Virus record (IMG/VR): IMGVR_UViG_3300032092_000025
Span: 1-64,000 of that record
Origin: a virus
Reading direction: 5' to 3' (one strand)
Length of the DNA: 64,000 nt
Shown here: positions 1 to 64,000 of the stretch, in pieces
How the letters are laid out: each line of letters starts with the position of its first letter
Position numbering within the stretch: position 1 is the stretch's first letter
Made by a program: the position numbers and the translations under genes
Notes under the pieces: generated by a model
What the model saw: the letters and a program-made list of their open reading frames with translations, nothing else
What the model was told of the DNA's origin: nothing
Databases searched by the model: none

Positions 1-304
1 AAGAATCAATAATCGGTGTAAGAGCATCCAACCTTGATTGGTTGTTTTCCAAAAAGTCGTGATTTCCAATGATAATGATTGTCTTTGTAATTTTAGAACA
101 CTCATTAAGAACCCAAGCCACAAACTCAACAAGTTCAGGTGTCATTTGATTCTTACTATGGACCAAGTCACCGGTAAATACAATCCTATCAGGAGCAATT
201 TGTTTCCACTGTTCAAATGCCTCAATCAGAATTTTTCTGTATAGGTCGTGGTCTTTAAATAACCTGATATGTAAATCTGAAAAGTGTATTAACTTATTTA
301 TCAT
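1..304 (-). CDS. Mre11/SbcD-type recombination nuclease subunit, T4 gp47-like (partial)
   Basis: The 3' part of the gene lies beyond the left edge; about 101 N-terminal residues are visible. They carry the calcineurin-like metallophosphoesterase motifs in order: HFSDLHIR (residues 7-14), TGDLVHS (about 44-50) and GNHDFLENN (about 78-86), which supply metal-binding Asp, His and Asn. The family (T4 gp47, SbcD, Mre11) pairs with an ATPase (gp46/SbcC) to process DNA ends for recombination-dependent replication; the partner gene would be expected just outside the window. The ATG at 302-304 overlaps the stop of the upstream zinc-ribbon gene by 11 nt, so the two are translationally linked. It is the third gene of the minus-strand unit that starts at 1311. 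A different phosphoesterase is possible, but GNHD followed by a leucine-rich stretch fits the SbcD/gp47 group well. Confidence 0.85.
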   Translation of the reverse strand, partial: MINKLIHFSDLHIRLFKDHDLYRKILIEAFEQWKQIAPDRIVFTGDLVHSKNQMTPELVEFVAWVLNECSKITKTIIIIGNHDFLENNQSRLDALTPIIDS

Positions 305-530
305 CTGATTGTTCTTCATAGAACGGGTTAAAGTCGTTGTTTACGTGACCACACTTTTCACACATATAAGTTGGAAAAGGAACGTCAGTATCTTTTGGTG
401 TTGCAGTTAATAGTTTTGAAACTCGTTTGATAATTGTAACTTCTTTGAAGAACATGCTTCCGCAACTATCACAAGTGATTGTGGGTTGGCTTCTTAAATC
501 AATTTTTGGTTTCCCAAGGTCTAAATCCAT
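294..530 (-). CDS. Small zinc-ribbon protein
   Basis: A 78-residue protein with two CxxC knuckles, CDSCG near residue 20 and CEKCG near residue 57, about 33 residues apart. This is the layout of a four-cysteine zinc ribbon, and the tail is acidic (EEQSDDK). Zinc ribbons of this size usually bind nucleic acid or bridge proteins. Its place between a RecB-like nuclease and a gp47-like nuclease suggests a role in DNA replication or recombination, or in transcription, but nothing in the sequence decides which. It starts 13 nt after the upstream gene and overlaps the next start by 11 nt, so it belongs to the same operon. No more precise family is recognised. Confidence 0.7.
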   Translation of the reverse strand: MDLDLGKPKIDLRSQPTITCDSCGSMFFKEVTIIKRVSKLLTATPKDTDVPFPTYMCEKCGHVNNDFNPFYEEQSDDK

Positions 531-543
531 AATTTATTTTTAT

Positions 544-1311
544 TTAATTTTTTATTGTTTCTAACATTAGTTTTAATTCTGCCTGTACGTCTTTACAAGG
601 TATTATCTTGTAAGTGTCATTTACCTCATTTATCCATACAAGATAAAGATTACCTATTTTTAGATTGGTGTTCTTCTCTATGATGTGTTTGTATAAATGT
701 AGTTGTAAAGAATAGGTATTTATTTCACAAACGTCAAGATGTGATATTGGTGATTTAAAATTCTCCTTATACACGTTTTTTAGTTTAATCTCTTTGTTTG
801 TTTTATAGTCATAAATTTCTAACATACCTGACTTCTTATTATAAAACAAACAATCCACCATTCCCGCAATGCCATAATCTTCATCCGCAACTACAAACTC
901 CATCTTAACAGGAATCAAGTTGTTTTTAGCATCGTTATAGAATTTCTCAAATATTGTTACACACTTCTCAAAGTTTTCTTTGATAATGTCCGTCCCAAAT
1001 TTCTTTATGGAAACAGACGGGTCATATGGGAACACTTTATTATACCAAAAGTTCTCAGCATAGTTGTGAACCATCGACCCCTTTACGGTTGAGATATCCC
1101 TCTTTAAATCCCACTCATTAATTACATCTTCAACAAGAAGACCTCGCTTATCGGCGTAGGTTTGAGCAATATTCTCGGTATCAAACTTATTTTTGAATTT
1201 ACCTATGAATGTGGTTGCACTTGTGAATTCACGGTTATTCGCAAAGTATTTGTGGGGCTCGTCATAATACTTTATATGACTAAACTTATTTAATTCTATT
1301 ATTGTTTCCAT
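544..1311 (-). CDS. PD-(D/E)XK nuclease of the RecB/Cas4 type
   Basis: A 255-residue protein with the full motif set of RecB/AddB/Cas4-like nucleases: GSMVH (His82), KMEFVV (Glu138), GMVDC (Asp153), the catalytic EIYDYKT (Asp168, Lys170), and a later QLHLYK helix matching the QxxxY motif of the group. These nucleases use two metal ions to cut DNA, usually as exonucleases in end processing. Here the domain stands alone without helicase motifs, as is common in phages. Likely roles are recombination, end trimming or degradation of host DNA. It is the first gene of the minus-strand unit containing the zinc ribbon and the gp47-like nuclease, so a joint role in recombination is a reasonable inference. 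The start is an ATG with an A-rich leader. Only Cas4-like proteins with an iron-sulphur cluster would need extra cysteines, and those are not evident. Confidence 0.8.
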   Translation of the reverse strand: METIIELNKFSHIKYYDEPHKYFANNREFTSATTFIGKFKNKFDTENIAQTYADKRGLLVEDVINEWDLKRDISTVKGSMVHNYAENFWYNKVFPYDPSVSIKKFGTDIIKENFEKCVTIFEKFYNDAKNNLIPVKMEFVVADEDYGIAGMVDCLFYNKKSGMLEIYDYKTNKEIKLKNVYKENFKSPISHLDVCEINTYSLQLHLYKHIIEKNTNLKIGNLYLVWINEVNDTYKIIPCKDVQAELKLMLETIKN

Positions 1312-1326
1312 AGTATTTTTTTAAAA

Positions 1327-1352
1327 TGTAATCAATATTTTTCATGATTACA
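1327..1352. promoter_or_regulatory. Inverted repeat in the divergent intergenic region (possible operator)
   Basis: TGTAATCA and TGATTACA form a perfect 8-bp inverted repeat separated by 10 bp. It lies in the 66-bp gap between the divergent nuclease gene (start 1311) and the plus-strand gene at 1378, immediately before the plus-strand TATTTAT element. A 10-bp spacer without a T-run does not look like a terminator; a protein-binding dyad is more likely. Confidence 0.35.
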
Positions 1353-1355
1353 ATG

Positions 1356-1362
1356 TATTTAT
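1356..1362 (+). promoter_or_regulatory. TATTTAT promoter-like element of the gene at 1378
   Basis: Sense context CAATG-TATTTAT-CAATAAAATC, with 15 nt between the heptamer and the ATG. It is one of the set of same-orientation heptamers found at operon heads throughout the window. Confidence 0.5.
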
Positions 1363-1377
1363 CAATAAAATCATTTT

Positions 1378-1905
1378 ATGAAAAATTTATTCAACGATAT
1401 TTCCCAAGAGGAGAGAAAAAGAATTTTAGAAATGCATGAAAATGCTACAAAAAGAAATTATTTAACTGAACAGGGTGTAACCCCACAAGGTACCAATACG
1501 ACTGAATCCGCAGATAAAATAACCGCACTTAAAACAGATGAGGCAAAACGAACTAAATTTAGTTATATAGGTGATGTTGATATGAGAACATATTTTGGAC
1601 CTAATGTTTTGAAAACTGACCCTAATGAACCATCTTCTCAGGAATCTAGAGAAAAATATAATCTTTTTGCAGGTACGTTAAAAAATGCTTTGTCTTGGTA
1701 TGCTATGTACGGTAGAAACCCACAAACTAATTCATTATCGTCATCGGTTGAGGCAATTAATAAATTATCTAATGGATTTACCGATAGTTATGCGGCTTTG
1801 ACCGGTCAAGCCCCTTACACGGGTCAGGCACCTAAGTTAATGAAAGCCCCTGATTTGGACAAAAAATTTATAGAGATTTATAATAGACAATTGACAAGAA
1901 TTTAA
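1378..1905 (+). CDS. Hypothetical protein, possible virion-internal (head) protein
   Basis: A 175-residue protein of no recognised enzymatic family. The N-terminus is a charged helix with ISQEERKRILEMH (residues 8-20), followed by YLTEQG (residues 28-33). LTE-Q would fit the (I/L)xE cleavage rule of T4-type prohead proteases, so residues 1-31 could be a capsid-targeting propeptide; this is inference and the protease is not in the window. The rest is mixed and rather polar, with a run rich in Gly, Gln, Ala and Pro near residues 145-160 (two copies of TGQAP). It is monocistronic, with its own TATTTAT element and a strong terminator, on the strand opposite to its neighbours. Such single-gene units are typical of abundant accessory virion proteins. 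It could equally be an unrelated early protein. Confidence 0.6.
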   Translation: MKNLFNDISQEERKRILEMHENATKRNYLTEQGVTPQGTNTTESADKITALKTDEAKRTKFSYIGDVDMRTYFGPNVLKTDPNEPSSQESREKYNLFAGTLKNALSWYAMYGRNPQTNSLSSSVEAINKLSNGFTDSYAALTGQAPYTGQAPKLMKAPDLDKKFIEIYNRQLTRI

Positions 1906-1906
1906 T

Positions 1907-1935
1907 AAAAAAGGGGACGTTAAGTCCCCTTTTTT
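1907..1935. terminator. Bidirectional rho-independent terminator
   Basis: A GGGGAC/GTCCCC stem with a 5-nt loop (GTTAA) is flanked by an A-run on the left and a T-run on the right, so it serves the plus-strand gene ending at 1905 and the minus-strand gene ending at 1934. The stop codon of the latter overlaps the T-run. Confidence 0.85.
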
Positions 1936-2365
1936 ATTTAACTAATTCTACTTTATTAGTAAAGAACCCTTCACGTTTACCGTTTACTAAATCAAATCTT
2001 TGAGTAACTAAACTCATTTGATTGTCAATATTTTCAGTAACCAAGAAGTTATAGAATAATCCATCTTGTTCTGCATCTACATTTAGAATAGACTGTGTGG
2101 TAGGGATTATTACTTTGACATTAAAGACACTCTTCCATCCTTTATCATCGGACATGAAAATTACTTTTTTATCCAAATCAAAAACATAGGTTACGTTACC
2201 TGTGTATGTTACTATTGAGTTTACCGAATCTTTTTCAATTGCCTCGTGAAGTGAGATGTTACCAGGAAAATTGTAATTAGTCCATCTTTTAATCTTAACC
2301 TCAATAATCTGAGAATTAACAACCAAAGAAATAAGAATAAATAAAAAAGAGAGGATAGTTTTCAT
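1934..2365 (-). CDS. Small secreted protein with Bacteroidota-type signal peptide
   Basis: A 143-residue protein opening with MKT, a hydrophobic stretch LSFLFILISLVV and then NSQ at residues 17-19. This is a Sec signal peptide of the kind common in Bacteroidota, where cleavage typically falls just before or after Ser-Gln. There is no lipobox cysteine, so it should be released to the periplasm or beyond rather than lipidated. The mature part is beta-rich and ends in a short basic-acidic segment; no family is recognised. It is monocistronic, with a host-type promoter just upstream and a strong terminator. A phage protein sent out of the cytoplasm under a host-type promoter suggests a role while the phage alters the host envelope, for example superinfection exclusion or control of lysis. 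That is inference only. Confidence 0.7.
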   Translation of the reverse strand: MKTILSFLFILISLVVNSQIIEVKIKRWTNYNFPGNISLHEAIEKDSVNSIVTYTGNVTYVFDLDKKVIFMSDDKGWKSVFNVKVIIPTTQSILNVDAEQDGLFYNFLVTENIDNQMSLVTQRFDLVNGKREGFFTNKVELVK

Positions 2366-2387
2366 AGTTATGTCGTTTTTGGTTTTA

Positions 2388-2419
2388 CAAATATAACCAC
2401 ATTATTTTATTTCAACAAA
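2388..2419 (-). promoter_or_regulatory. Bacteroidota-type promoter of the secreted protein gene
   Basis: Reading leftward: TTTG (2416-2419), a 20-nt spacer, then TATATTTG (2388-2395), which fits the -33 TTG / -7 TAnnTTTG consensus. The predicted transcript starts near 2382, leaving a leader of about 16 nt before the ATG at 2365. Confidence 0.7.
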
Positions 2420-3301
2420 AAAATCGTCAATTTTTCCTTGTAAATCCGCAATGTCCTTATCTTCAGGCAATTTAATTACTTTGACTTTTCCGAATAACCT
2501 TCCACCATTTAGTTCGTGATATAACTTTATAGCGTTTTTCCAAGCATCTCCATCTAAAGCAATAACTATATTACAATTAGTCTTCTCATAAATAGTTTCA
2601 AATAATAACTTTGACATAGATTTTCCTAACATTGGTATTGAATTTGGTAAGAAAACTGCGTCAAACACACCCTCACATAAATAAATGTCTTTATCCCAAT
2701 CAATTAGACTTTCGTTGAATATAATTTTGTCTTTCTCAGCTTGGGGGTTTTTGTATTTGGACCTAGTTGTTTTATTCCAAGAACGAGCAATAAAATAGTT
2801 TGGTTTTCCATCTTTATCGAAGGAGGGTATAATAATTCTTCCCATAAAATCTCCTTGGTCGCAGAAACCTATTTTATATTTTTCTATAATTTCTTGACTT
2901 ATGTTTCGTTCTTTTAGGTAATTGATTGCTTGTTTGTATACAGGATAAACAGGGTTTGAATCCTTGAATTGTGTGTAACCGTCAGGTAATCTGAATTTTG
3001 GTTTTTTTGGTTCGGTTTTCTTTTCTTCTTCAGGTTTGAATAACGAATAGATTTTCTTTTGTTTTTTGGTTCCGAACTCGTCAATTAATTTTCCAAGCGC
3101 TCCGTGAGTTCCGTTTGAATCACCACAAGACCAACACTTATATACGTGTTTGAACACATTAACTTCCAAGTTACCCTTACCCTGACCTTCATCGCAGTAT
3201 GGGCAGTTAAAGGAATACTGACCCTTACTTTCGTAATGGAGTTTTTCTTTACCCAAGAAACCTCTTACGATATCTACAACTATGTCCTGTTCGTCTTGCA
3301 C
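2402..3301 (-). CDS. DNA primase (zinc finger plus TOPRIM)
   Basis: A 299-residue protein with the two domains of a DnaG-type or T4 gp61-type primase. Residues about 28-62 form a zinc-binding module with CPYC and CWSC. A middle part follows with a DnaG-like segment (GFCDQGDFMGRIIIP). A TOPRIM domain comes next, with LCEGVFDAV (the conserved glutamate) and IALDGDAW (the DxD pair). It makes RNA primers on single-stranded DNA and should act with the gp41-like helicase encoded at 31534-32913. Its length is close to T4 gp61 (342 residues) and well short of DnaG, with no helicase-binding domain visible. No in-frame ATG precedes the zinc finger, so the start is taken as GTG at 3299-3301. The host-type promoter lies almost on top of that codon, so the message may be leaderless. 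Confidence 0.88.
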   Translation of the reverse strand: MQDEQDIVVDIVRGFLGKEKLHYESKGQYSFNCPYCDEGQGKGNLEVNVFKHVYKCWSCGDSNGTHGALGKLIDEFGTKKQKKIYSLFKPEEEKKTEPKKPKFRLPDGYTQFKDSNPVYPVYKQAINYLKERNISQEIIEKYKIGFCDQGDFMGRIIIPSFDKDGKPNYFIARSWNKTTRSKYKNPQAEKDKIIFNESLIDWDKDIYLCEGVFDAVFLPNSIPMLGKSMSKLLFETIYEKTNCNIVIALDGDAWKNAIKLYHELNGGRLFGKVKVIKLPEDKDIADLQGKIDDFFVEIK

Positions 3302-3306
3302 AAATA

Positions 3307-3338
3307 CAAATATACATTAAAAATTAACACCAATCAAT
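3307..3338 (-). promoter_or_regulatory. Bacteroidota-type promoter of the primase gene
   Basis: Reading leftward: ATTG (3335-3338), a 20-nt spacer, then TATATTTG (3307-3314). The -7 box ends only 5 nt before the GTG start of the primase. Confidence 0.5.
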
Positions 3339-3363
3339 ATTCACAAGTTTTTACATACGGTTA

Positions 3364-3370
3364 TATTTAT
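3364..3370 (+). promoter_or_regulatory. TATTTAT promoter-like element of the gene at 3388
   Basis: Sense context GGTTA-TATTTAT-AATCATAAGT, with 17 nt to the ATG at 3388. It lies between the divergent primase and fibre genes. Confidence 0.5.
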
Positions 3371-3387
3371 AATCATAAGTTTAAAAT

Positions 3388-3618
3388 ATGCCGACAAATA
3401 TTGTTATCAGTGGTGTAACGGGACAATCCCCATATAATGTTTATGTTTGTGATGATTTGCTAACTAACTGTAGTTGGGTTTCAAGTTTTTCATCAGTTCC
3501 ATTCACTTTTGAGTTACCTACAATTTTTTTGGGGGAAACGGATTTTGCGGTCAAAGTTATTGACGGCAACGGATGTTCTGTAATAAAATATAGCGGTCAA
3601 ACTTATTCTGAATGTTAA
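3388..3618 (+). CDS. Small cysteine-containing fibre-associated protein
   Basis: A 76-residue protein that is a single beta-rich domain. It matches the first 75 or so residues of the 247-residue protein encoded at 9666-10409. Both read I-I/V-I-S-x-(I/V)TG near residue 6, then PY-x-(I/V)-Y-(V/I)-C, a second Cys about 7 residues later, LP near the middle, and further Cys near the end. The pattern also recalls the start of SprB-like repeats (ITGxxPYxxY). The function is probably structural, as a tip or adaptor module of the adsorption apparatus, because it lies 4 nt upstream of another fibre-like gene. The pair stands on the plus strand, away from the main fibre cluster, and may be a displaced or duplicated cassette. 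No enzymatic motif is present. Confidence 0.6.
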   Translation: MPTNIVISGVTGQSPYNVYVCDDLLTNCSWVSSFSSVPFTFELPTIFLGETDFAVKVIDGNGCSVIKYSGQTYSEC

Positions 3619-3622
3619 TAAT

Positions 3623-5068
3623 ATGAATAGTAGTCATTGTAGTAGCTCAATAACAAATTGGTCCTTATCAAGTGACGGTTCCGGAGATTATACAGGAACC
3701 TCAGCATCAACAACATTTATTTGTTTTAATTCTGCATCTATATTTTATGTTAACGGTGCTAAAGTCGGGTATTTTAATCCGAATACAAATTATCAGACAG
3801 ATATCAGTCTTATTCTAGGTGGTTCACCTAGCGAAATCGCTAACACGAATGATAAAGTATGGGTTTACACTGGAGGTACAGAATTAATTGAATTTAATTT
3901 GTTATTGTCACCGATATTGTACACCGCTCCTATGTCGGAATTTCCAAACTTAACCTATAGTAGGAATTTAACTTCAAGTGGTACTACCGCATTTAAAGGT
4001 TTAGGAGCATTGGACAATACAAGATTAGTTGGTGGTTCGGGTTCAACAATTTATTTACACACAATTACCGACTCAGGGTTTACAAGTGAATTACTATTTG
4101 TTTTACCTGAGTCTAGAACCATAAATGATGTTTCATACAATTCGCTCAAAAATACATTCGTAGTGGCCAGTATGAAAGCGGATAAGACTGTAAATTACAT
4201 ATCCGAATTTACAACAGGTGGTACCATTATTAACGATTTCAGTTTTGATAATACAACTTATTTAGAAATACTAAGTACTCTTGAATACTCTGGTAAAACA
4301 TATTTCACAGGTTTTGACTCATCAGGTCCTTCAACAACTTACGAAGTTGAGGTTGACATTTTTAACTCAGGATTTACTCAAGACTACGATTTCGGAGGTA
4401 TATCTTTTTCAGGATTTAGTCAATCACCTGGTTCTATAACATCATTTTTTAATTATTCCGCAGCAAGTTATTGTTTGTCAACAAATTATAGTACAACATC
4501 ACAATATGACGGAAATTACTCGAGTGGAGGAACATTTAATGGACAAACATTTTATGCCGGTAATAATGGTGGTGTAATTTATTATAACTCAGGTTCAACT
4601 CTATGGTGTTTATCATCATATCTTGGTGGACCGTGTATCTTATTCGGTGGTAATAGTTGTCAAAGTGAAACTCCTAATCTAAACGGAGGAATCTTTAGTA
4701 ATTCAATTTGTCCAACTCCAACTCCGTCACCAACAAATGACTGTAGTGTATTAGCGATTGACGCATTTTTTGATTGTGATATACCGATGCCAACACCATC
4801 AGTAACACCAACAATGACAGTAACACCTACATCAGGGTACACTTATCCAACACCAACTCCAACAATGACGATGAGTCCAACTCCGTCAGGTAATGTTTGT
4901 CAAAATGTAAATTTCTGTTTCACGGTTCAAAATGTCTCACCTTCACCATCACCAACACCTACGATGACACCAAGTAGTATGGCAGGAAGAAACACACCTG
5001 CTGGTGGAGTAGTAACTTTCACGACCATTAATGGTGAGGTGATTTGTCCCCCTTCTCAATTGGGGTAA
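3623..5068 (+). CDS. Putative tail fibre/adhesin with Pro-Thr-rich linkers
   Basis: A 481-residue protein. Residues 1-350 are Ser/Thr/Gly/Asn-rich and beta-rich with aromatic repeats, resembling a propeller or fibre domain that traces values along short segments (DNTRLVGGSGSTIY, NDVSYNSLKNTFVV). Residues about 355-455 hold three Pro-Thr/Ser-rich linkers (PTPTPSPT, PTPTPTMTMSPTPS, SPSPSPTPTMTP) alternating with short cysteine-containing segments. The C-terminus is a short hydrophobic domain. Pro-Thr linkers also occur in the 542-residue protein at 7972-9600, linking the two as parts of one adsorption apparatus. It starts 4 nt after the 76-residue gene, and its stop abuts the stop of the opposite gene with no gap. 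No secretion signal is present, so it is more likely a virion fibre than a host-surface adhesin. Confidence 0.6.
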   Translation: MNSSHCSSSITNWSLSSDGSGDYTGTSASTTFICFNSASIFYVNGAKVGYFNPNTNYQTDISLILGGSPSEIANTNDKVWVYTGGTELIEFNLLLSPILYTAPMSEFPNLTYSRNLTSSGTTAFKGLGALDNTRLVGGSGSTIYLHTITDSGFTSELLFVLPESRTINDVSYNSLKNTFVVASMKADKTVNYISEFTTGGTIINDFSFDNTTYLEILSTLEYSGKTYFTGFDSSGPSTTYEVEVDIFNSGFTQDYDFGGISFSGFSQSPGSITSFFNYSAASYCLSTNYSTTSQYDGNYSSGGTFNGQTFYAGNNGGVIYYNSGSTLWCLSSYLGGPCILFGGNSCQSETPNLNGGIFSNSICPTPTPSPTNDCSVLAIDAFFDCDIPMPTPSVTPTMTVTPTSGYTYPTPTPTMTMSPTPSGNVCQNVNFCFTVQNVSPSPSPTPTMTPSSMAGRNTPAGGVVTFTTINGEVICPPSQLG

Positions 5069-5674
5069 TTATTTCCAAAGTTGTTCTTGTTGCATATAAC
5101 CTAAACAACAGGTATAAGCATCTGACATATCAAAATTCTCTTTCTTGAGTGTTTGATTTTTTGTGTATTGCCATTTAATTTGAGGTTCTCTTTTGGCAAC
5201 CAATTCCCAAATAATCATTTTCTTATCAATGTCTTTTGGTAATCCACCAAACAATACAAACTTTTTCTTGTCGTTTTCTTTTACCAAATCAGGAAATGCA
5301 AATTTTCTTGAATTATACGTTGAAATGTATTCAGGTACCACACCTAATGTATCATATATTTCTTTTGAAATTAGAGTGTTAAACCTTAATAGGGTCTGTA
5401 TCGTATATACGTTATTTGAATTTAATAATGGTTCCTCGATTATAACCTTAGTTATACCTAAATTCTTATATTCAACTAATTTCTGTTTGAATATTTCCGC
5501 TTTCAGAAAAAGTTCCTTAATTTTATTTTCCTCTTTTGGTTTTGGGACAGGAGAAATGTGTGTTAATTCAAGTAATTCACCTGAAATCATATCAAAAAGT
5601 GCCCACCCAATAGTTTTCGTTGACACATCTAAACCCAGAACTTTCGGGTTATTCCTAATCTGTTGCTTTGCCAT
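5069..5674 (-). CDS. RuvC-like Holliday junction resolvase
   Basis: A 201-residue protein with the RNase H-fold core of RuvC-type resolvases and all four acidic positions: LGLDVSTKTIGWAL (Asp16), KVIIEEPL (Glu80/81), and FDMSDAYTCCLGY near the C-terminus (Asp182 and Asp185). The length is usual for RuvC (about 170-200). The expected role is to cut branched recombination intermediates before packaging, the job done in T4 by the unrelated endonuclease VII (gp49). It stands as a single minus-strand gene between convergent and fibre genes. The reading starts at an ATG with a short A-rich leader; I could not assign a clear promoter. Other RNase H-fold phage proteins remain possible, but the motif order favours a resolvase. 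Confidence 0.8.
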   Translation of the reverse strand: MAKQQIRNNPKVLGLDVSTKTIGWALFDMISGELLELTHISPVPKPKEENKIKELFLKAEIFKQKLVEYKNLGITKVIIEEPLLNSNNVYTIQTLLRFNTLISKEIYDTLGVVPEYISTYNSRKFAFPDLVKENDKKKFVLFGGLPKDIDKKMIIWELVAKREPQIKWQYTKNQTLKKENFDMSDAYTCCLGYMQQEQLWK

Positions 5675-5719
5675 ATATTAACTATGGTAATATAAACAAT
5701 CTAATTGTAAATAATTTCG

Positions 5720-7966
5720 TTAGAAATCAAGTTTAACGAGGAATTGTTGAATACTTTGTCTTTGGATTGGTGATTGTAATTTAGATATCGCCATTAAATC
5801 TCTATCTGAATCAAACAGCCCTATCTCTGATACCCAAGAAGTTGTACCAGGTGTCCAAGTAGGATTTGACGAACTTAAGAACTGATTTTGTGATAAATTA
5901 CATAACCATCTCATTTCATAAATTGTTGCCTGTATCTCAGTTTCCAAATTACCGTAGAAGAAGTATTCGTCTCCAAAGTTTAATGTTTGTCCTGTTTCTC
6001 CGATTGTCGGTAGTGTAATATAATTATTTAGGTCGTATGTTGGTGCGGATTCATACATAGAACTTGTAATAACAAAAGTTGTTGCAGTAAGTTGTGCGAC
6101 TGTGAAAGGACTAATTTGTGCCGTTACATCAACCTTTTTCCACCCTGACGGGTCCGGTCTAACATCACCAGTCACTTTTTGACAAAGTATTTCAAACGTA
6201 TTAAAATCACTCATATTAGGTAAACATCCAAATTCATTACCAAAAGTAACTGAGACATTTTGACTAACTGAGTTACAACTTTGGTTAGGTCCTTGTAATT
6301 TTTGATAATAATTACAATGTAAAGAATTTGTAAGGAATAGTGATGTGGATATTCTATATGTTATATACATATATTGGGTGTTACCCGTTAAAACCCCTTG
6401 TTCCGAACCATCTGGTGTTACCAATGCAACTCTTGGTGCCGGTAAAGTCCAATTTCTATTTGATTTATAAGATAATGCCGCAATAATTTCCTCGTCATCT
6501 ATAACTATTGTGTGTAAGTCGGGAAATACTTTACCTATTCTATTTGGTTGTCCATCGACATTTGCATTTGTGTCCCAAAGGTGGTAATACCTGTGACCAG
6601 GTAAATTCATTTCAGTATTAACATTTGATGTTAAATAATGTTCTTGGAAAAGACCAAGCTCATCAAATCCTTCAGGGTCAACATAGAATGTTTGACCTTG
6701 ACAACAATCTGTTGATTTGTGCCATTGTAAAGTTGGTATGTGTAATCTGAAATTTCTTGCCATACCAACTGTGTTGGTGACATTGTCAGAATCATAAGGT
6801 TGTAATGCAAATTTTTCGCCATATACAAAATCTATTGTATTATTTGTATAATGAATTATCGCGATACATTTTTGTTCTTTACCTTGTACCGTAATTTGGT
6901 CACCTAATGAGTTATAATAATATACTGAACTACTATCTGATTGTCCTGTACTATTACTATATGCAAAATACTCTTTACTACCTAAATATGAAGTCGAATT
7001 GTAACTATCGTATCCTTGGTATACTGAACCATTAACACCTGCCGGTGATTCACTCCAAGGTATATTCATATTCCATACGTTAACATTAAATAAATCAACG
7101 TCGCAAACTGATTGGAAATTAAGTACGTCTTGATTCCAATGTGGTTCAGGTGTTGCACTATCGTAGAATCCTGTCATACCTGATGGATAAAACAGAACTC
7201 TCGCGTTTCCGACTGCCCCCATACTCTGATAATTTGGGACACTTCTATCTAAGGTTAAAAGATTACCTGAAACTGCAACAACCCTATAAGTTAAAATAGG
7301 ATTGCAACTTTGGAATCCTAATAAACAATTACTGTCTGTGGGTGGCACTGGCGGACAAGGGTTGTAGGGGCTATATGGTGGTGAACAAGTACCTGAACTT
7401 GGTGTATAAGTACAATTACAAGAAGTGTCTGTTTGATAATAAATTGTCATAAAATCTCCTGCCGAGAAACTGTATGTTGACGCAGTATTACATATACTAG
7501 TGTTAACCGTAACTTGATTATTATTTAAGGTTAAACTACTAATATCTACAACATAATTAGGTGTTTTTACATATTGAGAACCTGTTCTCGCGTACCAATT
7601 AGTCGGTAAAGTAGTTGTGTCGGCACTGAAAAAACCTCTCATAGGGGCTACGTTATATACATCAGAAATTACTGAATCCATAAATGGAATTCCGTATTTA
7701 GGTCCTCCTACTTCATCAATATAATAAGGATATTTTACATTTTGTGAGTTTGCCTGTGGTACGGGGGCACCATTTTGTGAGTTAAATGCAGGTTCCAAAA
7801 CTACAGTGTTTGTTTGATTGTATCCTGTGATTGTATTGTAAGATATCTCACTATCTCCAACTTGGAAGTATCTGATGTTAAAATTACCTTGGGACATTTT
7901 TTCTCTTCCAATGTCTGTAATTCTTGTATTGATTAATCCTGATGTATTTTTTAATATATAAGCCAT
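5720..7966 (-). CDS. Tail fibre/collar-type structural protein
   Basis: A 748-residue protein. The N-terminus, with NTRITDIGREKMSQG near residues 13-27 followed by a GDSEISY segment, resembles the start of phage tail-collar fibre proteins. The C-terminus (WVSEIGLFDSDRDLMAISK, then a short tail ending in FLVKLDF) resembles the matching end segment, in which an attachment domain describes step-like units. The middle is beta-rich, with many Asn, Ser and Tyr and a Cys-Pro-rich stretch near residues 180-215. It is the last gene of the 9600-to-5720 unit and begins 5 nt after the stop of the 542-residue gene. Its place at the distal end of the baseplate/fibre cluster suggests a fibre attached to the baseplate rim. 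The exact T4 equivalent cannot be named. Confidence 0.6.
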   Translation of the reverse strand: MAYILKNTSGLINTRITDIGREKMSQGNFNIRYFQVGDSEISYNTITGYNQTNTVVLEPAFNSQNGAPVPQANSQNVKYPYYIDEVGGPKYGIPFMDSVISDVYNVAPMRGFFSADTTTLPTNWYARTGSQYVKTPNYVVDISSLTLNNNQVTVNTSICNTASTYSFSAGDFMTIYYQTDTSCNCTYTPSSGTCSPPYSPYNPCPPVPPTDSNCLLGFQSCNPILTYRVVAVSGNLLTLDRSVPNYQSMGAVGNARVLFYPSGMTGFYDSATPEPHWNQDVLNFQSVCDVDLFNVNVWNMNIPWSESPAGVNGSVYQGYDSYNSTSYLGSKEYFAYSNSTGQSDSSSVYYYNSLGDQITVQGKEQKCIAIIHYTNNTIDFVYGEKFALQPYDSDNVTNTVGMARNFRLHIPTLQWHKSTDCCQGQTFYVDPEGFDELGLFQEHYLTSNVNTEMNLPGHRYYHLWDTNANVDGQPNRIGKVFPDLHTIVIDDEEIIAALSYKSNRNWTLPAPRVALVTPDGSEQGVLTGNTQYMYITYRISTSLFLTNSLHCNYYQKLQGPNQSCNSVSQNVSVTFGNEFGCLPNMSDFNTFEILCQKVTGDVRPDPSGWKKVDVTAQISPFTVAQLTATTFVITSSMYESAPTYDLNNYITLPTIGETGQTLNFGDEYFFYGNLETEIQATIYEMRWLCNLSQNQFLSSSNPTWTPGTTSWVSEIGLFDSDRDLMAISKLQSPIQRQSIQQFLVKLDF

Positions 7967-7971
7967 ATTAT

Positions 7972-9600
7972 TTAAGATGGGCAGGTTCCTGACGAAACTG
8001 TTAATGTCTGAGATTGACCTTGTGTGGATGTATTACAACACGAACATCCTGTTACTCGCGGTTGAGTTATATTTAGGTAATCGTTCACTTTAACACAACA
8101 ACTTGCATTACTTGGATTAAAGACCGTTACTACTGATTGTCCGCTTACAACATCCGAACCTGTTAGTGTAATATTATTATATGTTTTTGTTATTCCTGTA
8201 ATATATTGCATAATCCCTTGACCTTTTGGGCACGTACCAATATTTGGATTAGTACTTGTATTGGTTTGAGAAGTTGGTGTTATTGCGAGTGTCGTACCAT
8301 TTTTTGTAATTTGTGTAGATTGAGTAAAACTTCCATTTGAAGAATTATTACTGAACACGGCAAAATTCAAATTATCAACTAAATTAAAAGTAATTGTGGT
8401 ACCAACCGGAAGACTTGTAGGTTGGTTTAAATCATTTAACACTGAAACTGTAAAATTAATTCTTTTCTGTGTTGCGGTTATAGTAGTTGTTGTTGCATTA
8501 ACGACTAACTTATAATTTGTTGGTGTGTTATTGTTAGATAAAGTAACATTGTTTTGAACAATTGTATTGTTCGCATCTTTTGCATAAACTGAATAAGACC
8601 CTCCAACCAAATTATTAAATAATCTACTTAATCCTCCTGAGAAAACTGATAATCCACCATCAATAGACCAAAGTATTGGTGTGGTGGCATTTTGAACTTC
8701 CATAAAAATAGAACCATTCGATTGACCAACACAACTAGGATTTGTTCCTTGTAAAGTTTTGAAACTCATTTGTGGTGTACTACAAGAACCAACGTAGGAT
8801 GTCGTCGGGTTATCAAATAATCCTCTACCACTAATTTGCCAAAGTCCTATTGGAGGATTGCTAGGATTTGAATTAATTAAGAATTGAGAACCTATCTGTG
8901 TGAACCAATAATTATTAGTTGAATTCCAAATTATTGTATATGTCGATGATGTGAAAGTATTTTTACCATTTACTATGTTTGCAGTCTTATTAAACTCCAA
9001 ACTTGTTGTTGGACCTTGTAAACATATGCTTTGTGGTACGAATGGTGGAGGTATTGGTGTTGGTGTAGGGGTTGATGTTGGTGTAGGGGTTGGTGGTGCC
9101 AACGTACAGATTGTAGTTGCGGTATAATCGGGTCCACCACCAGGCCAAGAATAATCTGTAACTGTTATGGTATAAATTTTTGAGGTATTGGCGTTTGATA
9201 AAGTAGCCCCTAAATATCCATTATCCCAAAGAATCTTATATGGAGGTGTACCTCCTGAAACATTTATAGTTATTGTAGACGCAGTAATATTAGGTGAACA
9301 CTCTATAGTTAGAGGGGTAACTGTAATAATATCACATTCACTTGTTGCAGTAATTCTAACGCAAGGGTGTGATGATATACAGGTAGAACAACTACCAAAT
9401 GATGTTAAAGTTGCACCAACCGATGAATATGTTGGGGCTCCTGGTAATAATTGTGATGATGGTATAACAATTGAACATCCCGTGAAACTATTTGGTATTT
9501 GAGCATAGTAAGAATCTCCAACTGTAAGTGCCGAACCCAAATTAGTAAGAACAAATGTTTTACTACTATCACAACAGGACTTTAAATATGATATTGCCAT
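7972..9600 (-). CDS. Putative tail fibre protein with Pro-Thr hinge
   Basis: A 542-residue protein. Residues 1-165 are cysteine-rich (SCCDSS, SCSTCISSHPC) and contain one SprB-like module (GGTPPYKILWDNGY, then ITVTDYSW). A hinge of Pro-Thr pairs follows (APPTPTPTSTPTPTPIPPP, about residues 168-186). The C-terminal part contains a second SprB-like segment (PSCVGQSNGSIFMEV, then LVGGSYSVYAKDAN), an Ig-like stretch and a terminal cluster of cysteines (GCSCC). Short Ig-like modules, a stiff Pro-Thr hinge and many cysteines suggest a surface-exposed receptor-binding or decorating fibre. It heads the two-gene unit ending at 5720 and has its own TATTTAT element 43 nt upstream. The absence of a signal peptide argues for a virion component. 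Confidence 0.6.
   Translation of the reverse strand: MAISYLKSCCDSSKTFVLTNLGSALTVGDSYYAQIPNSFTGCSIVIPSSQLLPGAPTYSSVGATLTSFGSCSTCISSHPCVRITATSECDIITVTPLTIECSPNITASTITINVSGGTPPYKILWDNGYLGATLSNANTSKIYTITVTDYSWPGGGPDYTATTICTLAPPTPTPTSTPTPTPIPPPFVPQSICLQGPTTSLEFNKTANIVNGKNTFTSSTYTIIWNSTNNYWFTQIGSQFLINSNPSNPPIGLWQISGRGLFDNPTTSYVGSCSTPQMSFKTLQGTNPSCVGQSNGSIFMEVQNATTPILWSIDGGLSVFSGGLSRLFNNLVGGSYSVYAKDANNTIVQNNVTLSNNNTPTNYKLVVNATTTTITATQKRINFTVSVLNDLNQPTSLPVGTTITFNLVDNLNFAVFSNNSSNGSFTQSTQITKNGTTLAITPTSQTNTSTNPNIGTCPKGQGIMQYITGITKTYNNITLTGSDVVSGQSVVTVFNPSNASCCVKVNDYLNITQPRVTGCSCCNTSTQGQSQTLTVSSGTCPS
9059..9094 (-). repeat. Two tandem 18-bp repeats encoding the Pro-Thr hinge
   Basis: Two adjacent 18-bp units, 9059-9076 and 9077-9094, differ at one base and encode part of the Pro-Thr hinge of the 542-residue fibre protein. 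Unit number could change by slippage and alter hinge length without shifting the frame. Confidence 0.6.
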
Positions 9601-9643
9601 TAAACTTTTTTTTAACTAAAAAAATAATCTTGTATTTTTGATT

Positions 9644-9650
9644 ATAAATA
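9644..9650 (-). promoter_or_regulatory. TATTTAT promoter-like element of the gene starting at 9600
   Basis: Sense context TTAGA-TATTTAT-AATCAAAAAT, with 43 nt to the ATG, the longest spacing of the set. It lies just past the stop of the 9666-10409 gene and so starts a new unit. Confidence 0.45.
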
Positions 9651-9665
9651 TCTAACCCGATGTTT

Positions 9666-10409
9666 TTAACAAGGATTAATTTCTTCACAATCACTACAAC
9701 TCCTCATTATTGGGTTTGGTAGTACAATAGAATAATCTCTATTGATACTTGAATTCCAATCAGTGGTACTTATATATGTTTGGTCAGGTGTTTCATAATT
9801 AGCGATAACAATAGTACACCCTGTATAACCAGTCCCTGTTCCTGTTCCCGATGGAGGTATTTCAACATACCAAGATATTTCGGGTTCAAATGTAGATTGA
9901 AAAGTTTCTTCAAATGTGAATGTATAGTTTGAGCAGCACGCACTAAAATAAGTAGGGGCGACAAAATTATAACAATCTTGACACGTAGAAAAAGTTGAAC
10001 CTGTTATTAACAAATCTATTGCAGCATCATTCGTAAATTGAAACCCTGAAAATATCCAACATTGTCCGAAATTTTCTAATGATGCAACCTCTCCAAAATT
10101 AAGAATTGGTACATTCTCCGTGTATAAACAAACTGAAGTGTCGGCACAATTACAGAATGTTGCATAAACACCTGGTAATAAAGTACAAACAACAGGAATT
10201 TCTTTAAGACAAGGTACTAATAATTCGTTTATTTTAAGTGTTATCGCCGGCGCTCCACTAAAGGCGTCAGGTAAAGGTATTACTTCAATTGGTGGTACAG
10301 TATTCGTTATCGTATCAATGTATATACAATCGTTCCCTAAAAAATTACATATATAAATCTCATAAGGGGGTGTAAGTCCTGTTATGGATGATATTATAAT
10401 GTTTTTCAT
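9666..10409 (-). CDS. Cysteine-rich fibre-tip or adaptor protein
   Basis: A 247-residue protein. Residues 1-75 form the same cysteine-bearing domain as the whole 76-residue protein at 3388-3618. The rest has further cysteine pairs (CNCADTSVC, STCQDCYNF, YFSACCSNY, RSCSDCEEINPC) and a Gly-Thr stretch (GTGTGYTG). The short segment around CQDCYNF and the closing cysteines recall the C-terminal modules of the two larger proteins encoded just upstream. It has no enzymatic motif or signal peptide. It begins 1 nt after the SprB-repeat gene and ends the unit that starts at 16543, which suggests it is assembled with that fibre, as a tip, a clamp or a chaperone. Its exact role is unknown. Confidence 0.55.
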   Translation of the reverse strand: MKNIIISSITGLTPPYEIYICNFLGNDCIYIDTITNTVPPIEVIPLPDAFSGAPAITLKINELLVPCLKEIPVVCTLLPGVYATFCNCADTSVCLYTENVPILNFGEVASLENFGQCWIFSGFQFTNDAAIDLLITGSTFSTCQDCYNFVAPTYFSACCSNYTFTFEETFQSTFEPEISWYVEIPPSGTGTGTGYTGCTIVIANYETPDQTYISTTDWNSSINRDYSIVLPNPIMRSCSDCEEINPC

Positions 10410-10410
10410 T

Positions 10411-12648
10411 TTAAGGACAACTAACGCAATTTATTATGTAACCTATTTTCAACTGAACTGTAATAGTTTGGTTAGACAACCCTGTTGTCGATTCTTCACA
10501 ATCAGTGTTTATTGTTATTGTATTATTAGCAACATCAACCACAACATCACCAATTCCTGTTACACCACTTAATAAAGTTTCAACTGCACTATACCATTGA
10601 GCCTCTGTTGGTATTGTTGTTAATGTGGTTGCAGTATAAAATGATTGGCTGAATCCTGTACCTGCGACACTAGTATGCGCTGAGAAAGTTGCCGAACTAA
10701 ATAAACAGTCAGTACAATTATCTATCAAATCTAAATAACCCTCAATAAACATTTTTGATATTGTTCTTTCTGTTAGAACACCCGTACTTGTAATTGTACT
10801 GTCGCACACTTCAAATAAAGAAGTGTTAGATAAAATATAGTTTCCTGTTAAAGTTATATCTCTTGTTGATGTACAACCATCATCGTCGATAACCGTTAAA
10901 GAGTAAGTGCCGGCCGATAAATTAGTGACTGTGGTACCTGTTTGTCCATTGACATTTGAAGACCAATTCAAAGAATACGGAGGATTTCCTTGATAGATGT
11001 TAGCATAAATTTGACCGTTTGACCCATTAGTTGAATTTGTAGGTATAAGAACAAAATCTAATTGTTGGCTTGGGTCTATAGTGAAATTGGAAGTTTGATT
11101 ACAAAAACTTTTAGTATCTTCTATCAAAATATCATACGAACCTGATGAAAGATTATTGAAGGTGTATGACGTTAAAAACGTTGGTGGTGATGGTGATATT
11201 TCTGTCCCATCTCCGCCCTCTATAGAATAAACAAATGGTCCTGTACCTCCAGAACTTTTAGTTATTGTAACAGAACCATTACTTTGCCCACAAGTTGCTC
11301 CTGTAACACTAGATGAAACTGTATATAAAGAAGTTGATTGTACTTCATACGTACCTGAAAAAGTACAAGTACCGTCTGTAATTGATAATGTATAAGTATC
11401 TGCAGATAAACCTCCGAACGTTGTATTAGTTGTACCGATTCTTTGTTTTGTGTTATTAGAAGAATTGGTCAAAGTGTATGTAAAATCTCTACTTCCGCCA
11501 ACCAATAGAATACTTATAGAACCGTTATTAGAGTCACAAGTACTATTATTAACATTTACTGAACTTACACCAAAACTATTAGGTTGTATTAAAGTTACTG
11601 TTTCATTATCATTACATAAAGCAGAATCTGTGACCTCAATAAAATATGAACCAGCAGATAACCCTGTGAATGTATATATTTGTGAATAACTAACATCGAT
11701 ATAAGATATTGAAGGTATGTAATACCTGTACGGTGGTGTTCCGTCTATTACGGTTATTTGTATTGAACCATTTGATGCAAAACAAGTTGGTGAAATTGGT
11801 ATTACCTCTCCTATTTTTACGGCATTTGTCTCTGAAATTGTTGGTGTTTGAGTTAGGGTACAACCTTGTGAATCCGTTATTGTTATTGAGTATTGACCTG
11901 CACTAAGACCTGTTATGGAAGAACCTGATAAAGATTGTCCTGTTGATTCTAAATAGAGTAATGGATTAACTGATGACCATTGATATGTGTATGGGGGAGT
12001 ACCTGTCAAACCTGTAATAAAAAGTCTACCAACACCTGTTGAGGCGTTCCCACAATCCGCATCGTTGACAATATATAGTCCATAATCAACCTCTACTGAA
12101 CTACCAATAATACAAGATTCACTTTTACCTGTACATCCCCCACCATCGTCAGCGATTACATAATAAACACCATCATCTAACGAATCAAATACGTATGAGT
12201 TATCTACACTTGAAGTTGATTGGAGTAGTACATCATTTCTATATAAATCAAATTGTACAGTACCATATGAATTCAAGGTAGATGCAGATAATGAACCATT
12301 TGATAATCCACAAGTTGTATTTGATATGGTACCTAAACTTACACAAGAACTCGCAGAAGAAATGTAGATGTTTATGGTCGCTATGTTATTTTCAGTGGTC
12401 GCAGTTGGGTTACCGCAAGTATCGTTTAACCTTAAAATGTAAAGTCCTGCGGATAGGTTTGTGACTTCAATAGTTCCACTATTAACCGTGTCAGTATACT
12501 GAAATGAAATAGGACTATTAATTGGTTCAATCCAAGTGATAGTTATTGGTTCTGCAGTGGTACTTAAATATAGAGTAAACCCACCTGAACCATTATTTTG
12601 GCAGTCACCAGTTACACTAAAACTACTTAAATTAGCAGGACAAGACAT
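10411..12648 (-). CDS. SprB-repeat fibre protein
   Basis: A 745-residue protein built from about seven Ig-like repeats of some 70-90 residues with the features of the SprB repeat: a cysteine near the start followed by SNGSI or SNGSV, then GTPPYxYxW, then (G/N)LSAGxYxxxITDxxGC. Clear copies lie near residues 200-290 (GTPPYTYQW, GLSAGQYSITITDSQGC), 290-360, 365-430, 435-520 and 540-605. SprB is the surface adhesin of gliding flavobacteria, and this repeat is mostly found in Bacteroidota surface proteins. Here the gene lies inside a baseplate/fibre operon and has neither a signal peptide nor a type IX sorting domain, so it should be a virion fibre. The last 130 residues form a separate module shared with the upstream 993-residue protein. 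The repeats carry regularly placed cysteines. Confidence 0.75.
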   Translation of the reverse strand: MSCPANLSSFSVTGDCQNNGSGGFTLYLSTTAEPITITWIEPINSPISFQYTDTVNSGTIEVTNLSAGLYILRLNDTCGNPTATTENNIATINIYISSASSCVSLGTISNTTCGLSNGSLSASTLNSYGTVQFDLYRNDVLLQSTSSVDNSYVFDSLDDGVYYVIADDGGGCTGKSESCIIGSSVEVDYGLYIVNDADCGNASTGVGRLFITGLTGTPPYTYQWSSVNPLLYLESTGQSLSGSSITGLSAGQYSITITDSQGCTLTQTPTISETNAVKIGEVIPISPTCFASNGSIQITVIDGTPPYRYYIPSISYIDVSYSQIYTFTGLSAGSYFIEVTDSALCNDNETVTLIQPNSFGVSSVNVNNSTCDSNNGSISILLVGGSRDFTYTLTNSSNNTKQRIGTTNTTFGGLSADTYTLSITDGTCTFSGTYEVQSTSLYTVSSSVTGATCGQSNGSVTITKSSGGTGPFVYSIEGGDGTEISPSPPTFLTSYTFNNLSSGSYDILIEDTKSFCNQTSNFTIDPSQQLDFVLIPTNSTNGSNGQIYANIYQGNPPYSLNWSSNVNGQTGTTVTNLSAGTYSLTVIDDDGCTSTRDITLTGNYILSNTSLFEVCDSTITSTGVLTERTISKMFIEGYLDLIDNCTDCLFSSATFSAHTSVAGTGFSQSFYTATTLTTIPTEAQWYSAVETLLSGVTGIGDVVVDVANNTITINTDCEESTTGLSNQTITVQLKIGYIINCVSCP

Positions 12649-12653
12649 TTATT

Positions 12654-15635
12654 TTATGAACAAGATATTGTAAAGTTTATTCCAACATTAATTTTAAATT
12701 CTGAATTTAAATTATTACCATCACAAGTGATTGTATAGACGGTTACTTGATTGTCAGATATAATATAATCTAAACCATAATTAATTAAAGTGTCCAATTG
12801 AGTTTGTAAAGCGGTCAACCATTCAGTTTGACTTGGGTAACTTATACCTTCAGGTAATCCAATACCAACACCGTCAAAGAATTTTTCATTGATTATTTGT
12901 GACCCTCCTAAACTTATGTTAACATACCAATCACTGTTAATAGAATTGAAGTCACAGTTTGCCCCAATTGTATAACCATTAACAACACTATTTAGAACAC
13001 TTCCAAAATTTGAACCTATAGAAGGATTAGATGTCCAAGGGTATATATCACATACTGTAGACGCTTCAGGACAATCGTAAGTCAATATTGGCCCGACAAG
13101 TGTACAAGGATTACAAGGTACAGGTACGATTTGACAACCTCTTTGTCTTCTCCAAACAAATTTTTGTCTATGAAATGCTGAATTTTCGTATTTAACACCT
13201 GTGTTCCATATCGTAGTTGCAGGCATCATTTGTTCTACTAATCTTATCCAATAACTTCCGAGTCCTTGGACGTAATCTATCATCTTTTGGTATGTGAAAA
13301 GGCTGTCGGGTATTTCTTCTAAATCAATTGATTTTAAGTATTTCCAATAAACTGACTCTAAAGTTGGGTAACCTCCCGTTTTTCCATTTGTAATAAATTG
13401 TCTGTCTCTAACATTTATCATATTTTGCCAAAAAGTTTGTGCAAATTCAAAAAATGTTTTCTGAGTTGGGTTCGGGTCAATTAATGTTTTATCTAATATC
13501 ACAGGATTAAGATATGTTGGACAATAACAGTTTCCGCTTATAGTATATCCCGTTGATGGTATTGGATAATCATAATTTGATGACAAATACCATACATCGT
13601 ATGTTAAGGCTTGTCCTGGATTAAGGTATACTTCTGTATTTTTAACATTCAAAATTAAGTTTTCATCGTCAACAAAATAAAATGAATTATTACCGTCTGT
13701 GTTTCTTCTTAATCCTGTTTCTGAATTAGACCAACTTTTTTTATTATCTCTAATTTTACCCAATGTAAAACCTAAATCAGAATAAGGAAAATCTCTAAAT
13801 CTATCCAAATATCTCTGTCCATATGAAAAATCTCTTAACACTGTTTGTATGTTAGGGTTTTGACCTGTAAAACTACTACCGGTGGCATCAAACATCTCGT
13901 CAGACCTATGTTGTGTTGTAGACTCAAACCATCCCTCACCTAGTTGGAAATAGAAATCGTCGGTATCTTCAGGGGCTCTTGGGTATCCACTATCATCTAC
14001 AGGGTATTCATCCCTTGTAATGTTAGAATCTTGAGTATTGGATGTTGTTGTAAAACCTGTAAATTCTCTACCTTGTATTCTAAATAAAATTTCAGGGTCT
14101 AAAGCCGGTAATTCTTGGTTATATGTACCTCCTGAGATATTGGCAAACTCTTGATTAAACTGAGCCATGTTTATTTTTTGGTCAGCGACATAAATTGTTT
14201 CATTGAATTCGATTAATGCGTCAGGTGCTCCAATTAATTTTAATAAACCTTCTATTGATTTTCTAGTCCCTTTGGACTTAAACAAATAGGCGGAATTAAG
14301 TATTAGATTTCTATAGAATTGATAATTCAATTCATCAGGTGTGTAACTTCTACTCAACCCCAAAAATTGTGAGGGTTGGGATGTCCCGAAAACTGAATCT
14401 AAGAAATTAGTATTTGTAATCGGAGAGATGTTATCCGACCAACCTAATGTTTGGGCTAAATTTTTTAATAACTGAGATGGTATGTCATTTCCAACATTAT
14501 AGTTTACCGAATTCATATATGCTAATGCGTCTATGAATTTTTTTACTTGGTCAAAACTTCTACCGTATATTTGTAATACTTTAGTTATCTTTTGGTCATC
14601 AGTATCAAAGTCTTTAAACGCACCTGTTGTTAAAAATCTAACAATAAGGTTTGTTCTAAATTGGTCAAATTCTTCTGTTAAATTAGAAAGTTTGTTTACG
14701 TAGGTATTAAAACTTGGGGTTCTTATATCGATATTCCACAAACCATCCTTTGGCCAAGTTGCGGATTCTGATGTCAAATAAAAAGAACCATCGTTTCGTT
14801 CTCTTATTATACTGAAATTTGCGGTATAAATAGGTGTCACTAATCTATTCAATAAAAATCTCTCAACTTCATCGAAGTCTTGGGAAAAAACCCTTTCTGT
14901 ATTATCATCATTTGGTTTTACGTATAAATTATCATAAGAAATTGAACCTCCACTGAATGGGTCACCAACTACATTTATAACCAAATTTCCGGTTGTTAAA
15001 CTAGTTGTAGGAAATATTTTAAGAACTTTATAAGACGAATCATTAATGTATAACGCATAGTTAATTGCGTTATCAGTCATATTCCTCAAAGGTGATAATT
15101 CTGTTTCACTAACCGATATATTTCTAGCAGCATTTGTCGTGAAGTCAACTGATAGTGGGTTTGATATTTTACTTACATCTAATGTAAAAGTTGTGAAGTT
15201 ATTAACGGGGTCGAACGTGATGTTAGTAGCAGTAGAACCTGTTGTAAAATTTTTTCTTTGTGTTGTTGATTCTAAAGCGGCAGGGAAAAAATTAATTATT
15301 TTTGTTAGTGAAACAGAAACTCTTTTTGATAAAGAACCATACTGACTAAAATTAGTTACCTGACTTAAATCAAAATTTGGAAAGACTTGGAAGTTTTTTT
15401 CAACTATGGTTTTTGACTCCTCAATACTCGTTACGCCTAACGAATCCAAAGTTATTGGGTCAGAAAATGTACCAATTATAAACTCTCTATTACTTTTTTC
15501 TGTAACACTAGTTGTGAACTCAAAATTACCCTGTGTCAAACCACCACCACCGACAAGTTGAAATCCAACTAAATTATCGGAAAATGTATTATCTGCAGTT
15601 GCTTTTTGTGGAGGACAAAGATACTTTTTAGCCAT
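12654..15635 (-). CDS. Baseplate-to-fibre connecting protein with P2 gpI-like region
   Basis: A 993-residue structural protein. Residues about 315-480 resemble the gpI-type phage tail protein: a helical region with RTNLIVRFLTTGAFKDF, GRSFDQVKKFIDAL, a 'FKSKGTRKSIEGLLKLIG' segment and then GAPDALIEFNE, which matches the family pattern of a helix bundle sitting at the baseplate rim. The N-terminal third is beta-rich and glycine-rich near the start. The C-terminal 120 residues (CDIYPWTS to the end) form the Trp/Cys module that recurs at the end of the SprB-repeat protein next door, suggesting both dock through the same fold. It overlaps the upstream gene by 1 nt and is followed 5 nt later by the SprB-repeat gene. 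The gpI resemblance is by eye and would need a profile search. Confidence 0.6.
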   Translation of the reverse strand: MAKKYLCPPQKATADNTFSDNLVGFQLVGGGGLTQGNFEFTTSVTEKSNREFIIGTFSDPITLDSLGVTSIEESKTIVEKNFQVFPNFDLSQVTNFSQYGSLSKRVSVSLTKIINFFPAALESTTQRKNFTTGSTATNITFDPVNNFTTFTLDVSKISNPLSVDFTTNAARNISVSETELSPLRNMTDNAINYALYINDSSYKVLKIFPTTSLTTGNLVINVVGDPFSGGSISYDNLYVKPNDDNTERVFSQDFDEVERFLLNRLVTPIYTANFSIIRERNDGSFYLTSESATWPKDGLWNIDIRTPSFNTYVNKLSNLTEEFDQFRTNLIVRFLTTGAFKDFDTDDQKITKVLQIYGRSFDQVKKFIDALAYMNSVNYNVGNDIPSQLLKNLAQTLGWSDNISPITNTNFLDSVFGTSQPSQFLGLSRSYTPDELNYQFYRNLILNSAYLFKSKGTRKSIEGLLKLIGAPDALIEFNETIYVADQKINMAQFNQEFANISGGTYNQELPALDPEILFRIQGREFTGFTTTSNTQDSNITRDEYPVDDSGYPRAPEDTDDFYFQLGEGWFESTTQHRSDEMFDATGSSFTGQNPNIQTVLRDFSYGQRYLDRFRDFPYSDLGFTLGKIRDNKKSWSNSETGLRRNTDGNNSFYFVDDENLILNVKNTEVYLNPGQALTYDVWYLSSNYDYPIPSTGYTISGNCYCPTYLNPVILDKTLIDPNPTQKTFFEFAQTFWQNMINVRDRQFITNGKTGGYPTLESVYWKYLKSIDLEEIPDSLFTYQKMIDYVQGLGSYWIRLVEQMMPATTIWNTGVKYENSAFHRQKFVWRRQRGCQIVPVPCNPCTLVGPILTYDCPEASTVCDIYPWTSNPSIGSNFGSVLNSVVNGYTIGANCDFNSINSDWYVNISLGGSQIINEKFFDGVGIGLPEGISYPSQTEWLTALQTQLDTLINYGLDYIISDNQVTVYTITCDGNNLNSEFKINVGINFTISCS

Positions 15636-16543
15636 TACTGAGTGATGTTATTAAAGTTTTTACTATAGTCAATATTATTATTTCTATCTTGTCTAACCTC
15701 ATAAAGAAGATTGTTAAATTCATCTCTAACTTCATAAAGGTTGTATTGTTTGTAGATGTTATTACCAGAGTCATAAATGGTGTATATACCGTCATCAAGA
15801 GATTTGGTTTGATTACCATAAAGAGCAATTGCAAGTGTTGAGATATCATGCTCAACAATTTCAACTTCTACCGTCACAGGATTGAAATACGTGTTTGTTA
15901 TTACAACGGTTTGATTAGGTTGACCAATGAAAGGTGTAGCGTTTGGCTTATTAGATGGTGATGAAGATGGTGAAACGGTACAATATAATAAATTAGTTGC
16001 CCCATCAACATATCGATATCTGATTGCTTTTTGTGAACTATTTGTCAAATTTTCTACAACAGGTTCACAAAAGAAAGAAGAAGTAATTATTCTAAAAAAA
16101 TTAGGTATTTTAGCACCTGAAGAATCCAAGTATTCAATTCTGAATCCGACCAACCCTTGTGCAACAAATTTATTCGTAAATTGAGAAGGAACCTGACTTA
16201 AATCAAAAATCAATCCTTTAACATTTGGTAATGCGGATAAAACACCACAATCCAAAATCGGTACTCTAATTTGAGCGGGTCTTATATATAATGTGTATAT
16301 ACCAAGAGCATTGAATTGTTCGGCGGGTAGTTTGAGATTATATAATCCACCTAATATTTCTATGTTTGCATTACCGCCTGTATCTCCATTATTAAAATAT
16401 GGTTTTAACACGTCTTGAGCGTTAAGAGTTGTCAGTATAAAATTATCTGTGTCATCTCTACTTTCTGTGTAATTCAATATTATCTCGACATCAGCCGGTG
16501 ATACATCTGCAGGTCTTATGGTTCCGTATGTTCCTGTTGCCAT
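15635..16543 (-). CDS. Structural protein of the fibre/baseplate unit
   Basis: A 302-residue protein that I do not recognise. It is beta-rich with a Pro-rich start (RPADVSPADV), a middle section of alternating hydrophobic residues (IEILGGLYNLKLP, YTLYIRPAQIRVP) and a charged C-terminal helix-like end. It heads the unit containing the gpI-like and SprB-repeat genes and has its own TATTTAT element 15 nt before the ATG. Its last codon overlaps the first base of the next gene. By position it is probably a baseplate wedge or connector subunit. No catalytic motif, membrane segment or signal peptide is visible. Confidence 0.55.
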   Translation of the reverse strand: MATGTYGTIRPADVSPADVEIILNYTESRDDTDNFILTTLNAQDVLKPYFNNGDTGGNANIEILGGLYNLKLPAEQFNALGIYTLYIRPAQIRVPILDCGVLSALPNVKGLIFDLSQVPSQFTNKFVAQGLVGFRIEYLDSSGAKIPNFFRIITSSFFCEPVVENLTNSSQKAIRYRYVDGATNLLYCTVSPSSSPSNKPNATPFIGQPNQTVVITNTYFNPVTVEVEIVEHDISTLAIALYGNQTKSLDDGIYTIYDSGNNIYKQYNLYEVRDEFNNLLYEVRQDRNNNIDYSKNFNNITQ

Positions 16544-16558
16544 CTTCTAATTTTAATT

Positions 16559-16565
16559 ATAAATA
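16559..16565 (-). promoter_or_regulatory. TATTTAT promoter-like element of the gene starting at 16543
   Basis: Sense context TTAAG-TATTTAT-AATTAAAATT, with 15 nt to the ATG. It sits between the stop of the 397-residue gene and the next start. Confidence 0.5.
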
Positions 16566-16569
16566 CTTA

Positions 16570-17763
16570 TTAATCGTTTTTATTGACGTTGAAAAATTTA
16601 TACCCGTAAATAGTCAGTCCTCCAATTGTTGATACTTCCCCTAATCTTCTAACCCTTTCAAATACAGAATTTTTACCTCTTTCAATATACACATTAGAGA
16701 ATATTAATGGTTGGTCCACAACATTTATTAATGTTTCATCCTTTGTTAAACCTGATGATACTAACCAATTAGATGTAAGTCCTGAAGACTTAGCGACGTA
16801 TATTGTTGTACCATCATTATAGTCGTAATAATCAATACCATTAATAGTGTAAGAAACGCCTAAACCATCATTTGTAGGACCGTTATAAACACCAACAGTA
16901 TTACTTGTTCCTGTTACTTGTTGATTTTGTTTAAATGACATACCTTTTATATTGGCGTTTCCTTTATATTGTGCTAAATCATTTAAAGATGACTTGGTAA
17001 ATCCTGTAACAATTATTGGTATTGTTGTGTAATTAGATGATATGTGGTCTTGTAAATTAGTATTTGAGTCTCCACTGAAAATATAATCATAAGAGATTGG
17101 TACGCCTGACCATTCCCCACCTTGTGGTATGAAATATGCGGTTCCTTTAGGATTAGTTATTTCAACTTCGGTAAATGGAATATTGATTTTCTTTTCAATA
17201 ATTGTCAATCCAAACATTGTAATCCCTGACATTGTTATTGTGTATGTCGCAGGTGCGGTAGGATAAATGTGTGGTGTTGAATTAGGTGCAAAATTTGTTA
17301 TAGTCTGTATCTGTGACCCGTCGCCCCAATCTATTTTAAAAGTACTATTTTTTAGAAATTTTTGGTATGTTATGTCTGATGTATTATAGACATAATATGT
17401 TGAGGAATTGGCCCCTGTTACGGCTGAGAATAAAAAATTTGTTATTACGTCTTTTTGGGTTATTGCACCGTCAAAAACAGAATAATAACCCAAATCCACA
17501 GTATTTTGAGTAAACAATATTGGTATTGTTAGACCAGTCATCAGCGATGTACCACCTGACCCTGAAGTAACAACTAAAGACATCGGTATAATTGCCCTTG
17601 TTGTTCCTGTAGTTGCGGTAAATGTTTGAGTGTAAGATGTAAAATCACAACACTCTTGGTCCATCGAAAAAGTGTATCCTGTGGAAGCGGTATAAACGAA
17701 TGTTCGTATATCACTTTTTATCACCTCAGGAGATATTTTTATATAATATTTTTGCTCTTCCAT
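16570..17763 (-). CDS. Structural protein with a PKD-like domain
   Basis: A 397-residue protein. Residues 144-150 read IDWGDGS, followed about 15 residues later by HIYPTAPATYTITMSG; this is the WGDGS ... H-x-Y ... Y-x-(I/V)-x-(I/L/M) pattern of a PKD-like beta-sandwich domain, usual in surface proteins that mediate protein or sugar contact. The rest is beta-rich and ends in a short basic segment. The gene overlaps the upstream 274-residue gene by 1 nt (TAATG) and closes the unit that begins at 25697. A structural role in the distal baseplate or fibre is likely by context. The PKD call is based on one motif and is moderate. Confidence 0.55.
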   Translation of the reverse strand: MEEQKYYIKISPEVIKSDIRTFVYTASTGYTFSMDQECCDFTSYTQTFTATTGTTRAIIPMSLVVTSGSGGTSLMTGLTIPILFTQNTVDLGYYSVFDGAITQKDVITNFLFSAVTGANSSTYYVYNTSDITYQKFLKNSTFKIDWGDGSQIQTITNFAPNSTPHIYPTAPATYTITMSGITMFGLTIIEKKINIPFTEVEITNPKGTAYFIPQGGEWSGVPISYDYIFSGDSNTNLQDHISSNYTTIPIIVTGFTKSSLNDLAQYKGNANIKGMSFKQNQQVTGTSNTVGVYNGPTNDGLGVSYTINGIDYYDYNDGTTIYVAKSSGLTSNWLVSSGLTKDETLINVVDQPLIFSNVYIERGKNSVFERVRRLGEVSTIGGLTIYGYKFFNVNKND

Positions 17764-18587
17764 TAAATCGGATTATTATATTGAAACCAATTTATGGGTG
17801 AACTTGAGGACCCGACTCTGACATCAGCACCTGTCGTATAATTAAATATTTGATAGGTGAAGTCAGTATAATTAAGTTTTACTTTATAATAAAAATATTT
17901 TGAGGAGTCGAATTTGTACCTATTTGAAGATAGGGTTGGATTACCTTGGCAAGTATTTGTCATACTTATAAACTCACCTGTTTTACCGTTAAAGAATTTT
18001 GCTGACATATAAAAAGTGTCTATGTTCAAAAAATCACGAGACTTTAACCAATAAAAAAAATAACCTTCTTTTTGGTTTATAAAATCTAAAGTGTAACTTG
18101 GGTAACTTACTTTAACAGGAGGTAGATAATCGGAAATCAATTGGTCTAAATCAGAACTTTGATTTGCAGGTAAAATTACTGAAAAATAATTTTTCTGTGT
18201 TTGTCCTTCATTTGTATCATAAAAGTCTAACTTGAAAAATGAGTTCTTAAAAGAATTTACAGTATAATATATTTCATTGTTTGTGAATTGTTGTGGAGTA
18301 TAGCTCACACCCCATTTTGATTCGTTAGCGGTGTCCGATAAATTTGTAAAACCAGAATAAAAATTAAAATTATAAATTACTTGAGTTTCGTATCCGTTTG
18401 GGTAAACTTTGTTTTGGAACCTTGCAAGTTCAAAGTCTTTTGGTTTACCTATTATTTTTTCTATGGTGTCTTCTTGCCATTTGTCTATCGAATCTTCTTG
18501 TCCTTGAAAATCCCATTTCAACTCAATAGGTATATCAAGTTGTTTCTCGGTAAGACTTCTAACCACTTTTATTTTATTCACACTCAT
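17763..18587 (-). CDS. Unrecognised structural protein
   Basis: A 274-residue protein that I do not recognise. The N-terminus is charged and probably helical (residues 1-60), and the rest is rich in Phe, Tyr and Asn, with beta-like alternation (YNFNFYSGF, YFFYWLKSRD, YFYYKVKLNYTDF). It overlaps its upstream neighbour by 14 nt and its downstream neighbour by 1 nt, so all three are co-translated. Aromatic-rich beta proteins of this kind are common among baseplate wedge and fibre-connector subunits, which is the most likely role given the position after the gp6-like gene. No motif supports anything more specific. Confidence 0.5.
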   Translation of the reverse strand: MSVNKIKVVRSLTEKQLDIPIELKWDFQGQEDSIDKWQEDTIEKIIGKPKDFELARFQNKVYPNGYETQVIYNFNFYSGFTNLSDTANESKWGVSYTPQQFTNNEIYYTVNSFKNSFFKLDFYDTNEGQTQKNYFSVILPANQSSDLDQLISDYLPPVKVSYPSYTLDFINQKEGYFFYWLKSRDFLNIDTFYMSAKFFNGKTGEFISMTNTCQGNPTLSSNRYKFDSSKYFYYKVKLNYTDFTYQIFNYTTGADVRVGSSSSPINWFQYNNPI

Positions 18588-20367
18588 CGATAGTAGGTTG
18601 AGTTACTGTGTTTAGTGTTGATGATACCGAAGTAGAACCTTCAGGTATTAATCTAAATATACTGTTTTTATACGGGTAATGAGCCCCATTTAGAAATGGG
18701 AAATCAACTCCGACACCATCATTATCAATAAACCCATATTCGTAAATATCTCGCCAAACAAATGATTCTGCCGAAGTGTTGTATACTGCATAGTTAGGTA
18801 TATTACTAGTATTTTCCGCAGCCCCTTCTTCTACGTAAGATGAAAAAGCCCTTATTTGTATCGGAAGATGTGGTTTATAATAGAACCCTAAAGGGTTTTC
18901 TGCGATTGATTCTCCAGTTATGTTAATGTCAAAAACATTATCATTATATGTTATTTTATGATAAATGTCAGATATTACCCTTTCTGAATATTCAAGGTCA
19001 TTCCATTCACAAAAATCACCATCTAATGTATCTCCTGATTTTAGAGATTTATTATAGTAAAATGTTTTTCCTTGTTTTATATAAGAATCAACTTGGGTAT
19101 TTGTGAATGATGTTGGATTTATATTTTGAGCGTTTGTTGTCCACCAATCATTTGGTTGACCATTAACACTCGGTAGGTTAAAATCAAACCCTTGTCTTAA
19201 GGCAATGTTTTTAGTTGCCGGAGGTATTGGATATGAAGGTTTATTTGTCCAACCTAAATAACCGACCCATTGATAGGTAAAGAATAATTCAGATACAGGT
19301 CTTTGTTGATTATCTATTAAATTTTCAATAGATATGTCTTTTGAGAATGATAAATTATAAGACTGACTTCCTTCCTTTATTGAAACTCTAGATACAAAGT
19401 TTGGTGTTAAACCTGATGGTTCGTATTGTTTTATTACTTTAAATGGGTTAAGTTCAAATCCAGCGTTAACGATTACCGCATCGGTATTGTTTGTTAAAAT
19501 TTTGTGTTTTCTGATGTAATATTCAGACCTACTACTAGTTGGGTTATCGGCGTCCAATACTCTTTTTGCAGTTCCCTGAACTCCTGTGTCGAAAGTTGTT
19601 CCACTAAATCCTATATTAGCGATACTAAAAATATAAAATTCAGAATTAACAGTACCATCTCCGATACTTGAAACTTCGAACAAATTAGAACCATTGTATG
19701 ATATTGATAACTCCACAAATTCTCCAACACTTAATCCGTGATTACATACACTTCTAAACGTAACGTATGGTTGCCCATTTGAAGATGATTGGTCTATTAT
19801 AAATGGTATTCCGTCATTGGCCATCCAATATAATGTTTGTTGTGTTTTTGGCTCGATAGCAAATAAACTCTTGTTCACATTCTGATAAGCATAACTCATA
19901 AAGAAGTTCCAATTATAAGTCGTTGCACTTGTCGCCACAAAATTTATATGACCACCGGTATTTGGTCGTGTATATCCATCAGTATCATTATCGGTTCTAA
20001 TTAAATCAAATTCATTATATAGTGGATAACCTGACCAATACACTGATTGAGCGTTACCGTTACAAGCCTGTCTTGACGCATCTAATGAATTAACATAGTA
20101 TAAGTTTTCTTTAAATGGGGTGTAATTAGTTTCTCCAACATAGGTATTCTTGAACAGAAATGTTATTTTTGTTGATGGTCTGAAAGTTGTTGATTTTTCT
20201 CTTTCTGAATCAAACACATCGAGCAAATTTATATTTTGGCTTCTATCAAATTCAATATTTAATTTAGAATTTTGCTTTAAAGGCACGTTTAACTGATAAC
20301 TTAATTCAGGTGCTGATTTGTACCTTAATGAACCTAAAACTATTTTAACATCATTTTCTTGTCCCAT
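18574..20367 (-). CDS. Unrecognised baseplate or fibre structural protein
   Basis: A 597-residue protein. The opening (residues 1-60) is a beta segment with SAPELSYQLNVPL and NIEFDRSQNINLLDVF; the rest is rich in Asn, Ser, Thr and Tyr, with several Trp and no cysteine clusters. Nothing suggests an enzyme. It starts 2 nt after the stop of the 1775-residue gene and overlaps the next gene by 14 nt. In T4 the genes after gp6 encode wedge proteins gp7 and gp8; this gene is the second after the gp6-like gene, so a gp8-like place in the wedge is possible, but I see no sequence resemblance that would prove it. Confidence 0.5.
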   Translation of the reverse strand: MGQENDVKIVLGSLRYKSAPELSYQLNVPLKQNSKLNIEFDRSQNINLLDVFDSEREKSTTFRPSTKITFLFKNTYVGETNYTPFKENLYYVNSLDASRQACNGNAQSVYWSGYPLYNEFDLIRTDNDTDGYTRPNTGGHINFVATSATTYNWNFFMSYAYQNVNKSLFAIEPKTQQTLYWMANDGIPFIIDQSSSNGQPYVTFRSVCNHGLSVGEFVELSISYNGSNLFEVSSIGDGTVNSEFYIFSIANIGFSGTTFDTGVQGTAKRVLDADNPTSSRSEYYIRKHKILTNNTDAVIVNAGFELNPFKVIKQYEPSGLTPNFVSRVSIKEGSQSYNLSFSKDISIENLIDNQQRPVSELFFTYQWVGYLGWTNKPSYPIPPATKNIALRQGFDFNLPSVNGQPNDWWTTNAQNINPTSFTNTQVDSYIKQGKTFYYNKSLKSGDTLDGDFCEWNDLEYSERVISDIYHKITYNDNVFDINITGESIAENPLGFYYKPHLPIQIRAFSSYVEEGAAENTSNIPNYAVYNTSAESFVWRDIYEYGFIDNDGVGVDFPFLNGAHYPYKNSIFRLIPEGSTSVSSTLNTVTQPTIDECE

Positions 20368-20369
20368 CT

Positions 20370-23300
20370 TTAATCAGTAATTGCGTCAGTATCTATCCAT
20401 TTAGTTGCAAACCTATCAAAAGCGCTTGACCCTTTTACAACACCAAAATAAAAGTAGAATGGTGCACCCATTAAATAATTACCAGGTATACCCGGTTCAG
20501 GTTTATAATCATAACCATTAGTTGCAGGATTTATAACACTTGGATTATAATTAGCAATCCATCCTTTATGATAATTTATTACGTTAGTATTTTCGGGTTG
20601 AAATGTTTTTGATTCTTGTAAAAACCTATCTACCTTTTGATATTGGTATTTGAAAGCGTCATTATTTGAATACCAATTGTTTTGTTGGTCACCGAAAATA
20701 TTTGAGTTACTACCATTTTCATTTATTTTCCATAAATAAAAAGGAACCTCTTGCGTTGTAATTGGTATATAAGTCAGAGTACACGCTTCATTAACACCAA
20801 TTTCACCTGATGAATCATAAATGGTTCTGTTTGGTGAAATATAATCTCTCACCTGACTATCTCCTGTAAAGAAAATACCGAATGTTATATCTTTTATATT
20901 AGTTACTCCGAATGGGAAATATAGTGGTGAATTAAATCCCGACCCGATATCTGGTTCAGGATAGTTAGCGGGTTCAAAAGCGGCAACACCGAATTGGGAA
21001 TTTGTTGCCACCATTTGTGCATAATCACTATCGACAAATAACGCCTTTCTTGAGAAGAAATTTAAAATATTAGCCCCTTTAGGTCTTGAGAAAAGAGCAC
21101 CGAATGTAGTACTTGCAAATCTTGATAAGATAAATAAATTTAAAATATCGGATATATCCGAAAATGTTGTCGGTAACAATCTATTAACAATATACCCATC
21201 CCAATTTCCACTTTGTGATAAATATTTTTGTAATTCATCCCTTGGTCCTAAGTCCATTATTGTCGTTGGAAACATATATTCCCTTTGATTTCCAATTGTA
21301 TTTCCATTGAAACTATATCCTTTTCTACCTATGAATTCGTTTCCATCCCAAGGAGAACTTCTATAATAGAAATTAAATGTTTCGGGTTCCAAATATACCG
21401 TATCTCTACAATACTTGTTATAAGGTTGATTTGGCGGATTACCAGTTGGTCCTGTAAAAATTCTTTGTGATTTGAATGGGAACATATATAATCCACCATT
21501 AATCCAATTATTCATAAATATGTGAGAAAAAACTTCTCTACATGCTCCGAAGTTTATATTAATTCTTGAACGCCATTCTGTAATTAGTTGCAAATCTTTT
21601 GTTAGATTACTACCTAAATATTTAGGATGAACTAACGAATAACACGAACCATCAATGAAAAATTTTTCATTAGTTCCAGGATAATATTGACATTGAGTTG
21701 GTGACGCAATACTGATAGTATCAGGGAATGTGGTTTGATAACACCCAATTGGTACTAAACTTTGACATGAAAAACTAGCCAATAACGCATCTACTTGTCC
21801 AAAACTTTCAGGGTCAGTGCTACCCGGTACAGGAGTGTCGGTACCTGTCACATTAAATCCCGGACTTGCTAATCCTGTAGAACCTCCGGTAGTAACTCCT
21901 TCATCAGAAACTTCTGTCAGATAAAACAATCCATTAGCCATAAGAGTGTGAGAAACGGTAACTACTGTTGTAGACGTGATGGCGGCATTTGTGTATGATT
22001 GATATGTATCTGATGAAGGGACCCTATCACTTCTCATAACAATTCGTTCATTATTACTCATTAAAAAACAATCATTGTCATTTGTTGGGTCAGGATAAAC
22101 TTTTGAATAATAATAGGATTGTAATCGCGTAAAATAATCACAAACTCCAGGACATTGCCAATTACCTCCACCTTTTAACATTACACTACCACCTTCAACA
22201 CATTCACCTAATGCATATTTTCCGTTATCAAACGCTTTACCCGCCTCAAATTCCGGTATTGTGTTCGCAAAATCATCAAAACTATTTTCTCTTGTATAAA
22301 AGTTATCAATTCCAACCCTTAATCCACCTCCATCAGCACTTGGTGCTTGAAATGTATAACTTCCAACATTTGTCACGAAACAAGGGCTAACTCTAATTTT
22401 TGGAGTTCCTTGTCTAAAAATTTGATTCGCAGTTAAACTATCACTAGTATCTGACTCAGATAATGAAGAGTATTTATAAACTGTCCTTGTTCTAAATGAG
22501 GTCCAATCAGTTTGTGATGGTTTGAAATGGAATGATTTATAATATAATCTACCTTTAGAATAATCATTATCAATACCGTTATTATTATTACCTAATATTG
22601 AATCGTGTTTGACACATCGATTAGCGTACTGTCTGGCATATTGTTGGGACATTCCCGAAGGTGTTAACCCAAAATCTAAACCGTCGTTTGGTTGTAATGG
22701 TATGTTTAATTTATAATCCCCTTCAAAAGTTACCGCCCAATGACTTTTTCTATTGAATAATTTTCCTAATCCGTATTTAACTTTTACTCTACTTGAGTGT
22801 GGGTCCACACCTCTTACAATAATGTTAAAATAAGTTTCACTTTTTTCATTAAAGGCTGTCCAAGGATTTCCTCCATCAGCGTAAGGGGCTAATGTGGAGA
22901 AACCGGGTCCTGCCCAAGTTGCTCCTGGAACAGTACACTCGAACAACAATCTATCATAGTAAATTCTTCCAATATTTTGAAAATTCTCAAAAATCCTTTG
23001 ATTGAATGAACCCCAATAAGAATCATCGTACTCTTGTTGTGTGTAATTATTATTTAATATTGTTTTGTATTCAGAATAAGTTAATGACTTAATAACTTGG
23101 AAGTATTCTTGATTTGTAGGGTACCTTAAATAATTATCCGCTTCACCATTAGTTTGAATTATATTATAAGGTGTGACTAATCTTTCTCCTGTGTATGGAT
23201 TGGTGTGACTTACATTTACAGTTGTAACTCCTGTGTTAAGTGCTGTTCCGGTGATTGAGTATGTACCATATATATTTTTAGTATTACCACTCAGATTTGG

Positions 23301-25697
23301 GTCACTGAAATTATATGGATTGTTAAAAGTTAGAATTGTCCCGTCTTCATATCTATTTTCGGTCGGGATTATCATTATGTTATCATAATGAAATCCTAAA
23401 TTTGGATTACTTGATATATTTAAAGACCCACCTAATTGAGTATCTAAACCAAGATTAGCGGTATTAATATCTGAATTAAAAACCACTTTAATTTGAGTAT
23501 GTCCACCACCAATTGTGTGTGGTGCTAATTGAGTATTAGTATTTAATGGTGAATTTCCTGAAGCAGGTGTTGTCAATTTAAAACTATTATTACCAAAAAA
23601 TTTAGATTTAAAATTAAAACCCGTGATTCTTTCGTGTAGAGGAAGAGAGTTTGAGTAATAATATAGTATCGCAATTTGTGAAGCATCTCCATTCAAGTCA
23701 TAACTAAATAGTTCTACATTACTAGTTCTAAAAGTCCAACCTAAAACTGTACTAGATGATTGATAACCTGCAAACGTATTCTGTACAGTTGTTGTTAAAT
23801 CATTTACATCATCATCGCTATTATAGTCATAAGCCCCTGTATTTATAAAATTAGCCAATGTCGACTTGTTGGCGAATGGGGGTACACTAGTTAATGAACC
23901 AACAGGAAAGGTAACTTGTGATGCGGAATTTGTTGTTGAATCACAACTACATAATTCACAATCAGGATATGTAAATAAAGGTATATTTAAATTACTGAAT
24001 TTTTGTTCAATTTGTGTCAAAACCGCCCAATTTTGAAATGGTCTGAGCCCTATATATACATCTATAATCGGAACCGTAAACCCTATACTCAAATCCCTTA
24101 GTTTTGTTACGATAAAACAAATAATATGAAATACTACTGTAACAAACTTTAATATTATCGCCAAAAAGGACACGACAATTGTAAACAATATAAACAATAA
24201 ATCGAACCTAAATTGAGTTTCATTCGTTGGAAATTTATTGGTGGTACTCTCACAGGTATCGTCAGTAATATTTTTGATTGCTAAATATCTATTATTGAAA
24301 CTACCTTGTCTATACCCTGTTAATAATTGAGATACGGTGTAGACTTTATTATAGGTCATCTCATAAAACATATCTTTACCATCGATAGCGTCCTGAATTA
24401 CGTCTCCATCAATACCATAATCGTCCCAATTCAAACTAAAGGCATAACTTCTTTGTGCTGCAATATAACTTGGTGATGAAGAACTTAACTCAACTAAAGG
24501 GTCGTCATCTATAGAATTCCATCCATGCTCTTTAATATTTGGTACTAAAAAATTAGCCCTTTTCACAGGTTCACTTAAACTTGGCGATTGGACCCAACTT
24601 ACTTTAAATCTATATCTTGCTCTTGTGGGTACTCCTTTTTTTTCATCTGTGGAAAACACTTGTTCACCGAATTCGTTTGTTACTACGTAATCCAAATTCA
24701 TCGGTACGTCAAGTAACCAAGCACCGTTTTCATCTATAATAATTCCATTATTTTCAAATTCATATTCTTCCAATAATGGTCGTCCAAAAATATCTTGTCT
24801 AATTGTTTGTCTAATGGCCAATATTTGCCCCGGCCCCGCAAATAAAGAACACTGATATCCACCTTTTAACTTTGGTTTACAATTTCTTTTTTGGGCTAAT
24901 TCATCTGTGTCAGAAAAAATTGACCCCATAAAAACTGCGGTTGGTTTGATTTCAATATTTGCTTCCGCAGTTAAATCAAAGTCAGTTCTTGTAATTGAAA
25001 TCTGACATAATTCAGGGTCACCCCAAAGAGGTAAGATAGTAACTGACTTATTCAAAGAAATAATTTGAGGTAAAGTACCTAAATTCTCTGAAGATTTAAA
25101 TCTTGTTCCATTAACTTGGCTTTCAGTCGCAATTCCAAGCCTAATTAAATCTTGAGGTGATTGTGAAAATGGACCGATATCTGATACATCTACATTCATT
25201 ATAATATCGTAAGTTCCGGTTGGAACTCCGAAAATCATAAAGTCACCACTATCATTTGTTGTTACTGTAAATTTGTAATATTTGTCATAGATTTCTATGG
25301 CGGTAGGGTTGGTTAATACATCTTCTAAATCAGGAAAAGAACCTGTCGCTGAGTGACCAGGGTATGATGGTTTGTAAGGTAATAAATTATATTTATAACC
25401 ATCTTCGTTAATATCACCTATTGTTTTATAAGGATAAATTGATGAGATGATTGGATTTGTCTCGTCCTCTGCGGTGATAGGTATGAAAATTGAAACTTTA
25501 GAATTAGGTACTCCAAATCCATCATTTACTGATACTCTACCTGCAACTACTCCATAATCAGCACATTGTCTATTGTAAATTTCTGATTGTGAAAGTTTAA
25601 GAGATAGAATTTCTATGAATTCAAAATCTTGTTCTAAATTTAAATTTACTTGCCGGTCAATACCGACATTTGTTCTTACCCTTAAAGATTTTGGCAT
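20370..25697 (-). CDS. Giant baseplate/wedge-associated protein with hydrophobic segment
   Basis: A 1775-residue protein, one of the three largest in the window. Near residues 60-190 there are carboxypeptidase-regulatory-like beta sandwiches (VAGRVSVNDGFGVPNSKVSIFIP; NDSGDFMIFGVPTGTYDIIM). At residues about 497-535 lies a long hydrophobic run (FTIVVSFLAIILKF, VVFHIICFIV), unusual for a virion protein and long enough for one or two membrane spans. A cysteine cluster (CELCSC) follows. The remaining 1200 residues are Asn/Gly/Tyr-rich and beta-rich, as in large wedge or fibre proteins. It is the first gene after the gp6-like gene, in the place of T4 gp7, with its own TATTTAT element. No enzymatic motif is clear. 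The hydrophobic segment could insert in the host outer membrane or pack inside a trimer. Confidence 0.55.
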   Translation of the reverse strand: MPKSLRVRTNVGIDRQVNLNLEQDFEFIEILSLKLSQSEIYNRQCADYGVVAGRVSVNDGFGVPNSKVSIFIPITAEDETNPIISSIYPYKTIGDINEDGYKYNLLPYKPSYPGHSATGSFPDLEDVLTNPTAIEIYDKYYKFTVTTNDSGDFMIFGVPTGTYDIIMNVDVSDIGPFSQSPQDLIRLGIATESQVNGTRFKSSENLGTLPQIISLNKSVTILPLWGDPELCQISITRTDFDLTAEANIEIKPTAVFMGSIFSDTDELAQKRNCKPKLKGGYQCSLFAGPGQILAIRQTIRQDIFGRPLLEEYEFENNGIIIDENGAWLLDVPMNLDYVVTNEFGEQVFSTDEKKGVPTRARYRFKVSWVQSPSLSEPVKRANFLVPNIKEHGWNSIDDDPLVELSSSSPSYIAAQRSYAFSLNWDDYGIDGDVIQDAIDGKDMFYEMTYNKVYTVSQLLTGYRQGSFNNRYLAIKNITDDTCESTTNKFPTNETQFRFDLLFILFTIVVSFLAIILKFVTVVFHIICFIVTKLRDLSIGFTVPIIDVYIGLRPFQNWAVLTQIEQKFSNLNIPLFTYPDCELCSCDSTTNSASQVTFPVGSLTSVPPFANKSTLANFINTGAYDYNSDDDVNDLTTTVQNTFAGYQSSSTVLGWTFRTSNVELFSYDLNGDASQIAILYYYSNSLPLHERITGFNFKSKFFGNNSFKLTTPASGNSPLNTNTQLAPHTIGGGHTQIKVVFNSDINTANLGLDTQLGGSLNISSNPNLGFHYDNIMIIPTENRYEDGTILTFNNPYNFSDPNLSGNTKNIYGTYSITGTALNTGVTTVNVSHTNPYTGERLVTPYNIIQTNGEADNYLRYPTNQEYFQVIKSLTYSEYKTILNNNYTQQEYDDSYWGSFNQRIFENFQNIGRIYYDRLLFECTVPGATWAGPGFSTLAPYADGGNPWTAFNEKSETYFNIIVRGVDPHSSRVKVKYGLGKLFNRKSHWAVTFEGDYKLNIPLQPNDGLDFGLTPSGMSQQYARQYANRCVKHDSILGNNNNGIDNDYSKGRLYYKSFHFKPSQTDWTSFRTRTVYKYSSLSESDTSDSLTANQIFRQGTPKIRVSPCFVTNVGSYTFQAPSADGGGLRVGIDNFYTRENSFDDFANTIPEFEAGKAFDNGKYALGECVEGGSVMLKGGGNWQCPGVCDYFTRLQSYYYSKVYPDPTNDNDCFLMSNNERIVMRSDRVPSSDTYQSYTNAAITSTTVVTVSHTLMANGLFYLTEVSDEGVTTGGSTGLASPGFNVTGTDTPVPGSTDPESFGQVDALLASFSCQSLVPIGCYQTTFPDTISIASPTQCQYYPGTNEKFFIDGSCYSLVHPKYLGSNLTKDLQLITEWRSRININFGACREVFSHIFMNNWINGGLYMFPFKSQRIFTGPTGNPPNQPYNKYCRDTVYLEPETFNFYYRSSPWDGNEFIGRKGYSFNGNTIGNQREYMFPTTIMDLGPRDELQKYLSQSGNWDGYIVNRLLPTTFSDISDILNLFILSRFASTTFGALFSRPKGANILNFFSRKALFVDSDYAQMVATNSQFGVAAFEPANYPEPDIGSGFNSPLYFPFGVTNIKDITFGIFFTGDSQVRDYISPNRTIYDSSGEIGVNEACTLTYIPITTQEVPFYLWKINENGSNSNIFGDQQNNWYSNNDAFKYQYQKVDRFLQESKTFQPENTNVINYHKGWIANYNPSVINPATNGYDYKPEPGIPGNYLMGAPFYFYFGVVKGSSAFDRFATKWIDTDAITD

Positions 25698-25712
25698 TTA
25701 ATACTTTTTTGA

Positions 25713-25719
25713 ATAAATA
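25713..25719 (-). promoter_or_regulatory. TATTTAT promoter-like element of the gene starting at 25697
   Basis: Sense context TAAAC-TATTTAT-TCAAAAAAGT, with 15 nt to the ATG of the 1775-residue gene. Confidence 0.5.
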
Positions 25720-25770
25720 GTTTATATTCTATTTTCAAAAAATAATCTATTAGTGATGAAAATAAATTAA

Positions 25771-27609
25771 TTAACTGAAATTAACAGTACTTAGGTTTTT
25801 AACCCTGACTCTGATGTCTTTGCCCGTATATCTAATTTGATATATCTGTGTTGGTTCTGCGAAGATAGTTTCATCAATTAATTCAATTTGTCTTGTAGTC
25901 GAATCCGCATATCTTTGAGATGTTTGAGATGATGAGTATTGTCCTCCAACTTCGTTTATTACGTCAATTGCCGCTACACTAATTACACCATTTAGAGATT
26001 GAATATTTTTTCTTATTTCTGATATATAAACATTTTGACCCATTTCTCTATTATTAGGTGCAAAGTAATCATTAACAGAATTTACTATTTGTGTAATTAC
26101 ACTTCCTTGATTTTGACTTGAGTCTAATACAACAGAAATATCTAAACTTAAATCTATAACTTGGGCACTTTCTACACTTATATAATCGTTAATCATCCTG
26201 TAGTTAGACAAATAATTGGCAATATTACTTTTTAAAGTATTAGATATTAAGTTTGTCAACTTACCTGATGTATCATAAGACACACATTTTATTTTTATTT
26301 TATTTTCCTGTTCTGTTATCGCAACTTTTGCAGGAGACCCGAATTGAGATGGCATAGTTCTTATGAGAGATTCATAATCATTGATTGTAACCGCTCTTTT
26401 TTGAGATGAAAAATTATATCCAACGTAGTTTCTTACTTCCTCTACGGTTGGTAAATTCGCACCACCTATCGCTGCGGTAGGATTATTACATCTTAAAGAC
26501 CCTACTGTTGATACGTTTTGGTCTTCAGAAGGTCCATTAACTGAAAAATCTATGGTCCCTAACTGATTAATAACATTAACACCTAAGTTAGAAGATATAC
26601 CACCACCAACTCGGTATTGGATAAACAGTGTTGAATTTGGAGTTAATGCACTACCTAATGATAAGTTGTTAGAGTATCTTGATAAATTAAGTTGGAATCC
26701 GTTCGCGGCGAACTCTCTTAATTGCTCATCCGATGATTGACTACCACCACCGAAAGTCATTTTGAAAAAACTTTCAGGAGTATATTCTGTTATAAATTTA
26801 TTTGATGTGGATATGTATTTACCGACTTTAATACCAGGTGAGTCAGATACTTTGGTTGGGTCTTCAACAAAGACCTTATCTTGTATTAAAGCATCTACCT
26901 CATACCATCTGTTCTCTAAACCTAGAAAATCTTGGTTCGGGGGTGTTCCTGCATATTGGGTACCCTCTTTTAACAGAACTGAAGTTACATTTAAAACATT
27001 TTTTTCAGGTAAAAATAATTCAAAAAATGGTCTAACATCATTTGGTAATATTACTTTTTTGAAGACCTTTGTAACACCATTAACCACAGTTTCTCTTTTT
27101 GTAATTTGATAACTTGTAATAATTCCATTGGAGTCAAAATTTGGAATTTTGGTCCTGTTTGGGAATCCCTCGTTATTAACGGGTGATGTAAAATCAATAT
27201 CATAAACCGTTTCAAACGTTTGACCTGCACCTTGTACTTGTGAACCTCTTCTCAAAATTCCACAATATCTAATATCTTCCTTATCTCCGAAAGCAGGAAC
27301 TGTTATTATGAAATCAACTAATGCAACTGATGGTCTTTGGCCAGGAATTTTTAATCCATATGTTCTCGCAATATTATAAACTGAAGACCTTTGTTGAGCG
27401 TATTGTAATACGGTTTCTTGTATACTTCTGTCGATTTGGAATTGTAGGTTATCAGAAACCGCAGCGTTCAAATCCAATAGAACTGAAAATACCGAGGCAT
27501 CATTTACATTCGATAAAAGGTCAGGATAATATGTTTTTACAAAATTAATTAATTCAGTCCTTATTGATTGAAAATCTCTGACCGTATAGGATATTTTTTT
27601 ATTTGCCAT
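25771..27609 (-). CDS. Baseplate wedge protein, T4 gp6/baseplate J-like
   Basis: A 612-residue protein with the N-terminal signature of gp6-type wedge proteins: YTVRDFQSIRTELINFVKT, then ASVFSVLLDLNAAVSDNLQFQIDRS, then QRSSVYNIARTYGLKIPGQRPS, in which a helical bundle precedes the J-like domain. The middle contains the conserved stretch around YNFSSQKRAVTINDYESLIRTMPSQFG (about residues 400-425), typical of baseplate J/gp6 proteins. In T4, gp6 dimers join neighbouring wedges into the ring and unlock during contraction. It starts 3 nt after the gp25 stop, reproducing the gp25-gp6 pairing of contractile systems. The length is close to T4 gp6 (660). Confidence 0.88.
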   Translation of the reverse strand: MANKKISYTVRDFQSIRTELINFVKTYYPDLLSNVNDASVFSVLLDLNAAVSDNLQFQIDRSIQETVLQYAQQRSSVYNIARTYGLKIPGQRPSVALVDFIITVPAFGDKEDIRYCGILRRGSQVQGAGQTFETVYDIDFTSPVNNEGFPNRTKIPNFDSNGIITSYQITKRETVVNGVTKVFKKVILPNDVRPFFELFLPEKNVLNVTSVLLKEGTQYAGTPPNQDFLGLENRWYEVDALIQDKVFVEDPTKVSDSPGIKVGKYISTSNKFITEYTPESFFKMTFGGGSQSSDEQLREFAANGFQLNLSRYSNNLSLGSALTPNSTLFIQYRVGGGISSNLGVNVINQLGTIDFSVNGPSEDQNVSTVGSLRCNNPTAAIGGANLPTVEEVRNYVGYNFSSQKRAVTINDYESLIRTMPSQFGSPAKVAITEQENKIKIKCVSYDTSGKLTNLISNTLKSNIANYLSNYRMINDYISVESAQVIDLSLDISVVLDSSQNQGSVITQIVNSVNDYFAPNNREMGQNVYISEIRKNIQSLNGVISVAAIDVINEVGGQYSSSQTSQRYADSTTRQIELIDETIFAEPTQIYQIRYTGKDIRVRVKNLSTVNFS

Positions 27610-27612
27610 AAC

Positions 27613-28071
27613 TTATATATTAATAATTACAAAATCGGAACTTTCAAAGGCGTTTGAAGTAACTTTATAGTCTATTTTAACTCTAGCGGTATGTTCTTTA
27701 GTACCAATACCGGGAACTCTAAATACTCTTTCATCTCCACTTATCACCGTTCTACTTTCGGATTCTTCCTCCGTTGATGCGTCATACACTTGAATACTTG
27801 TAATTTTTAAATTAGGAATATAAATCCTTACAGTTTCTCGTATTTCAGACTCTAACTGTGCAAATGTTGGACCATCCAAAGGTTCAAAAATGTATTCATA
27901 CAATCTTGTACCAAAATCAGGTAAAAAATATCTTGTACCTTTTCTTGTTAGTAATAAATGAATAAGGTCAGTTCTGATTTCCTCATCAGGAGTATCAGAT
28001 AAATCCAAATATCTACCATCATAAGAATCTCTAAATGGAAAATTAATTCCGTATGTTGTTCCATTTGCCAT
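27613..28071 (-). CDS. Baseplate wedge protein, gp25-like
   Basis: A 152-residue protein with the conserved gp25 features: an opening GINFPF segment, LIHLLLTRKGTRYFLPDFGTRLYE (the most conserved part of the family, residues about 35-60), then FEPLDGPTFAQLESEIRETVRIYIP. gp25 is the inner-wedge protein that nucleates sheath assembly in contractile tails, type VI secretion and related systems. The T4 protein was once thought to be a lysozyme, but the fold is structural. The gene starts the unit downstream of the nrdA terminator and is followed by the gp6-like gene. Confidence 0.92.
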   Translation of the reverse strand: MANGTTYGINFPFRDSYDGRYLDLSDTPDEEIRTDLIHLLLTRKGTRYFLPDFGTRLYEYIFEPLDGPTFAQLESEIRETVRIYIPNLKITSIQVYDASTEEESESRTVISGDERVFRVPGIGTKEHTARVKIDYKVTSNAFESSDFVIINI

Positions 28072-28075
28072 ACCT

Positions 28076-28082
28076 ATAAATA
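28076..28082 (-). promoter_or_regulatory. TATTTAT element at the gp25 start
   Basis: Sense context CTTA-TATTTAT-AGGT then ATG, only 4 nt from the start codon. If used as a -10-type promoter the message would be leaderless or start inside the gene, so this copy is the least certain of the set. Confidence 0.3.
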
Positions 28083-28127
28083 TAAGGTGTTAAATTTTGT
28101 TTTCGTTAAAGTGGTATATAAAAGAAA

Positions 28128-28149
28128 AAATCCCGATTTCTCGGGATTT
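28128..28149 (-). terminator. Rho-independent terminator of the replication/nrd operon
   Basis: AAATCCCGA-TTTC-TCGGGATTT forms a perfect 9-bp stem with a 4-nt loop; in the minus sense it is followed by TTTTTTCTTTT. It lies 3 nt past the nrdA stop and separates the operon from gp25. Confidence 0.9.
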
Positions 28150-28152
28150 GTA

Positions 28153-30573
28153 TTATGCTGAACATCCAAAACAATCAACTAAACTTCCATCGGGTTTGGG
28201 TGGTAAATTCATTTTACTGTAATCAACCTCGGGTAATGATTGGGGTTTTACTTCTTGACTGATATCAACCGCCAAGTGTTTTGCTCCTGTTGATATCGCC
28301 TTTGTTCTTACATAGTAACACAAAGTTTTCAATCCATTGTCCCAAGCCTTAAAGTGAGATGAAGTAATTTTTGATACCGTTGGGTTTGCCAAATAGATAT
28401 TCATTGATTGAGATTGGTCGATAAATGGTGCTCTATCAGATGCCATATCAATTAGTTCTCTTTGTGAAATTTCCCAAATGGTTTTATATTTTTTCAAAAG
28501 ATGTTCAATTCTTTTTACTTTTTTATTGTAGTTCTTATCCTCAGCGTCCAAGTACTTGTTAAAATTAATTGGTTGGATTGAACCTTCGTTTATGATAATT
28601 TCATTTTTAACTTGTTCGTTCCAAATACCAATTTTTTCAAAGTCGGTAATAAGATATTTGTTCACAATCATAATTTCTCCACCAACAACTCGTCTGTTAA
28701 ATAACGCTGAGTGTGCCGGTTCTGTCATTTCATAAGACCCTGTGATTTTCGCAGATGATGCTACTGGCATCTGTGCGGTTGATAGTGAATTACAAACCCC
28801 GTATAACTTAACACTTTCTTTAAGTGAGTTCCAATCCCACATTCCTGATAGGTTACTTTCACCTAATCCCCACATATCAAATTGGAATACCCCTTGTGAC
28901 ATTGGCGACCCTTGGAAGAAGTCGTATGGTTTGTATTCACCTGTTTTACACAAGTTATTTGATTCGTAAATCGCTCCGTAATAGATAGTTTCAAAGATAT
29001 CTTTATTTAATTTCTTTGCCTCATCAGAAGTGAAAACATAATCCATTAAGTAAAACACATCCGCCAATCCTTGAGTTCCGATACCGATTGCTCTTTGTTC
29101 TAAACCACCTTTTCTACCTTTTTCGGTTGAGTAGTAGTTAATGTCGATAACTTTGTTAAGTGCTCTTACCACCTTACGAGTTTCTTCAAACAATCTTTGG
29201 AAGTTGAATTTACCGTCCTCAATAAAGTTTTTCAAAATCATAGACGATAGTGTACAAATCGCAGTTGTTTTTTCATCCGTATATTGGTAAACCTCGTTAC
29301 ACAAATTTGATTGTTTAATTACACCGATATTCTGATGGTTTGTCTTTCTGTTGGCACTATCTTTTGAACATAGGTATGGTACACCAGTTTCAATTTGTGA
29401 TTCTACAATCTTATACCATAACTCTTGAGCCTTGATTTTTCTACCTAAACCTAAACTTACGGCTTTGTTATAGATTTCTTCGTATTCCTCACCGTAACAT
29501 TCTTGGAGTGGTTTTAATCCCGCTTTTTTAATGTCGTCAGGACAGAATAAATACCAATCCGAAGATTCACGAACCGCTCTCATAAAGTTATCAGGTAACC
29601 ACAAAGACGTGAAAAGGTCTCTCGCCCTTAACTCTTCAGGACCTGTGTTTTTCTTAATATCCAAAAGGTCAAAAATGTCTTTGTGCCAAGGTTCAATATA
29701 TATGGCCGCACTTCCCGGTCTTCTTCCTTGTTGGTTAAAGAATCTCAACGATTCATTCACGATTTTAAGATACTTTAATAATCCACCTGCGAATCCACCT
29801 GATGAAGAGATACGAGTATCTTTTGACCTTAGATTACTCATACAAAGTCCGATACCTGCAGCATCTGATGAGTATGTTGAAATGTCTTTTAGGGTATCCA
29901 ACAATCCTACTCTTGAGTCGTCGTTATTGTAGTGTAACACACAAGATGCTAGTTGAGGTACTTTGGTTCCCGCATTAATCATGATAGGGGTCGCAGGGGA
30001 GATAAGTTGGTTTGACAACGAATTGTAGTATTCAACCGCCTCTTCAAATGATTTTGTAACCCATAAAGCGACTCTCATATACATATGTTGAGGTCTCTCA
30101 ACTGAAACACCATTTGAGTTTTTCAAAAGATACATCTCCTGTAATGAACGCCAAGCAAAATAATCAAAGTTATAATCAAGTTCGTGGTTGATGGCGGCGT
30201 CAATATTATCTTTACCATAAGACTTTATGATATTAATAAGGTCTTCGTTGATGATATTATCTTGACTTAAACTTTCCATGACTTCACAGAAACTTGGGTT
30301 TGTTTCTTTGTGGTATGATGAAATCGCTACAGTTGCAGACAATCTACTATAATCGTAGTGACTACCTGTATAAGCTGCAGAAATCTCATAAACCAACTTG
30401 TCCAAATCCATAGTGGTAATTTTACCTTCTGTAGGAACGGATGTGATTACTTTGATGAATATTTCATCTGAATTCACGTTAAGTGACTTAGCAGCCTTTT
30501 TAATTCTGTTGTATATTTTGGTGGGGTTGAAGGCCACTTCTTCCCCACCTTTTTTAATAATTGTTAATGACAT
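28153..30573 (-). CDS. nrdA: Ribonucleotide reductase class Ia, large subunit
   Basis: An 806-residue protein that reduces ribonucleotides to deoxyribonucleotides with NrdB. An N-terminal ATP-cone-like region is present (IIKKGGEEVAFNPTKIYNRIKK, with conserved basic and Thr residues), so allosteric control by ATP/dATP is likely. The active site is intact: PQLASCVLHY (first redox cysteine), SNLCNEV (the Asn, thiyl-radical Cys and Glu), and TAICTLSS (second redox cysteine). The protein ends DCFGCSA, the CxxC that reloads the active site from thioredoxin or glutaredoxin. Length and order match NrdA of Bacteria and T4. It lies 10 nt after nrdB and ends at the terminator at 28128-28149. No intein or intron is seen, unlike in some T4-like phages. 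Confidence 0.95.
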   Translation of the reverse strand: MSLTIIKKGGEEVAFNPTKIYNRIKKAAKSLNVNSDEIFIKVITSVPTEGKITTMDLDKLVYEISAAYTGSHYDYSRLSATVAISSYHKETNPSFCEVMESLSQDNIINEDLINIIKSYGKDNIDAAINHELDYNFDYFAWRSLQEMYLLKNSNGVSVERPQHMYMRVALWVTKSFEEAVEYYNSLSNQLISPATPIMINAGTKVPQLASCVLHYNNDDSRVGLLDTLKDISTYSSDAAGIGLCMSNLRSKDTRISSSGGFAGGLLKYLKIVNESLRFFNQQGRRPGSAAIYIEPWHKDIFDLLDIKKNTGPEELRARDLFTSLWLPDNFMRAVRESSDWYLFCPDDIKKAGLKPLQECYGEEYEEIYNKAVSLGLGRKIKAQELWYKIVESQIETGVPYLCSKDSANRKTNHQNIGVIKQSNLCNEVYQYTDEKTTAICTLSSMILKNFIEDGKFNFQRLFEETRKVVRALNKVIDINYYSTEKGRKGGLEQRAIGIGTQGLADVFYLMDYVFTSDEAKKLNKDIFETIYYGAIYESNNLCKTGEYKPYDFFQGSPMSQGVFQFDMWGLGESNLSGMWDWNSLKESVKLYGVCNSLSTAQMPVASSAKITGSYEMTEPAHSALFNRRVVGGEIMIVNKYLITDFEKIGIWNEQVKNEIIINEGSIQPINFNKYLDAEDKNYNKKVKRIEHLLKKYKTIWEISQRELIDMASDRAPFIDQSQSMNIYLANPTVSKITSSHFKAWDNGLKTLCYYVRTKAISTGAKHLAVDISQEVKPQSLPEVDYSKMNLPPKPDGSLVDCFGCSA

Positions 30574-30583
30574 AGTTTATAAT

Positions 30584-31531
30584 TTAAAAATCTTCATCAA
30601 ATGAGATTGCTTCGTTAAGTTTTGCTTTTTGATACTCGATAGTTCTACTCTCAAAGAAATTACCTTTGGTTTCTACAGCGATTTGTTCCATAAATTTGAA
30701 TGGTTGTTCTACGTTAAATTCTTTTTTACATCCGAATTTAACTAAAAGTCCATCAACAACAAATTCCAAATATTGTTTCATTAGGTTTTGATTCATACCA
30801 ATTAATGAAACAGGTAATGATTCTGTGATAAATTCCTTCTCAATATCAAGTGCCGATAACAATATTTCTTTGATTCGTTTTTCTGATATTTTGTTTTCAA
30901 TATGATTGTTAAATAAATGAATTGCGAAATCACAATGTAGGTTTTCGTCTTTAAAAATCAAGGCGTTTGCGTTACACAATCCTTGTAGGATACCTCTTGA
31001 TTTCAACCAAAAGATTGAACAGAATGAACCTGAAAAAAAGATTCCTTCAACTGCCGCGAAAGCAACTAATCTCTCCTGAAATGATGCATTTTCAATCCAA
31101 TTAAGAGCCCAATTAGCCTTCTTTTGGACCGCAGGTAAGTGTTCGATTGCGGTGAAACACTCCATCTTTTCTTTGGGGTCGTTAATGTATGTATCAATTA
31201 ATAGGGAATACATTAATGAGTGGATATTTTCCATTGCTAGTTGAAACCCGTAGAAAAACTTCGCTTCAGGATACTGAACTTCTCTATAAAAGTTTTCTGC
31301 CAAGTTCTCGTTAACGATACCGTCAGATGCTGCAAAAAACGATAATATGTTTTTTACAAAATACTTTTCATTATCAGATAATTTTTCCCAATCTCTAATA
31401 TCACCACTTAAATCGACCTCTTGTGCGGTCCAAAATGCGGATTGATGTTTTTCGTAGAAGTCCCATATATCGTTATGTTCAATAGGGAATATAACAAACC
31501 TATTAGGGTTCTCTTTTAATATTTTTTCCAT
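30584..31531 (-). CDS. nrdB: Ribonucleotide reductase class Ia, small subunit
   Basis: A 315-residue protein carrying the di-iron and radical sites of class Ia R2: SFFAASDGI (Asp70), [12 protein letters not shown] (Glu101, His104 and radical Tyr108), [13 protein letters not shown] (Glu), and [15 protein letters not shown] (Glu and His). It supplies the tyrosyl radical used by NrdA. The length is near the short end for the family (T4 NrdB 388, others 310-380). It starts 2 nt after the helicase stop and is followed 10 nt later by nrdA. Because the phage makes its own dNTP supply while replicating, co-transcription with helicase and uvsX is expected. Confidence 0.95.
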
Positions 31532-31533
31532 AA

Positions 31534-32913
31534 TTAATTAACTTGTTGTTTTTCTTTTCTTTTATCCATCAACTCTTTCATTCTCTGACGGCGCTTTTCT
31601 TCTTGGTTTTCTTCGTGACCCAAGAATGTTGTGGATGATTCAACATCAATTTCTAACATTGCGTTATCAAATTTACAATTTTCAAATACGACACCATCAT
31701 CACCGATACGAGATTTTGTAATCGCAATTGTTGCCAGTTTCATTTCTTTCTGTGTAAGTGACTTCGCCACTGAAATGATTACGTGACCGACTTGAGCCTT
31801 TTTAATCGACCCACCCATTTGGTCTGTGGTTACGACCTCTGATGAAATAGATGACCTATTTCCTTGTGTTGCGGTCCAACCTACCAAACTTAATTCGTGA
31901 CACATCGCTTCAAACCCTCTCATTACCGAACCTTCACTTTTCCACTCATCTTGTAGTTGTCTGTCGGGTAAAACACAATCAATGTAGTCTAATAGTACCA
32001 TATCAATTTGTTGTCCGTCGGCAATTAACTTTCTAATCGTGTTTTTGATTTGACCCATAGTCAAAGTATCAGAAGCGTATTTTTGTAAAATTAACTTATT
32101 GTTCATAGTACCTTCAACTTCTTTTACCTTTTTCAGAACTTCGTCTTTCTTGAGTGTTAAATCATCGGGGTGAATTCCTGTCCATAACACAATGTGCTTT
32201 CTTTGGATAATCTTTGGGTTGTCCTCAAAAAATATCTGTAACACATTATATCCTAAATTAAATGCGTGATTTGATATTTTGGTTAACAATGTGGACTTAC
32301 CCACACCTGTTGGTGCTAAGATAACACCAATTTCTCCTTTTGCCAAACCACCTTTTAATAATCTGTCAATACCAGGAATCCCCATAGGTATCGGATGTCT
32401 GTAATCCTCGTTCAAAACTTCATCCAAGTTTGAGAATACATCCATAAGAGATGTCTCTCTTTCACCTACTTGTAATGCGGTTTTAAATAATTCTTCAATT
32501 GTGTCGTAACTTTCAAACTCCCCTCCATCAATGATTTTTTGAGCCTTACCCATCGCCTTTGAAACTTCTTGTTGTTTACAAAATTTCAAAGCCTTTTCTT
32601 GTACAAACTGTGGTCCATCAATATTAATATCCTTGATTTTTTTCACAGTATCAAGTACAACTTTCGCCACCATTTCTTGAGGTAGTTCGCTTCTTGTAAT
32701 CTGATTTAGAGTTTCAAAAGATGGTGTAACTTCGTATTTCTTATAATACTCCTTAACCATTTGTAATATGATTTTGAAGTATTTGTTCTCGAAATAAGTG
32801 GGTTCAATAACATCAACAATAGAGTGAGCGAAGTTCTTATCTATAACAATCTGATTAAGTAATTGTAATTGAAATGATTGTCCTAAGTATTCAAAATTTT
32901 TCTCGTTCGCCAT
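31534..32913 (-). CDS. Replicative DNA helicase, DnaB/T4 gp41-like
   Basis: A 459-residue RecA-fold helicase. An N-terminal helical domain (residues 1-165) is followed by the motor domain: [20 protein letters not shown] (Walker A, 200-208), [12 protein letters not shown] (helicase motif 1a), [10 protein letters not shown] (Walker B), and a late region with [16 protein letters not shown] and [10 protein letters not shown] (arginine-finger region). These are the marks of the hexameric SF4 family to which DnaB and T4 gp41 belong, unwinding the fork 5' to 3' and recruiting the primase (2402-3301). It is in an operon with FEN nuclease, uvsX and nrdB. Two TATTTAT elements lie directly upstream, so it may also be expressed from its own promoter. 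Confidence 0.9.
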
Positions 32914-32914
32914 A

Positions 32915-32942
32915 ATAAATATCCTTGTTGTATTGATAAATA
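32915..32942 (-). promoter_or_regulatory. Two TATTTAT elements before the helicase gene
   Basis: Two heptamers 14 bp apart, at 32936-32942 (context GGTAA-TATTTAT-CAATACAACA) and 32915-32921 (AAGGA-TATTTAT-TATGG). The upstream copy has a normal spacing of 22 nt to the ATG; the second touches the start codon. This is the only double copy seen. Confidence 0.4.
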
Positions 32943-33395
32943 TTACCCTTCTAAGTTATAATCCATGTATTCGTAAGTTAATTTTTTTTCCGAAAAAATC
33001 TCAGTCAGGGTGTTTAAAATCGACTTTAATTTTGGGCGGAGGTCTACAGTGTACCTTACTTTTGGTGGGTAAATCTTCGCGTCGAGGTAACGATTATACA
33101 ATATAGTATCTCCGTTTTTAATCATAAGTGAAAAACACTCGGGACCATTGGTGATTGATGTTTCCATAACCATTGGGTTTTCAAATATGTCGTACATATT
33201 GTCAATCATGTAAGTGGCGGTTCTCACTCGTAAATCTGATTTAAACCCCTCAATGAATTCAGAAATGTAATCGTGAAGTTCCATTGAGTTACGGGCTTTA
33301 TGATTATAACCCCTCACATTAAAGAATCTTTGTACGATAATGTTTCCATTAACTTTGAGTAAAAACTCCAACTTGGTTGAATCTTGTTCTTTCAT
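32943..33395 (-). CDS. Hypothetical protein of the replication operon
   Basis: A 150-residue protein that I do not recognise. It is a mixed alpha-beta protein with several basic residues (NVRGYNHKARNSMELHDYISEFIEG) and a C-terminal acidic/aromatic end. It has no zinc, P-loop or nuclease motif. Its position between the FEN nuclease and the helicase, with 3 nt and 29 nt gaps, suggests a small replication accessory such as a helicase loader (the role of T4 gp59). It lacks the clear helical pattern I would expect of gp59, so this is a suggestion by context only. Confidence 0.55.
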   Translation of the reverse strand: MKEQDSTKLEFLLKVNGNIIVQRFFNVRGYNHKARNSMELHDYISEFIEGFKSDLRVRTATYMIDNMYDIFENPMVMETSITNGPECFSLMIKNGDTILYNRYLDAKIYPPKVRYTVDLRPKLKSILNTLTEIFSEKKLTYEYMDYNLEG

Positions 33396-33398
33396 AAA

Positions 33399-34406
33399 TT
33401 ATTTTTTTTCGTTTTTAAATTTCTTTTTTTCTTTTCTTGTTAGTTTCATTATTGGTCTTAGGAATTCTACCCAAGCATCGTCGGTTTTTGGTAGGTATTT
33501 GAATACCCCATCATCCATCATCATTTTGATTAGATTTTTGTATCCCCTACCATCAGGGTCCAAGGTTTCTTTATAATATTCTTCAACAATAGTTTTACCT
33601 TGGTCTGTAATAAGTGGTTCAGACAAATCAATTATCTTTTGGTTAATCACAAAAAATTCTTCTCCATATACACCATCTTTGGTTTTACCTGTTAGTAGAT
33701 TTTTAAGTGCCGTGTTTTCTTTGTCCTCCTTTAGTAGGAGTTCCGCTTTTGATAAAATATCACTAAATGTAATGGGATTTTCAAGTATCTCGGGAAATAA
33801 TTTAACCAAGGTTTTCTCACCAAGTAATCTAATTCCATCGATATTATCGGAGATGTCACCACATAAAATTTTGGTTGTTTTGATGTTATAGTGGGGGAAT
33901 TCTAAATCCTTATTTTTAACCATATCACCCATCTTATACGTTCGTTTTTGTTGTGGTGAATATATAGATACTTTTTCAGAAATAAGTTGTGTTAAATCCC
34001 TATCTGACGAAAATATTATTTTTTGTTCGTCTTCCGATATATGACAATAATAAGCTATTAAATCATCAGCCTCATTATCATTCATCTCAACTTGACGAAC
34101 AAACATCTCCTCAAGATATTGTTTAACACGTTGTTTTTGGTAATTAAATGAATTCTCTTTTAACGGGTCGGTTTCAGGTCTTTGCCCTTTATACTTTGGG
34201 TATATTAGTTTTCGTGCCGATGAGTTTGAGTCACCGTCCCAAAATACCACTACCTTATCTAAATTCTCTAGTTCTATGAACTTACGGAGGGTATTTAAAA
34301 AATGATAAATACCTCCGATATGTTCACCTTTATGGTAAAATTCTTTGACTCCGTGAAATCCGATTTTTAGTAAATTATTACCATCAACCAAAAGTGTTTT
34401 TATCAC
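33399..34406 (-). CDS. 5'-3' exonuclease/flap endonuclease, T4 RNase H-like
   Basis: A 335-residue FEN-family nuclease. Acidic metal-binding residues are visible in order: LLVDGNN (Asp8), VVFWDGDSNS (Asp57 and Asp59), EMNDNEADDLIAYY (Glu-Asp-Asp cluster near 120) and FSSDRDLTQLI (Asp pair near 143). The helix-turn segment CGDISDNIDGI followed by LGEKTL (about residues 190-210) is the DNA-binding helix-hairpin-helix-like part. T4 RNase H (rnh) removes RNA primers from lagging-strand fragments and lies in the T4 replication set as here. The start is a GTG at 34404-34406; no earlier in-frame ATG exists. The length is slightly above the T4 protein (305). Confidence 0.85.
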   Translation of the reverse strand: MIKTLLVDGNNLLKIGFHGVKEFYHKGEHIGGIYHFLNTLRKFIELENLDKVVVFWDGDSNSSARKLIYPKYKGQRPETDPLKENSFNYQKQRVKQYLEEMFVRQVEMNDNEADDLIAYYCHISEDEQKIIFSSDRDLTQLISEKVSIYSPQQKRTYKMGDMVKNKDLEFPHYNIKTTKILCGDISDNIDGIRLLGEKTLVKLFPEILENPITFSDILSKAELLLKEDKENTALKNLLTGKTKDGVYGEEFFVINQKIIDLSEPLITDQGKTIVEEYYKETLDPDGRGYKNLIKMMMDDGVFKYLPKTDDAWVEFLRPIMKLTRKEKKKFKNEKK

Positions 34407-34445
34407 TTAATTGTATTTAGATTGTTTGTAAAAAAATTATTGATG

Positions 34446-35432
34446 TTATTCATCAATTTCTGATTCGGATTCATCTATTAAGATTTCACCTGTTCCTGAA
34501 AGAATTGCGTTCCAATAGTTTGAATATTGTTTCTTGTACTGTTCCAACGCTTCTTTAGTGTCACTAATATAACCTTGTGGTACCGCGATAATCTTACCGT
34601 CTTTATAACCCAAACCATTTACGTGATTTTTAATGATAGATACTTTGGTTCTGATAGCGTAAGATATTGTTCTTCCGTTTTTAGTTGCCGTAATATGATT
34701 GATACCCGCCTTCTTTTGATTACCGAATAAGAATACTAATGCCGATGCTAACCAAAGTGCCTCTCCACCTTTTGCCTTAATCTCAGGTTGTCCAAAAGGA
34801 TTATCAGGTAAGTCAACCCAAGGTTGGTTAACTACAACCATAGTGTTGTAATATGGATAATCTTCTTTCTTTGACTTTGAGATTCTTGAGTGGATACCCA
34901 TACCGATTTTATCCGCAAGTGCCGAAGCGTTATGCATCTTTCCACCTTTACCTTCAAATGTCATCTTACAAGGAATAGAACCAACCGAATCCCATAGGAA
35001 TACTAAGTTATAGGGGATGTTACCTTTTTCTTGTTCGTCCAACATTTCGTTAACGAAGTCAGTTGCTTGTTCAATATAGTCAAAACTATCGTTGAATATG
35101 AAATCTCCATCCCACTCTCCGTTACTATTTTTTTCAGCGGTCAGTCCTAATTCAATTGCGTGTTCCCAAGACCATTTTTTCTCTGTAATAATGAAAACAG
35201 GAATATGTCCTTTTCTCTGAGCATCGGCTCCTGCCAAAATCATTGCGGTAGTTTTAGATGAGTTTGAGTGACCCAAAAACATATTGATAGCACCCATAAC
35301 AGGTCCTGGTAATCCACAAGCCTCCATAAAGGCCTCACCACAATTATAGTAACTTTCGGGTTTATATTTTGTTTTAGTAGAAAACTTATCTTTAATACTA
35401 CTTAACCCGATTTCTTTTTTCTTTAAAGCCAT
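34446..35432 (-). CDS. uvsX: UvsX-type RecA recombinase
   Basis: A 328-residue recombinase. The P-loop reads GHSNSSKTT (residues 54-62), with Ser in place of the usual Gly before Lys; T4 UvsX has the same kind of change (GPSKSFKS), so this is family-typical and not damage. Then come IITEKKWSW (catalytic Glu84), LVFLWDSVGS (Walker B) and MVVVNQPW, with a loop-2 region around GGEALWLAS. It forms filaments on gp32-coated DNA and drives strand invasion for recombination-dependent replication. I chose the ATG at 35430-35432 because an upstream in-frame start would overlap the 72-residue gene by 68 nt, whereas this one leaves a 1-nt gap, the rule in this phage. The C-terminus is acidic, as in RecA proteins. 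Confidence 0.92.
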   Translation of the reverse strand: MALKKKEIGLSSIKDKFSTKTKYKPESYYNCGEAFMEACGLPGPVMGAINMFLGHSNSSKTTAMILAGADAQRKGHIPVFIITEKKWSWEHAIELGLTAEKNSNGEWDGDFIFNDSFDYIEQATDFVNEMLDEQEKGNIPYNLVFLWDSVGSIPCKMTFEGKGGKMHNASALADKIGMGIHSRISKSKKEDYPYYNTMVVVNQPWVDLPDNPFGQPEIKAKGGEALWLASALVFLFGNQKKAGINHITATKNGRTISYAIRTKVSIIKNHVNGLGYKDGKIIAVPQGYISDTKEALEQYKKQYSNYWNAILSGTGEILIDESESEIDE

Positions 35433-35433
35433 A

Positions 35434-35652
35434 TTAAATTTCGTATTTATAGAACTGTTCCAAGTTTTCAAGTTTGTCTTGAGCATTTGCACGTCTCTCA
35501 ATTAATTTATCCATTTCCTCAATGTGTTGTGGATGTTCTCCGATACCAACAGGGTTTGTGAAATAAACAAGTAATGACGCTTCAGCATCCAACATTTCGC
35601 TCTCGTATTTCTTTTTAAGAGCCTCGTACATTTTGTTTTTAATTTTGTCCAT
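35434..35652 (-). CDS. Small conserved helical protein next to uvsX
   Basis: A 72-residue protein predicted to be two helices around a loop: MYEALKKKYESEMLDAEASLLVYF, then NPVGIGEHPQHIEEMDKLIERRANAQDKLENLEQF. The middle motif NPVGIGEHP is familiar to me from small proteins near uvsX in T4-like cyanophages, but its function is unknown. It has no metal or nucleotide motif. It starts after its own TATTTAT element and ends 1 nt before the uvsX start, so the two are probably translated together. A role as a small UvsX or replication accessory protein is a guess from position. Confidence 0.7.
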   Translation of the reverse strand: MDKIKNKMYEALKKKYESEMLDAEASLLVYFTNPVGIGEHPQHIEEMDKLIERRANAQDKLENLEQFYKYEI

Positions 35653-35672
35653 ATAATTTTTCTTTAAGGTAA

Positions 35673-35679
35673 ATAAATA
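35673..35679 (-). promoter_or_regulatory. TATTTAT promoter-like element of the 72-aa/uvsX operon
   Basis: Sense context GCTTTT-TATTTAT-TTACCTTAAAG, with 20 nt to the ATG at 35652. It lies immediately after the gp32 hairpin, so the downstream operon can be transcribed without read-through from gp32. Confidence 0.5.
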
Positions 35680-35681
35680 AA

Positions 35682-35718
35682 AAGCATGGACACTTTGTTT
35701 ATGTTAATGTCCATGCTT
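35682..35718 (-). terminator. Hairpin downstream of gp32 (terminator or mRNA-stabilising)
   Basis: AAGCATGGACA and TGTCCATGCTT form an 11-bp perfect stem with a 15-nt loop, 10 nt past the gp32 stop. In the minus sense it is followed by TTTATTTATTT, a weak T-run, so it may terminate only in part and protect the gp32 message from 3' decay. Confidence 0.7.
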
Positions 35719-35728
35719 AAGTTTGAAA

Positions 35729-36580
35729 TTAGAATGGTAACTCTTCGTCAGGTAATTCATCTGACTGTGGGTCTTGAACTTGTGGTGTTGAACCACCTAC
35801 TGATGTTGTACCTACGGATGAATCACCGTAAACGTATTTTCCTGCATCTGAGTCCCAAGTTGGTGTTTCTCCTCGAGCGATTGCTTCTAAATATTCTACA
35901 GGTTTTTTTGAATAAACGTCAGCCCAAGTTAGTTCATCATTTAACCAAGCCTTTTGAGTGTCAGCGTTTTCATGTATTGGTTGTGGGTCGTCATACATAA
36001 CTGCCTGAATTACGGTATAAGGTTTACCGTTGTTTGCTTTTGTTTTGGTAAGTTCCAAGATAAGGTCACGACCTTTTTCAGAGTCTGTAACATCACCTTT
36101 CGCTCTCCAAATTGGAATGATTTTATCCAAGATACCTTCTTTTTTGTAGTTGTGTTTGAATCTCCAAAACTTTGGTCCGTCTTGTTCTGCGTCACGGTCA
36201 ACTACTTTTACGATATAGAATAAACGTGAACGGTAATTTCCTGCTAATTTCTTATCCGCTTCTTTACCCGTTGCCATTAATTCTTCGTAAAGTTCATTAA
36301 GTGGTGAACGCTCATTATCGTTTTTACCTGGGTCATAAAGTTTTACCCATTTTCCATCAACTTGTACTTCATGATACCACACCTCTTTAAAAGGTGAACC
36401 ACCATCAGGAGTTGGTAAAATACGTAGTCGTTTTTGTCCTTGATTTTCTTTATCGCCGAGAACCGCGGCGAAGTATTTTTTCATTCTCTCATCTTGACTC
36501 ATCTTTGAGCCTGAAGATGTACTTGACTTTTGTTGTTTTTCATACTGAGCCAAAACAGCATCCATTGCATTTGTCGCCAT
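35729..36580 (-). CDS. Single-stranded DNA-binding protein, T4 gp32-like
   Basis: A 283-residue protein. The N-terminus (residues 1-40) is a charged basic helix of the kind gp32 uses for cooperative binding, followed by an OB-fold core: LRILPTPDGGSPFKEVWYHEV, SRLFYIVKVVDRD, FWRFKHNYKK, PYTVIQAVMYDD. The final 25 residues are acidic and end DELPDEELPF, which resembles the docking tail of bacterial SSB (DDDIPF) more than that of T4 gp32. It coats single strands and recruits UvsX and other replication proteins. It heads the replication operon under a near-consensus TTGACA/TATAAT promoter and is followed by a stable hairpin, both consistent with a high-abundance protein. A zinc site as in T4 gp32 (Cys/His) is not obvious. 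Confidence 0.85.
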   Translation of the reverse strand: MATNAMDAVLAQYEKQQKSSTSSGSKMSQDERMKKYFAAVLGDKENQGQKRLRILPTPDGGSPFKEVWYHEVQVDGKWVKLYDPGKNDNERSPLNELYEELMATGKEADKKLAGNYRSRLFYIVKVVDRDAEQDGPKFWRFKHNYKKEGILDKIIPIWRAKGDVTDSEKGRDLILELTKTKANNGKPYTVIQAVMYDDPQPIHENADTQKAWLNDELTWADVYSKKPVEYLEAIARGETPTWDSDAGKYVYGDSSVGTTSVGGSTPQVQDPQSDELPDEELPF

Positions 36581-36613
36581 AAAATTTGTATTAAGTTTTT
36601 AAATTGTTTTAGA

Positions 36614-36641
36614 ATTATAAGTATTTTAAAGTGGTTGTCAA
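36614..36641 (-). promoter_or_regulatory. Strong sigma70-like promoter of gp32
   Basis: Reading leftward: TTGACA (36636-36641), a 16-nt spacer, then TATAAT (36614-36619), both boxes matching the classical consensus exactly. Transcription should begin near 36607, giving a leader of about 27 nt. Confidence 0.7.
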
Positions 36642-36643
36642 AT

Positions 36644-36675
36644 AAAAAAAGGTGCTTTTAGAACACCCTTTTTAT
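36644..36675 (-). terminator. Terminator of the 37980-to-36703 unit
   Basis: A GGTG/CACC stem extended by A/T pairs with one bulged C, with a T-run on either side of the hairpin depending on strand. It lies 28 nt past the stop of the 121-residue gene and directly before the gp32 promoter. Confidence 0.6.
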
Positions 36676-36702
36676 TATTATTTTTTTTCAAAACTATTGA
36701 TT

Positions 36703-37068
36703 TCATATCGGTTTTAATTCGTCAAATGTCATATTGACCCAACTTAATTCTTCGGGGGGAAGAGCGGGTTTGACTAAGAAACCAAGTATACGCAGAAAAA
36801 AAGGTATTCTACTTTTAAACCATTTTTTAAAAATGGTTACTAAGTTTTTATAGTTTAAACTGAATATACTTTCAAATCTAAACCACAGTTCCTTTGTTTT
36901 AATATATATAGTGTTATACTCTTTATAATACACCGCCAATACCTTTTTATCTGAATTTAGAAAAAATATAGCATTTTTTTTATCACTTATATATCCACCT
37001 TCAAAGGTTTTATCTAAATAACTGAATATTGCTTTAAAATATCTTGGTTCGTCAATTATAAATCTCAT
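36703..37068 (-). CDS. Hypothetical protein
   Basis: A 121-residue protein that I do not recognise. It contains short alternating hydrophobic stretches (AVYYKEYNTIYIKTKELWFRF) and a basic, aromatic segment (TIFKKWFKSRIPFFLRILGFLV, about residues 78-99) that could be an amphipathic helix contacting a membrane or another protein. It is the third and last gene of the 37980-to-36703 unit and ends before a terminator. It starts 3 nt after the 225-residue gene. The position between tail hub genes and gp32 gives no firm clue. Confidence 0.5.
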   Translation of the reverse strand: MRFIIDEPRYFKAIFSYLDKTFEGGYISDKKNAIFFLNSDKKVLAVYYKEYNTIYIKTKELWFRFESIFSLNYKNLVTIFKKWFKSRIPFFLRILGFLVKPALPPEELSWVNMTFDELKPI

Positions 37069-37071
37069 GTA

Positions 37072-37749
37072 TTATTTAACTTCAACAGGTCTTTCATTAC
37101 CAGGAAAATCCCTGAAACTATCTTTAATATCTGAAGGTGTAAAATCTTTAACATCATCGGTTGTTAAAATATATTCATTTTTTCCTGACTTCTCCATCTC
37201 TTCTTCCTTATCTACGAAGAAGTCTGAAAGTTTTTGGTTGTAAGGTCCTGAATCTAAACTTCTTAATTCAAGTTTTTCTTGTGCCGTTTTTGGTCTGTAT
37301 TTTTCAACTTTAGCCTCCAATGAATCAATTTTAGAAACTAAGTTGTCCATTTCACCTAATTTGCTTTGTAGGTTTTCTAATTGACTAAAAAGATTATCAA
37401 AATACTCCTCTTGTTTTGTTTCTATGTTTTGTTGAGATTTTACTAAATCAGTAATATCCATTTCTTCGGTACCTTCACCTTCTTCTTCTGTTTCCCCTTC
37501 AGGTCCGATTTTTTCAACGTCGGGGTCTGTTGCAGGGTCAATAGGTGTAGGTTCTGCCGGTGGTGCGGGTGCTACCCCTCCAGGAGGTGGAGGAGTTACT
37601 CCTCCTGCCGCTGGGTCTGCCCCTGCTAACGGGTCTGCGGGTGGAGCATCTGCCGGAGGTGGTACATCCAAGGCTTCTTGTTCGTAGATATATTTATTAA
37701 TTTGATTATATCTTCTCAATTCTTCTAAAATTTTGTAATCAGCACTCAT
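37072..37749 (-). CDS. Proline/alanine-rich coiled-coil protein
   Basis: A 225-residue protein in three parts: a basic N-terminal helix (residues 1-22) ending KYIYEQ, which holds a possible T4-type prohead-protease site (IYE-Q); a low-complexity Pro/Ala/Gly/Asp stretch with PPPADAPPADPLAG and PPPPGGVAPAPP, then an acidic Glu run (residues about 30-95); and a coiled coil of about 55 residues (LVKSQQNIETKQEEYFDNL to LEAKVEKYRP), followed by a charged tail. Base composition in the Pro/Ala stretch is more GC-rich than the surroundings, caused by the codons for Pro, Ala and Gly. Possible roles are a scaffold or internal virion protein, or a linker in the tail. No family is recognised. Confidence 0.55.
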   Translation of the reverse strand: MSADYKILEELRRYNQINKYIYEQEALDVPPPADAPPADPLAGADPAAGGVTPPPPGGVAPAPPAEPTPIDPATDPDVEKIGPEGETEEEGEGTEEMDITDLVKSQQNIETKQEEYFDNLFSQLENLQSKLGEMDNLVSKIDSLEAKVEKYRPKTAQEKLELRSLDSGPYNQKLSDFFVDKEEEMEKSGKNEYILTTDDVKDFTPSDIKDSFRDFPGNERPVEVK

Positions 37750-37752
37750 TTT

Positions 37753-37980
37753 TTAACCATTCAATAATTGTTTTATTCCTGTAGCGGTTTCAACCTGAAT
37801 TTTCTTAGATTGATTCATTGTGTTGTCTACTCTTTCGATAAGACCGTCTTTCATTCTTACGGTATAACATTCACCGCTGTCCAAATCACAAACTTGTTTT
37901 GAACCATTTCCCAAATCTTTTTCGGACACTCTAGTGTTCTTACCTAGATAACTATCCAATATATTTTTAACTGAGCTCAT
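37753..37980 (-). CDS. Small hypothetical protein
   Basis: A 75-residue protein with mixed polar sequence, two cysteines in QVCDLDSGECYTV (residues 30-42) and a basic C-terminal half. I recognise no family. The CxxxxxxC spacing alone does not make a zinc site. It heads the three-gene unit (75, 225 and 121 residues), with a TATTTAT element 14 nt upstream, and is separated by 3 nt from the 225-residue gene. Expression with a possible virion-internal protein suggests a role in assembly, but this is only context. Confidence 0.55.
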   Translation of the reverse strand: MSSVKNILDSYLGKNTRVSEKDLGNGSKQVCDLDSGECYTVRMKDGLIERVDNTMNQSKKIQVETATGIKQLLNG

Positions 37981-37994
37981 AATATTTTTATTAT

Positions 37995-38001
37995 ATAAAT
38001 A
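37995..38001 (-). promoter_or_regulatory. TATTTAT promoter-like element of the gene starting at 37980
   Basis: Sense context TGAAGA-TATTTAT-ATAATAAAAAT, with 14 nt to the ATG. It sits in the 38-bp gap after the stop of the 2128-residue gene. Confidence 0.5.
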
Positions 38002-38018
38002 TCTTCATTTATGATAAA

Positions 38019-41000
38019 TCACAATCCTAATTTTTTGGCTTCTGAAATACCCTGTCTTATAGTTTTTATTCTATTTTTAATACCGTCAGTTTCTTTTTGA
38101 GTTACAAATACATCTGTTGTCTTTTTATTTGGCCAAGAGTTAGTAATAAACTTAGCGATGTCTTCCGCCATTTCGTCTTCCGTTTTTGTAAACAAATTAT
38201 TTGTTTTAAATTTTTTAATTTCATTAACTCTATTAGTCAGAGAACTAACCATAAAATTAATAAATTTATCGAAATCCGAAAACGATGCAAATGAACTTTG
38301 GGTGTTATTACTGTTCAAACAGAAATATTTATTATCCATATCAACTTTTCTCGAGCCATAATTAAATTCTACATTGTTTTCTACAATATCTAATTTAATA
38401 GCCCCCATATTCCAATTATAAGCCCTGAATCCTGTAGATGTTGAACTTGATAAATACATTATTGACCATAATACATAATTCACTTTATCTCTAGTATTAA
38501 CTTGGAGTGTTTGTGTTTTGGCGGTAATGGTTTTAAATGCGTCTTGAAAATTAATTTCTTTGAACGTTGGAGTTGTAACCTCAAAGTCTTCGTAAGCGTT
38601 ATTTACTCTACAATTTTGATTTTGATTAAGTTGAGCGTCATTAGTATTCTTACCTCCTGATTCTGCTTGTTGTTGAGGTGTGTTTGCCGATGATGAAGAT
38701 TTAGTGTCTTTTTGTTGTGTGTTTCTACTAATTATAGAACTAATTAAACTTTCTCTCATACTTTGTATATAAGAATCTAGTTTTGGTAAGGAATATATTG
38801 CCTGTCTGATACCTTTAAAGTTTGTATCAAAAGTACCGGGTGTTATATTATGTTCTACTTCCATAATCATATATGGACCACTAAACATCGGTACGTGTCT
38901 TAGATTGAAATACATTGTTGGTTGTATTAACGCATTACCCATCATACTTACTGAACAAGAATATGACCTATTTTTGTAAAGGTTATAAAGTGATACGTTC
39001 TGTGTTGAACTTCTTTTTCCTGATGCTGCGTTACCCATATCGGATATTGTTGCCAAAGATTCTGAAGTCGCCTTTCCAGCGTCTTGTGAAACTGAAAAGT
39101 TTGTGAATATATTCTGATTTGTTGTACCAATATCTACGTTAAATCCAACGACTCTATTAGACATCGCCCAATCTTTTTTATCTGTTTGGTCTTCAGTGAG
39201 TGGAACCTCTCCAACTCTTTCTAATTTAAATCCATCATTTTTAAATCTATATTCACCTTTTAAATCCAAATGTTCTGACGGTTTACCAGCGTATAAACAA
39301 ACCATTTTAGATGTAGATTTTCTATAATCAACTGACGTAAATGTTCCAAATAAAGAGTTTGCAAATTCTAATGTACCCTCAAGTTTAGGTTCAGGATTTT
39401 TTGTTGGTGTATCAACATTATAAAAATTAACGTAGGCCGGTAAAGGCATCATTTGAAAGTTATTTTCCTGTAGTATTGATTTAACGTAAGCCAACAAATT
39501 ACTCTTCATATTAAGACTTGATAGTAAATCGTTCAATTTGTTTACATCAACAATTATTTTATCACCGATGTCTCTACTAGCCCTATCAAGTAATAAAACG
39601 TCTTCAAATAATGTTCTATTTGATAAATCAATGCCAGCAATCCACTTATCGTTCAAAGCTTTAAGAGTTTCCCAAAGTTCTACCTTTGCTTGACTTCCAA
39701 ATAACTGACTAACAACTTCTCTAACAGGTGATGTATTAACATCAGGTAATGACGTATTTAATTTTTTTGTCATATAATCAAAACTTGAGTTTTGTAAATT
39801 AACATTTTTTGATACGTATGAACTTAAATCGTTTCTGAATTTATCAGCGGTATATGTATTGTCCTCAGATTTTTTGGTTGCATATATTCTAATTAATGGA
39901 TAAAGTTTTGACACTGTAATTTCTGAGAACTCAATATCATTATCAATAAAAAAGTCAAATACAGTTGAGCCTGTGTCTGTGAATTTTATTTTTTCTATTG
40001 TCGTATCCCCTACATATAAATTTAATGTTTGCCAAGCATTGGGGTAAGTTGTTTTTGACTGTGCTAATGTGGTACCATTACTCTGTGTTGGAAGCGCGTT
40101 TGGTGTATTAGCGTTATATGATTGGTACTGAATTGGGTCGAATATAACATCGACACCTGAATTAGGATTTATCGTAGTTGTTTTAGGTGAAGTTATAGAT
40201 AAAAAGGTTTTTTTATCAAATTGGCTAGCGTTACCTATTTTTAATAATACATCAAAAGTTATGAAACTTTGTAATTGATTTTGGAAATTATTAAACTGTT
40301 GTTCTTTAGCGGAATTAATGTCTGATATTCCGGTTTGACCATTTGGTATTGATATTTCACACATTTTTGAAAACAACATATGAAAATTCTGAAATGAGTT
40401 TTCAATTTCTGAAAAAGAACCATTTGCCGGTACATCAACCATTGGTTTAAAATTGTTTCTATTTGTACAAAACTTCAAGAACAAATCCTCAAAATAATCC
40501 AAAATTGTTTTTTTGAATGTAGGAATCAAGTCGTAGATTTTTGTATATCCTGTTCCTCCATTTATTAAGAAATTTTCTTGATTTTCCGTGTTAGTGTATA
40601 ATGATTTAATATACTCATCAGGTGCGGGTTTCGATAAACTTTCGTTTTGAAAATATCCGTAATTTGGTGCCGACCAAAATAATCTAGCAGAACCATTATA
40701 CATATTTTTATTATTGTTAACCTCAATCTTCAAAGTGGGGGTATAAACCGTAGAACTTAGATTGGTGAAGCATTCATTGAAAGTTTGATTAAATGTGTTA
40801 CCGAAGGACGGTATTGGGAAAATCGAAGTTTTAGATTCATTTGGTAAATAAACCGACCAATAATTCATAGTCAACGTTCTTCCTGTATTAGAAGTATCAA
40901 AACCTTGACTTAAATTAGCGAATCCTTCTCGTTTTATTTGTAATGAATATTTGTCAATAGCGCTTTGAATATCGATATCCGTGTAAGTGTTTCCGGTTAT

Positions 41001-44000
41001 TACGTCGTAACCATTAAAGAAAAATGAGAAGTCATTTATTAATTTTGGATAAAACCCTAAATTAAATACTGACCTAACATTCGTATTGGCTGAAAGTTCG
41101 TTTTGTAGTGTTATAGTTGTACCTGTTGTTTCACCTATACCTGTGAAAACATAACTCTTTGTTGTTGCTGAGCCTACTGGGTCGTAGTTTTTTAAATAAT
41201 TAAAATCAGTCCATACGTCATCCAAAATATCAACATTATCTTCAATATACCTTTTATATCTGTACCAAATTGAACCGTATTTTAAAACCAAAGAATACGG
41301 CATTTTGTGAACACCTGAATATTTTTTTAAACATGAAAATATATAGTCCAAATTTTCGACAGTAGTTCCGGCCAAGTTTTTGTACTTCTCACTTGGTGTA
41401 CTTAAAGGTAATGAATTTAAAAACAAATATGCAGATTTTACAAATGGATTGTTTAAACCTAATTTTATCCTGTCAACACCATTTTGAATTGAATTCAAAA
41501 AGTAAGGGGTATTCATCATTGATGTGGTTTGTAATGAACCCACTTCTCCACTATATACGTTAACAGTAGAAGTATAGTTAATAGACCCTTCAGTAACAAT
41601 TTGGTTAGTTAAATTTGTAGCAGTCCTATTTGAATAGAAATTTTTTATAGTTGTTGTGTCTAAAATTCCATTATTAGGATTAAATGTTAGATTTGTTTTA
41701 TTAACAAAATTAAAATTAGTAAAAGGTCTTTTTGAGTTAATTGAATCTGAATTATTAAAATTACAAACTACTTTTTTGAGACCGTCATACTCAATTACTT
41801 TTTTAGTATCAAAAAAAGATTCTATATTTTGTAATGATTGACCATTAGATACATTATTTTTTAAATAATTGAGATTAGTAAATGGGTAAGTATCCAAAAA
41901 GTCCGGCGTATTATTCGCAGTATTTTTTATATAGTTTTGTATTTTTTCAATTCCAGGAACACTGTTGGAGGATTGGTCAGGATTATTTATCTTAGAGAAT
42001 ATAGTACTATCGTAAAAATACCAATCTTGCTCTACATAGTTTTTTATGTATGGTGTTGTGTAAAGACCTCTAGCATATGTTTGCCAAGAACCTCCTTCTC
42101 CTGTGTTTGAGATGTGTTTAAGTACACCATTAATATTAGAGGAATTTAAAGCGAATTCTTTTAACTTTTTGATTAAGAATACATTTGAAGCACCTAATGA
42201 ATTGGAAATATTAGTAAATTCAGTTTCACCTATTAATTCGTGTATCGATTGTGATTCGGGGTTTCCTCTGTTTATTCTACTGTAGTTAATTATAAAATTC
42301 ATTCTTTCCCAAAGTTCGTAGATGAATTTTATTTCCTCTTTATTCAAGTACGCATCGTTTGTAAACGGATACTCTATGGGGTTTAACATCAATCTAGTAA
42401 CGGATTGTTCATTAGCATTTGGTAAACTTTCAACCGGTATATCAGTTAATTTTTGAGTATAACCTTTAATTAGTTCTTCAACAAATTCAACTTCAGGCCA
42501 AACGTCATATCTATAAGATTGTGTTATTGCTGCGTTATTGGCATCTCCAGGATATTTAATTTCAAAAACATTTTCACCATCTACGGTTGTCTCAACTATA
42601 TATTGAGGCCAAGGGAAAACAAAAGGATTATTAGCATCGGAATTGGTTTGATTTAAAATAACACTTTTTCTAACTTCACTATCCTTTTGGTTAAATGCTG
42701 CTTTATGTACGTCATCCATCAGTCGTAAAAACGCCTCACCATTTGCGAAAAACACCGCCAAAACGTTTCTGATTGTTGGTATAAAACCTATTGAAAATGC
42801 ACTTCCATCTTTAAGAAGTTTGTTTAAATCGTCGGTTATCTTTTTTAGAATATCACTCTTTTTTTGTATGAGTTCTTTACTCATTTTTTTTGTTCGTTCT
42901 ATAAAAGTATCGTAACCATCAACTGTTTTACCTTCAAACGCATAAAAGTAAGATGTTGAGCCAGAGTTATTTTTCTTTGCATTTAATTCTACTTCGGTAT
43001 TAATTGTGAAACTAGATAAACCACCTGAAAAAGTTGGGTTTGTAGATGCAGCATTTCCTTGCGCCACGTATGTTGCATTATAATCAACCTTTTTGGGGTC
43101 TAATTTAAACTCTATCCACTCAGGTAATTCAGATATTACTTTTATTTGTTTGACAACATCTTTTTTATAATCAATTAAATTTTTAACCTCATAGTTTTTG
43201 TTTTTACCCAAAGATGGATTATCGTCTAACTTTTTATTATTTTCAAAAATAATTTTAACCAATTCTGAAGTTGCCTTTATAACCGCAGCGTCTTCATTAT
43301 ATTCTTTCTTAAATTGATAAACCCTTTGTTTATCCTTTGTTATTATGACAGCATTTTGGTCCATATAATCGGAAAACCAAGACTTGACATTAGGGTCGGT
43401 ACTAAAAACACTTTTTTGATAATTTGTTAAATCATTGTTGTAATTATCTACATCTGACAATGCCTGCATATCACCTGTACTTCCAAAATTCATTAACACT
43501 TCCTTTATAAAGGTGTCTAATTTTTTTTGGAATTGGGCTAAGGTCAGTTTTGGAAAATCTGAGGGTATTAAACCCTTGGCGATATATTCATCATAAACCG
43601 ATGATATTTTTTCGTATCCGCCATAAACTTCACCGTCTGATAAATTAGATAGGTTTGCCAACGGATTGGATTGCGGTTGTTTTATCTGAACATTTGATTT
43701 AAACATATATGGTACCGCCATCATATAAGCCATAGTAAGTTCAGATAACATAGAATATTTGTAGGTGTAAAACTTCAACCTTACAACAAAATTACCTGAA
43801 TTAGTATCAAAAGATGCATTGAAATTTTGTAACATCAATTGGTACCTTATCGCTTGACCATAAAAACCTTTCATGGTTAAATAAAATTTTGGGTAGGGTA
43901 AATTGAAGAATGCTGCGTATGGTGATTTGTCACCTAATTCAAATAAAGCCCTTCCTCTAACATCTTCTAAAGTTATGTTAACTTCAGGTAAGAACGATAA

Positions 44001-44405
44001 TGTTGTTTTAACTTGTATTTGAGTTATACCTAATAATGATGTTTCTTTAACACTATTACTCAATAAATTTGGGTCATCCTCGTAAGCCCTAAAAGTTTCG
44101 GGTGGTTTTGTTTGGTCGGCGGTAAATGAATCTATGTAGTTATTTGTTAGGTATTTTGAATTACTTGGATTCAAAAAATTAATCTTTGCTAATGATATTG
44201 TTTGTATTTCAGAACTTTCGATACCCGCAGTGAGTTTTGACCTTGGGATTACCTCGGCTTCTAAATTCGCATACATAACTAAATTTTCGTGCTTTACTAA
44301 TCTTTGTTTTGCCCTACCATCACTATCAATGATTTTGTTAGGGTCCGCTACGAAAATATTTTGATAGTCAAACTCAACTAAAATATTTTCACTGTTATCT
44401 GCCAT
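38019..44405 (-). CDS. Giant baseplate hub protein
   Basis: A 2128-residue protein, the largest in the window. The N-terminus (residues 1-330) is beta-rich with TLSFLPEVNITLEDVRGRA and FFNLPYPKFYLTMKGFYGQ, a hub-like fold. Near residues 1810-1890 comes SCSVSMMGNALIQPTMYFN, then PYMIMEVEHNITPGTFDTNFKG, the pattern of phage hub proteins of the gp27/gpD type. A low-complexity Ser/Gln/Asn linker follows (about residues 1900-1940). The last 190 residues resemble a glucosaminidase/lysozyme fold (VNYVLWSIMYLSSSTSTG, FRAYNWNMGAIKLD) but lack the catalytic Glu in the usual place. It overlaps the gp53-like gene upstream by 11 nt. Taken together it is probably the hub plus cell-wall-contacting tip, which in T4 needs gp27 and gp5. 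Most of the length remains unassigned. Confidence 0.6.
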   Translation of the reverse strand: MADNSENILVEFDYQNIFVADPNKIIDSDGRAKQRLVKHENLVMYANLEAEVIPRSKLTAGIESSEIQTISLAKINFLNPSNSKYLTNNYIDSFTADQTKPPETFRAYEDDPNLLSNSVKETSLLGITQIQVKTTLSFLPEVNITLEDVRGRALFELGDKSPYAAFFNLPYPKFYLTMKGFYGQAIRYQLMLQNFNASFDTNSGNFVVRLKFYTYKYSMLSELTMAYMMAVPYMFKSNVQIKQPQSNPLANLSNLSDGEVYGGYEKISSVYDEYIAKGLIPSDFPKLTLAQFQKKLDTFIKEVLMNFGSTGDMQALSDVDNYNNDLTNYQKSVFSTDPNVKSWFSDYMDQNAVIITKDKQRVYQFKKEYNEDAAVIKATSELVKIIFENNKKLDDNPSLGKNKNYEVKNLIDYKKDVVKQIKVISELPEWIEFKLDPKKVDYNATYVAQGNAASTNPTFSGGLSSFTINTEVELNAKKNNSGSTSYFYAFEGKTVDGYDTFIERTKKMSKELIQKKSDILKKITDDLNKLLKDGSAFSIGFIPTIRNVLAVFFANGEAFLRLMDDVHKAAFNQKDSEVRKSVILNQTNSDANNPFVFPWPQYIVETTVDGENVFEIKYPGDANNAAITQSYRYDVWPEVEFVEELIKGYTQKLTDIPVESLPNANEQSVTRLMLNPIEYPFTNDAYLNKEEIKFIYELWERMNFIINYSRINRGNPESQSIHELIGETEFTNISNSLGASNVFLIKKLKEFALNSSNINGVLKHISNTGEGGSWQTYARGLYTTPYIKNYVEQDWYFYDSTIFSKINNPDQSSNSVPGIEKIQNYIKNTANNTPDFLDTYPFTNLNYLKNNVSNGQSLQNIESFFDTKKVIEYDGLKKVVCNFNNSDSINSKRPFTNFNFVNKTNLTFNPNNGILDTTTIKNFYSNRTATNLTNQIVTEGSINYTSTVNVYSGEVGSLQTTSMMNTPYFLNSIQNGVDRIKLGLNNPFVKSAYLFLNSLPLSTPSEKYKNLAGTTVENLDYIFSCLKKYSGVHKMPYSLVLKYGSIWYRYKRYIEDNVDILDDVWTDFNYLKNYDPVGSATTKSYVFTGIGETTGTTITLQNELSANTNVRSVFNLGFYPKLINDFSFFFNGYDVITGNTYTDIDIQSAIDKYSLQIKREGFANLSQGFDTSNTGRTLTMNYWSVYLPNESKTSIFPIPSFGNTFNQTFNECFTNLSSTVYTPTLKIEVNNNKNMYNGSARLFWSAPNYGYFQNESLSKPAPDEYIKSLYTNTENQENFLINGGTGYTKIYDLIPTFKKTILDYFEDLFLKFCTNRNNFKPMVDVPANGSFSEIENSFQNFHMLFSKMCEISIPNGQTGISDINSAKEQQFNNFQNQLQSFITFDVLLKIGNASQFDKKTFLSITSPKTTTINPNSGVDVIFDPIQYQSYNANTPNALPTQSNGTTLAQSKTTYPNAWQTLNLYVGDTTIEKIKFTDTGSTVFDFFIDNDIEFSEITVSKLYPLIRIYATKKSEDNTYTADKFRNDLSSYVSKNVNLQNSSFDYMTKKLNTSLPDVNTSPVREVVSQLFGSQAKVELWETLKALNDKWIAGIDLSNRTLFEDVLLLDRASRDIGDKIIVDVNKLNDLLSSLNMKSNLLAYVKSILQENNFQMMPLPAYVNFYNVDTPTKNPEPKLEGTLEFANSLFGTFTSVDYRKSTSKMVCLYAGKPSEHLDLKGEYRFKNDGFKLERVGEVPLTEDQTDKKDWAMSNRVVGFNVDIGTTNQNIFTNFSVSQDAGKATSESLATISDMGNAASGKRSSTQNVSLYNLYKNRSYSCSVSMMGNALIQPTMYFNLRHVPMFSGPYMIMEVEHNITPGTFDTNFKGIRQAIYSLPKLDSYIQSMRESLISSIISRNTQQKDTKSSSSANTPQQQAESGGKNTNDAQLNQNQNCRVNNAYEDFEVTTPTFKEINFQDAFKTITAKTQTLQVNTRDKVNYVLWSIMYLSSSTSTGFRAYNWNMGAIKLDIVENNVEFNYGSRKVDMDNKYFCLNSNNTQSSFASFSDFDKFINFMVSSLTNRVNEIKKFKTNNLFTKTEDEMAEDIAKFITNSWPNKKTTDVFVTQKETDGIKNRIKTIRQGISEAKKLGL

Positions 44406-44718
44406 AATAATAGAAATGTGTTTCTAAGGCTCCTTTATAGTCCTGTAATGATGGTAATAAAGGAAACGGTATTGTCAATACTGTACCATCCGGTATTTCA
44501 AATTCGTTAGATGAGAACTGCGGATTGGCTTGTAGTATTAACCATCCAAAAAAAGGAGAATTATAAAATTGTTGGGATACTTTATCTAACCTTGACTGAC
44601 CTTGTTTGTAAATGTAAACACGGTCAGTTGTCTTTGGAGTCAACTTGACATATGGGACTACGGTTTGTTGACCACTAACTAAAAAATCATTGTATCTGTT
44701 GTAATACTCCAAAGCCAT
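44395..44718 (-). CDS. Baseplate wedge protein with LysM-like fold, gp53-like
   Basis: A 107-residue protein. Residues about 41-92 read KQGQSRLDKVSQQFY, FFGWLILQAN, then IPDGTVLTIPFPL, the pattern of a LysM-like domain as found in T4 gp53 and related baseplate proteins, where it holds wedges rather than peptidoglycan. I chose the ATG at 44716-44718 (MALEYYNRYN) over an upstream start at 44760 because it leaves a 1-nt gap after the 1542-residue gene, the rule in this phage; the longer reading would overlap it by 41 nt. It lies between the tube-initiator-like protein and the hub protein, a typical gp53 neighbourhood. Confidence 0.6.
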   Translation of the reverse strand: MALEYYNRYNDFLVSGQQTVVPYVKLTPKTTDRVYIYKQGQSRLDKVSQQFYNSPFFGWLILQANPQFSSNEFEIPDGTVLTIPFPLLPSLQDYKGALETHFYYYGR

Positions 44719-44719
44719 G

Positions 44720-47700
44720 TTAATTAAATTTTTTCTTACCGTTAAATTTATTTGAGTCACCAGTATTCAAAGTTGATGCTAAATCTAAAAACTTCTGTTT
44801 TTGTACATCTGTTGGTGATGCCGACTTCATGTAATCTAATTCTCTTTTATTAGAAAGTTTATTAAATGGGTTAAAGAAGTTTACATACTTATTGTATTTT
44901 ACGGCCGCCCTTATTTTAAGATTATACTTTTTGTTTTGTTCTTTTTGTTCTTTAGTAAAGTTTTCATGCATTGAATCTTGTCCTATATTGAAGTCGATAG
45001 TATCAATAAATCTTAACCCAAGAATCTTATTCATAACGTCTTCCGGTTTTTTCGGTACGGTTATTCTATTTCCACCAATAACATCACCATCCGGTAATAG
45101 AACCTTTTTAAATGCTTCCAAATTGTTCTTATCCAAGAATATCTTTGACATCAACATAAAAAATCTTTGTTCATACTCTGTTTGGAGAATATCAGAACTA
45201 TATTCAAACGAGACATCAGGTTCAGATAAAATTTGTTCTGCATAAATAAATTGTAAGAAATCTTGGTACTGCCCTGGCATTAAATCATAGTCAGATTTTA
45301 AATCCGTTTGTGAATCTCCCGATAAATTGTATACAATTACCTCGCCATTATCTAAGACCTTACCATCTATATTAGAGAAAATTATATTCATTTTATCTAA
45401 CGAAGAAATCAAAGCGAGTTCTTGATTGTAAAGTTGTTCCAATTCAATATCAATACCATTAACAAAATCTTGTCTCATATTTTCTACATAGTTCAACATA
45501 TTAGTTCTAATTGTTGTAACAACTGTTCCACCAGAAGAGAATCCTTTATTCAAGTAGAACTGTATTATTGTGTTATAATCTAACGTTATATCATTTTTAA
45601 CATCATCAATCAACTTGTTCATTTGTTGTTGTGTTTCAGAGCATTTGCCAAATAACATTGTAGTGTCTGCCGAAGCAACCAATCCTTTTATGTATTTTCT
45701 TTTAGTAGTAATTGTTCTTACAATACCGTAATTGTAACTTTCTGATAGTGAAGTTAATTTACTAATCACTGAACCAAAATATGTTTGCGATTGGTCAACT
45801 ATTTGTTTCATTAACTCTCTATAACTTAATATTCCTGTTTCTGTAACATCAGAGAAGGTTTGTGATGTCTTACCAAGTATGTTTGATGTGATATTACCAA
45901 TAGTTTTTCCTACAGCATTTGGTTGTATGTTCGTAGGTGTTGACGGTTTAACCTCTGTATTTATTTTCTTTTTCTCATCAATAAGGGCATCTAATTTTGT
46001 CACGTCTTCGGTTGCAACGGACCTCTCATCGTATATTTCAGTATTAGCGTAGTAATTGAATGATAGTGCGTTTTGTAAGTCTTCTACAGGTCTTGCTAAA
46101 CCTTGTCCGCCAATAAAATCAAATGAAAGTTGGACGTTAGCAATCATAGGTTGAAACCCTATACCTTCAGGATTCATATCGTAAAGTTGCTCGTAAGTGA
46201 TTTGTAAATTTTTTGGTATTATTTTAGTATGATAAAAATCACCAACTCGTAATACCAAAACAGGTGGAGAACCAAATGCGGTATTTACAGAATCATTATA
46301 CTTAGGTAACCCATCCTCACCAATAACGGGTATAGTATCACCAGGTCTCACACATTGATTTAGAAATGTCAATCTAGAGTTTAGTCCTTCGGGTGTTATT
46401 GAATGGAATGACGGTGAGAAAACTTTTAATTTCTTTCTGAGTTCGTCGTAAATAAATGGGTCTTCATTTTTAAGAACTTCAAAATAATCACACTCGGTTA
46501 GTAAATCTCTTAACACTCTTTTAGACAAACCAGGTCTATTGATTATGTTTTCAGTAGTTGTGGTTTTAGCTTCTTTAGTTACTTTTCTTCCTGTTACTCT
46601 TTCTTCAGTTCTCGCTTTCTCCGCAGTTTTGTTTCCATTATTGTTGGTGTCTGTAGGGTCGGGTAAAACTTGTACGGGGATTACCTCGATTTTCATAAAT
46701 CTAACACTTCTACAAGCCATAGAATCAGTCGTATATATCGCATCTGAGTCTGTCATTCTTTGACCTGCCTTTAGTCCACTTTCGTAAGTAGGATTAGTTG
46801 TACAAGTTGACGCTTCAAAATAACTATCACCCAAACCTTTAGCAGATACATTGGTCGCGGTTTCTCCTTGTGGGTCCTTATTTATCTTTAATTGTCTATT
46901 ATCAAGGTATTTTGAAAAACTAATACCGTCTTTATCTCCCCCTGAACTATAATTTCTAAAGTATTGTATTACCGAATCAATTCTTCTTTTGGATAAATTT
47001 AAATTATAAGCGTCGGATGCACTTGCAGATGCTGAACTTTCCATATCAATTACAACTTCATTTCCTTCGTTAAGAATCTCATATAGGTCTTTTGCCATCT
47101 CGTTATTAATGGTCTCGAAGTTATATTTAATCACTTGGTCAAAAAAGTTTCCAACCCCTTCTTTGTTGTTTTTCGCTTTATTTAAATATGTATCTTTTCT
47201 CTTGATGTAGTCATCATAATAAGTGTCATAAGGACCAGCGGCGGTTTCACCTTGATTAGGTGGTGGTATATTGTTATCAAAATAAAAACCTAATCCGATA
47301 TATTTGTTCAAGTTAGCGGTCTGTTTGTCAGCATCATCAGTTTTTGGATTTAACTGTTCAGGTTTATTTGGTTGTATAGTAATAGTTTCAACTATGTTTT
47401 CATATTCCGCAGGACTTGTTGTTAGAATTTTTTGAATTTCTTGTAGAGCAGTTCTATTTACGGTTCCATATTTGGACGCTAAATCATATAAATCATATTT
47501 TTGACAACCTGCGAAAAATGATTCCAACATCTTATTTGCATTAATCGGTGTCTCATTTGCCAAAACTTTGTTCACCAAAATGTTTAAAACCGATGGATGG
47601 TCAACAACAATCTTCCAACTTAAACTTCCGTTTCTTGATGTGTTTTTATATGTATATATTGGCTCAGGTCTACCAAGAAATGCCTTTTCATCCCAATTTG

Positions 47701-49348
47701 CGTTGGATGAATCATTAAAGGTTAATCCATATGGTGGAAACCACATAATTCTACCTCCGTTAGGACCTTTTTCACATTCGGCTAAATCCTCATATGTATA
47801 TCCTTTTCTGGCTCCTGACCTCCATGCTAAGTTCTCTAAAGAGAACATATATTTTTTTACAGAACCTCCTGATACGTTTGTTGAATTTTCCCCTTTTAAT
47901 GGGGCGATATTTAAATTATAAGTGTTATCTAAAATTGTATTTTGGAATCTTCTTCCATATCCTGAAATACCTTCAGGTTTTTGTAATCTATCATACGTAC
48001 TATACGTATCGGCTTTTGTGAAGACTCTACAATACTCCTCACCTAATCTCTGTTCAAAAAGAGGGTCTTTATAAGTTACAACTTGAGAACCTTTAGTTAT
48101 TTGTTTGTATCCATCGTTGAAAATCTTACTTACTTGATTAATTGCGTTACCAACGTGTTTAAATCTTTGTTCTCCTTGTAGTCTATCCGCAGATTCAATT
48201 AATCTCTGTGTATCATCTAATATGGAACCAGGTTTAAATGGTATTGCGGTTGAATAGAACTTACTTTGTCCTGCCTTGTACTTCGGTGAAACCCATATAA
48301 AATTACTTTCTAAATTTCCTTGGTCAATTACCGCACCTGATTGAAGACCGAAATTTATCCTGCCTATGTTTCCTTCATAGTCCTTAGCCAATACATCGGG
48401 TCCGTAAACAGGTGCTTGGGTATCTCTACCATAGGCATCGATTGGTACCGCATTGATTGGCGAAGTTGCATAACTTGGTTCAGAAGTTATTGAACCTACA
48501 TAATAAGCCCCTGGTAATTGTAATCCAAAATTATCTAATAGATTATTAATACCTGTTGTCAATACATTTCCTAATAATCCCCCTGCAATTGAATTACCAT
48601 AAGCGGGTCTATAAATGTTATACGATAGATTGGAAAATAAAATACCCTTTTGACCTTCATTAGTGTTCTCTAAAAATATTTGAGATGGATTTATTTGTCT
48701 TGTAAGACTTCCATTAAATAACCCTCCTACAGTTGTGCTTCTTCCCGCAATCTGATTTATGGCTTCGCCTAACGTATCCGTAGCCCTTCCATTTAAACCA
48801 TCTAAAAAGTAATCACCTGGTATTGGTGAGACAGGTTGATATGCCCCCTCTAATTTACTTTCAAAAGTATCATTTGTATTGGGTGTAGTTATTTTGAAAC
48901 TAACTGAATTTTGACTACTTATATTATTTTCTAGATATACGGCATTTGTTTCTAATAATAAATCTTTTAGAACTTGTACACCAATTTTTGCCAAATATGA
49001 ATCTTCAACAATAGAACCCGGAGTTCCTTGTATGTTAGTATTTTTTAATATGTTATAGGCGGTATAAGTAGATGCAACTATTTTAGCCCCAGGATTATCG
49101 TTTCTGATAACGGGAGCCCCTGAACCATCTTCAGGAAATAGAATTTCAGGACTTGATAAGTCAGGTAATGTTTGTTCGTAAGTTATACTACCTTGAGCCT
49201 CAGAATTAATTCCATTAATATTATATGGTTTTAAATTCAATAAAACTAGATTTTCTCTAAATGTTTGAGAAGGAGCATATGATAAAAAACTACCGTTTGA
49301 TGGGATATTTACATCATCAGGATTTACATTAACGGGCGTTGTTGGCAT
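44720..49348 (-). CDS. Large baseplate/tube-initiation protein with OmpA-like domain
   Basis: A 1542-residue protein, first gene after the tape measure. Near residues 755-800 an OmpA-like peptidoglycan-binding segment is seen: VVIDMESSASASASDAYN, then LNLSKRRIDSVIQYF, with the closing RSVRFMKIEVIP about 100 residues later. The spacing is longer than usual because of an insertion. A later region (GIGFQPMIANVQLSF, FIGGQGLARPVEDLQNALSF, NYYAN, about residues 1095-1140) matches a pattern common in contractile-tail tube-initiation and baseplate proteins. A coiled coil follows. It precedes the gp53-like gene by 1 nt and has its own TATTTAT element. An OmpA-like domain in the tail could hold the peptidoglycan during injection; this is inference. 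Confidence 0.6.
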   Translation of the reverse strand: MPTTPVNVNPDDVNIPSNGSFLSYAPSQTFRENLVLLNLKPYNINGINSEAQGSITYEQTLPDLSSPEILFPEDGSGAPVIRNDNPGAKIVASTYTAYNILKNTNIQGTPGSIVEDSYLAKIGVQVLKDLLLETNAVYLENNISSQNSVSFKITTPNTNDTFESKLEGAYQPVSPIPGDYFLDGLNGRATDTLGEAINQIAGRSTTVGGLFNGSLTRQINPSQIFLENTNEGQKGILFSNLSYNIYRPAYGNSIAGGLLGNVLTTGINNLLDNFGLQLPGAYYVGSITSEPSYATSPINAVPIDAYGRDTQAPVYGPDVLAKDYEGNIGRINFGLQSGAVIDQGNLESNFIWVSPKYKAGQSKFYSTAIPFKPGSILDDTQRLIESADRLQGEQRFKHVGNAINQVSKIFNDGYKQITKGSQVVTYKDPLFEQRLGEEYCRVFTKADTYSTYDRLQKPEGISGYGRRFQNTILDNTYNLNIAPLKGENSTNVSGGSVKKYMFSLENLAWRSGARKGYTYEDLAECEKGPNGGRIMWFPPYGLTFNDSSNANWDEKAFLGRPEPIYTYKNTSRNGSLSWKIVVDHPSVLNILVNKVLANETPINANKMLESFFAGCQKYDLYDLASKYGTVNRTALQEIQKILTTSPAEYENIVETITIQPNKPEQLNPKTDDADKQTANLNKYIGLGFYFDNNIPPPNQGETAAGPYDTYYDDYIKRKDTYLNKAKNNKEGVGNFFDQVIKYNFETINNEMAKDLYEILNEGNEVVIDMESSASASASDAYNLNLSKRRIDSVIQYFRNYSSGGDKDGISFSKYLDNRQLKINKDPQGETATNVSAKGLGDSYFEASTCTTNPTYESGLKAGQRMTDSDAIYTTDSMACRSVRFMKIEVIPVQVLPDPTDTNNNGNKTAEKARTEERVTGRKVTKEAKTTTTENIINRPGLSKRVLRDLLTECDYFEVLKNEDPFIYDELRKKLKVFSPSFHSITPEGLNSRLTFLNQCVRPGDTIPVIGEDGLPKYNDSVNTAFGSPPVLVLRVGDFYHTKIIPKNLQITYEQLYDMNPEGIGFQPMIANVQLSFDFIGGQGLARPVEDLQNALSFNYYANTEIYDERSVATEDVTKLDALIDEKKKINTEVKPSTPTNIQPNAVGKTIGNITSNILGKTSQTFSDVTETGILSYRELMKQIVDQSQTYFGSVISKLTSLSESYNYGIVRTITTKRKYIKGLVASADTTMLFGKCSETQQQMNKLIDDVKNDITLDYNTIIQFYLNKGFSSGGTVVTTIRTNMLNYVENMRQDFVNGIDIELEQLYNQELALISSLDKMNIIFSNIDGKVLDNGEVIVYNLSGDSQTDLKSDYDLMPGQYQDFLQFIYAEQILSEPDVSFEYSSDILQTEYEQRFFMLMSKIFLDKNNLEAFKKVLLPDGDVIGGNRITVPKKPEDVMNKILGLRFIDTIDFNIGQDSMHENFTKEQKEQNKKYNLKIRAAVKYNKYVNFFNPFNKLSNKRELDYMKSASPTDVQKQKFLDLASTLNTGDSNKFNGKKKFN

Positions 49349-49368
49349 TTTTCAGAGTGTTCTAAAAA

Positions 49369-49375
49369 ATAAATA
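49369..49375 (-). promoter_or_regulatory. TATTTAT promoter-like element of the gene starting at 49348
   Basis: Sense context CAATC-TATTTAT-TTTTTAGAAC, with 20 nt to the ATG. It lies in the gap after the tape-measure stop. Confidence 0.5.
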
Positions 49376-49411
49376 GATTGAGTTTCGTTTTTTTAGTGGT
49401 TGATTGATAAA

Positions 49412-52400
49412 TTAACCGAAACCTGGAGGTATTACAGATTGGTTACCTGAAAGTTGTCCGTATGCACTTTGTTTATTTTTTATTTGACTAATAAATGCGT
49501 CTGTAAACTCACCACTATTAAGTTTTTTAGTAATTTCATCCGCAACTATTCTAGATGAGTCATTTTGAAGTCCTCTAACCTCAACAACTAAAGTTATTTC
49601 TCCACCAACATTAGTTGTAGATTCTGTCTTCATTGTTAATGGTGCAATTTCTGGGTTATTTCTTACCGCACTTTCAGGTAATTTAGATTCATTTATTTTT
49701 TGTAACCCATCTATAGTTACACCTGCCATATTTTTTTCAGGTGCAATCATAGGCGTTTCTTTAAAACTTTCTATTTTTAATGGTTCTTGTTCTATTTTAA
49801 TTTCTTTTAGTTCTTGTTTTTCAACAACTGTGGGTTCAAAATTTTTAACACCTGATATTTTATTTTCAACAGATGTAAATGCATCACCAAACTTATCCAT
49901 CATAGGTTGGATTAAGGTTGAGTAATTTTCGTCGGGAGTTGTATTTGATATAAATTTACTATAATCAATATTCATTTTATTTTCTTTGGTAGTTTCTTTC
50001 AAAGAATCTAAATTATCAGAAAATTTATCAGTTTGATTTGATATTGCACTAGCGATAGAATTAGTATCAAATTCAGGTATTTTAGTTATTTCAGGTTTAT
50101 TTTCAACAAACTCCGTTTCTTTTATAATTTCATTTGTTTTAGTTTCTTTGTTTTCAACTATTGTTGGTTCAGGATTCTTAATACTTAATGCTTTGTTTTC
50201 AACAGATGTTAATGTTCCACCGAACTTATCCATTAGTGGGGTAATTAATGTTATAAATTCATCATTAGATGATGTTTTAGACGCAAATTTATTATCATCA
50301 ATAACCATTTTATTTTCTTTGGTGGTTTCTTTCAAAGAATTTAGATTATCAACCAATTTTTCAGTATTAGTTTTAGAACTATCTACGATAGAAGCGATAT
50401 CAATCTCAGGTGTTTTTGATATTTCTGATTTAATTTCAAAAGTTTCTGTTTCTTTTATGACTTCATTTGTCTTAGTTTCTTTATTTTCAACTACTGTTGG
50501 TTGTAAATTTTTAATGTCAGATACTTTGTTTTCAACAGATGTAAATGCATCACCGAACTTATCCATTAGTGGGGTAATTAATGTTATAAAATCCTCATTA
50601 GATGAAGTTTTAGATGCGAATTTATCGTAATCGATATTCATTTTATTTTCTTTGATAGTTTCTTTCAAAGAATTTAAATCATCAGAAAATTTATCAGTTT
50701 GATTTGATATTACATTAGCGATAGAATTAACATCAAATTCAGGCATTTTAGGAATTTCAGATTTATTTTCAACAAACTCTGTTTCTTTTATAATTTCATT
50801 TGTCTTAATTTCTTTGTTTTCAACAACTGTTGGTTCAAGATTTAAACCATTCTTTAATTCACTTACACTATTAGTTAATTTTTCATTGTTACTTGCAAGA
50901 GTATCATTTAATTCACTAAAATCGAATTTGGGTGTTTTTGGTGTCTCTGAATTAACTTCAACAAAATTATTTTCTTTTATAATTTCATTTGTTTTAATTT
51001 CTTTGTTTTCGAGTATTGTTGGTTCAGGTAATTTAACACCAATTATTTTTTCTTGGGCTAAAACAAATTCATTTAATTTATTTACTATGGGTTCAAAAAT
51101 TGAAGCGTAGTTTTCGTCTTCTTTTTCTTGTATTTGTAATTTGTCATAATCAATTACAAACTTTGACTCTTTTACCGTATCAATTAATAAATCTACTCTT
51201 TGAATTAACCTGTCAGTTTGTGCAATACCGTTATCAATAACGGGTGACATATTTAATTCTGGTGTTTCTTTTTGTTGTACTACTGCTGTCAACAATTCTT
51301 CAATAGTCGCATCAATACCTTTTTTATTTTCATCTTCCTTAATTTGTTCCGGTGTTTTTTCATTTGGAGTTGTGATTGTTTGAGAGTTCATAGAATTTTT
51401 GTACTGTTCCATAGTGGCATCTAAAGACTCGTGCCAATTTAAACTTGGTGCAGGTGTTGTGGATGTTGCCGTTGCCGTTGCGGCTGCCGCACCCGCATCT
51501 TTGACTTTAGATTTTGCAACTTCATCTGTAATATTTTTACCTAATTTCTTAACCGGGTCTATTATATCCATAAGACTTTCTTTTAGTTTGGGACCTATAT
51601 TACTCACAACCCCACTTAATGCTTCTTTAAATTTCTCAGGGTCAAGGTCTTCACCGGGTTTAGGTATCGCACCTTGTAATTTAAGAAATAATTGACTCGG
51701 TAATTCTTGTAATAAGTTTTGAGCCAACCCGTTAATCTCATCGGCCATTTCATCGTGAAAATCTTTTTTTGTTGTTTCGTCTTTTTTAAAGGCACCTTTT
51801 ATTAATGGATTAGCAACATTTCTATCCATTTCTCTTCTAAATTCTTGACCCGCTTTTCCTCTAGCCAATCCACCTCTTGGTGCAGAGGCGATGAATTCCA
51901 TAGCCTTTAACATTTTTTGACTTACAGTCAATTGGTCTTTTGCAATTTCTTCTAAAGTTTTAGGTATCGCCTGTTGTTTTAAAAACGCAACATCATCAGG
52001 GTCTAATTCATTAACGAACTTTTGTTCTCCACTTTTTACTGTAACAGCAAACCCTGTTTTACCATCCTTTTCAGTAAATTGGGATAGGTTTGCAATCATT
52101 TCTCGGTCATCTTCCGAAATTGGTACTTTTAATGCCGGAAAAGATATTTTTTTCATCTTGTATTCCAATTCCCCTGACTTAATGGCCATTTTGGCCAACT
52201 CATCTTTGGACATTCCCATCGCAAGTGCTAACTCTCTTAATCTTCCTTGTTCACCTGGTAGTATACTAACTTTACCTGACGCCTCATCTATTTTTGTTAA
52301 ACCTTTTGTTACATTGACAATTTGATTCATTAATTCATCAGGATTATTTTGACCCAAATCCATTATTTTAAGTGGGTCTAACAAATCTGATGATGCAACA

Positions 52401-53107
52401 CCTAACCTTTGCATGCTAGCCGCGAGTTCTATTGCCTGTTCAGGGTCAAATGCCTTCTCCGCCATATTAAAGACACTTTGCATGTTAACTCCTAATACTG
52501 CGGATTTAGCAACCATCTTTGACAATCCTTCAATACCTCCTTGAAAATTGTATATATTAAGGTTTTTTAGATTGTCTGACACCCCTTTTGTTACGGCACC
52601 AACATTAACACCTAACTTTTGAGCGACTTTGGCCGCGGTTTCCATCTGTGTTGATACGTCGGTTAGTTGGAACCCTGCATCTGTGAAATTCTGTGCTAAA
52701 TCTTTTGTTGATACACCTGTCGCTTCTGCCGTAAGTTCTAAACTTTTAATTACGTCAGAAGATGCAACAACATTTCTATTAGTAACGATAGAAATTTCTT
52801 TAACAATATCTCCTGCCCTCTTCATTGACGCCTCATACGTCATGGCGTTCTTTGAGAGTCCGAGAATACTCGTAGCGGATTTATTGATTTGGTTTTCCAT
52901 TTCAATAACTCTATCCCCCGCAAATCCGAAAGTCTCTGCTAATTGTTCTCCGGATGCCTCAAGTTGAGCCATCGGTCCGAGTATATTTGATACTCTAGCC
53001 GTTAATAAATTAAATTCATTTTGTAAACTAGTAGGGTTGTAAATACTGCCGGCATCAGGTGCTTTGTTCGCATCTGGCGTCTTTGTCTCTCCTGCTTCTT
53101 GCATCAT
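49412..53107 (-). CDS. Tape measure protein with internal repeats
   Basis: A 1231-residue protein. The N-terminal half has the helical, Ala/Leu/Lys-rich sequence of tape-measure proteins (LEASGEQLAETFGFAGDRVIE, VASSDVIKSLELTAEATGVS, NFTDAGFQLTDVSTQMETAAKVAQKLGV). It then becomes low-complexity, with an Ala/Thr stretch near residues 540-555. Residues about 690-1100 are built of near-identical 111-residue repeats (motif EPTVVENKE-KTNEIIKE, then DKF, ITPLMDKFG). The gene follows the tail tube and chaperone genes, as expected. The length sets tail length in phages, so repeat number may change tail length. Its first two codons are both ATG; the first is used here. A closing beta-rich segment (STTNVGGEITLVVEVRGLQ) may dock to the hub. 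Confidence 0.85.
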   Translation of the reverse strand: MMQEAGETKTPDANKAPDAGSIYNPTSLQNEFNLLTARVSNILGPMAQLEASGEQLAETFGFAGDRVIEMENQINKSATSILGLSKNAMTYEASMKRAGDIVKEISIVTNRNVVASSDVIKSLELTAEATGVSTKDLAQNFTDAGFQLTDVSTQMETAAKVAQKLGVNVGAVTKGVSDNLKNLNIYNFQGGIEGLSKMVAKSAVLGVNMQSVFNMAEKAFDPEQAIELAASMQRLGVASSDLLDPLKIMDLGQNNPDELMNQIVNVTKGLTKIDEASGKVSILPGEQGRLRELALAMGMSKDELAKMAIKSGELEYKMKKISFPALKVPISEDDREMIANLSQFTEKDGKTGFAVTVKSGEQKFVNELDPDDVAFLKQQAIPKTLEEIAKDQLTVSQKMLKAMEFIASAPRGGLARGKAGQEFRREMDRNVANPLIKGAFKKDETTKKDFHDEMADEINGLAQNLLQELPSQLFLKLQGAIPKPGEDLDPEKFKEALSGVVSNIGPKLKESLMDIIDPVKKLGKNITDEVAKSKVKDAGAAAATATATSTTPAPSLNWHESLDATMEQYKNSMNSQTITTPNEKTPEQIKEDENKKGIDATIEELLTAVVQQKETPELNMSPVIDNGIAQTDRLIQRVDLLIDTVKESKFVIDYDKLQIQEKEDENYASIFEPIVNKLNEFVLAQEKIIGVKLPEPTILENKEIKTNEIIKENNFVEVNSETPKTPKFDFSELNDTLASNNEKLTNSVSELKNGLNLEPTVVENKEIKTNEIIKETEFVENKSEIPKMPEFDVNSIANVISNQTDKFSDDLNSLKETIKENKMNIDYDKFASKTSSNEDFITLITPLMDKFGDAFTSVENKVSDIKNLQPTVVENKETKTNEVIKETETFEIKSEISKTPEIDIASIVDSSKTNTEKLVDNLNSLKETTKENKMVIDDNKFASKTSSNDEFITLITPLMDKFGGTLTSVENKALSIKNPEPTIVENKETKTNEIIKETEFVENKPEITKIPEFDTNSIASAISNQTDKFSDNLDSLKETTKENKMNIDYSKFISNTTPDENYSTLIQPMMDKFGDAFTSVENKISGVKNFEPTVVEKQELKEIKIEQEPLKIESFKETPMIAPEKNMAGVTIDGLQKINESKLPESAVRNNPEIAPLTMKTESTTNVGGEITLVVEVRGLQNDSSRIVADEITKKLNSGEFTDAFISQIKNKQSAYGQLSGNQSVIPPGFG
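49818..51025 (-). repeat. Tandem 333-bp (111-aa) repeats in the tape measure gene
   Basis: The string acttatccat recurs at 49891, 50224 and 50557, and the string ttttcaac at matching positions, giving an exact 333-bp period for three full units (about 49818-50150, 50151-50483, 50484-50816). Two shorter related units follow, starting near 50817 and 51006. The period is a multiple of 3, so unit gain or loss keeps the frame. Boundaries are approximate. Confidence 0.85.
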
Positions 53108-53123
53108 AATATAATCTTTTTAG

Positions 53124-53130
53124 ATAAATA
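53124..53130 (-). promoter_or_regulatory. TATTTAT promoter-like element of the tape measure gene
   Basis: Sense context GGTTG-TATTTAT-CTAAAAAGAT, with 16 nt to the ATG at 53107. Confidence 0.5.
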
Positions 53131-53136
53131 CAACCC

Positions 53137-53331
53137 CTATCTGTTTTTAGGTGTGTTATCCTCTACAATCTTATCCAATAGATATCTTCTCATATAAGAA
53201 GGTAATATGAGAAAATCACTATATGATGTGTTAATGTACTTCGCTAAATAATAATATTGGTCTATTAAAGACTTGGTGTAATCAGAAGAATGGCCGAAAA
53301 AAGTCCACCCCGAAGGTGATGTCAAATTCAA
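53137..53331 (-). CDS. Short tail-chaperone extension ORF (probable frameshift product)
   Basis: A 64-residue reading frame that overlaps the end of the 252-residue chaperone gene by 50 nt in the +1 frame. From the overlap onward it reads GHSSDYTKSLIDQYYYLAK, then SYSDFLILPSYMRRYLLDKIVEDN. The LPxxxRRYLxxKI pattern is what small proteins between the gp26-like and tape-measure genes of T4-like phages show. Its own ATG (53329-53331) gives a product with an odd start; a more likely route is +1 frameshifting at TTT-TTT-CGG (53294-53302), which would join VDFF to GHSSD. It ends 29 nt before the tape-measure start. Separate translation cannot be excluded. Confidence 0.6.
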   Translation of the reverse strand: MNLTSPSGWTFFGHSSDYTKSLIDQYYYLAKYINTSYSDFLILPSYMRRYLLDKIVEDNTPKNR

Positions 53332-54040
53332 CCTTTTCTCCTGACGGGGCTATTGCGACTCTTTTTAAATCTAAACTTGGTTCGTTTTCATTCAAGAAAT
53401 TTCTGATGAACTTTGAATCCCCAATCGGTAACGTTTCTACTGTTTGAGAAATGAATCCTCTATCTTCGTTATCGTTTAGTGCTATAATTTGTTTGTTTAA
53501 TCTCCAAGATACTTTTGGTGCCACTCTACCTTGAGGGTATTCGTTGGTCATTCTTTCTATTTCCATAGTATCAAACATATTGAGTGGTTTTAACTTGGCA
53601 ATCAATCCACTTTTAGGTAATGTGACTTCGAAGTAACCTTGTTCATTTGGTTTTTGTTCACATTTTTTAATATTCAACTCATCTAACAATAATGTGTGAT
53701 TGAACTTTTCTTTAGTTACTGGGTCTGTTAACGAAATATTATATTCGTGTCCAAACGATGTGTTTCTTAAGAAGATTAATATTGCTTCTATATCACCTGT
53801 TAATAATTCTTCAGGTCTTAAATCGGGTTCAAACAGTTTGTTTCTCAGTAATGATAATACCACACCGTCTTTCGCACTATTATTTAGTGAACCCAAGATG
53901 ATATTTTCATCCGCAGCGGTAAGGTAACCTACTTTTACAGATTTCTTTTTTGATTTGTAAAAAATCCCACCTGTTGGTAACTGTACCATATCGTGAGGTA
54001 GGGAAAATGACTGTTGTCCGTATGATTGATAATCTTCCAT
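53282..54040 (-). CDS. Tail assembly chaperone/baseplate protein, T4 gp26-like
   Basis: A 252-residue protein lying just before the tape measure gene. It contains LPTGGIFYKSKKKSVKVGYL (residues about 22-41), a middle section with LRPEELLTGDIEAILIFLRNTSFG, and a closing GEKVEFDITFGVDFFRPFF, a set I associate with the T4 baseplate protein family (gp26-like). In tailed phages the gene in this place often makes a frameshifted longer product that chaperones the tape measure, and a +1-frame continuation is present here. I took the ATG at 54038-54040; a TTG 18 nt further upstream is less likely. It starts a unit after the tail-tube terminator. A near-match to the promoter heptamer (TGTTTAT) lies about 40 nt upstream of this ATG. 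Confidence 0.7.
   Translation of the reverse strand: MEDYQSYGQQSFSLPHDMVQLPTGGIFYKSKKKSVKVGYLTAADENIILGSLNNSAKDGVVLSLLRNKLFEPDLRPEELLTGDIEAILIFLRNTSFGHEYNISLTDPVTKEKFNHTLLLDELNIKKCEQKPNEQGYFEVTLPKSGLIAKLKPLNMFDTMEIERMTNEYPQGRVAPKVSWRLNKQIIALNDNEDRGFISQTVETLPIGDSKFIRNFLNENEPSLDLKRVAIAPSGEKVEFDITFGVDFFRPFF
53294..53302 (-). promoter_or_regulatory. Candidate +1 frameshift site TTT-TTT-CGG
   Basis: In the chaperone frame the codons read GAC-TTT-TTT-CGG. The P-site tRNA-Phe on TTT could slip +1 onto TTC, with the next codon CGG (rare in AT-rich genomes) waiting in the A site; translation would then continue in the frame of 53137-53331. The chaperone's own stop is only 12 nt after the CGG codon starts. 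Confidence 0.5.
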
Positions 54041-54089
54041 AATTTGTTTTTGTTTCAAACATACGTCAGTTTAATTTAAAATAAACAAA

Positions 54090-54111
54090 AAAAGTCCCAT
54101 AAGGGACTTTT
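54090..54111 (-). terminator. Rho-independent terminator after the tail tube gene
   Basis: AAAAGTCCC-ATAA-GGGACTTTT forms a perfect 9-bp stem with a 4-nt loop, followed in the minus sense by TTTGTTTAT. It is 21 nt past the tube stop and would allow tube message to be made in excess over the chaperone and tape measure. Confidence 0.85.
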
Positions 54112-54131
54112 GATGTGAAATATTTGTTGTT

Positions 54132-54620
54132 TTAGTATACTAAAATACAACGGTCCATTCTTAAATTCGCCGAAATGTCAGCAATCGCATCAGAATTGTA
54201 TGCCAAACTTCCGAAGTCAACACTTGATAAGAAGGTTCCTTGTAGAATCCATTTTTCCACAACAACACCTGTCGGGTCTAACATTTCCAAGTCAACATCT
54301 TTTTTATACCCTGCGGCATAACCCATACGTCCTGTTACAGATTCTGCACACAAACGTACCCATTCCATCAAGGCTTGTGAAGCGGATGGACCGATTGGGT
54401 CACGGAATTTAACACCGATTTCGTCCCAATTGAATCTACCTGCAACGTATGTTGAAGTATTTAGAAATTGAATCTCGGTCGCAGCAATTTTTATTGATGG
54501 TCTTTTTGCACTTTCCACAAACCATTCGTTGATACCTAAACTTGATGGAAATCTCAAGATAAACCTATTCTGTCTTTTAGGTTCATACGGTATCGGCATT
54601 TTCATTAGTAAATCAGCCAT
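54132..54620 (-). CDS. Tail tube protein, T4 gp19-like
   Basis: A 162-residue protein that opens PYEPKRQNRFILRFPSSLGI, has WFVESAKRPSIKIAATEIQFLNTSTYVAGRF and DEIGVKFRDPIGPSASQALMEWVRL, and ends in beta strands. This is the fold and order of gp19-type tube proteins, which stack as hexameric rings inside the sheath. T4 gp19 is 163 residues. It lies between the HAD-like gene and the terminator, downstream of the sheath gene, the expected order. Its own promoter element and terminator fit a very abundant product. Confidence 0.9.
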   Translation of the reverse strand: MADLLMKMPIPYEPKRQNRFILRFPSSLGINEWFVESAKRPSIKIAATEIQFLNTSTYVAGRFNWDEIGVKFRDPIGPSASQALMEWVRLCAESVTGRMGYAAGYKKDVDLEMLDPTGVVVEKWILQGTFLSSVDFGSLAYNSDAIADISANLRMDRCILVY

Positions 54621-54656
54621 TTTATTTAATTTTTTAGTTCAGTTTATTTTTTTATG

Positions 54657-54663
54657 ATAAATA
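54657..54663 (-). promoter_or_regulatory. TATTTAT promoter-like element of the tail tube gene
   Basis: Sense context GATAA-TATTTAT-CATAAAAAAA, with 36 nt to the ATG at 54620. Confidence 0.5.
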
Positions 54664-54682
54664 TTATCAAGTTTATTTTTTT

Positions 54683-55531
54683 TTAATATTTTCTTTTAAT
54701 TCCTCCCGCAGTTGAGTAGGTTTGTAGAATGTTATCAGGTTCATTTTCAAAATGTTTTTTCATAGTTTCTACATTTCTAATATCATCATCTGAAAAACCT
54801 AAAGTTGGTTCTGGTATAAAATTATTACTTACATCATTTTTTAAGAAAGCCTTTTTTCCAATTGTTTTTGACACTTCTTTTATATAAGACATAAATTCTT
54901 TCATCGCATTTATTTTTCCTTCTTCAGGACTAATTGATGAACCTTCACCATATGCTACAGGATAAAATCTACATAAATCAAGATACTCGTTTAGTATTTC
55001 CATTTTATCTTGGTTTCCTTCGAATCCTGCAATATCTCTATACTTTTCAAGATTTCTAATAAGTTCTGTGAAGGATATACCATCTCTGTTTGACAATATA
55101 AGATTATAACAAGCCTCTCTTAAAACAGATGGTGTATGACCTCTTGCGGTGATAATTGCGAATATTGAACCGTTATTAATCGCTTCAACGAAATCAGACC
55201 AAGCAGGACCAGTAGGTGCTGTCATTGAGTCTATTATAAATTTCTTATCTCCCGAAACTACGAAGTTTCTAAAAGCGTTATCCGCATAACCTACGATTGT
55301 ATTACCATCATACTGAAAGTCTTCTTTACCTATCATAGTTCTATGATGTGCAAAATCTTCGGTTGACATTCCAACTTCTTCACCATCATCGGTTTTCAAG
55401 ATAATTTTTGTCGGCATGTTCATAATATTATCATCCCAATCAAAAGCGTAATACTTCATGTCGGGAGTTCCAGCCTCCGTAATCCCTTCGGATACGGAAG
55501 CCGGTCTTTTATATATCCCTTTTTTAATCAT
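54683..55531 (-). CDS. HAD-superfamily phosphatase-like protein in the tail operon
   Basis: A 282-residue protein with HAD motifs: FDWDDN (Asp31 and Asp33, motif I), IFAIITARGH (Thr, motif II), and LGFSDDDIRN (acidic motif IV, near residue 254), with a Lys likely between. These predict a phosphatase or phosphotransferase. The first 25 residues read RPASVSEGITEAGTPD; ITE-A would fit a T4-type prohead-protease site, so the enzyme could be packaged in the head after trimming. It lies between the sheath and the tube genes, an unexpected place for an enzyme, and overlaps the 34-residue gene by 4 nt (ATGA). Substrate is unknown; nucleotide and polynucleotide-end phosphatases are both possible. Confidence 0.75.
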   Translation of the reverse strand: MIKKGIYKRPASVSEGITEAGTPDMKYYAFDWDDNIMNMPTKIILKTDDGEEVGMSTEDFAHHRTMIGKEDFQYDGNTIVGYADNAFRNFVVSGDKKFIIDSMTAPTGPAWSDFVEAINNGSIFAIITARGHTPSVLREACYNLILSNRDGISFTELIRNLEKYRDIAGFEGNQDKMEILNEYLDLCRFYPVAYGEGSSISPEEGKINAMKEFMSYIKEVSKTIGKKAFLKNDVSNNFIPEPTLGFSDDDIRNVETMKKHFENEPDNILQTYSTAGGIKRKY

Positions 55532-55632
55532 TTTGACAATTTTTGAATCAATCTCTCTAATTGAGCCTCACTTATAACTATTTGTTTCGGTTTGGACTCT
55601 TTTATTTGAGTTGTATTTTTTTTATTGCTCAT
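55528..55632 (-). CDS. 34-residue protein between sheath and HAD-like genes
   Basis: A short frame with an ATG at 55630-55632 and a stop overlapping the next start as ATGA. It reads as a Lys/Gln-rich start followed by IVISEAQLERLIQKLSK, an amphipathic helix resembling ISQEERKRILEMH at the start of the 175-residue protein at 1378. It starts 3 nt before the sheath stop and fits tightly between two real genes, which supports coding. Possible roles are a small binding peptide or a targeting helix. It is too short to assign a function. Confidence 0.5.
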   Translation of the reverse strand: MSNKKNTTQIKESKPKQIVISEAQLERLIQKLSK

Positions 55633-55635
55633 ATA

Positions 55636-58600
55636 TTAGATGTTTTCAAACGACGCTCCTGTTGGAGTGATATAGAATGTTATATCAATGAATTCTAACG
55701 CTCTTGTAGGTTTAATATAAATTGAACCAACAAGTCTATTATTATCCAAGTCTTCAGGTGTATTTCTAACAGTTACTCTGAAATCATAAAGACCTCTATC
55801 TCTTCTAATTGAATCCAAGATTGGATTAACTGAATCCAAGAATTGTTGTCTTACGATATCGTCGTTTTGTTCGAATAGTAATCTTACAGAAACCGCTGAA
55901 ATCAACTTACGTGCTTGTAATAACAATCTTCTTACGTTGATTCTATCAAGTGCTGATTGAGCGATTTGTAAAGTTTTATTACCCCAAATTACAGTTCCAA
56001 CATCAGAGAAAGTTGCAATTGGATTGATTCTTCCTTCGTAAAGGATGTCTCTATCTTCTTGTGAAAGTTTCTTTCTCGCTTTAACAGAATTTACAAGACC
56101 TCTTGTATAACCCGCAGTTGCGAACCAAGGGAATGCAACATTATCAGTAAGTGCCAAGTTTCTTGTAACCTCTGCAGTTGGTGGAAGATAAATCTGTGTA
56201 TTATTTACAGTATCTCTTGTTAATACCCAAGGGTAGTAAGTAGCGGTATAATTCGAATCGATATTTGAGTTAATCAAGTTATCTACCGCAGATTGTGGTA
56301 ATATTTGTTCCGCAGTGTCATTTGTGTTAGGAACAAACATATCCCAGTCAGGTGTAGTTGCGATATAAATAGAGTCCGCTCTGTCCACTTCCGCAATATT
56401 AATTGCACTATTCACTAACAATAAGTTGTTAACATAATCAATACCCGGAGTAACAAACACGTTAATGTTAATCGCTTCAGGGTTTGACATACTTTCCATA
56501 CCTAACAAGTAAGCGTAATAGTCAGTATTTGCGTAATCAACACTGTTTTGGTCAATTGTTATTTGTTTGAACATACCTTGACCCGTAGCACTTGGATATC
56601 TTGAATTAGGACACGCTCCTTTTTTATATCCTGTTCCACCTAAAATAAATCTGTCAGTGTTAGTTCTTGACTCACTATAGATGTCCCAACCATCAAAACC
56701 ACCTGCAGGTAATACAGTGAATTTTCTTGCGAATGTTCTAAAGTAAGGGTTATCTTGACTTTCAGGTTCCGATTGGAAAATTGCATCTCCAACGAAGAAT
56801 TCAGGGGTTCCACTTGTTGTATAAGAATTAGAAATGGTAATCGCACTTGCCATAATATCCATGTGGAAACCTCTAACTTTATAATCCCAAGCATCTTGTG
56901 TGGATTCCACACATAAATTACCCGCCTTTATTTTTCCTTTGTAATCAAAGAAATCTCCGTCAATACCAACTTTATCAGATATACCTAAATAAGTTCTTCT
57001 TACATTATCACCATTAGTTGTAATAGAGATTCCTGCTCCGATTGGGGTGTTGAAAGGTGGTTCGAATACTGTAGTGCCAGGTATTTCATATTTTGTTTTA
57101 TAGATAACAAAAGGTGGAATATTAAGTGAACTTCCACTATATGTTCTAATTGTGTATCCTTCAAATCCACATGGTAATGAATCTTCAGGTGCATCTTCAT
57201 TAACCTCAACCATTATAAATTTAGATATTAAAGAATATTCACCATTTTTAGAACCAATTTTCTTAGCCACATAATTATTTAAATTAGGGTTCATAGAACA
57301 TTGGGTGAATTTTTCAATAACAGTTGGGTTTTGGTCTGAATCGTAATAATCTCTGACTAAAACATCGAAAGTATTACTCACAAATGACATGTTAGCCAAA
57401 GAGATTTTAACTTCTCTATTTGCTGATGTACCATCAGAAATTGTTATAATTTTGAATAATCTAAATACAGTATCACCTCGTACTTCAGAAACAACCCAAG
57501 GTGTTTCAGGTGTTTGATAAGGTTCTAGATAGTTAGCAATTGACAAACTTGATGTTGCACCCGAGCTTCTTACGGAATCAAGAGGAATTAAATTACAATT
57601 CAATCCTCTAATATATCCTTTATTATATGCGTAGTTAAGTAAGTTAGAATAACTTTCTTCCACGAATAATGGAACCTCTGTTCTTGGTTTATCAAAGTTA
57701 GAAACTCCAAATACTTTTGAAAGGTAATTAGTATTAGAATTCAGTAATGATGTTTCAAATTGGAATGTTTGATTTGTTCTTGTAAGACCTGAGATTTTAA
57801 AAGTAGAATATGGATTAGATGATACTCCTGAATATGAGCCAGTACAAACCATATTTACATTTGTTGTTGCCGATACCTCATAAACAGGTCCATTGTCGGA
57901 AATATATGCCGCTTTACCTCTTGAACGTAAAGTTGCAACAACTAAATTATCGTAATCGGAATATGGAGTTCCTGAGTATTCGAAAACACCTATTTGTAGA
58001 TTTCCATCAATTTCAGTTGTTAAGTCTTGGAAATTTCCACCTCCAGGATAGGGGATTATATAAAATCCTAATCCTGAGTATGAACCATTATTATTTTCAA
58101 AAGTTGCATAATACCAAGGGTCATTATCACTACTTGATAAAGTATTTGCGGATAATGAAACAGAATTAACTCCGAATACATTTGTTTGAGCGGTATAAGC
58201 ATTTAATGAATTATAATCTGAGCTTGGTATAGAACCCCAAAAATAAGCAATTGGTTGGTCTTGTACACTACCAGTTTGTTCATAATACGCTACAACATCT
58301 GAAATCCAATCGTTAATGTCTTGAGCGATTGTTGAGGTACTTCCGTCAGTTTTTCTGTAACTTTGATTAACGTCTATCCCACCTAAAAAAGAACTTACCG
58401 CAGATTCATCGAATCCGTAGGTATAGGTAGTAGGGTCACTGCTTGGTGTATTAGCTGAATATGCAATCTGTACTGAAGTACTAGTAGTACCATTATAACC
58501 AACGGTACTTGGTTCAACATTAGCCACGGTTTTTATAGACCATGATGGACCCGCATCATAACCTGATAAACCAAGAATTCTTGAAACGAATAATTGATTT

Positions 58601-58860
58601 GATTGTTGTAAATATGATTTAGCGATATACGCCGCCTCATATTTAGGAATTTGTGTGTTCACAAATTTTTCTGGAGATGTACCACCGAATATTGTTTGAA
58701 ATTCGTCATAGTTCTTGATGAAGATTGGTTCGAAAGCGGGACCTTTTAAAGTCTCACCAACAATACCCAATGTAGTTACACCAACACTAGAAGCAACGAA
58801 TGATAAATCAACTTCAGATGTGTAAACTCCAGGAGAAACGAAAACTTTACTGTTTGCCAT
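55636..58860 (-). CDS. Contractile tail sheath protein, gp18-like
   Basis: A 1074-residue protein. The N-terminus KVFVSPGVYTSEVDLSF (residues about 4-20) is the signature of sheath proteins, and the C-terminal third has VIWGNKTLQIAQSALDRIN, VRRLLLQARKLISAVSVRLLFEQND and RVTVRNTPEDLDNNRLVGSIYIKPT, the conserved core that forms the contractile ring. It is much longer than T4 gp18 (659 residues); the surplus lies in the middle (residues about 150-700), Ser/Asn/Tyr-rich inserts likely to face outward. It precedes the tube gene and follows the neck genes, as in T4. The TATTTAT element is 35 nt upstream. Confidence 0.93.
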   Translation of the reverse strand: MANSKVFVSPGVYTSEVDLSFVASSVGVTTLGIVGETLKGPAFEPIFIKNYDEFQTIFGGTSPEKFVNTQIPKYEAAYIAKSYLQQSNQLFVSRILGLSGYDAGPSWSIKTVANVEPSTVGYNGTTSTSVQIAYSANTPSSDPTTYTYGFDESAVSSFLGGIDVNQSYRKTDGSTSTIAQDINDWISDVVAYYEQTGSVQDQPIAYFWGSIPSSDYNSLNAYTAQTNVFGVNSVSLSANTLSSSDNDPWYYATFENNNGSYSGLGFYIIPYPGGGNFQDLTTEIDGNLQIGVFEYSGTPYSDYDNLVVATLRSRGKAAYISDNGPVYEVSATTNVNMVCTGSYSGVSSNPYSTFKISGLTRTNQTFQFETSLLNSNTNYLSKVFGVSNFDKPRTEVPLFVEESYSNLLNYAYNKGYIRGLNCNLIPLDSVRSSGATSSLSIANYLEPYQTPETPWVVSEVRGDTVFRLFKIITISDGTSANREVKISLANMSFVSNTFDVLVRDYYDSDQNPTVIEKFTQCSMNPNLNNYVAKKIGSKNGEYSLISKFIMVEVNEDAPEDSLPCGFEGYTIRTYSGSSLNIPPFVIYKTKYEIPGTTVFEPPFNTPIGAGISITTNGDNVRRTYLGISDKVGIDGDFFDYKGKIKAGNLCVESTQDAWDYKVRGFHMDIMASAITISNSYTTSGTPEFFVGDAIFQSEPESQDNPYFRTFARKFTVLPAGGFDGWDIYSESRTNTDRFILGGTGYKKGACPNSRYPSATGQGMFKQITIDQNSVDYANTDYYAYLLGMESMSNPEAININVFVTPGIDYVNNLLLVNSAINIAEVDRADSIYIATTPDWDMFVPNTNDTAEQILPQSAVDNLINSNIDSNYTATYYPWVLTRDTVNNTQIYLPPTAEVTRNLALTDNVAFPWFATAGYTRGLVNSVKARKKLSQEDRDILYEGRINPIATFSDVGTVIWGNKTLQIAQSALDRINVRRLLLQARKLISAVSVRLLFEQNDDIVRQQFLDSVNPILDSIRRDRGLYDFRVTVRNTPEDLDNNRLVGSIYIKPTRALEFIDITFYITPTGASFENI

Positions 58861-58895
58861 TTTTTTTGAGTTTTTTAAGATTTATTATTTTCTCA

Positions 58896-58902
58896 ATAAA
58901 TA
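58896..58902 (-). promoter_or_regulatory. TATTTAT promoter-like element of the sheath gene
   Basis: Sense context TATAA-TATTTAT-TGAGAAAATA, with 35 nt to the ATG at 58860. It faces away from the plus-strand element 36 bp to its right. Confidence 0.5.
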
Positions 58903-58938
58903 TTATAGAAAAAACCAAAAACTTTACTCTTTACAAAA

Positions 58939-58945
58939 TATTTAT
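58939..58945 (+). promoter_or_regulatory. TATTTAT promoter-like element of the gene at 58981
   Basis: Sense context CAAAA-TATTTAT-AAATTAGGTA, with 35 nt to the ATG. It starts the only plus-strand gene inside the tail cluster. Confidence 0.5.
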
Positions 58946-58980
58946 AAATTAGGTAGATTATTTTCTGCCTTTTTTATCTT

Positions 58981-59145
58981 ATGGATTCTAAAGACTCGGA
59001 AGTAAAAAATTTAAAGATTTCTAAAGAAGTTCACGACATCTTAAAGAGGTATTGTGAAAAAAGAGGGATAAAAATTTATCGTTTTTTAGAAACTTTAATT
59101 CGTGAAAAGTGTGTTGACAAGAAAGATATATATGGGGAAAACTAA
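58981..59145 (+). CDS. Small ribbon-helix-helix-like DNA-binding protein
   Basis: A 54-residue protein. After an acidic start it reads KNLKISKEVHDILKRYCEKRGIKIYRFLETLI, with a beta strand LKIS followed by two helices, the ribbon-helix-helix pattern of Arc/CopG-type DNA-binding proteins. It should dimerise and bind an operator. It is convergent with the 347-residue gene, overlapping its stop by 4 nt, and divergent from the sheath gene, so its promoter region could be its own target. Candidate roles are control of late tail genes or of host genes. The short length and two cysteines are no obstacle to this fold. Confidence 0.6.
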   Translation: MDSKDSEVKNLKISKEVHDILKRYCEKRGIKIYRFLETLIREKCVDKKDIYGEN

Positions 59146-60185
59146 CTATTATTGAGTGATTCAAAGGTAATAGTTGATTCCAAAGTATTGTCAGATTTTG
59201 TTACTATAAACTTAGCGTTATCATTAGTGCTTATAAGAATAGTTGTTAAATCTGAACCGTAGTAATCATTATCAATATAAACATCAAAAGATAAAACATT
59301 GGTCGTGTTTATTAATGATAAAGAATCAGTTAAGTTAAATGTTCTTACAACTTCGGTAGTTCCAGATGGAAAATCTAAAACAATTTGTTTCATTTCTTGA
59401 GGTTCGTTTCTACCTTTTGTTTTTTTAGTTATAATTTTCCCGTCTGTTTCAAACACTTGTATAAACCTATTTACCGCAGGACTTACGGTAAACTCTTCCT
59501 CATCAATTAAGAACCCTAACATTATAAATTCGTAACTTTGGACGTAGTACTTTCTTTTATCTAAATCCATTACCGATTCATCACTAATGTTGTTCCATAT
59601 GATAGGGATATAGTGTCCTTTAATTGTTGCATACGCCTGTCTTGATGCAAATTTTCCAAGTACTTTTTGATTAAAACTATTTAATTCCCTCATTCTATTA
59701 CAAACAATTTTTACTTGATATGTAATATCAACAGGTATAGGTTGAGGTATTTTATATACGTCGGCACCTAATTGTTTACCGTCCCAAGTTGGTACTGTTG
59801 CATAAAAATATTGTCTTCTATTTGGTATGTTATATATTAAAGCAGGATTTGTTCCAAACTTAACTTCAGGAGTTCTTACTGTTGTTATAAATGGTGGTTT
59901 TACGTTGAAATCTAAATCAACGAAGTTCCAAGTTTCGGTAAACTGGGCCCAATTCTGTGTTGTGATTATTATATCAACAACAGGAACTAATGCTCCATCA
60001 ACAACGAGTTTAAGTTCATCTCTGACAAAATCCATAAACCCCCTATCCAAATCCGCATGTAATATCGATTTAGGTAAGAATGTACCATCTTGATTAATTT
60101 TATCTACCAACTCTTCTCTTCTCGGAAATAAAGTTTTTGGATAATTAAGTGGTATGTTTTTTTTAATTTTTTTTGGAAATCCCAT
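59142..60185 (-). CDS. Tail sheath stabiliser/terminator protein, T4 gp15-like
   Basis: A 347-residue protein. The middle (residues about 143-165) reads PVDITYQVKIVCNRMRELNSFNQKVLGKF, followed by HYIPIIWNNISDESVMDLDKRKYYVQSYEFIMLGF, the pattern of T4 gp15 (P-x-x-x-Y-x-L-x-(I/V)-x-x-R ... Q-I ... IRW-x-F). gp15 caps the sheath and joins the tail to the neck. The gene lies directly upstream of the sheath gene on the same strand and 1 nt from the preceding neck gene, the expected place. It is longer than T4 gp15 (272) because of N- and C-terminal extensions. The match is by eye. Confidence 0.6.
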   Translation of the reverse strand: MGFPKKIKKNIPLNYPKTLFPRREELVDKINQDGTFLPKSILHADLDRGFMDFVRDELKLVVDGALVPVVDIIITTQNWAQFTETWNFVDLDFNVKPPFITTVRTPEVKFGTNPALIYNIPNRRQYFYATVPTWDGKQLGADVYKIPQPIPVDITYQVKIVCNRMRELNSFNQKVLGKFASRQAYATIKGHYIPIIWNNISDESVMDLDKRKYYVQSYEFIMLGFLIDEEEFTVSPAVNRFIQVFETDGKIITKKTKGRNEPQEMKQIVLDFPSGTTEVVRTFNLTDSLSLINTTNVLSFDVYIDNDYYGSDLTTILISTNDNAKFIVTKSDNTLESTITFESLNNS

Positions 60186-60186
60186 T

Positions 60187-60699
60187 TTATAATCCTCTAA
60201 ATTCGTTATCCGTTACAGGAGCGGCGGTTATTGTTCTGTAAAATGGTTTGTATCCAGCATACGTATGTTTGTTATCTGAAACAATACGACCATCATCTAT
60301 TACTGAGTAATATCTAACTCTTGTTTCTGATTCATAATATCCGATATAGTCACCAAATGCAATGTCAACACCCAATTCTTGTAGATGTTTTGAATACACA
60401 GACACTTTTAAATTACCTGGTTCGGTTTGTTCGATTTTTGAATTACCATACGCCTTATTTGTAGGGGCGGCAACTTGCACATAACCCTTAAATTCTATTG
60501 GCGGGTCAAACTGAACTCCGTCTTTGGTTGTTTCACCATAGACATCATCTTTTTTTGTTTTGATTCTGTTGACACGATATAATACCAAAGTAAAATTCAT
60601 ATCTCCCTCTAACCACTCTGAACCCATATCAATGTCCAAATCGTAGTCTTCAGAACCAAAGAATTTACCTAATCTTGTAATTGGGACTTTCTTAGCCAT
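60187..60699 (-). CDS. Neck/head-tail connector protein
   Basis: A 170-residue protein with a motif of the kind seen in T4-like neck proteins: HLQELGVDIAFGDYIGYYE followed by RYYSVIDDG (residues about 113-140). It shows no enzymatic motif. It starts the unit that continues with the gp15-like gene; neck proteins gp13 and gp14 occupy this place in T4. A gp14-like role is likely from position and the pattern, but I cannot say which of gp13 or gp14. It has a TATTTAT element 7 nt upstream, and the SNF2-type gene reads in the opposite direction from the same region. Confidence 0.5.
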   Translation of the reverse strand: MAKKVPITRLGKFFGSEDYDLDIDMGSEWLEGDMNFTLVLYRVNRIKTKKDDVYGETTKDGVQFDPPIEFKGYVQVAAPTNKAYGNSKIEQTEPGNLKVSVYSKHLQELGVDIAFGDYIGYYESETRVRYYSVIDDGRIVSDNKHTYAGYKPFYRTITAAPVTDNEFRGL

Positions 60700-60703
60700 A
60701 ATA

Positions 60704-60734
60704 TTGATAAATATTTGTTGTTCACTTATTTTTG
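60704..60734 (+). promoter_or_regulatory. Bacteroidota-type promoter of the SNF2-type helicase gene
   Basis: TTG (60704-60706), a 20-nt spacer, then TATTTTTG (60727-60734) fits the TTG/TAnnTTTG consensus with the same 20-nt spacing as at 2388 and 3307. Transcription should begin near 60740, about 11 nt before the TTG start codon at 60752. This argues against the earlier TTG at 60704 as the start. Confidence 0.6.
60707..60713 (-). promoter_or_regulatory. TATTTAT promoter-like element of the neck gene
   Basis: Sense context ACAAA-TATTTAT-CAATATT then ATG at 60699, a gap of 7 nt, short for the set. It overlaps the divergent host-type promoter, so the two could compete. Confidence 0.4.
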
Positions 60735-60751
60735 GTTATAAAACAATTTTT

Positions 60752-62506
60752 TTGGAAAACGTATTCTCAATAGAACAAAAGGCGATTGATATTTTATCTT
60801 CTTACGAGGGTGGTAATAATTTTATATTAAGATTAAAGCAACAATCTTTAGTTAATAAAAAGTTCTTCCCAACGAGAACACAATCTGATTATATAATTAC
60901 ATATCACAATGAAAAACCAAAGGTCGCTAAAAAGTGGGTTGATTTAGACCCCTATTTTGCAAGAAAGTTCGCAGATGAAAAATTGTTTCGTGAGGTCCCT
61001 GATAAAATCTATGTAGAAAAACTTTTAATAGAAAAAGAAAAATCTTATCATATTTGGGGAAAGTTTTTTGAATCTGAACATTTAAGTGACTTTTGGGTAC
61101 CTAAAGGAGCATTAATTAAAACTCACACGGTAGAAAAAGTTGATATCGATTATTCAAAGTATAGTCATAGACCTCCTCTTTCACATCAAAAAGAAGCGAT
61201 TGAGAAATTAGCAGGAAGTAAAAGGTTTATTTTAGCGGATGATATGGGGTTGGGTAAGACCACCTCAACTATTATCGCAGCGTTAGAGTCAGGAGCAAAA
61301 AAAGTATTAATCATTTGTCCCGCATCACTTAAAATAAATTGGTCAAGGGAAATTGAAAACTATACAGATAAGTCAATTTATATATGTGAAGGTAAGAATT
61401 TCTCATCAGACCACCATTTTGTTATCGTTAATTACGATATTATTAAAAACTTTCACGACATTAAAGATAAAGAAAACTCACAAATTATTAATTCTAAGTT
61501 TGATTTAGTTATTATTGATGAAGCTCATTACATTAAAAATTCACAAGCCCAAAGAACAAAACTAATTAATCATTTTGTTAAGAATATTAATAGAGTGTGG
61601 TTATTAACGGGAACACCAATTACATCTCGTCCAATTGATTATTATAACTTATTATCTTTGGTTGAGTCTCCTGTCGCTCAAAACTGGATGGCTTATGTAA
61701 TTCGTTTTTGCGAAGGGTATCAGTTTAGAGCGGGTCAAAGAAAAGTATGGAACGTAAATGGGGCATCTAATTTGGATGAACTACGTGAAAGAACTTCTAA
61801 ACAAATACTGCGTAGATTGAAAACTGATGTATTAGATTTACCTGAAAAGATTATTAGTCCAATTTATTTGAGGTTAAAATCAAAAGAATATGAAAATCTT
61901 ATGGGTGAGTATTTTGATTGGTTTAGAAATAATAAAGAAGAATCATCGTCACTGACAATTCAGTTTTCAAAATTAATGAAAGTAAGACAAGTAATTGCAG
62001 AAGAAAAAATTTCTCAAACAATCGAACTCGCAGAAAATATTTTAGAGCAAGGTAAGAAAGTTATTATATTTTCGAACTTCACGGAACCATTAAAAAGAAT
62101 TCACGAACACTTCGGTAAGATGTCTGTATACTTGGATGGTTCAACCTCAAAACCCGCAAGACAAAAGGCTGTGGATGATTTTCAAGATAACGATAAGGTT
62201 AAAGTGTTTTGTGGAAACATAAAGGCCGCAGGTGTTGGTATTACCTTAACATCAGCAGAGGTTGTAATATTTAATGACCTATCTTTTGTTCCATCAGACC
62301 ATTCACAAGCCGAGGATAGAGCATATCGTTATGGTCAAAAAAATAGTGTTTTAGTTTATTATCCTTTATTTGAAAACACTATAGAAGGTGCAATATATGA
62401 CATCTTAATTAGGAAAAAAGGGATATTTGAAACCGTAATGGGGGACAACTTGGATAGGGGTAGTGTTGCTGAACTAATACTCGATTCAATCAATAGTCGT
62501 GAATAA
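60752..62506 (+). CDS. SNF2-family helicase/translocase
   Basis: A 584-residue protein with all motor motifs of SF2 SNF2-type ATPases: ADDMGLGKTT (Walker A, about 162-171), IICPASLK, VIIDEAHYIKN (DEAH), LLTGTPI, then KVIIFSNFTEPL, YLDGST and AEDRAYRYGQ (motif VI). The N-terminal 140 residues are a separate domain. The single-lobe layout resembles fork-remodelling or annealing helicases (SMARCAL1-like) and could do the job T4 gives to UvsW, resolving stalled forks and recombination intermediates. No ATG lies before the Walker A motif, so I chose TTG at 60752, just downstream of a host-type promoter. The gene is followed 45 nt later by the dismutase fusion gene, which has its own promoter element. 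Confidence 0.85.
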   Translation: MENVFSIEQKAIDILSSYEGGNNFILRLKQQSLVNKKFFPTRTQSDYIITYHNEKPKVAKKWVDLDPYFARKFADEKLFREVPDKIYVEKLLIEKEKSYHIWGKFFESEHLSDFWVPKGALIKTHTVEKVDIDYSKYSHRPPLSHQKEAIEKLAGSKRFILADDMGLGKTTSTIIAALESGAKKVLIICPASLKINWSREIENYTDKSIYICEGKNFSSDHHFVIVNYDIIKNFHDIKDKENSQIINSKFDLVIIDEAHYIKNSQAQRTKLINHFVKNINRVWLLTGTPITSRPIDYYNLLSLVESPVAQNWMAYVIRFCEGYQFRAGQRKVWNVNGASNLDELRERTSKQILRRLKTDVLDLPEKIISPIYLRLKSKEYENLMGEYFDWFRNNKEESSSLTIQFSKLMKVRQVIAEEKISQTIELAENILEQGKKVIIFSNFTEPLKRIHEHFGKMSVYLDGSTSKPARQKAVDDFQDNDKVKVFCGNIKAAGVGITLTSAEVVIFNDLSFVPSDHSQAEDRAYRYGQKNSVLVYYPLFENTIEGAIYDILIRKKGIFETVMGDNLDRGSVAELILDSINSRE

Positions 62507-62521
62507 TTCAAATTCAAAGGA

Positions 62522-62528
62522 TATTTAT
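62522..62528 (+). promoter_or_regulatory. TATTTAT promoter-like element of the gene at 62552
   Basis: Sense context AAGGA-TATTTAT-GATAACGAAT, with 23 nt to the ATG of the dismutase fusion gene. Confidence 0.5.
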
Positions 62529-62551
62529 GATAACGAATATATAATTTTATA

Positions 62552-64000
62552 ATGAAAAAACTTCAAGAGAAAGTAGAAAAAATAGCCAACCAAATAAAAG
62601 AGATAGATACAAAGGAAAATGAAAAATTGTTTATAAATGAAATGAAAAAAATAGGGATTGAGAAACTACCATATTCCTATTCATCCTTAAAACAATTCAT
62701 CGACCCAGAGACAATGTCTTATCACTACAACGGACATTACAAAACGTATGTAGACAAATTAAATGACGCATTAAGTAAAAAAGATTACGGTGATGTCGAG
62801 TTAGAAGAAATAATTAAATCAATCGGTAAGTATAATAAAACAATTAGAAATAATGCCGGAGGAGCCTTTAATCACGCCTTATTTTGGAAAATGTTATCAC
62901 CAACCGAACAGAAATGTGGTGGTGAAATTTACAATAGAATAAAAAAGGATTTCCATAACTTTTTGGGATTTAAACAAGAGTTTACCGAAAAGGCAAAAAG
63001 AAATTTCGGTTCAGGATGGATATGGTTAGTTTTAACCAAATCAGGTAGTTTGAAAATTATGACAACACCTAACCAAGATAATCCACTTATGAACCTTGTT
63101 AGAAATGGTGGGTATCCTCTATTGGGTCTTGATTTATGGGAACACGCATATTATTTACGATACAAAAACAAAAGAGACGATTACGTCAAAAACTTTTTCA
63201 AGGCAATTAATTGGAAGTTTGTAAATAAAATGTACACTATGAAAGTTAAAACAAAACTTGATGAATCGGTCACCACCAAAAAAATAATATCTGAAGGTGT
63301 TAGCGAATCATGCTCAAAGCAAGAAAACGAGGCTTATAGATTTATTTTTAACACCAATTTAAAAGTTAAAAAGGCATATAAAATAGGAATCAATTATATA
63401 TTAAGACAAGTTTTTTCTGACAGATATTATAAAGACAACGAATATGGTGATGGGGAAATGTTTGGAATTTATGACTTAGAGGGTGAAGGAAGGTCTGTTT
63501 TGAATTTTCTAAACACTAATTACTCAGGATTTTGTATATTAGTTAACGATATCAATAAATTGTTAAAGGCAAATAATGAAAGACCTCTAAATTTTATTGG
63601 TCGAACTCCATCTGAACAATTTTATGAAATTCATAGAATGATTAAAATAATTGATGAATTTAAACTTAGAATTTTTTCCACTAAATCCAAAACTTTTCAA
63701 AACTTAATCGCGACTTTAAGTAAAACAAGTGAAATTGGTAAGGTAACAGAAGAGTTTGCGGTTATAAAATTAAAAGAAAGATACGGAAATGAAAACGTTT
63801 CTTTGGTTGGAAAACTAGGTAGTTCTAAAGACGCCAACGAAGGTATTGATTCGGAAATTATTGTCGATGGAAAAATTATGACAGCACAAATTAAACCTTT
63901 TGGTAGTTATACTTTACAGGATGGTGCATATACATTATATAACACTGCCAGTGTAAAAGAATATCTCACTGATTGGCTTGTTTTTTTCAATAAAAAATCG
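62552..64000 (+). CDS. Mn-type superoxide dismutase fused to a PD-(D/E)XK-like domain (partial)
   Basis: At least 483 residues, open to the right edge. Residues about 38-230 are an Fe/Mn superoxide dismutase: YHYNGHYKTYV (His58, gateway Tyr66), NAGGAFNHALFW (His108), FGSGWIWLV, NQDNPLM (Gln175), and LDLWEHAYYL (Asp194 and His198), ending INWKFV. All four metal ligands are present. Gly104 with Gln175 is the Mn-type arrangement; Fe-type enzymes have Gln at the first place. A linker (KKIISEGVSESC) and about 150 residues of unknown helical sequence follow. Then comes EEFAVIKLKERYG and NEGIDSEIIVDGKIMTAQIKPF (Asp433, Gln446, Lys448), a PD-(D/E)XK-like core with Gln at the middle position. I translated the frame through to the edge without meeting a stop. 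The enzyme would convert superoxide to peroxide; the extension suggests a second role in DNA handling or in packaging. Confidence 0.85.
   Translation, partial: MKKLQEKVEKIANQIKEIDTKENEKLFINEMKKIGIEKLPYSYSSLKQFIDPETMSYHYNGHYKTYVDKLNDALSKKDYGDVELEEIIKSIGKYNKTIRNNAGGAFNHALFWKMLSPTEQKCGGEIYNRIKKDFHNFLGFKQEFTEKAKRNFGSGWIWLVLTKSGSLKIMTTPNQDNPLMNLVRNGGYPLLGLDLWEHAYYLRYKNKRDDYVKNFFKAINWKFVNKMYTMKVKTKLDESVTTKKIISEGVSESCSKQENEAYRFIFNTNLKVKKAYKIGINYILRQVFSDRYYKDNEYGDGEMFGIYDLEGEGRSVLNFLNTNYSGFCILVNDINKLLKANNERPLNFIGRTPSEQFYEIHRMIKIIDEFKLRIFSTKSKTFQNLIATLSKTSEIGKVTEEFAVIKLKERYGNENVSLVGKLGSSKDANEGIDSEIIVDGKIMTAQIKPFGSYTLQDGAYTLYNTASVKEYLTDWLVFFNKKS

Follow-up and report, generated by a model that had tools for sequence, protein, structure and literature searches.

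A superoxide dismutase joined to a predicted nuclease in giant phages: a putative modular precursor packaged in the capsid

A single gene of uncultured giant phages encodes a Mn-type superoxide dismutase (SOD) joined to a predicted nuclease, and the protein is probably a modular precursor that is packaged in the capsid and cut in the prohead by a protease of the gp21 type, with packaging, cleavage, and enzymatic activity all being inferred. If this is right, a phage carries an antioxidant enzyme into a bacterium, and a processed multi-enzyme precursor serves as its packaging device. The gene lies at the end of the window, i.e., the whole 64,000-nucleotide stretch of viral DNA that was analyzed. 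It begins with an ATG at 62552 on the plus strand and remains open to the window end; the contig (69,472 bp) extends the frame to 64090, with the stop lying 90 bp beyond the window, and the 512 aa comprise, in order, a 30-aa leader, a complete Mn-type SOD, a 20-aa linker, and a 264-aa C-terminal domain. A preliminary description of the window had proposed a single frame joining a complete SOD to a long extension and had recommended reading past position 64000; the contig reaches the C-terminus, and the 512-aa gene, its Pfam matches, and its metal ligands agree with that proposal. The features are as follows, a slash marking each proposed cut.

60704..62506, plus strand: upstream SNF2/UvsW-type helicase (PHROG 62, 8e-115), by synteny the conserved neighbor of every architecture examined
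62552..64000, plus strand: SOD-nuclease gene, 512 aa, from the frame and its continuation on the contig; last 90 bp outside the window, end at contig 64090
62552..62641, plus strand: helical N-terminal leader, residues 1-30, proposed propeptide or capsid-targeting part (pN/pS 0.27; retained in SOD-less orthologues; pLDDT <50 at 19-41)
62633..62641, plus strand: site 1, INE/M, residues 28-30 ([IL]xE in 54/54 representatives)
62642..63265, plus strand: Mn-type superoxide dismutase, residues 31-238, 208 aa and 24.5 kDa if released (Pfam, PDB 5n56, invariant ligands)
63257..63265, plus strand: site 2, LDE/S, residues 236-238 ([IL]xE 52/54, 96%; Glu 54/54)
63266..63295, plus strand: spacer between sites 2 and 3, residues 239-248, disordered in the model (pLDDT <50 at 236-250)
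63287..63295, plus strand: site 3, ISE/G, residues 246-248 ([IL]xE 51/54, 94%; Glu 52/54)
63296..64000, continuing to contig 64087, plus strand: helical subdomain and PD-(D/E)XK-like core E400-D433-Q446-K448, residues 249-512 (AlphaFold, Foldseek, invariant tetrad)

The carriers are giant phages of freshwater Bacteroidetes, a large and so far uncultured group, and the window contig has 44 of 49 genes in common with a 322-kb genome of the group (G002). Two proteins with SprB repeats, encoded at 7972-12648 of the window on the minus strand, point to a Bacteroidota host. A scan of IMG/VR with the SOD part lists at least 600 matches, all of them relatives, and the C-terminal part, searched with its own alignment, has at least 552; the earlier remark that phage dismutases are uncommon does not hold for this phage group, in which SOD is not rare. 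No phage SOD-nuclease fusion was found described in the literature searched. The gene was present in 205 of the loci fetched and full-length in 184, from which 54 representatives less than 90% identical were used for the conservation counts; mean identity between representatives is 79% in the SOD and 49% in the C-terminal part. The pN/pS ratios of 0.06 for the SOD, 0.17-0.24 for the C-terminal part, and 0.27 for the leader indicate that all parts are selected coding sequence. An artefact of assembly or frame could be suspected of a metagenomic contig, the more so as two relatives (L054 and L070) have broken frames; it is already refuted by 184 intact full-length copies under purifying selection. 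Likewise, a sequencing error splitting the frame between residues 230 and 400, which had been named as a possible refutation, is ruled out by the frame of ~510 aa that is intact in those loci, with purifying selection in every segment. The breaks in the two exceptional relatives lie after residue ~320-330 and represent either assembly errors or decaying genes.

The SOD part matches Pfam Sod_Fe_N (3e-21) and Sod_Fe_C (1e-37) over residues 36-226, both above the curated cut-off, and aligns over its full length to solved Mn/Fe SODs, with an E of 2e-55 for the S. aureus Mn/Fe SOD 5n56. The metal ligands His58, His108, Asp194, and His198 and the Mn-type second-shell residue Gln175 are as the preliminary description had given them and are invariant in 54/54 representatives; the gateway residues His62 and Tyr66 are also present. 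Judged by its domains and ligands, the protein belongs to the Fe/Mn superoxide dismutase family, the dismutase activity itself being inferred. Among cellular SODs, the nearest belong mostly to Bacteroidota and are no more than 50% identical, and none of 80 carries a C-terminal extension of more than 13 residues.

The C-terminal domain is predicted to be a PD-(D/E)XK nuclease, an assignment that sequence profiles alone do not settle. Searched by sequence against Pfam, PHROGs, and PDB, it gave nothing solid: there was no credible match in PDB, and the Pfam matches were weak only, e.g., to DUF6602, MC4, and EcoO109I. A profile match to a curated nuclease family is not a defining feature of the divergent PD-(D/E)XK superfamily, in which Gln at the D/E position is a known variation. 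The call is supported by three lines taken together, namely the AlphaFold fold of the domain (44-sequence alignment, pLDDT 92.7, pTM 0.85), the top Foldseek matches, and the invariance in 54/54 representatives of Glu400, located in a helix, and of Asp433, Gln446, and Lys448, located next to or in adjacent strands. Against PDB, Foldseek places the homing endonuclease I-Ssp6803I and archaeal Holliday-junction resolvases (Hjc) at the top, with E from 2e-3 and probability up to 1.00, and ranks 1-12 are all, as we take it, members of the PD-(D/E)XK superfamily. This support is moderate, since the best E is 2e-3 and TM-scores are close to 0.25 by query and no higher than 0.53 by target. The domain matches I-Ssp6803I and Hjc in fold but has no sequence-profile similarity to them, and, unlike in those enzymes, a helical subdomain of ~140 aa precedes the core; I-Ssp6803I presumably shares the D...Q-x-K arrangement, a likeness that was not tested residue by residue. 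The fold prediction thus agrees with the core first proposed from Asp433, Gln446, and Lys448, to which Glu400 is added, and the lack of a nuclease fold that would have spoken against it was not encountered; nuclease activity remains an inference. A search of cellular genomes with a single pattern for the domain found no relative. In BFVD, the domain also occurs inside a 1113-aa marine phage protein, as well as in A0A6J5L953, a 501-aa "superoxide dismutase" of an uncultured Caudovirales phage, whose C-terminal fold is alike (TM 0.92, 38% identity). The latter is evidently the same fusion, deposited but annotated as SOD only, and no description of its second domain or of processing was found. 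Separately from the SOD-nuclease gene, the window encodes a PD-(D/E)XK nuclease of the PDDEXK_1 type at 544-1311 on the minus strand.

In phage T4, the prohead protease gp21 cleaves C-terminal to the Glu of L/I-x-E (PMC9026906). Among the 54 representatives, [IL]xE is conserved in at least 90% of members at residues 28, 195, 236, and 246 only; the occurrence at 195 belongs to the SOD active-site signature LWEH, and the remaining three are the domain joints. The preliminary description had noted an ISE-G in the linker that fits the T4-type rule; it is present, as are two further conserved sites, at 28-30 and 236-238, which that description had missed. The position of site 1, at the end of a short leader in 54/54, is that seen in T4-type internal proteins processed by the prohead protease, and its P1' residue is Met, not Ala, Gly, or Ser. 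Identity near the sites drops to about half; one representative (L051) has lost site 3, and 4/54 retain just a single strict linker site. Owing to a shallow alignment, the full-length AlphaFold model renders the SOD part poorly and was consequently used for joint disorder only; its pLDDT falls below 50 only at 19-41 and 236-250, which coincide with the joints. Internal translation starts might be postulated in place of cleavage. A start at M230 is unlikely, as this Met occurs in only 43/54 and lacks a Shine-Dalgarno sequence; a start at M31 remains undecided, as it has no such sequence, but neither has M1, so that a Shine-Dalgarno is absent at all the starts checked (M1, M31, and M230).

The strongest single observation is that the linker site is present only where cleavage would have a domain to remove. 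Across 135 distinct SOD frames, the C-terminal end is occupied by the nuclease in 104, by a domain related to the neighboring gene product in 15, by three further domain types in 8 (4, 3, and 1), and by nothing in 8, i.e., in other phages at least four different domain types take the place of the nuclease; the linker holds one or more [IL]xE in 127/127 proteins with a C-terminal domain vs 0/8 of those ending at the SOD. At the leader joint, a strict [IL]xEM is kept in 128/135 frames, with 7 exceptions. The neighboring gene, next past the SOD (contig 64087-65235; L002:4087-5235), overlaps it by 4 bp and encodes an unknown protein of 382 aa that starts MKIIISESQLIRLQES (MKIIISES), relatives of which are fused to the SOD in the place of the nuclease in other phages. 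Where this neighbor-type domain is the replacement, a 130-aa HEWVH domain precedes the leader; HEWVH stands alone in G002 and G015, and the 8 SODs without C-terminal cargo are HEWVH-SOD forms. One of the swapped domains is 42% identical to a stand-alone protein of G015, in an alignment spanning the INES/ITES of the linker and of the N-terminus, and another resembles, at an E of about 1e-32, a protein of G002 that starts MKITISEG.

The SOD, too, can be missing. A 309-aa gene in G016 and eight further contigs and a 294-aa gene in G015 encode the leader, an LxE site, and the nuclease without the SOD; these genes sit at the same locus, with the helicase on one side and the head-tail adaptor on the other, and no SOD was found elsewhere in the G015 and G016 genomes. 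On a tree of the nuclease domain, two independent losses are required, one nested beside a SOD-bearing sister with 100% bootstrap; the SOD has been deleted in frame at least twice. As read from these sequences, the architecture is modular; the optional SOD slot and the exchangeable C-terminal slot mark the gene as a cargo carrier, not one dedicated enzyme. Since the SOD is deletable while the leader and nuclease stay, and the C-terminal domain is variable, the SOD could be conceived mainly as a targeting or propeptide module of a packaged and processed protein, with catalysis secondary and the C-terminal domain as the real cargo. We consider this quite improbable, as the SOD is under much stronger constraint than any other part (pN/pS 0.06), every catalytic residue is invariant, and the HEWVH-SOD forms exist without any C-terminal cargo.

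Because the contig of the window is incomplete and does not include the head cluster, the presence of the protease is deduced from relatives that have 44/49 genes in common with it. Peptidase_S77, the gp21 type, scores above cut-off in 7 of the 14 SOD-gene contigs searched, i.e., both 322-kb genomes and five other fusion contigs, and also in both the 308- and 318-kb genomes with a SOD-less orthologue. LINE/A occurs near residue 60 in 7/7 gp23-type proteins, the position at which T4 gp23 is cut. The head cluster of G002 holds gp17, gp20, and gp23 types together with the gp21-type protease (G002:117086-117811), and its TerL/portal/protease/MCP block includes bS21 on the reverse strand, an arrangement shared with the bS21-encoding phages of freshwater Bacteroidetes (PMC9723584), in whose main text superoxide is not mentioned.

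Domains, conservation, modularity, and the protease in relatives are established at the sequence level; targeting, cleavage, delivery, and enzymatic activity are inferred from them. The precursor would be packed into the prohead, its leader, along with the L-x-E-S element of the linker, binding the scaffold and so targeting the protein to the head. Cuts there by the phage's gp21-type protease after Glu30, Glu238, and Glu248, which by computation yield a 208-aa SOD and a 264-aa nuclease, would free both, and these may remain in the head and then enter the host with the DNA. The delivered SOD might clear superoxide early in infection, and the nuclease might act on host, competing, or branched phage DNA. 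The virion-packaged enzyme whose halves are parted by a T4-type protease, one of the meanings first suggested, is favored by the joint sites, the relatives' protease, the SOD loss, and the domain swaps, while its packaging and cleavage are inferred only; virion proteomics for this phage group was not found in the literature and data searched. Against this reading stand the shortness and degeneracy of L/I-x-E, the Met at P1' of site 1, and the few representatives that lack a linker site. In T4, the targeting signal lies at the N-terminus; a linker-borne signal inside the chain is without direct precedent here.

Conversely, the protein could act uncut in the cell late in infection, as a bifunctional enzyme whose SOD guards replication or ribonucleotide reductase, whose nuclease acts on DNA, and whose conserved Glu residues have another role. 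The one continuous frame and the neighborhood of structural genes are compatible with this, and among the phage's own proteins is a class I ribonucleotide reductase, which as a radical enzyme could benefit from protection by SOD. It is nonetheless unlikely, as L/I-x-E is conserved at the joints only, the linker has it only if the SOD is followed by a further domain, and the SOD-less orthologues retain leader and site. A toxin-like or a defense/counter-defense effector sensing oxidative conditions had also been suggested; that superoxide might gate a nuclease linked to a redox enzyme is conceivable in principle, as an inference only. Nothing was found in support of either meaning, and we give them hardly any credence: the locus, flanked by the helicase and the head-tail adaptor, is neither defense-like nor toxin-like, the domain swapping speaks against coupled sensing, and the conserved protease sites would break the coupling.

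The packaged, processed precursor has its closest parallel in the T4 internal proteins and Alt, which carry a capsid-targeting sequence and are cleaved by gp21 after L/I-x-E (PMC9026906). The likeness extends to the short N-terminal leader ending in L/I-x-E, the gp21-type protease in the genome, and the diverse, exchangeable cargo; unlike in T4, several enzyme domains are present per chain, the sites lie between them and mid-protein, the cargo comprises SOD and nuclease, and the hosts are Bacteroidetes. SOD has been described in the virions of giant viruses (PMC9405923), and the chlorovirus PBCV-1 packages one that is believed to lower superoxide levels in the course of infection (PMC7019647, citing Kang et al. 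2014). That enzyme belongs to a eukaryotic virus and is of the Cu/Zn type, whereas the one here is Mn-type, fused, and accompanied by prohead-protease sites. The jumbo phage PA5oct (gp223) and the jumbo Vibrio phage 2.275.O likewise have an Fe/Mn SOD family protein with the four metal ligands; however, these are ~28% identical, 182-189 aa long, and without the C-terminal domain. The PA5oct gp223 record is marked "ESI-MS/MS", a mark not traced to virions. The Vibrio phage protein (L110:3968-4537) ends in KMLDESVNIRHLINFISK (KMLDESV), which resembles the linker here though nothing follows.

When found alone, the swapped domains start with MKx(I/L)xES/G, i.e., MKIIISES in the 382-aa neighbor, MKYIITES, and MKITISEG. 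The last belongs to G002:118104-119060 (L097), located between the prohead protease and a scaffold-like gene; this protein contains QVKPF, like the QIKPF of the nuclease, and is possibly another packaged PD-(D/E)XK nuclease. Dozens of small unknown proteins in G002 and G015 start MKx(I/L)xES or MKKxIRLTESDL...VINEQ. Such starts, e.g., MKYLITES and MKKIIRLTESDL...RVINEQ, occur 9-10 times more often than expected within residues 2-26 in the two genomes (19 observed vs 2.1 expected in G002, L092-L108, and 24 vs 2.4 in G015, L240-L255), an enrichment that declines past about residue 50; in a DHH-family protein, the (I/L)xESG start is kept in 23/23 representatives. By analogy with the T4 internal proteins, the motif is likely a capsid-targeting signal, a step that is itself an inference. 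A thymidylate synthase of G015 has an LHES near its start, probably a chance match, which indicates that the motif alone is not proof. We lean toward the broader reading that this large clade of Bacteroidetes jumbo phages uses a combinatorial cargo polyprotein, in which prohead-protease sites join a targeting leader, a SOD that may be absent, and enzymes that can be exchanged at either end, and that MKx(I/L)xES marks dozens more small proteins per genome as delivered capsid cargo. If so, a sequence rule would predict which unknown proteins of widespread lake phages travel in the particle, the delivered protein set of uncultured jumbo phages would become predictable, and the core claim could be tested by one protease assay. 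In G002:31641-34179 (L093), an array of small proteins, apparently paralogues, starts with MKYLITES or MKFLITES.
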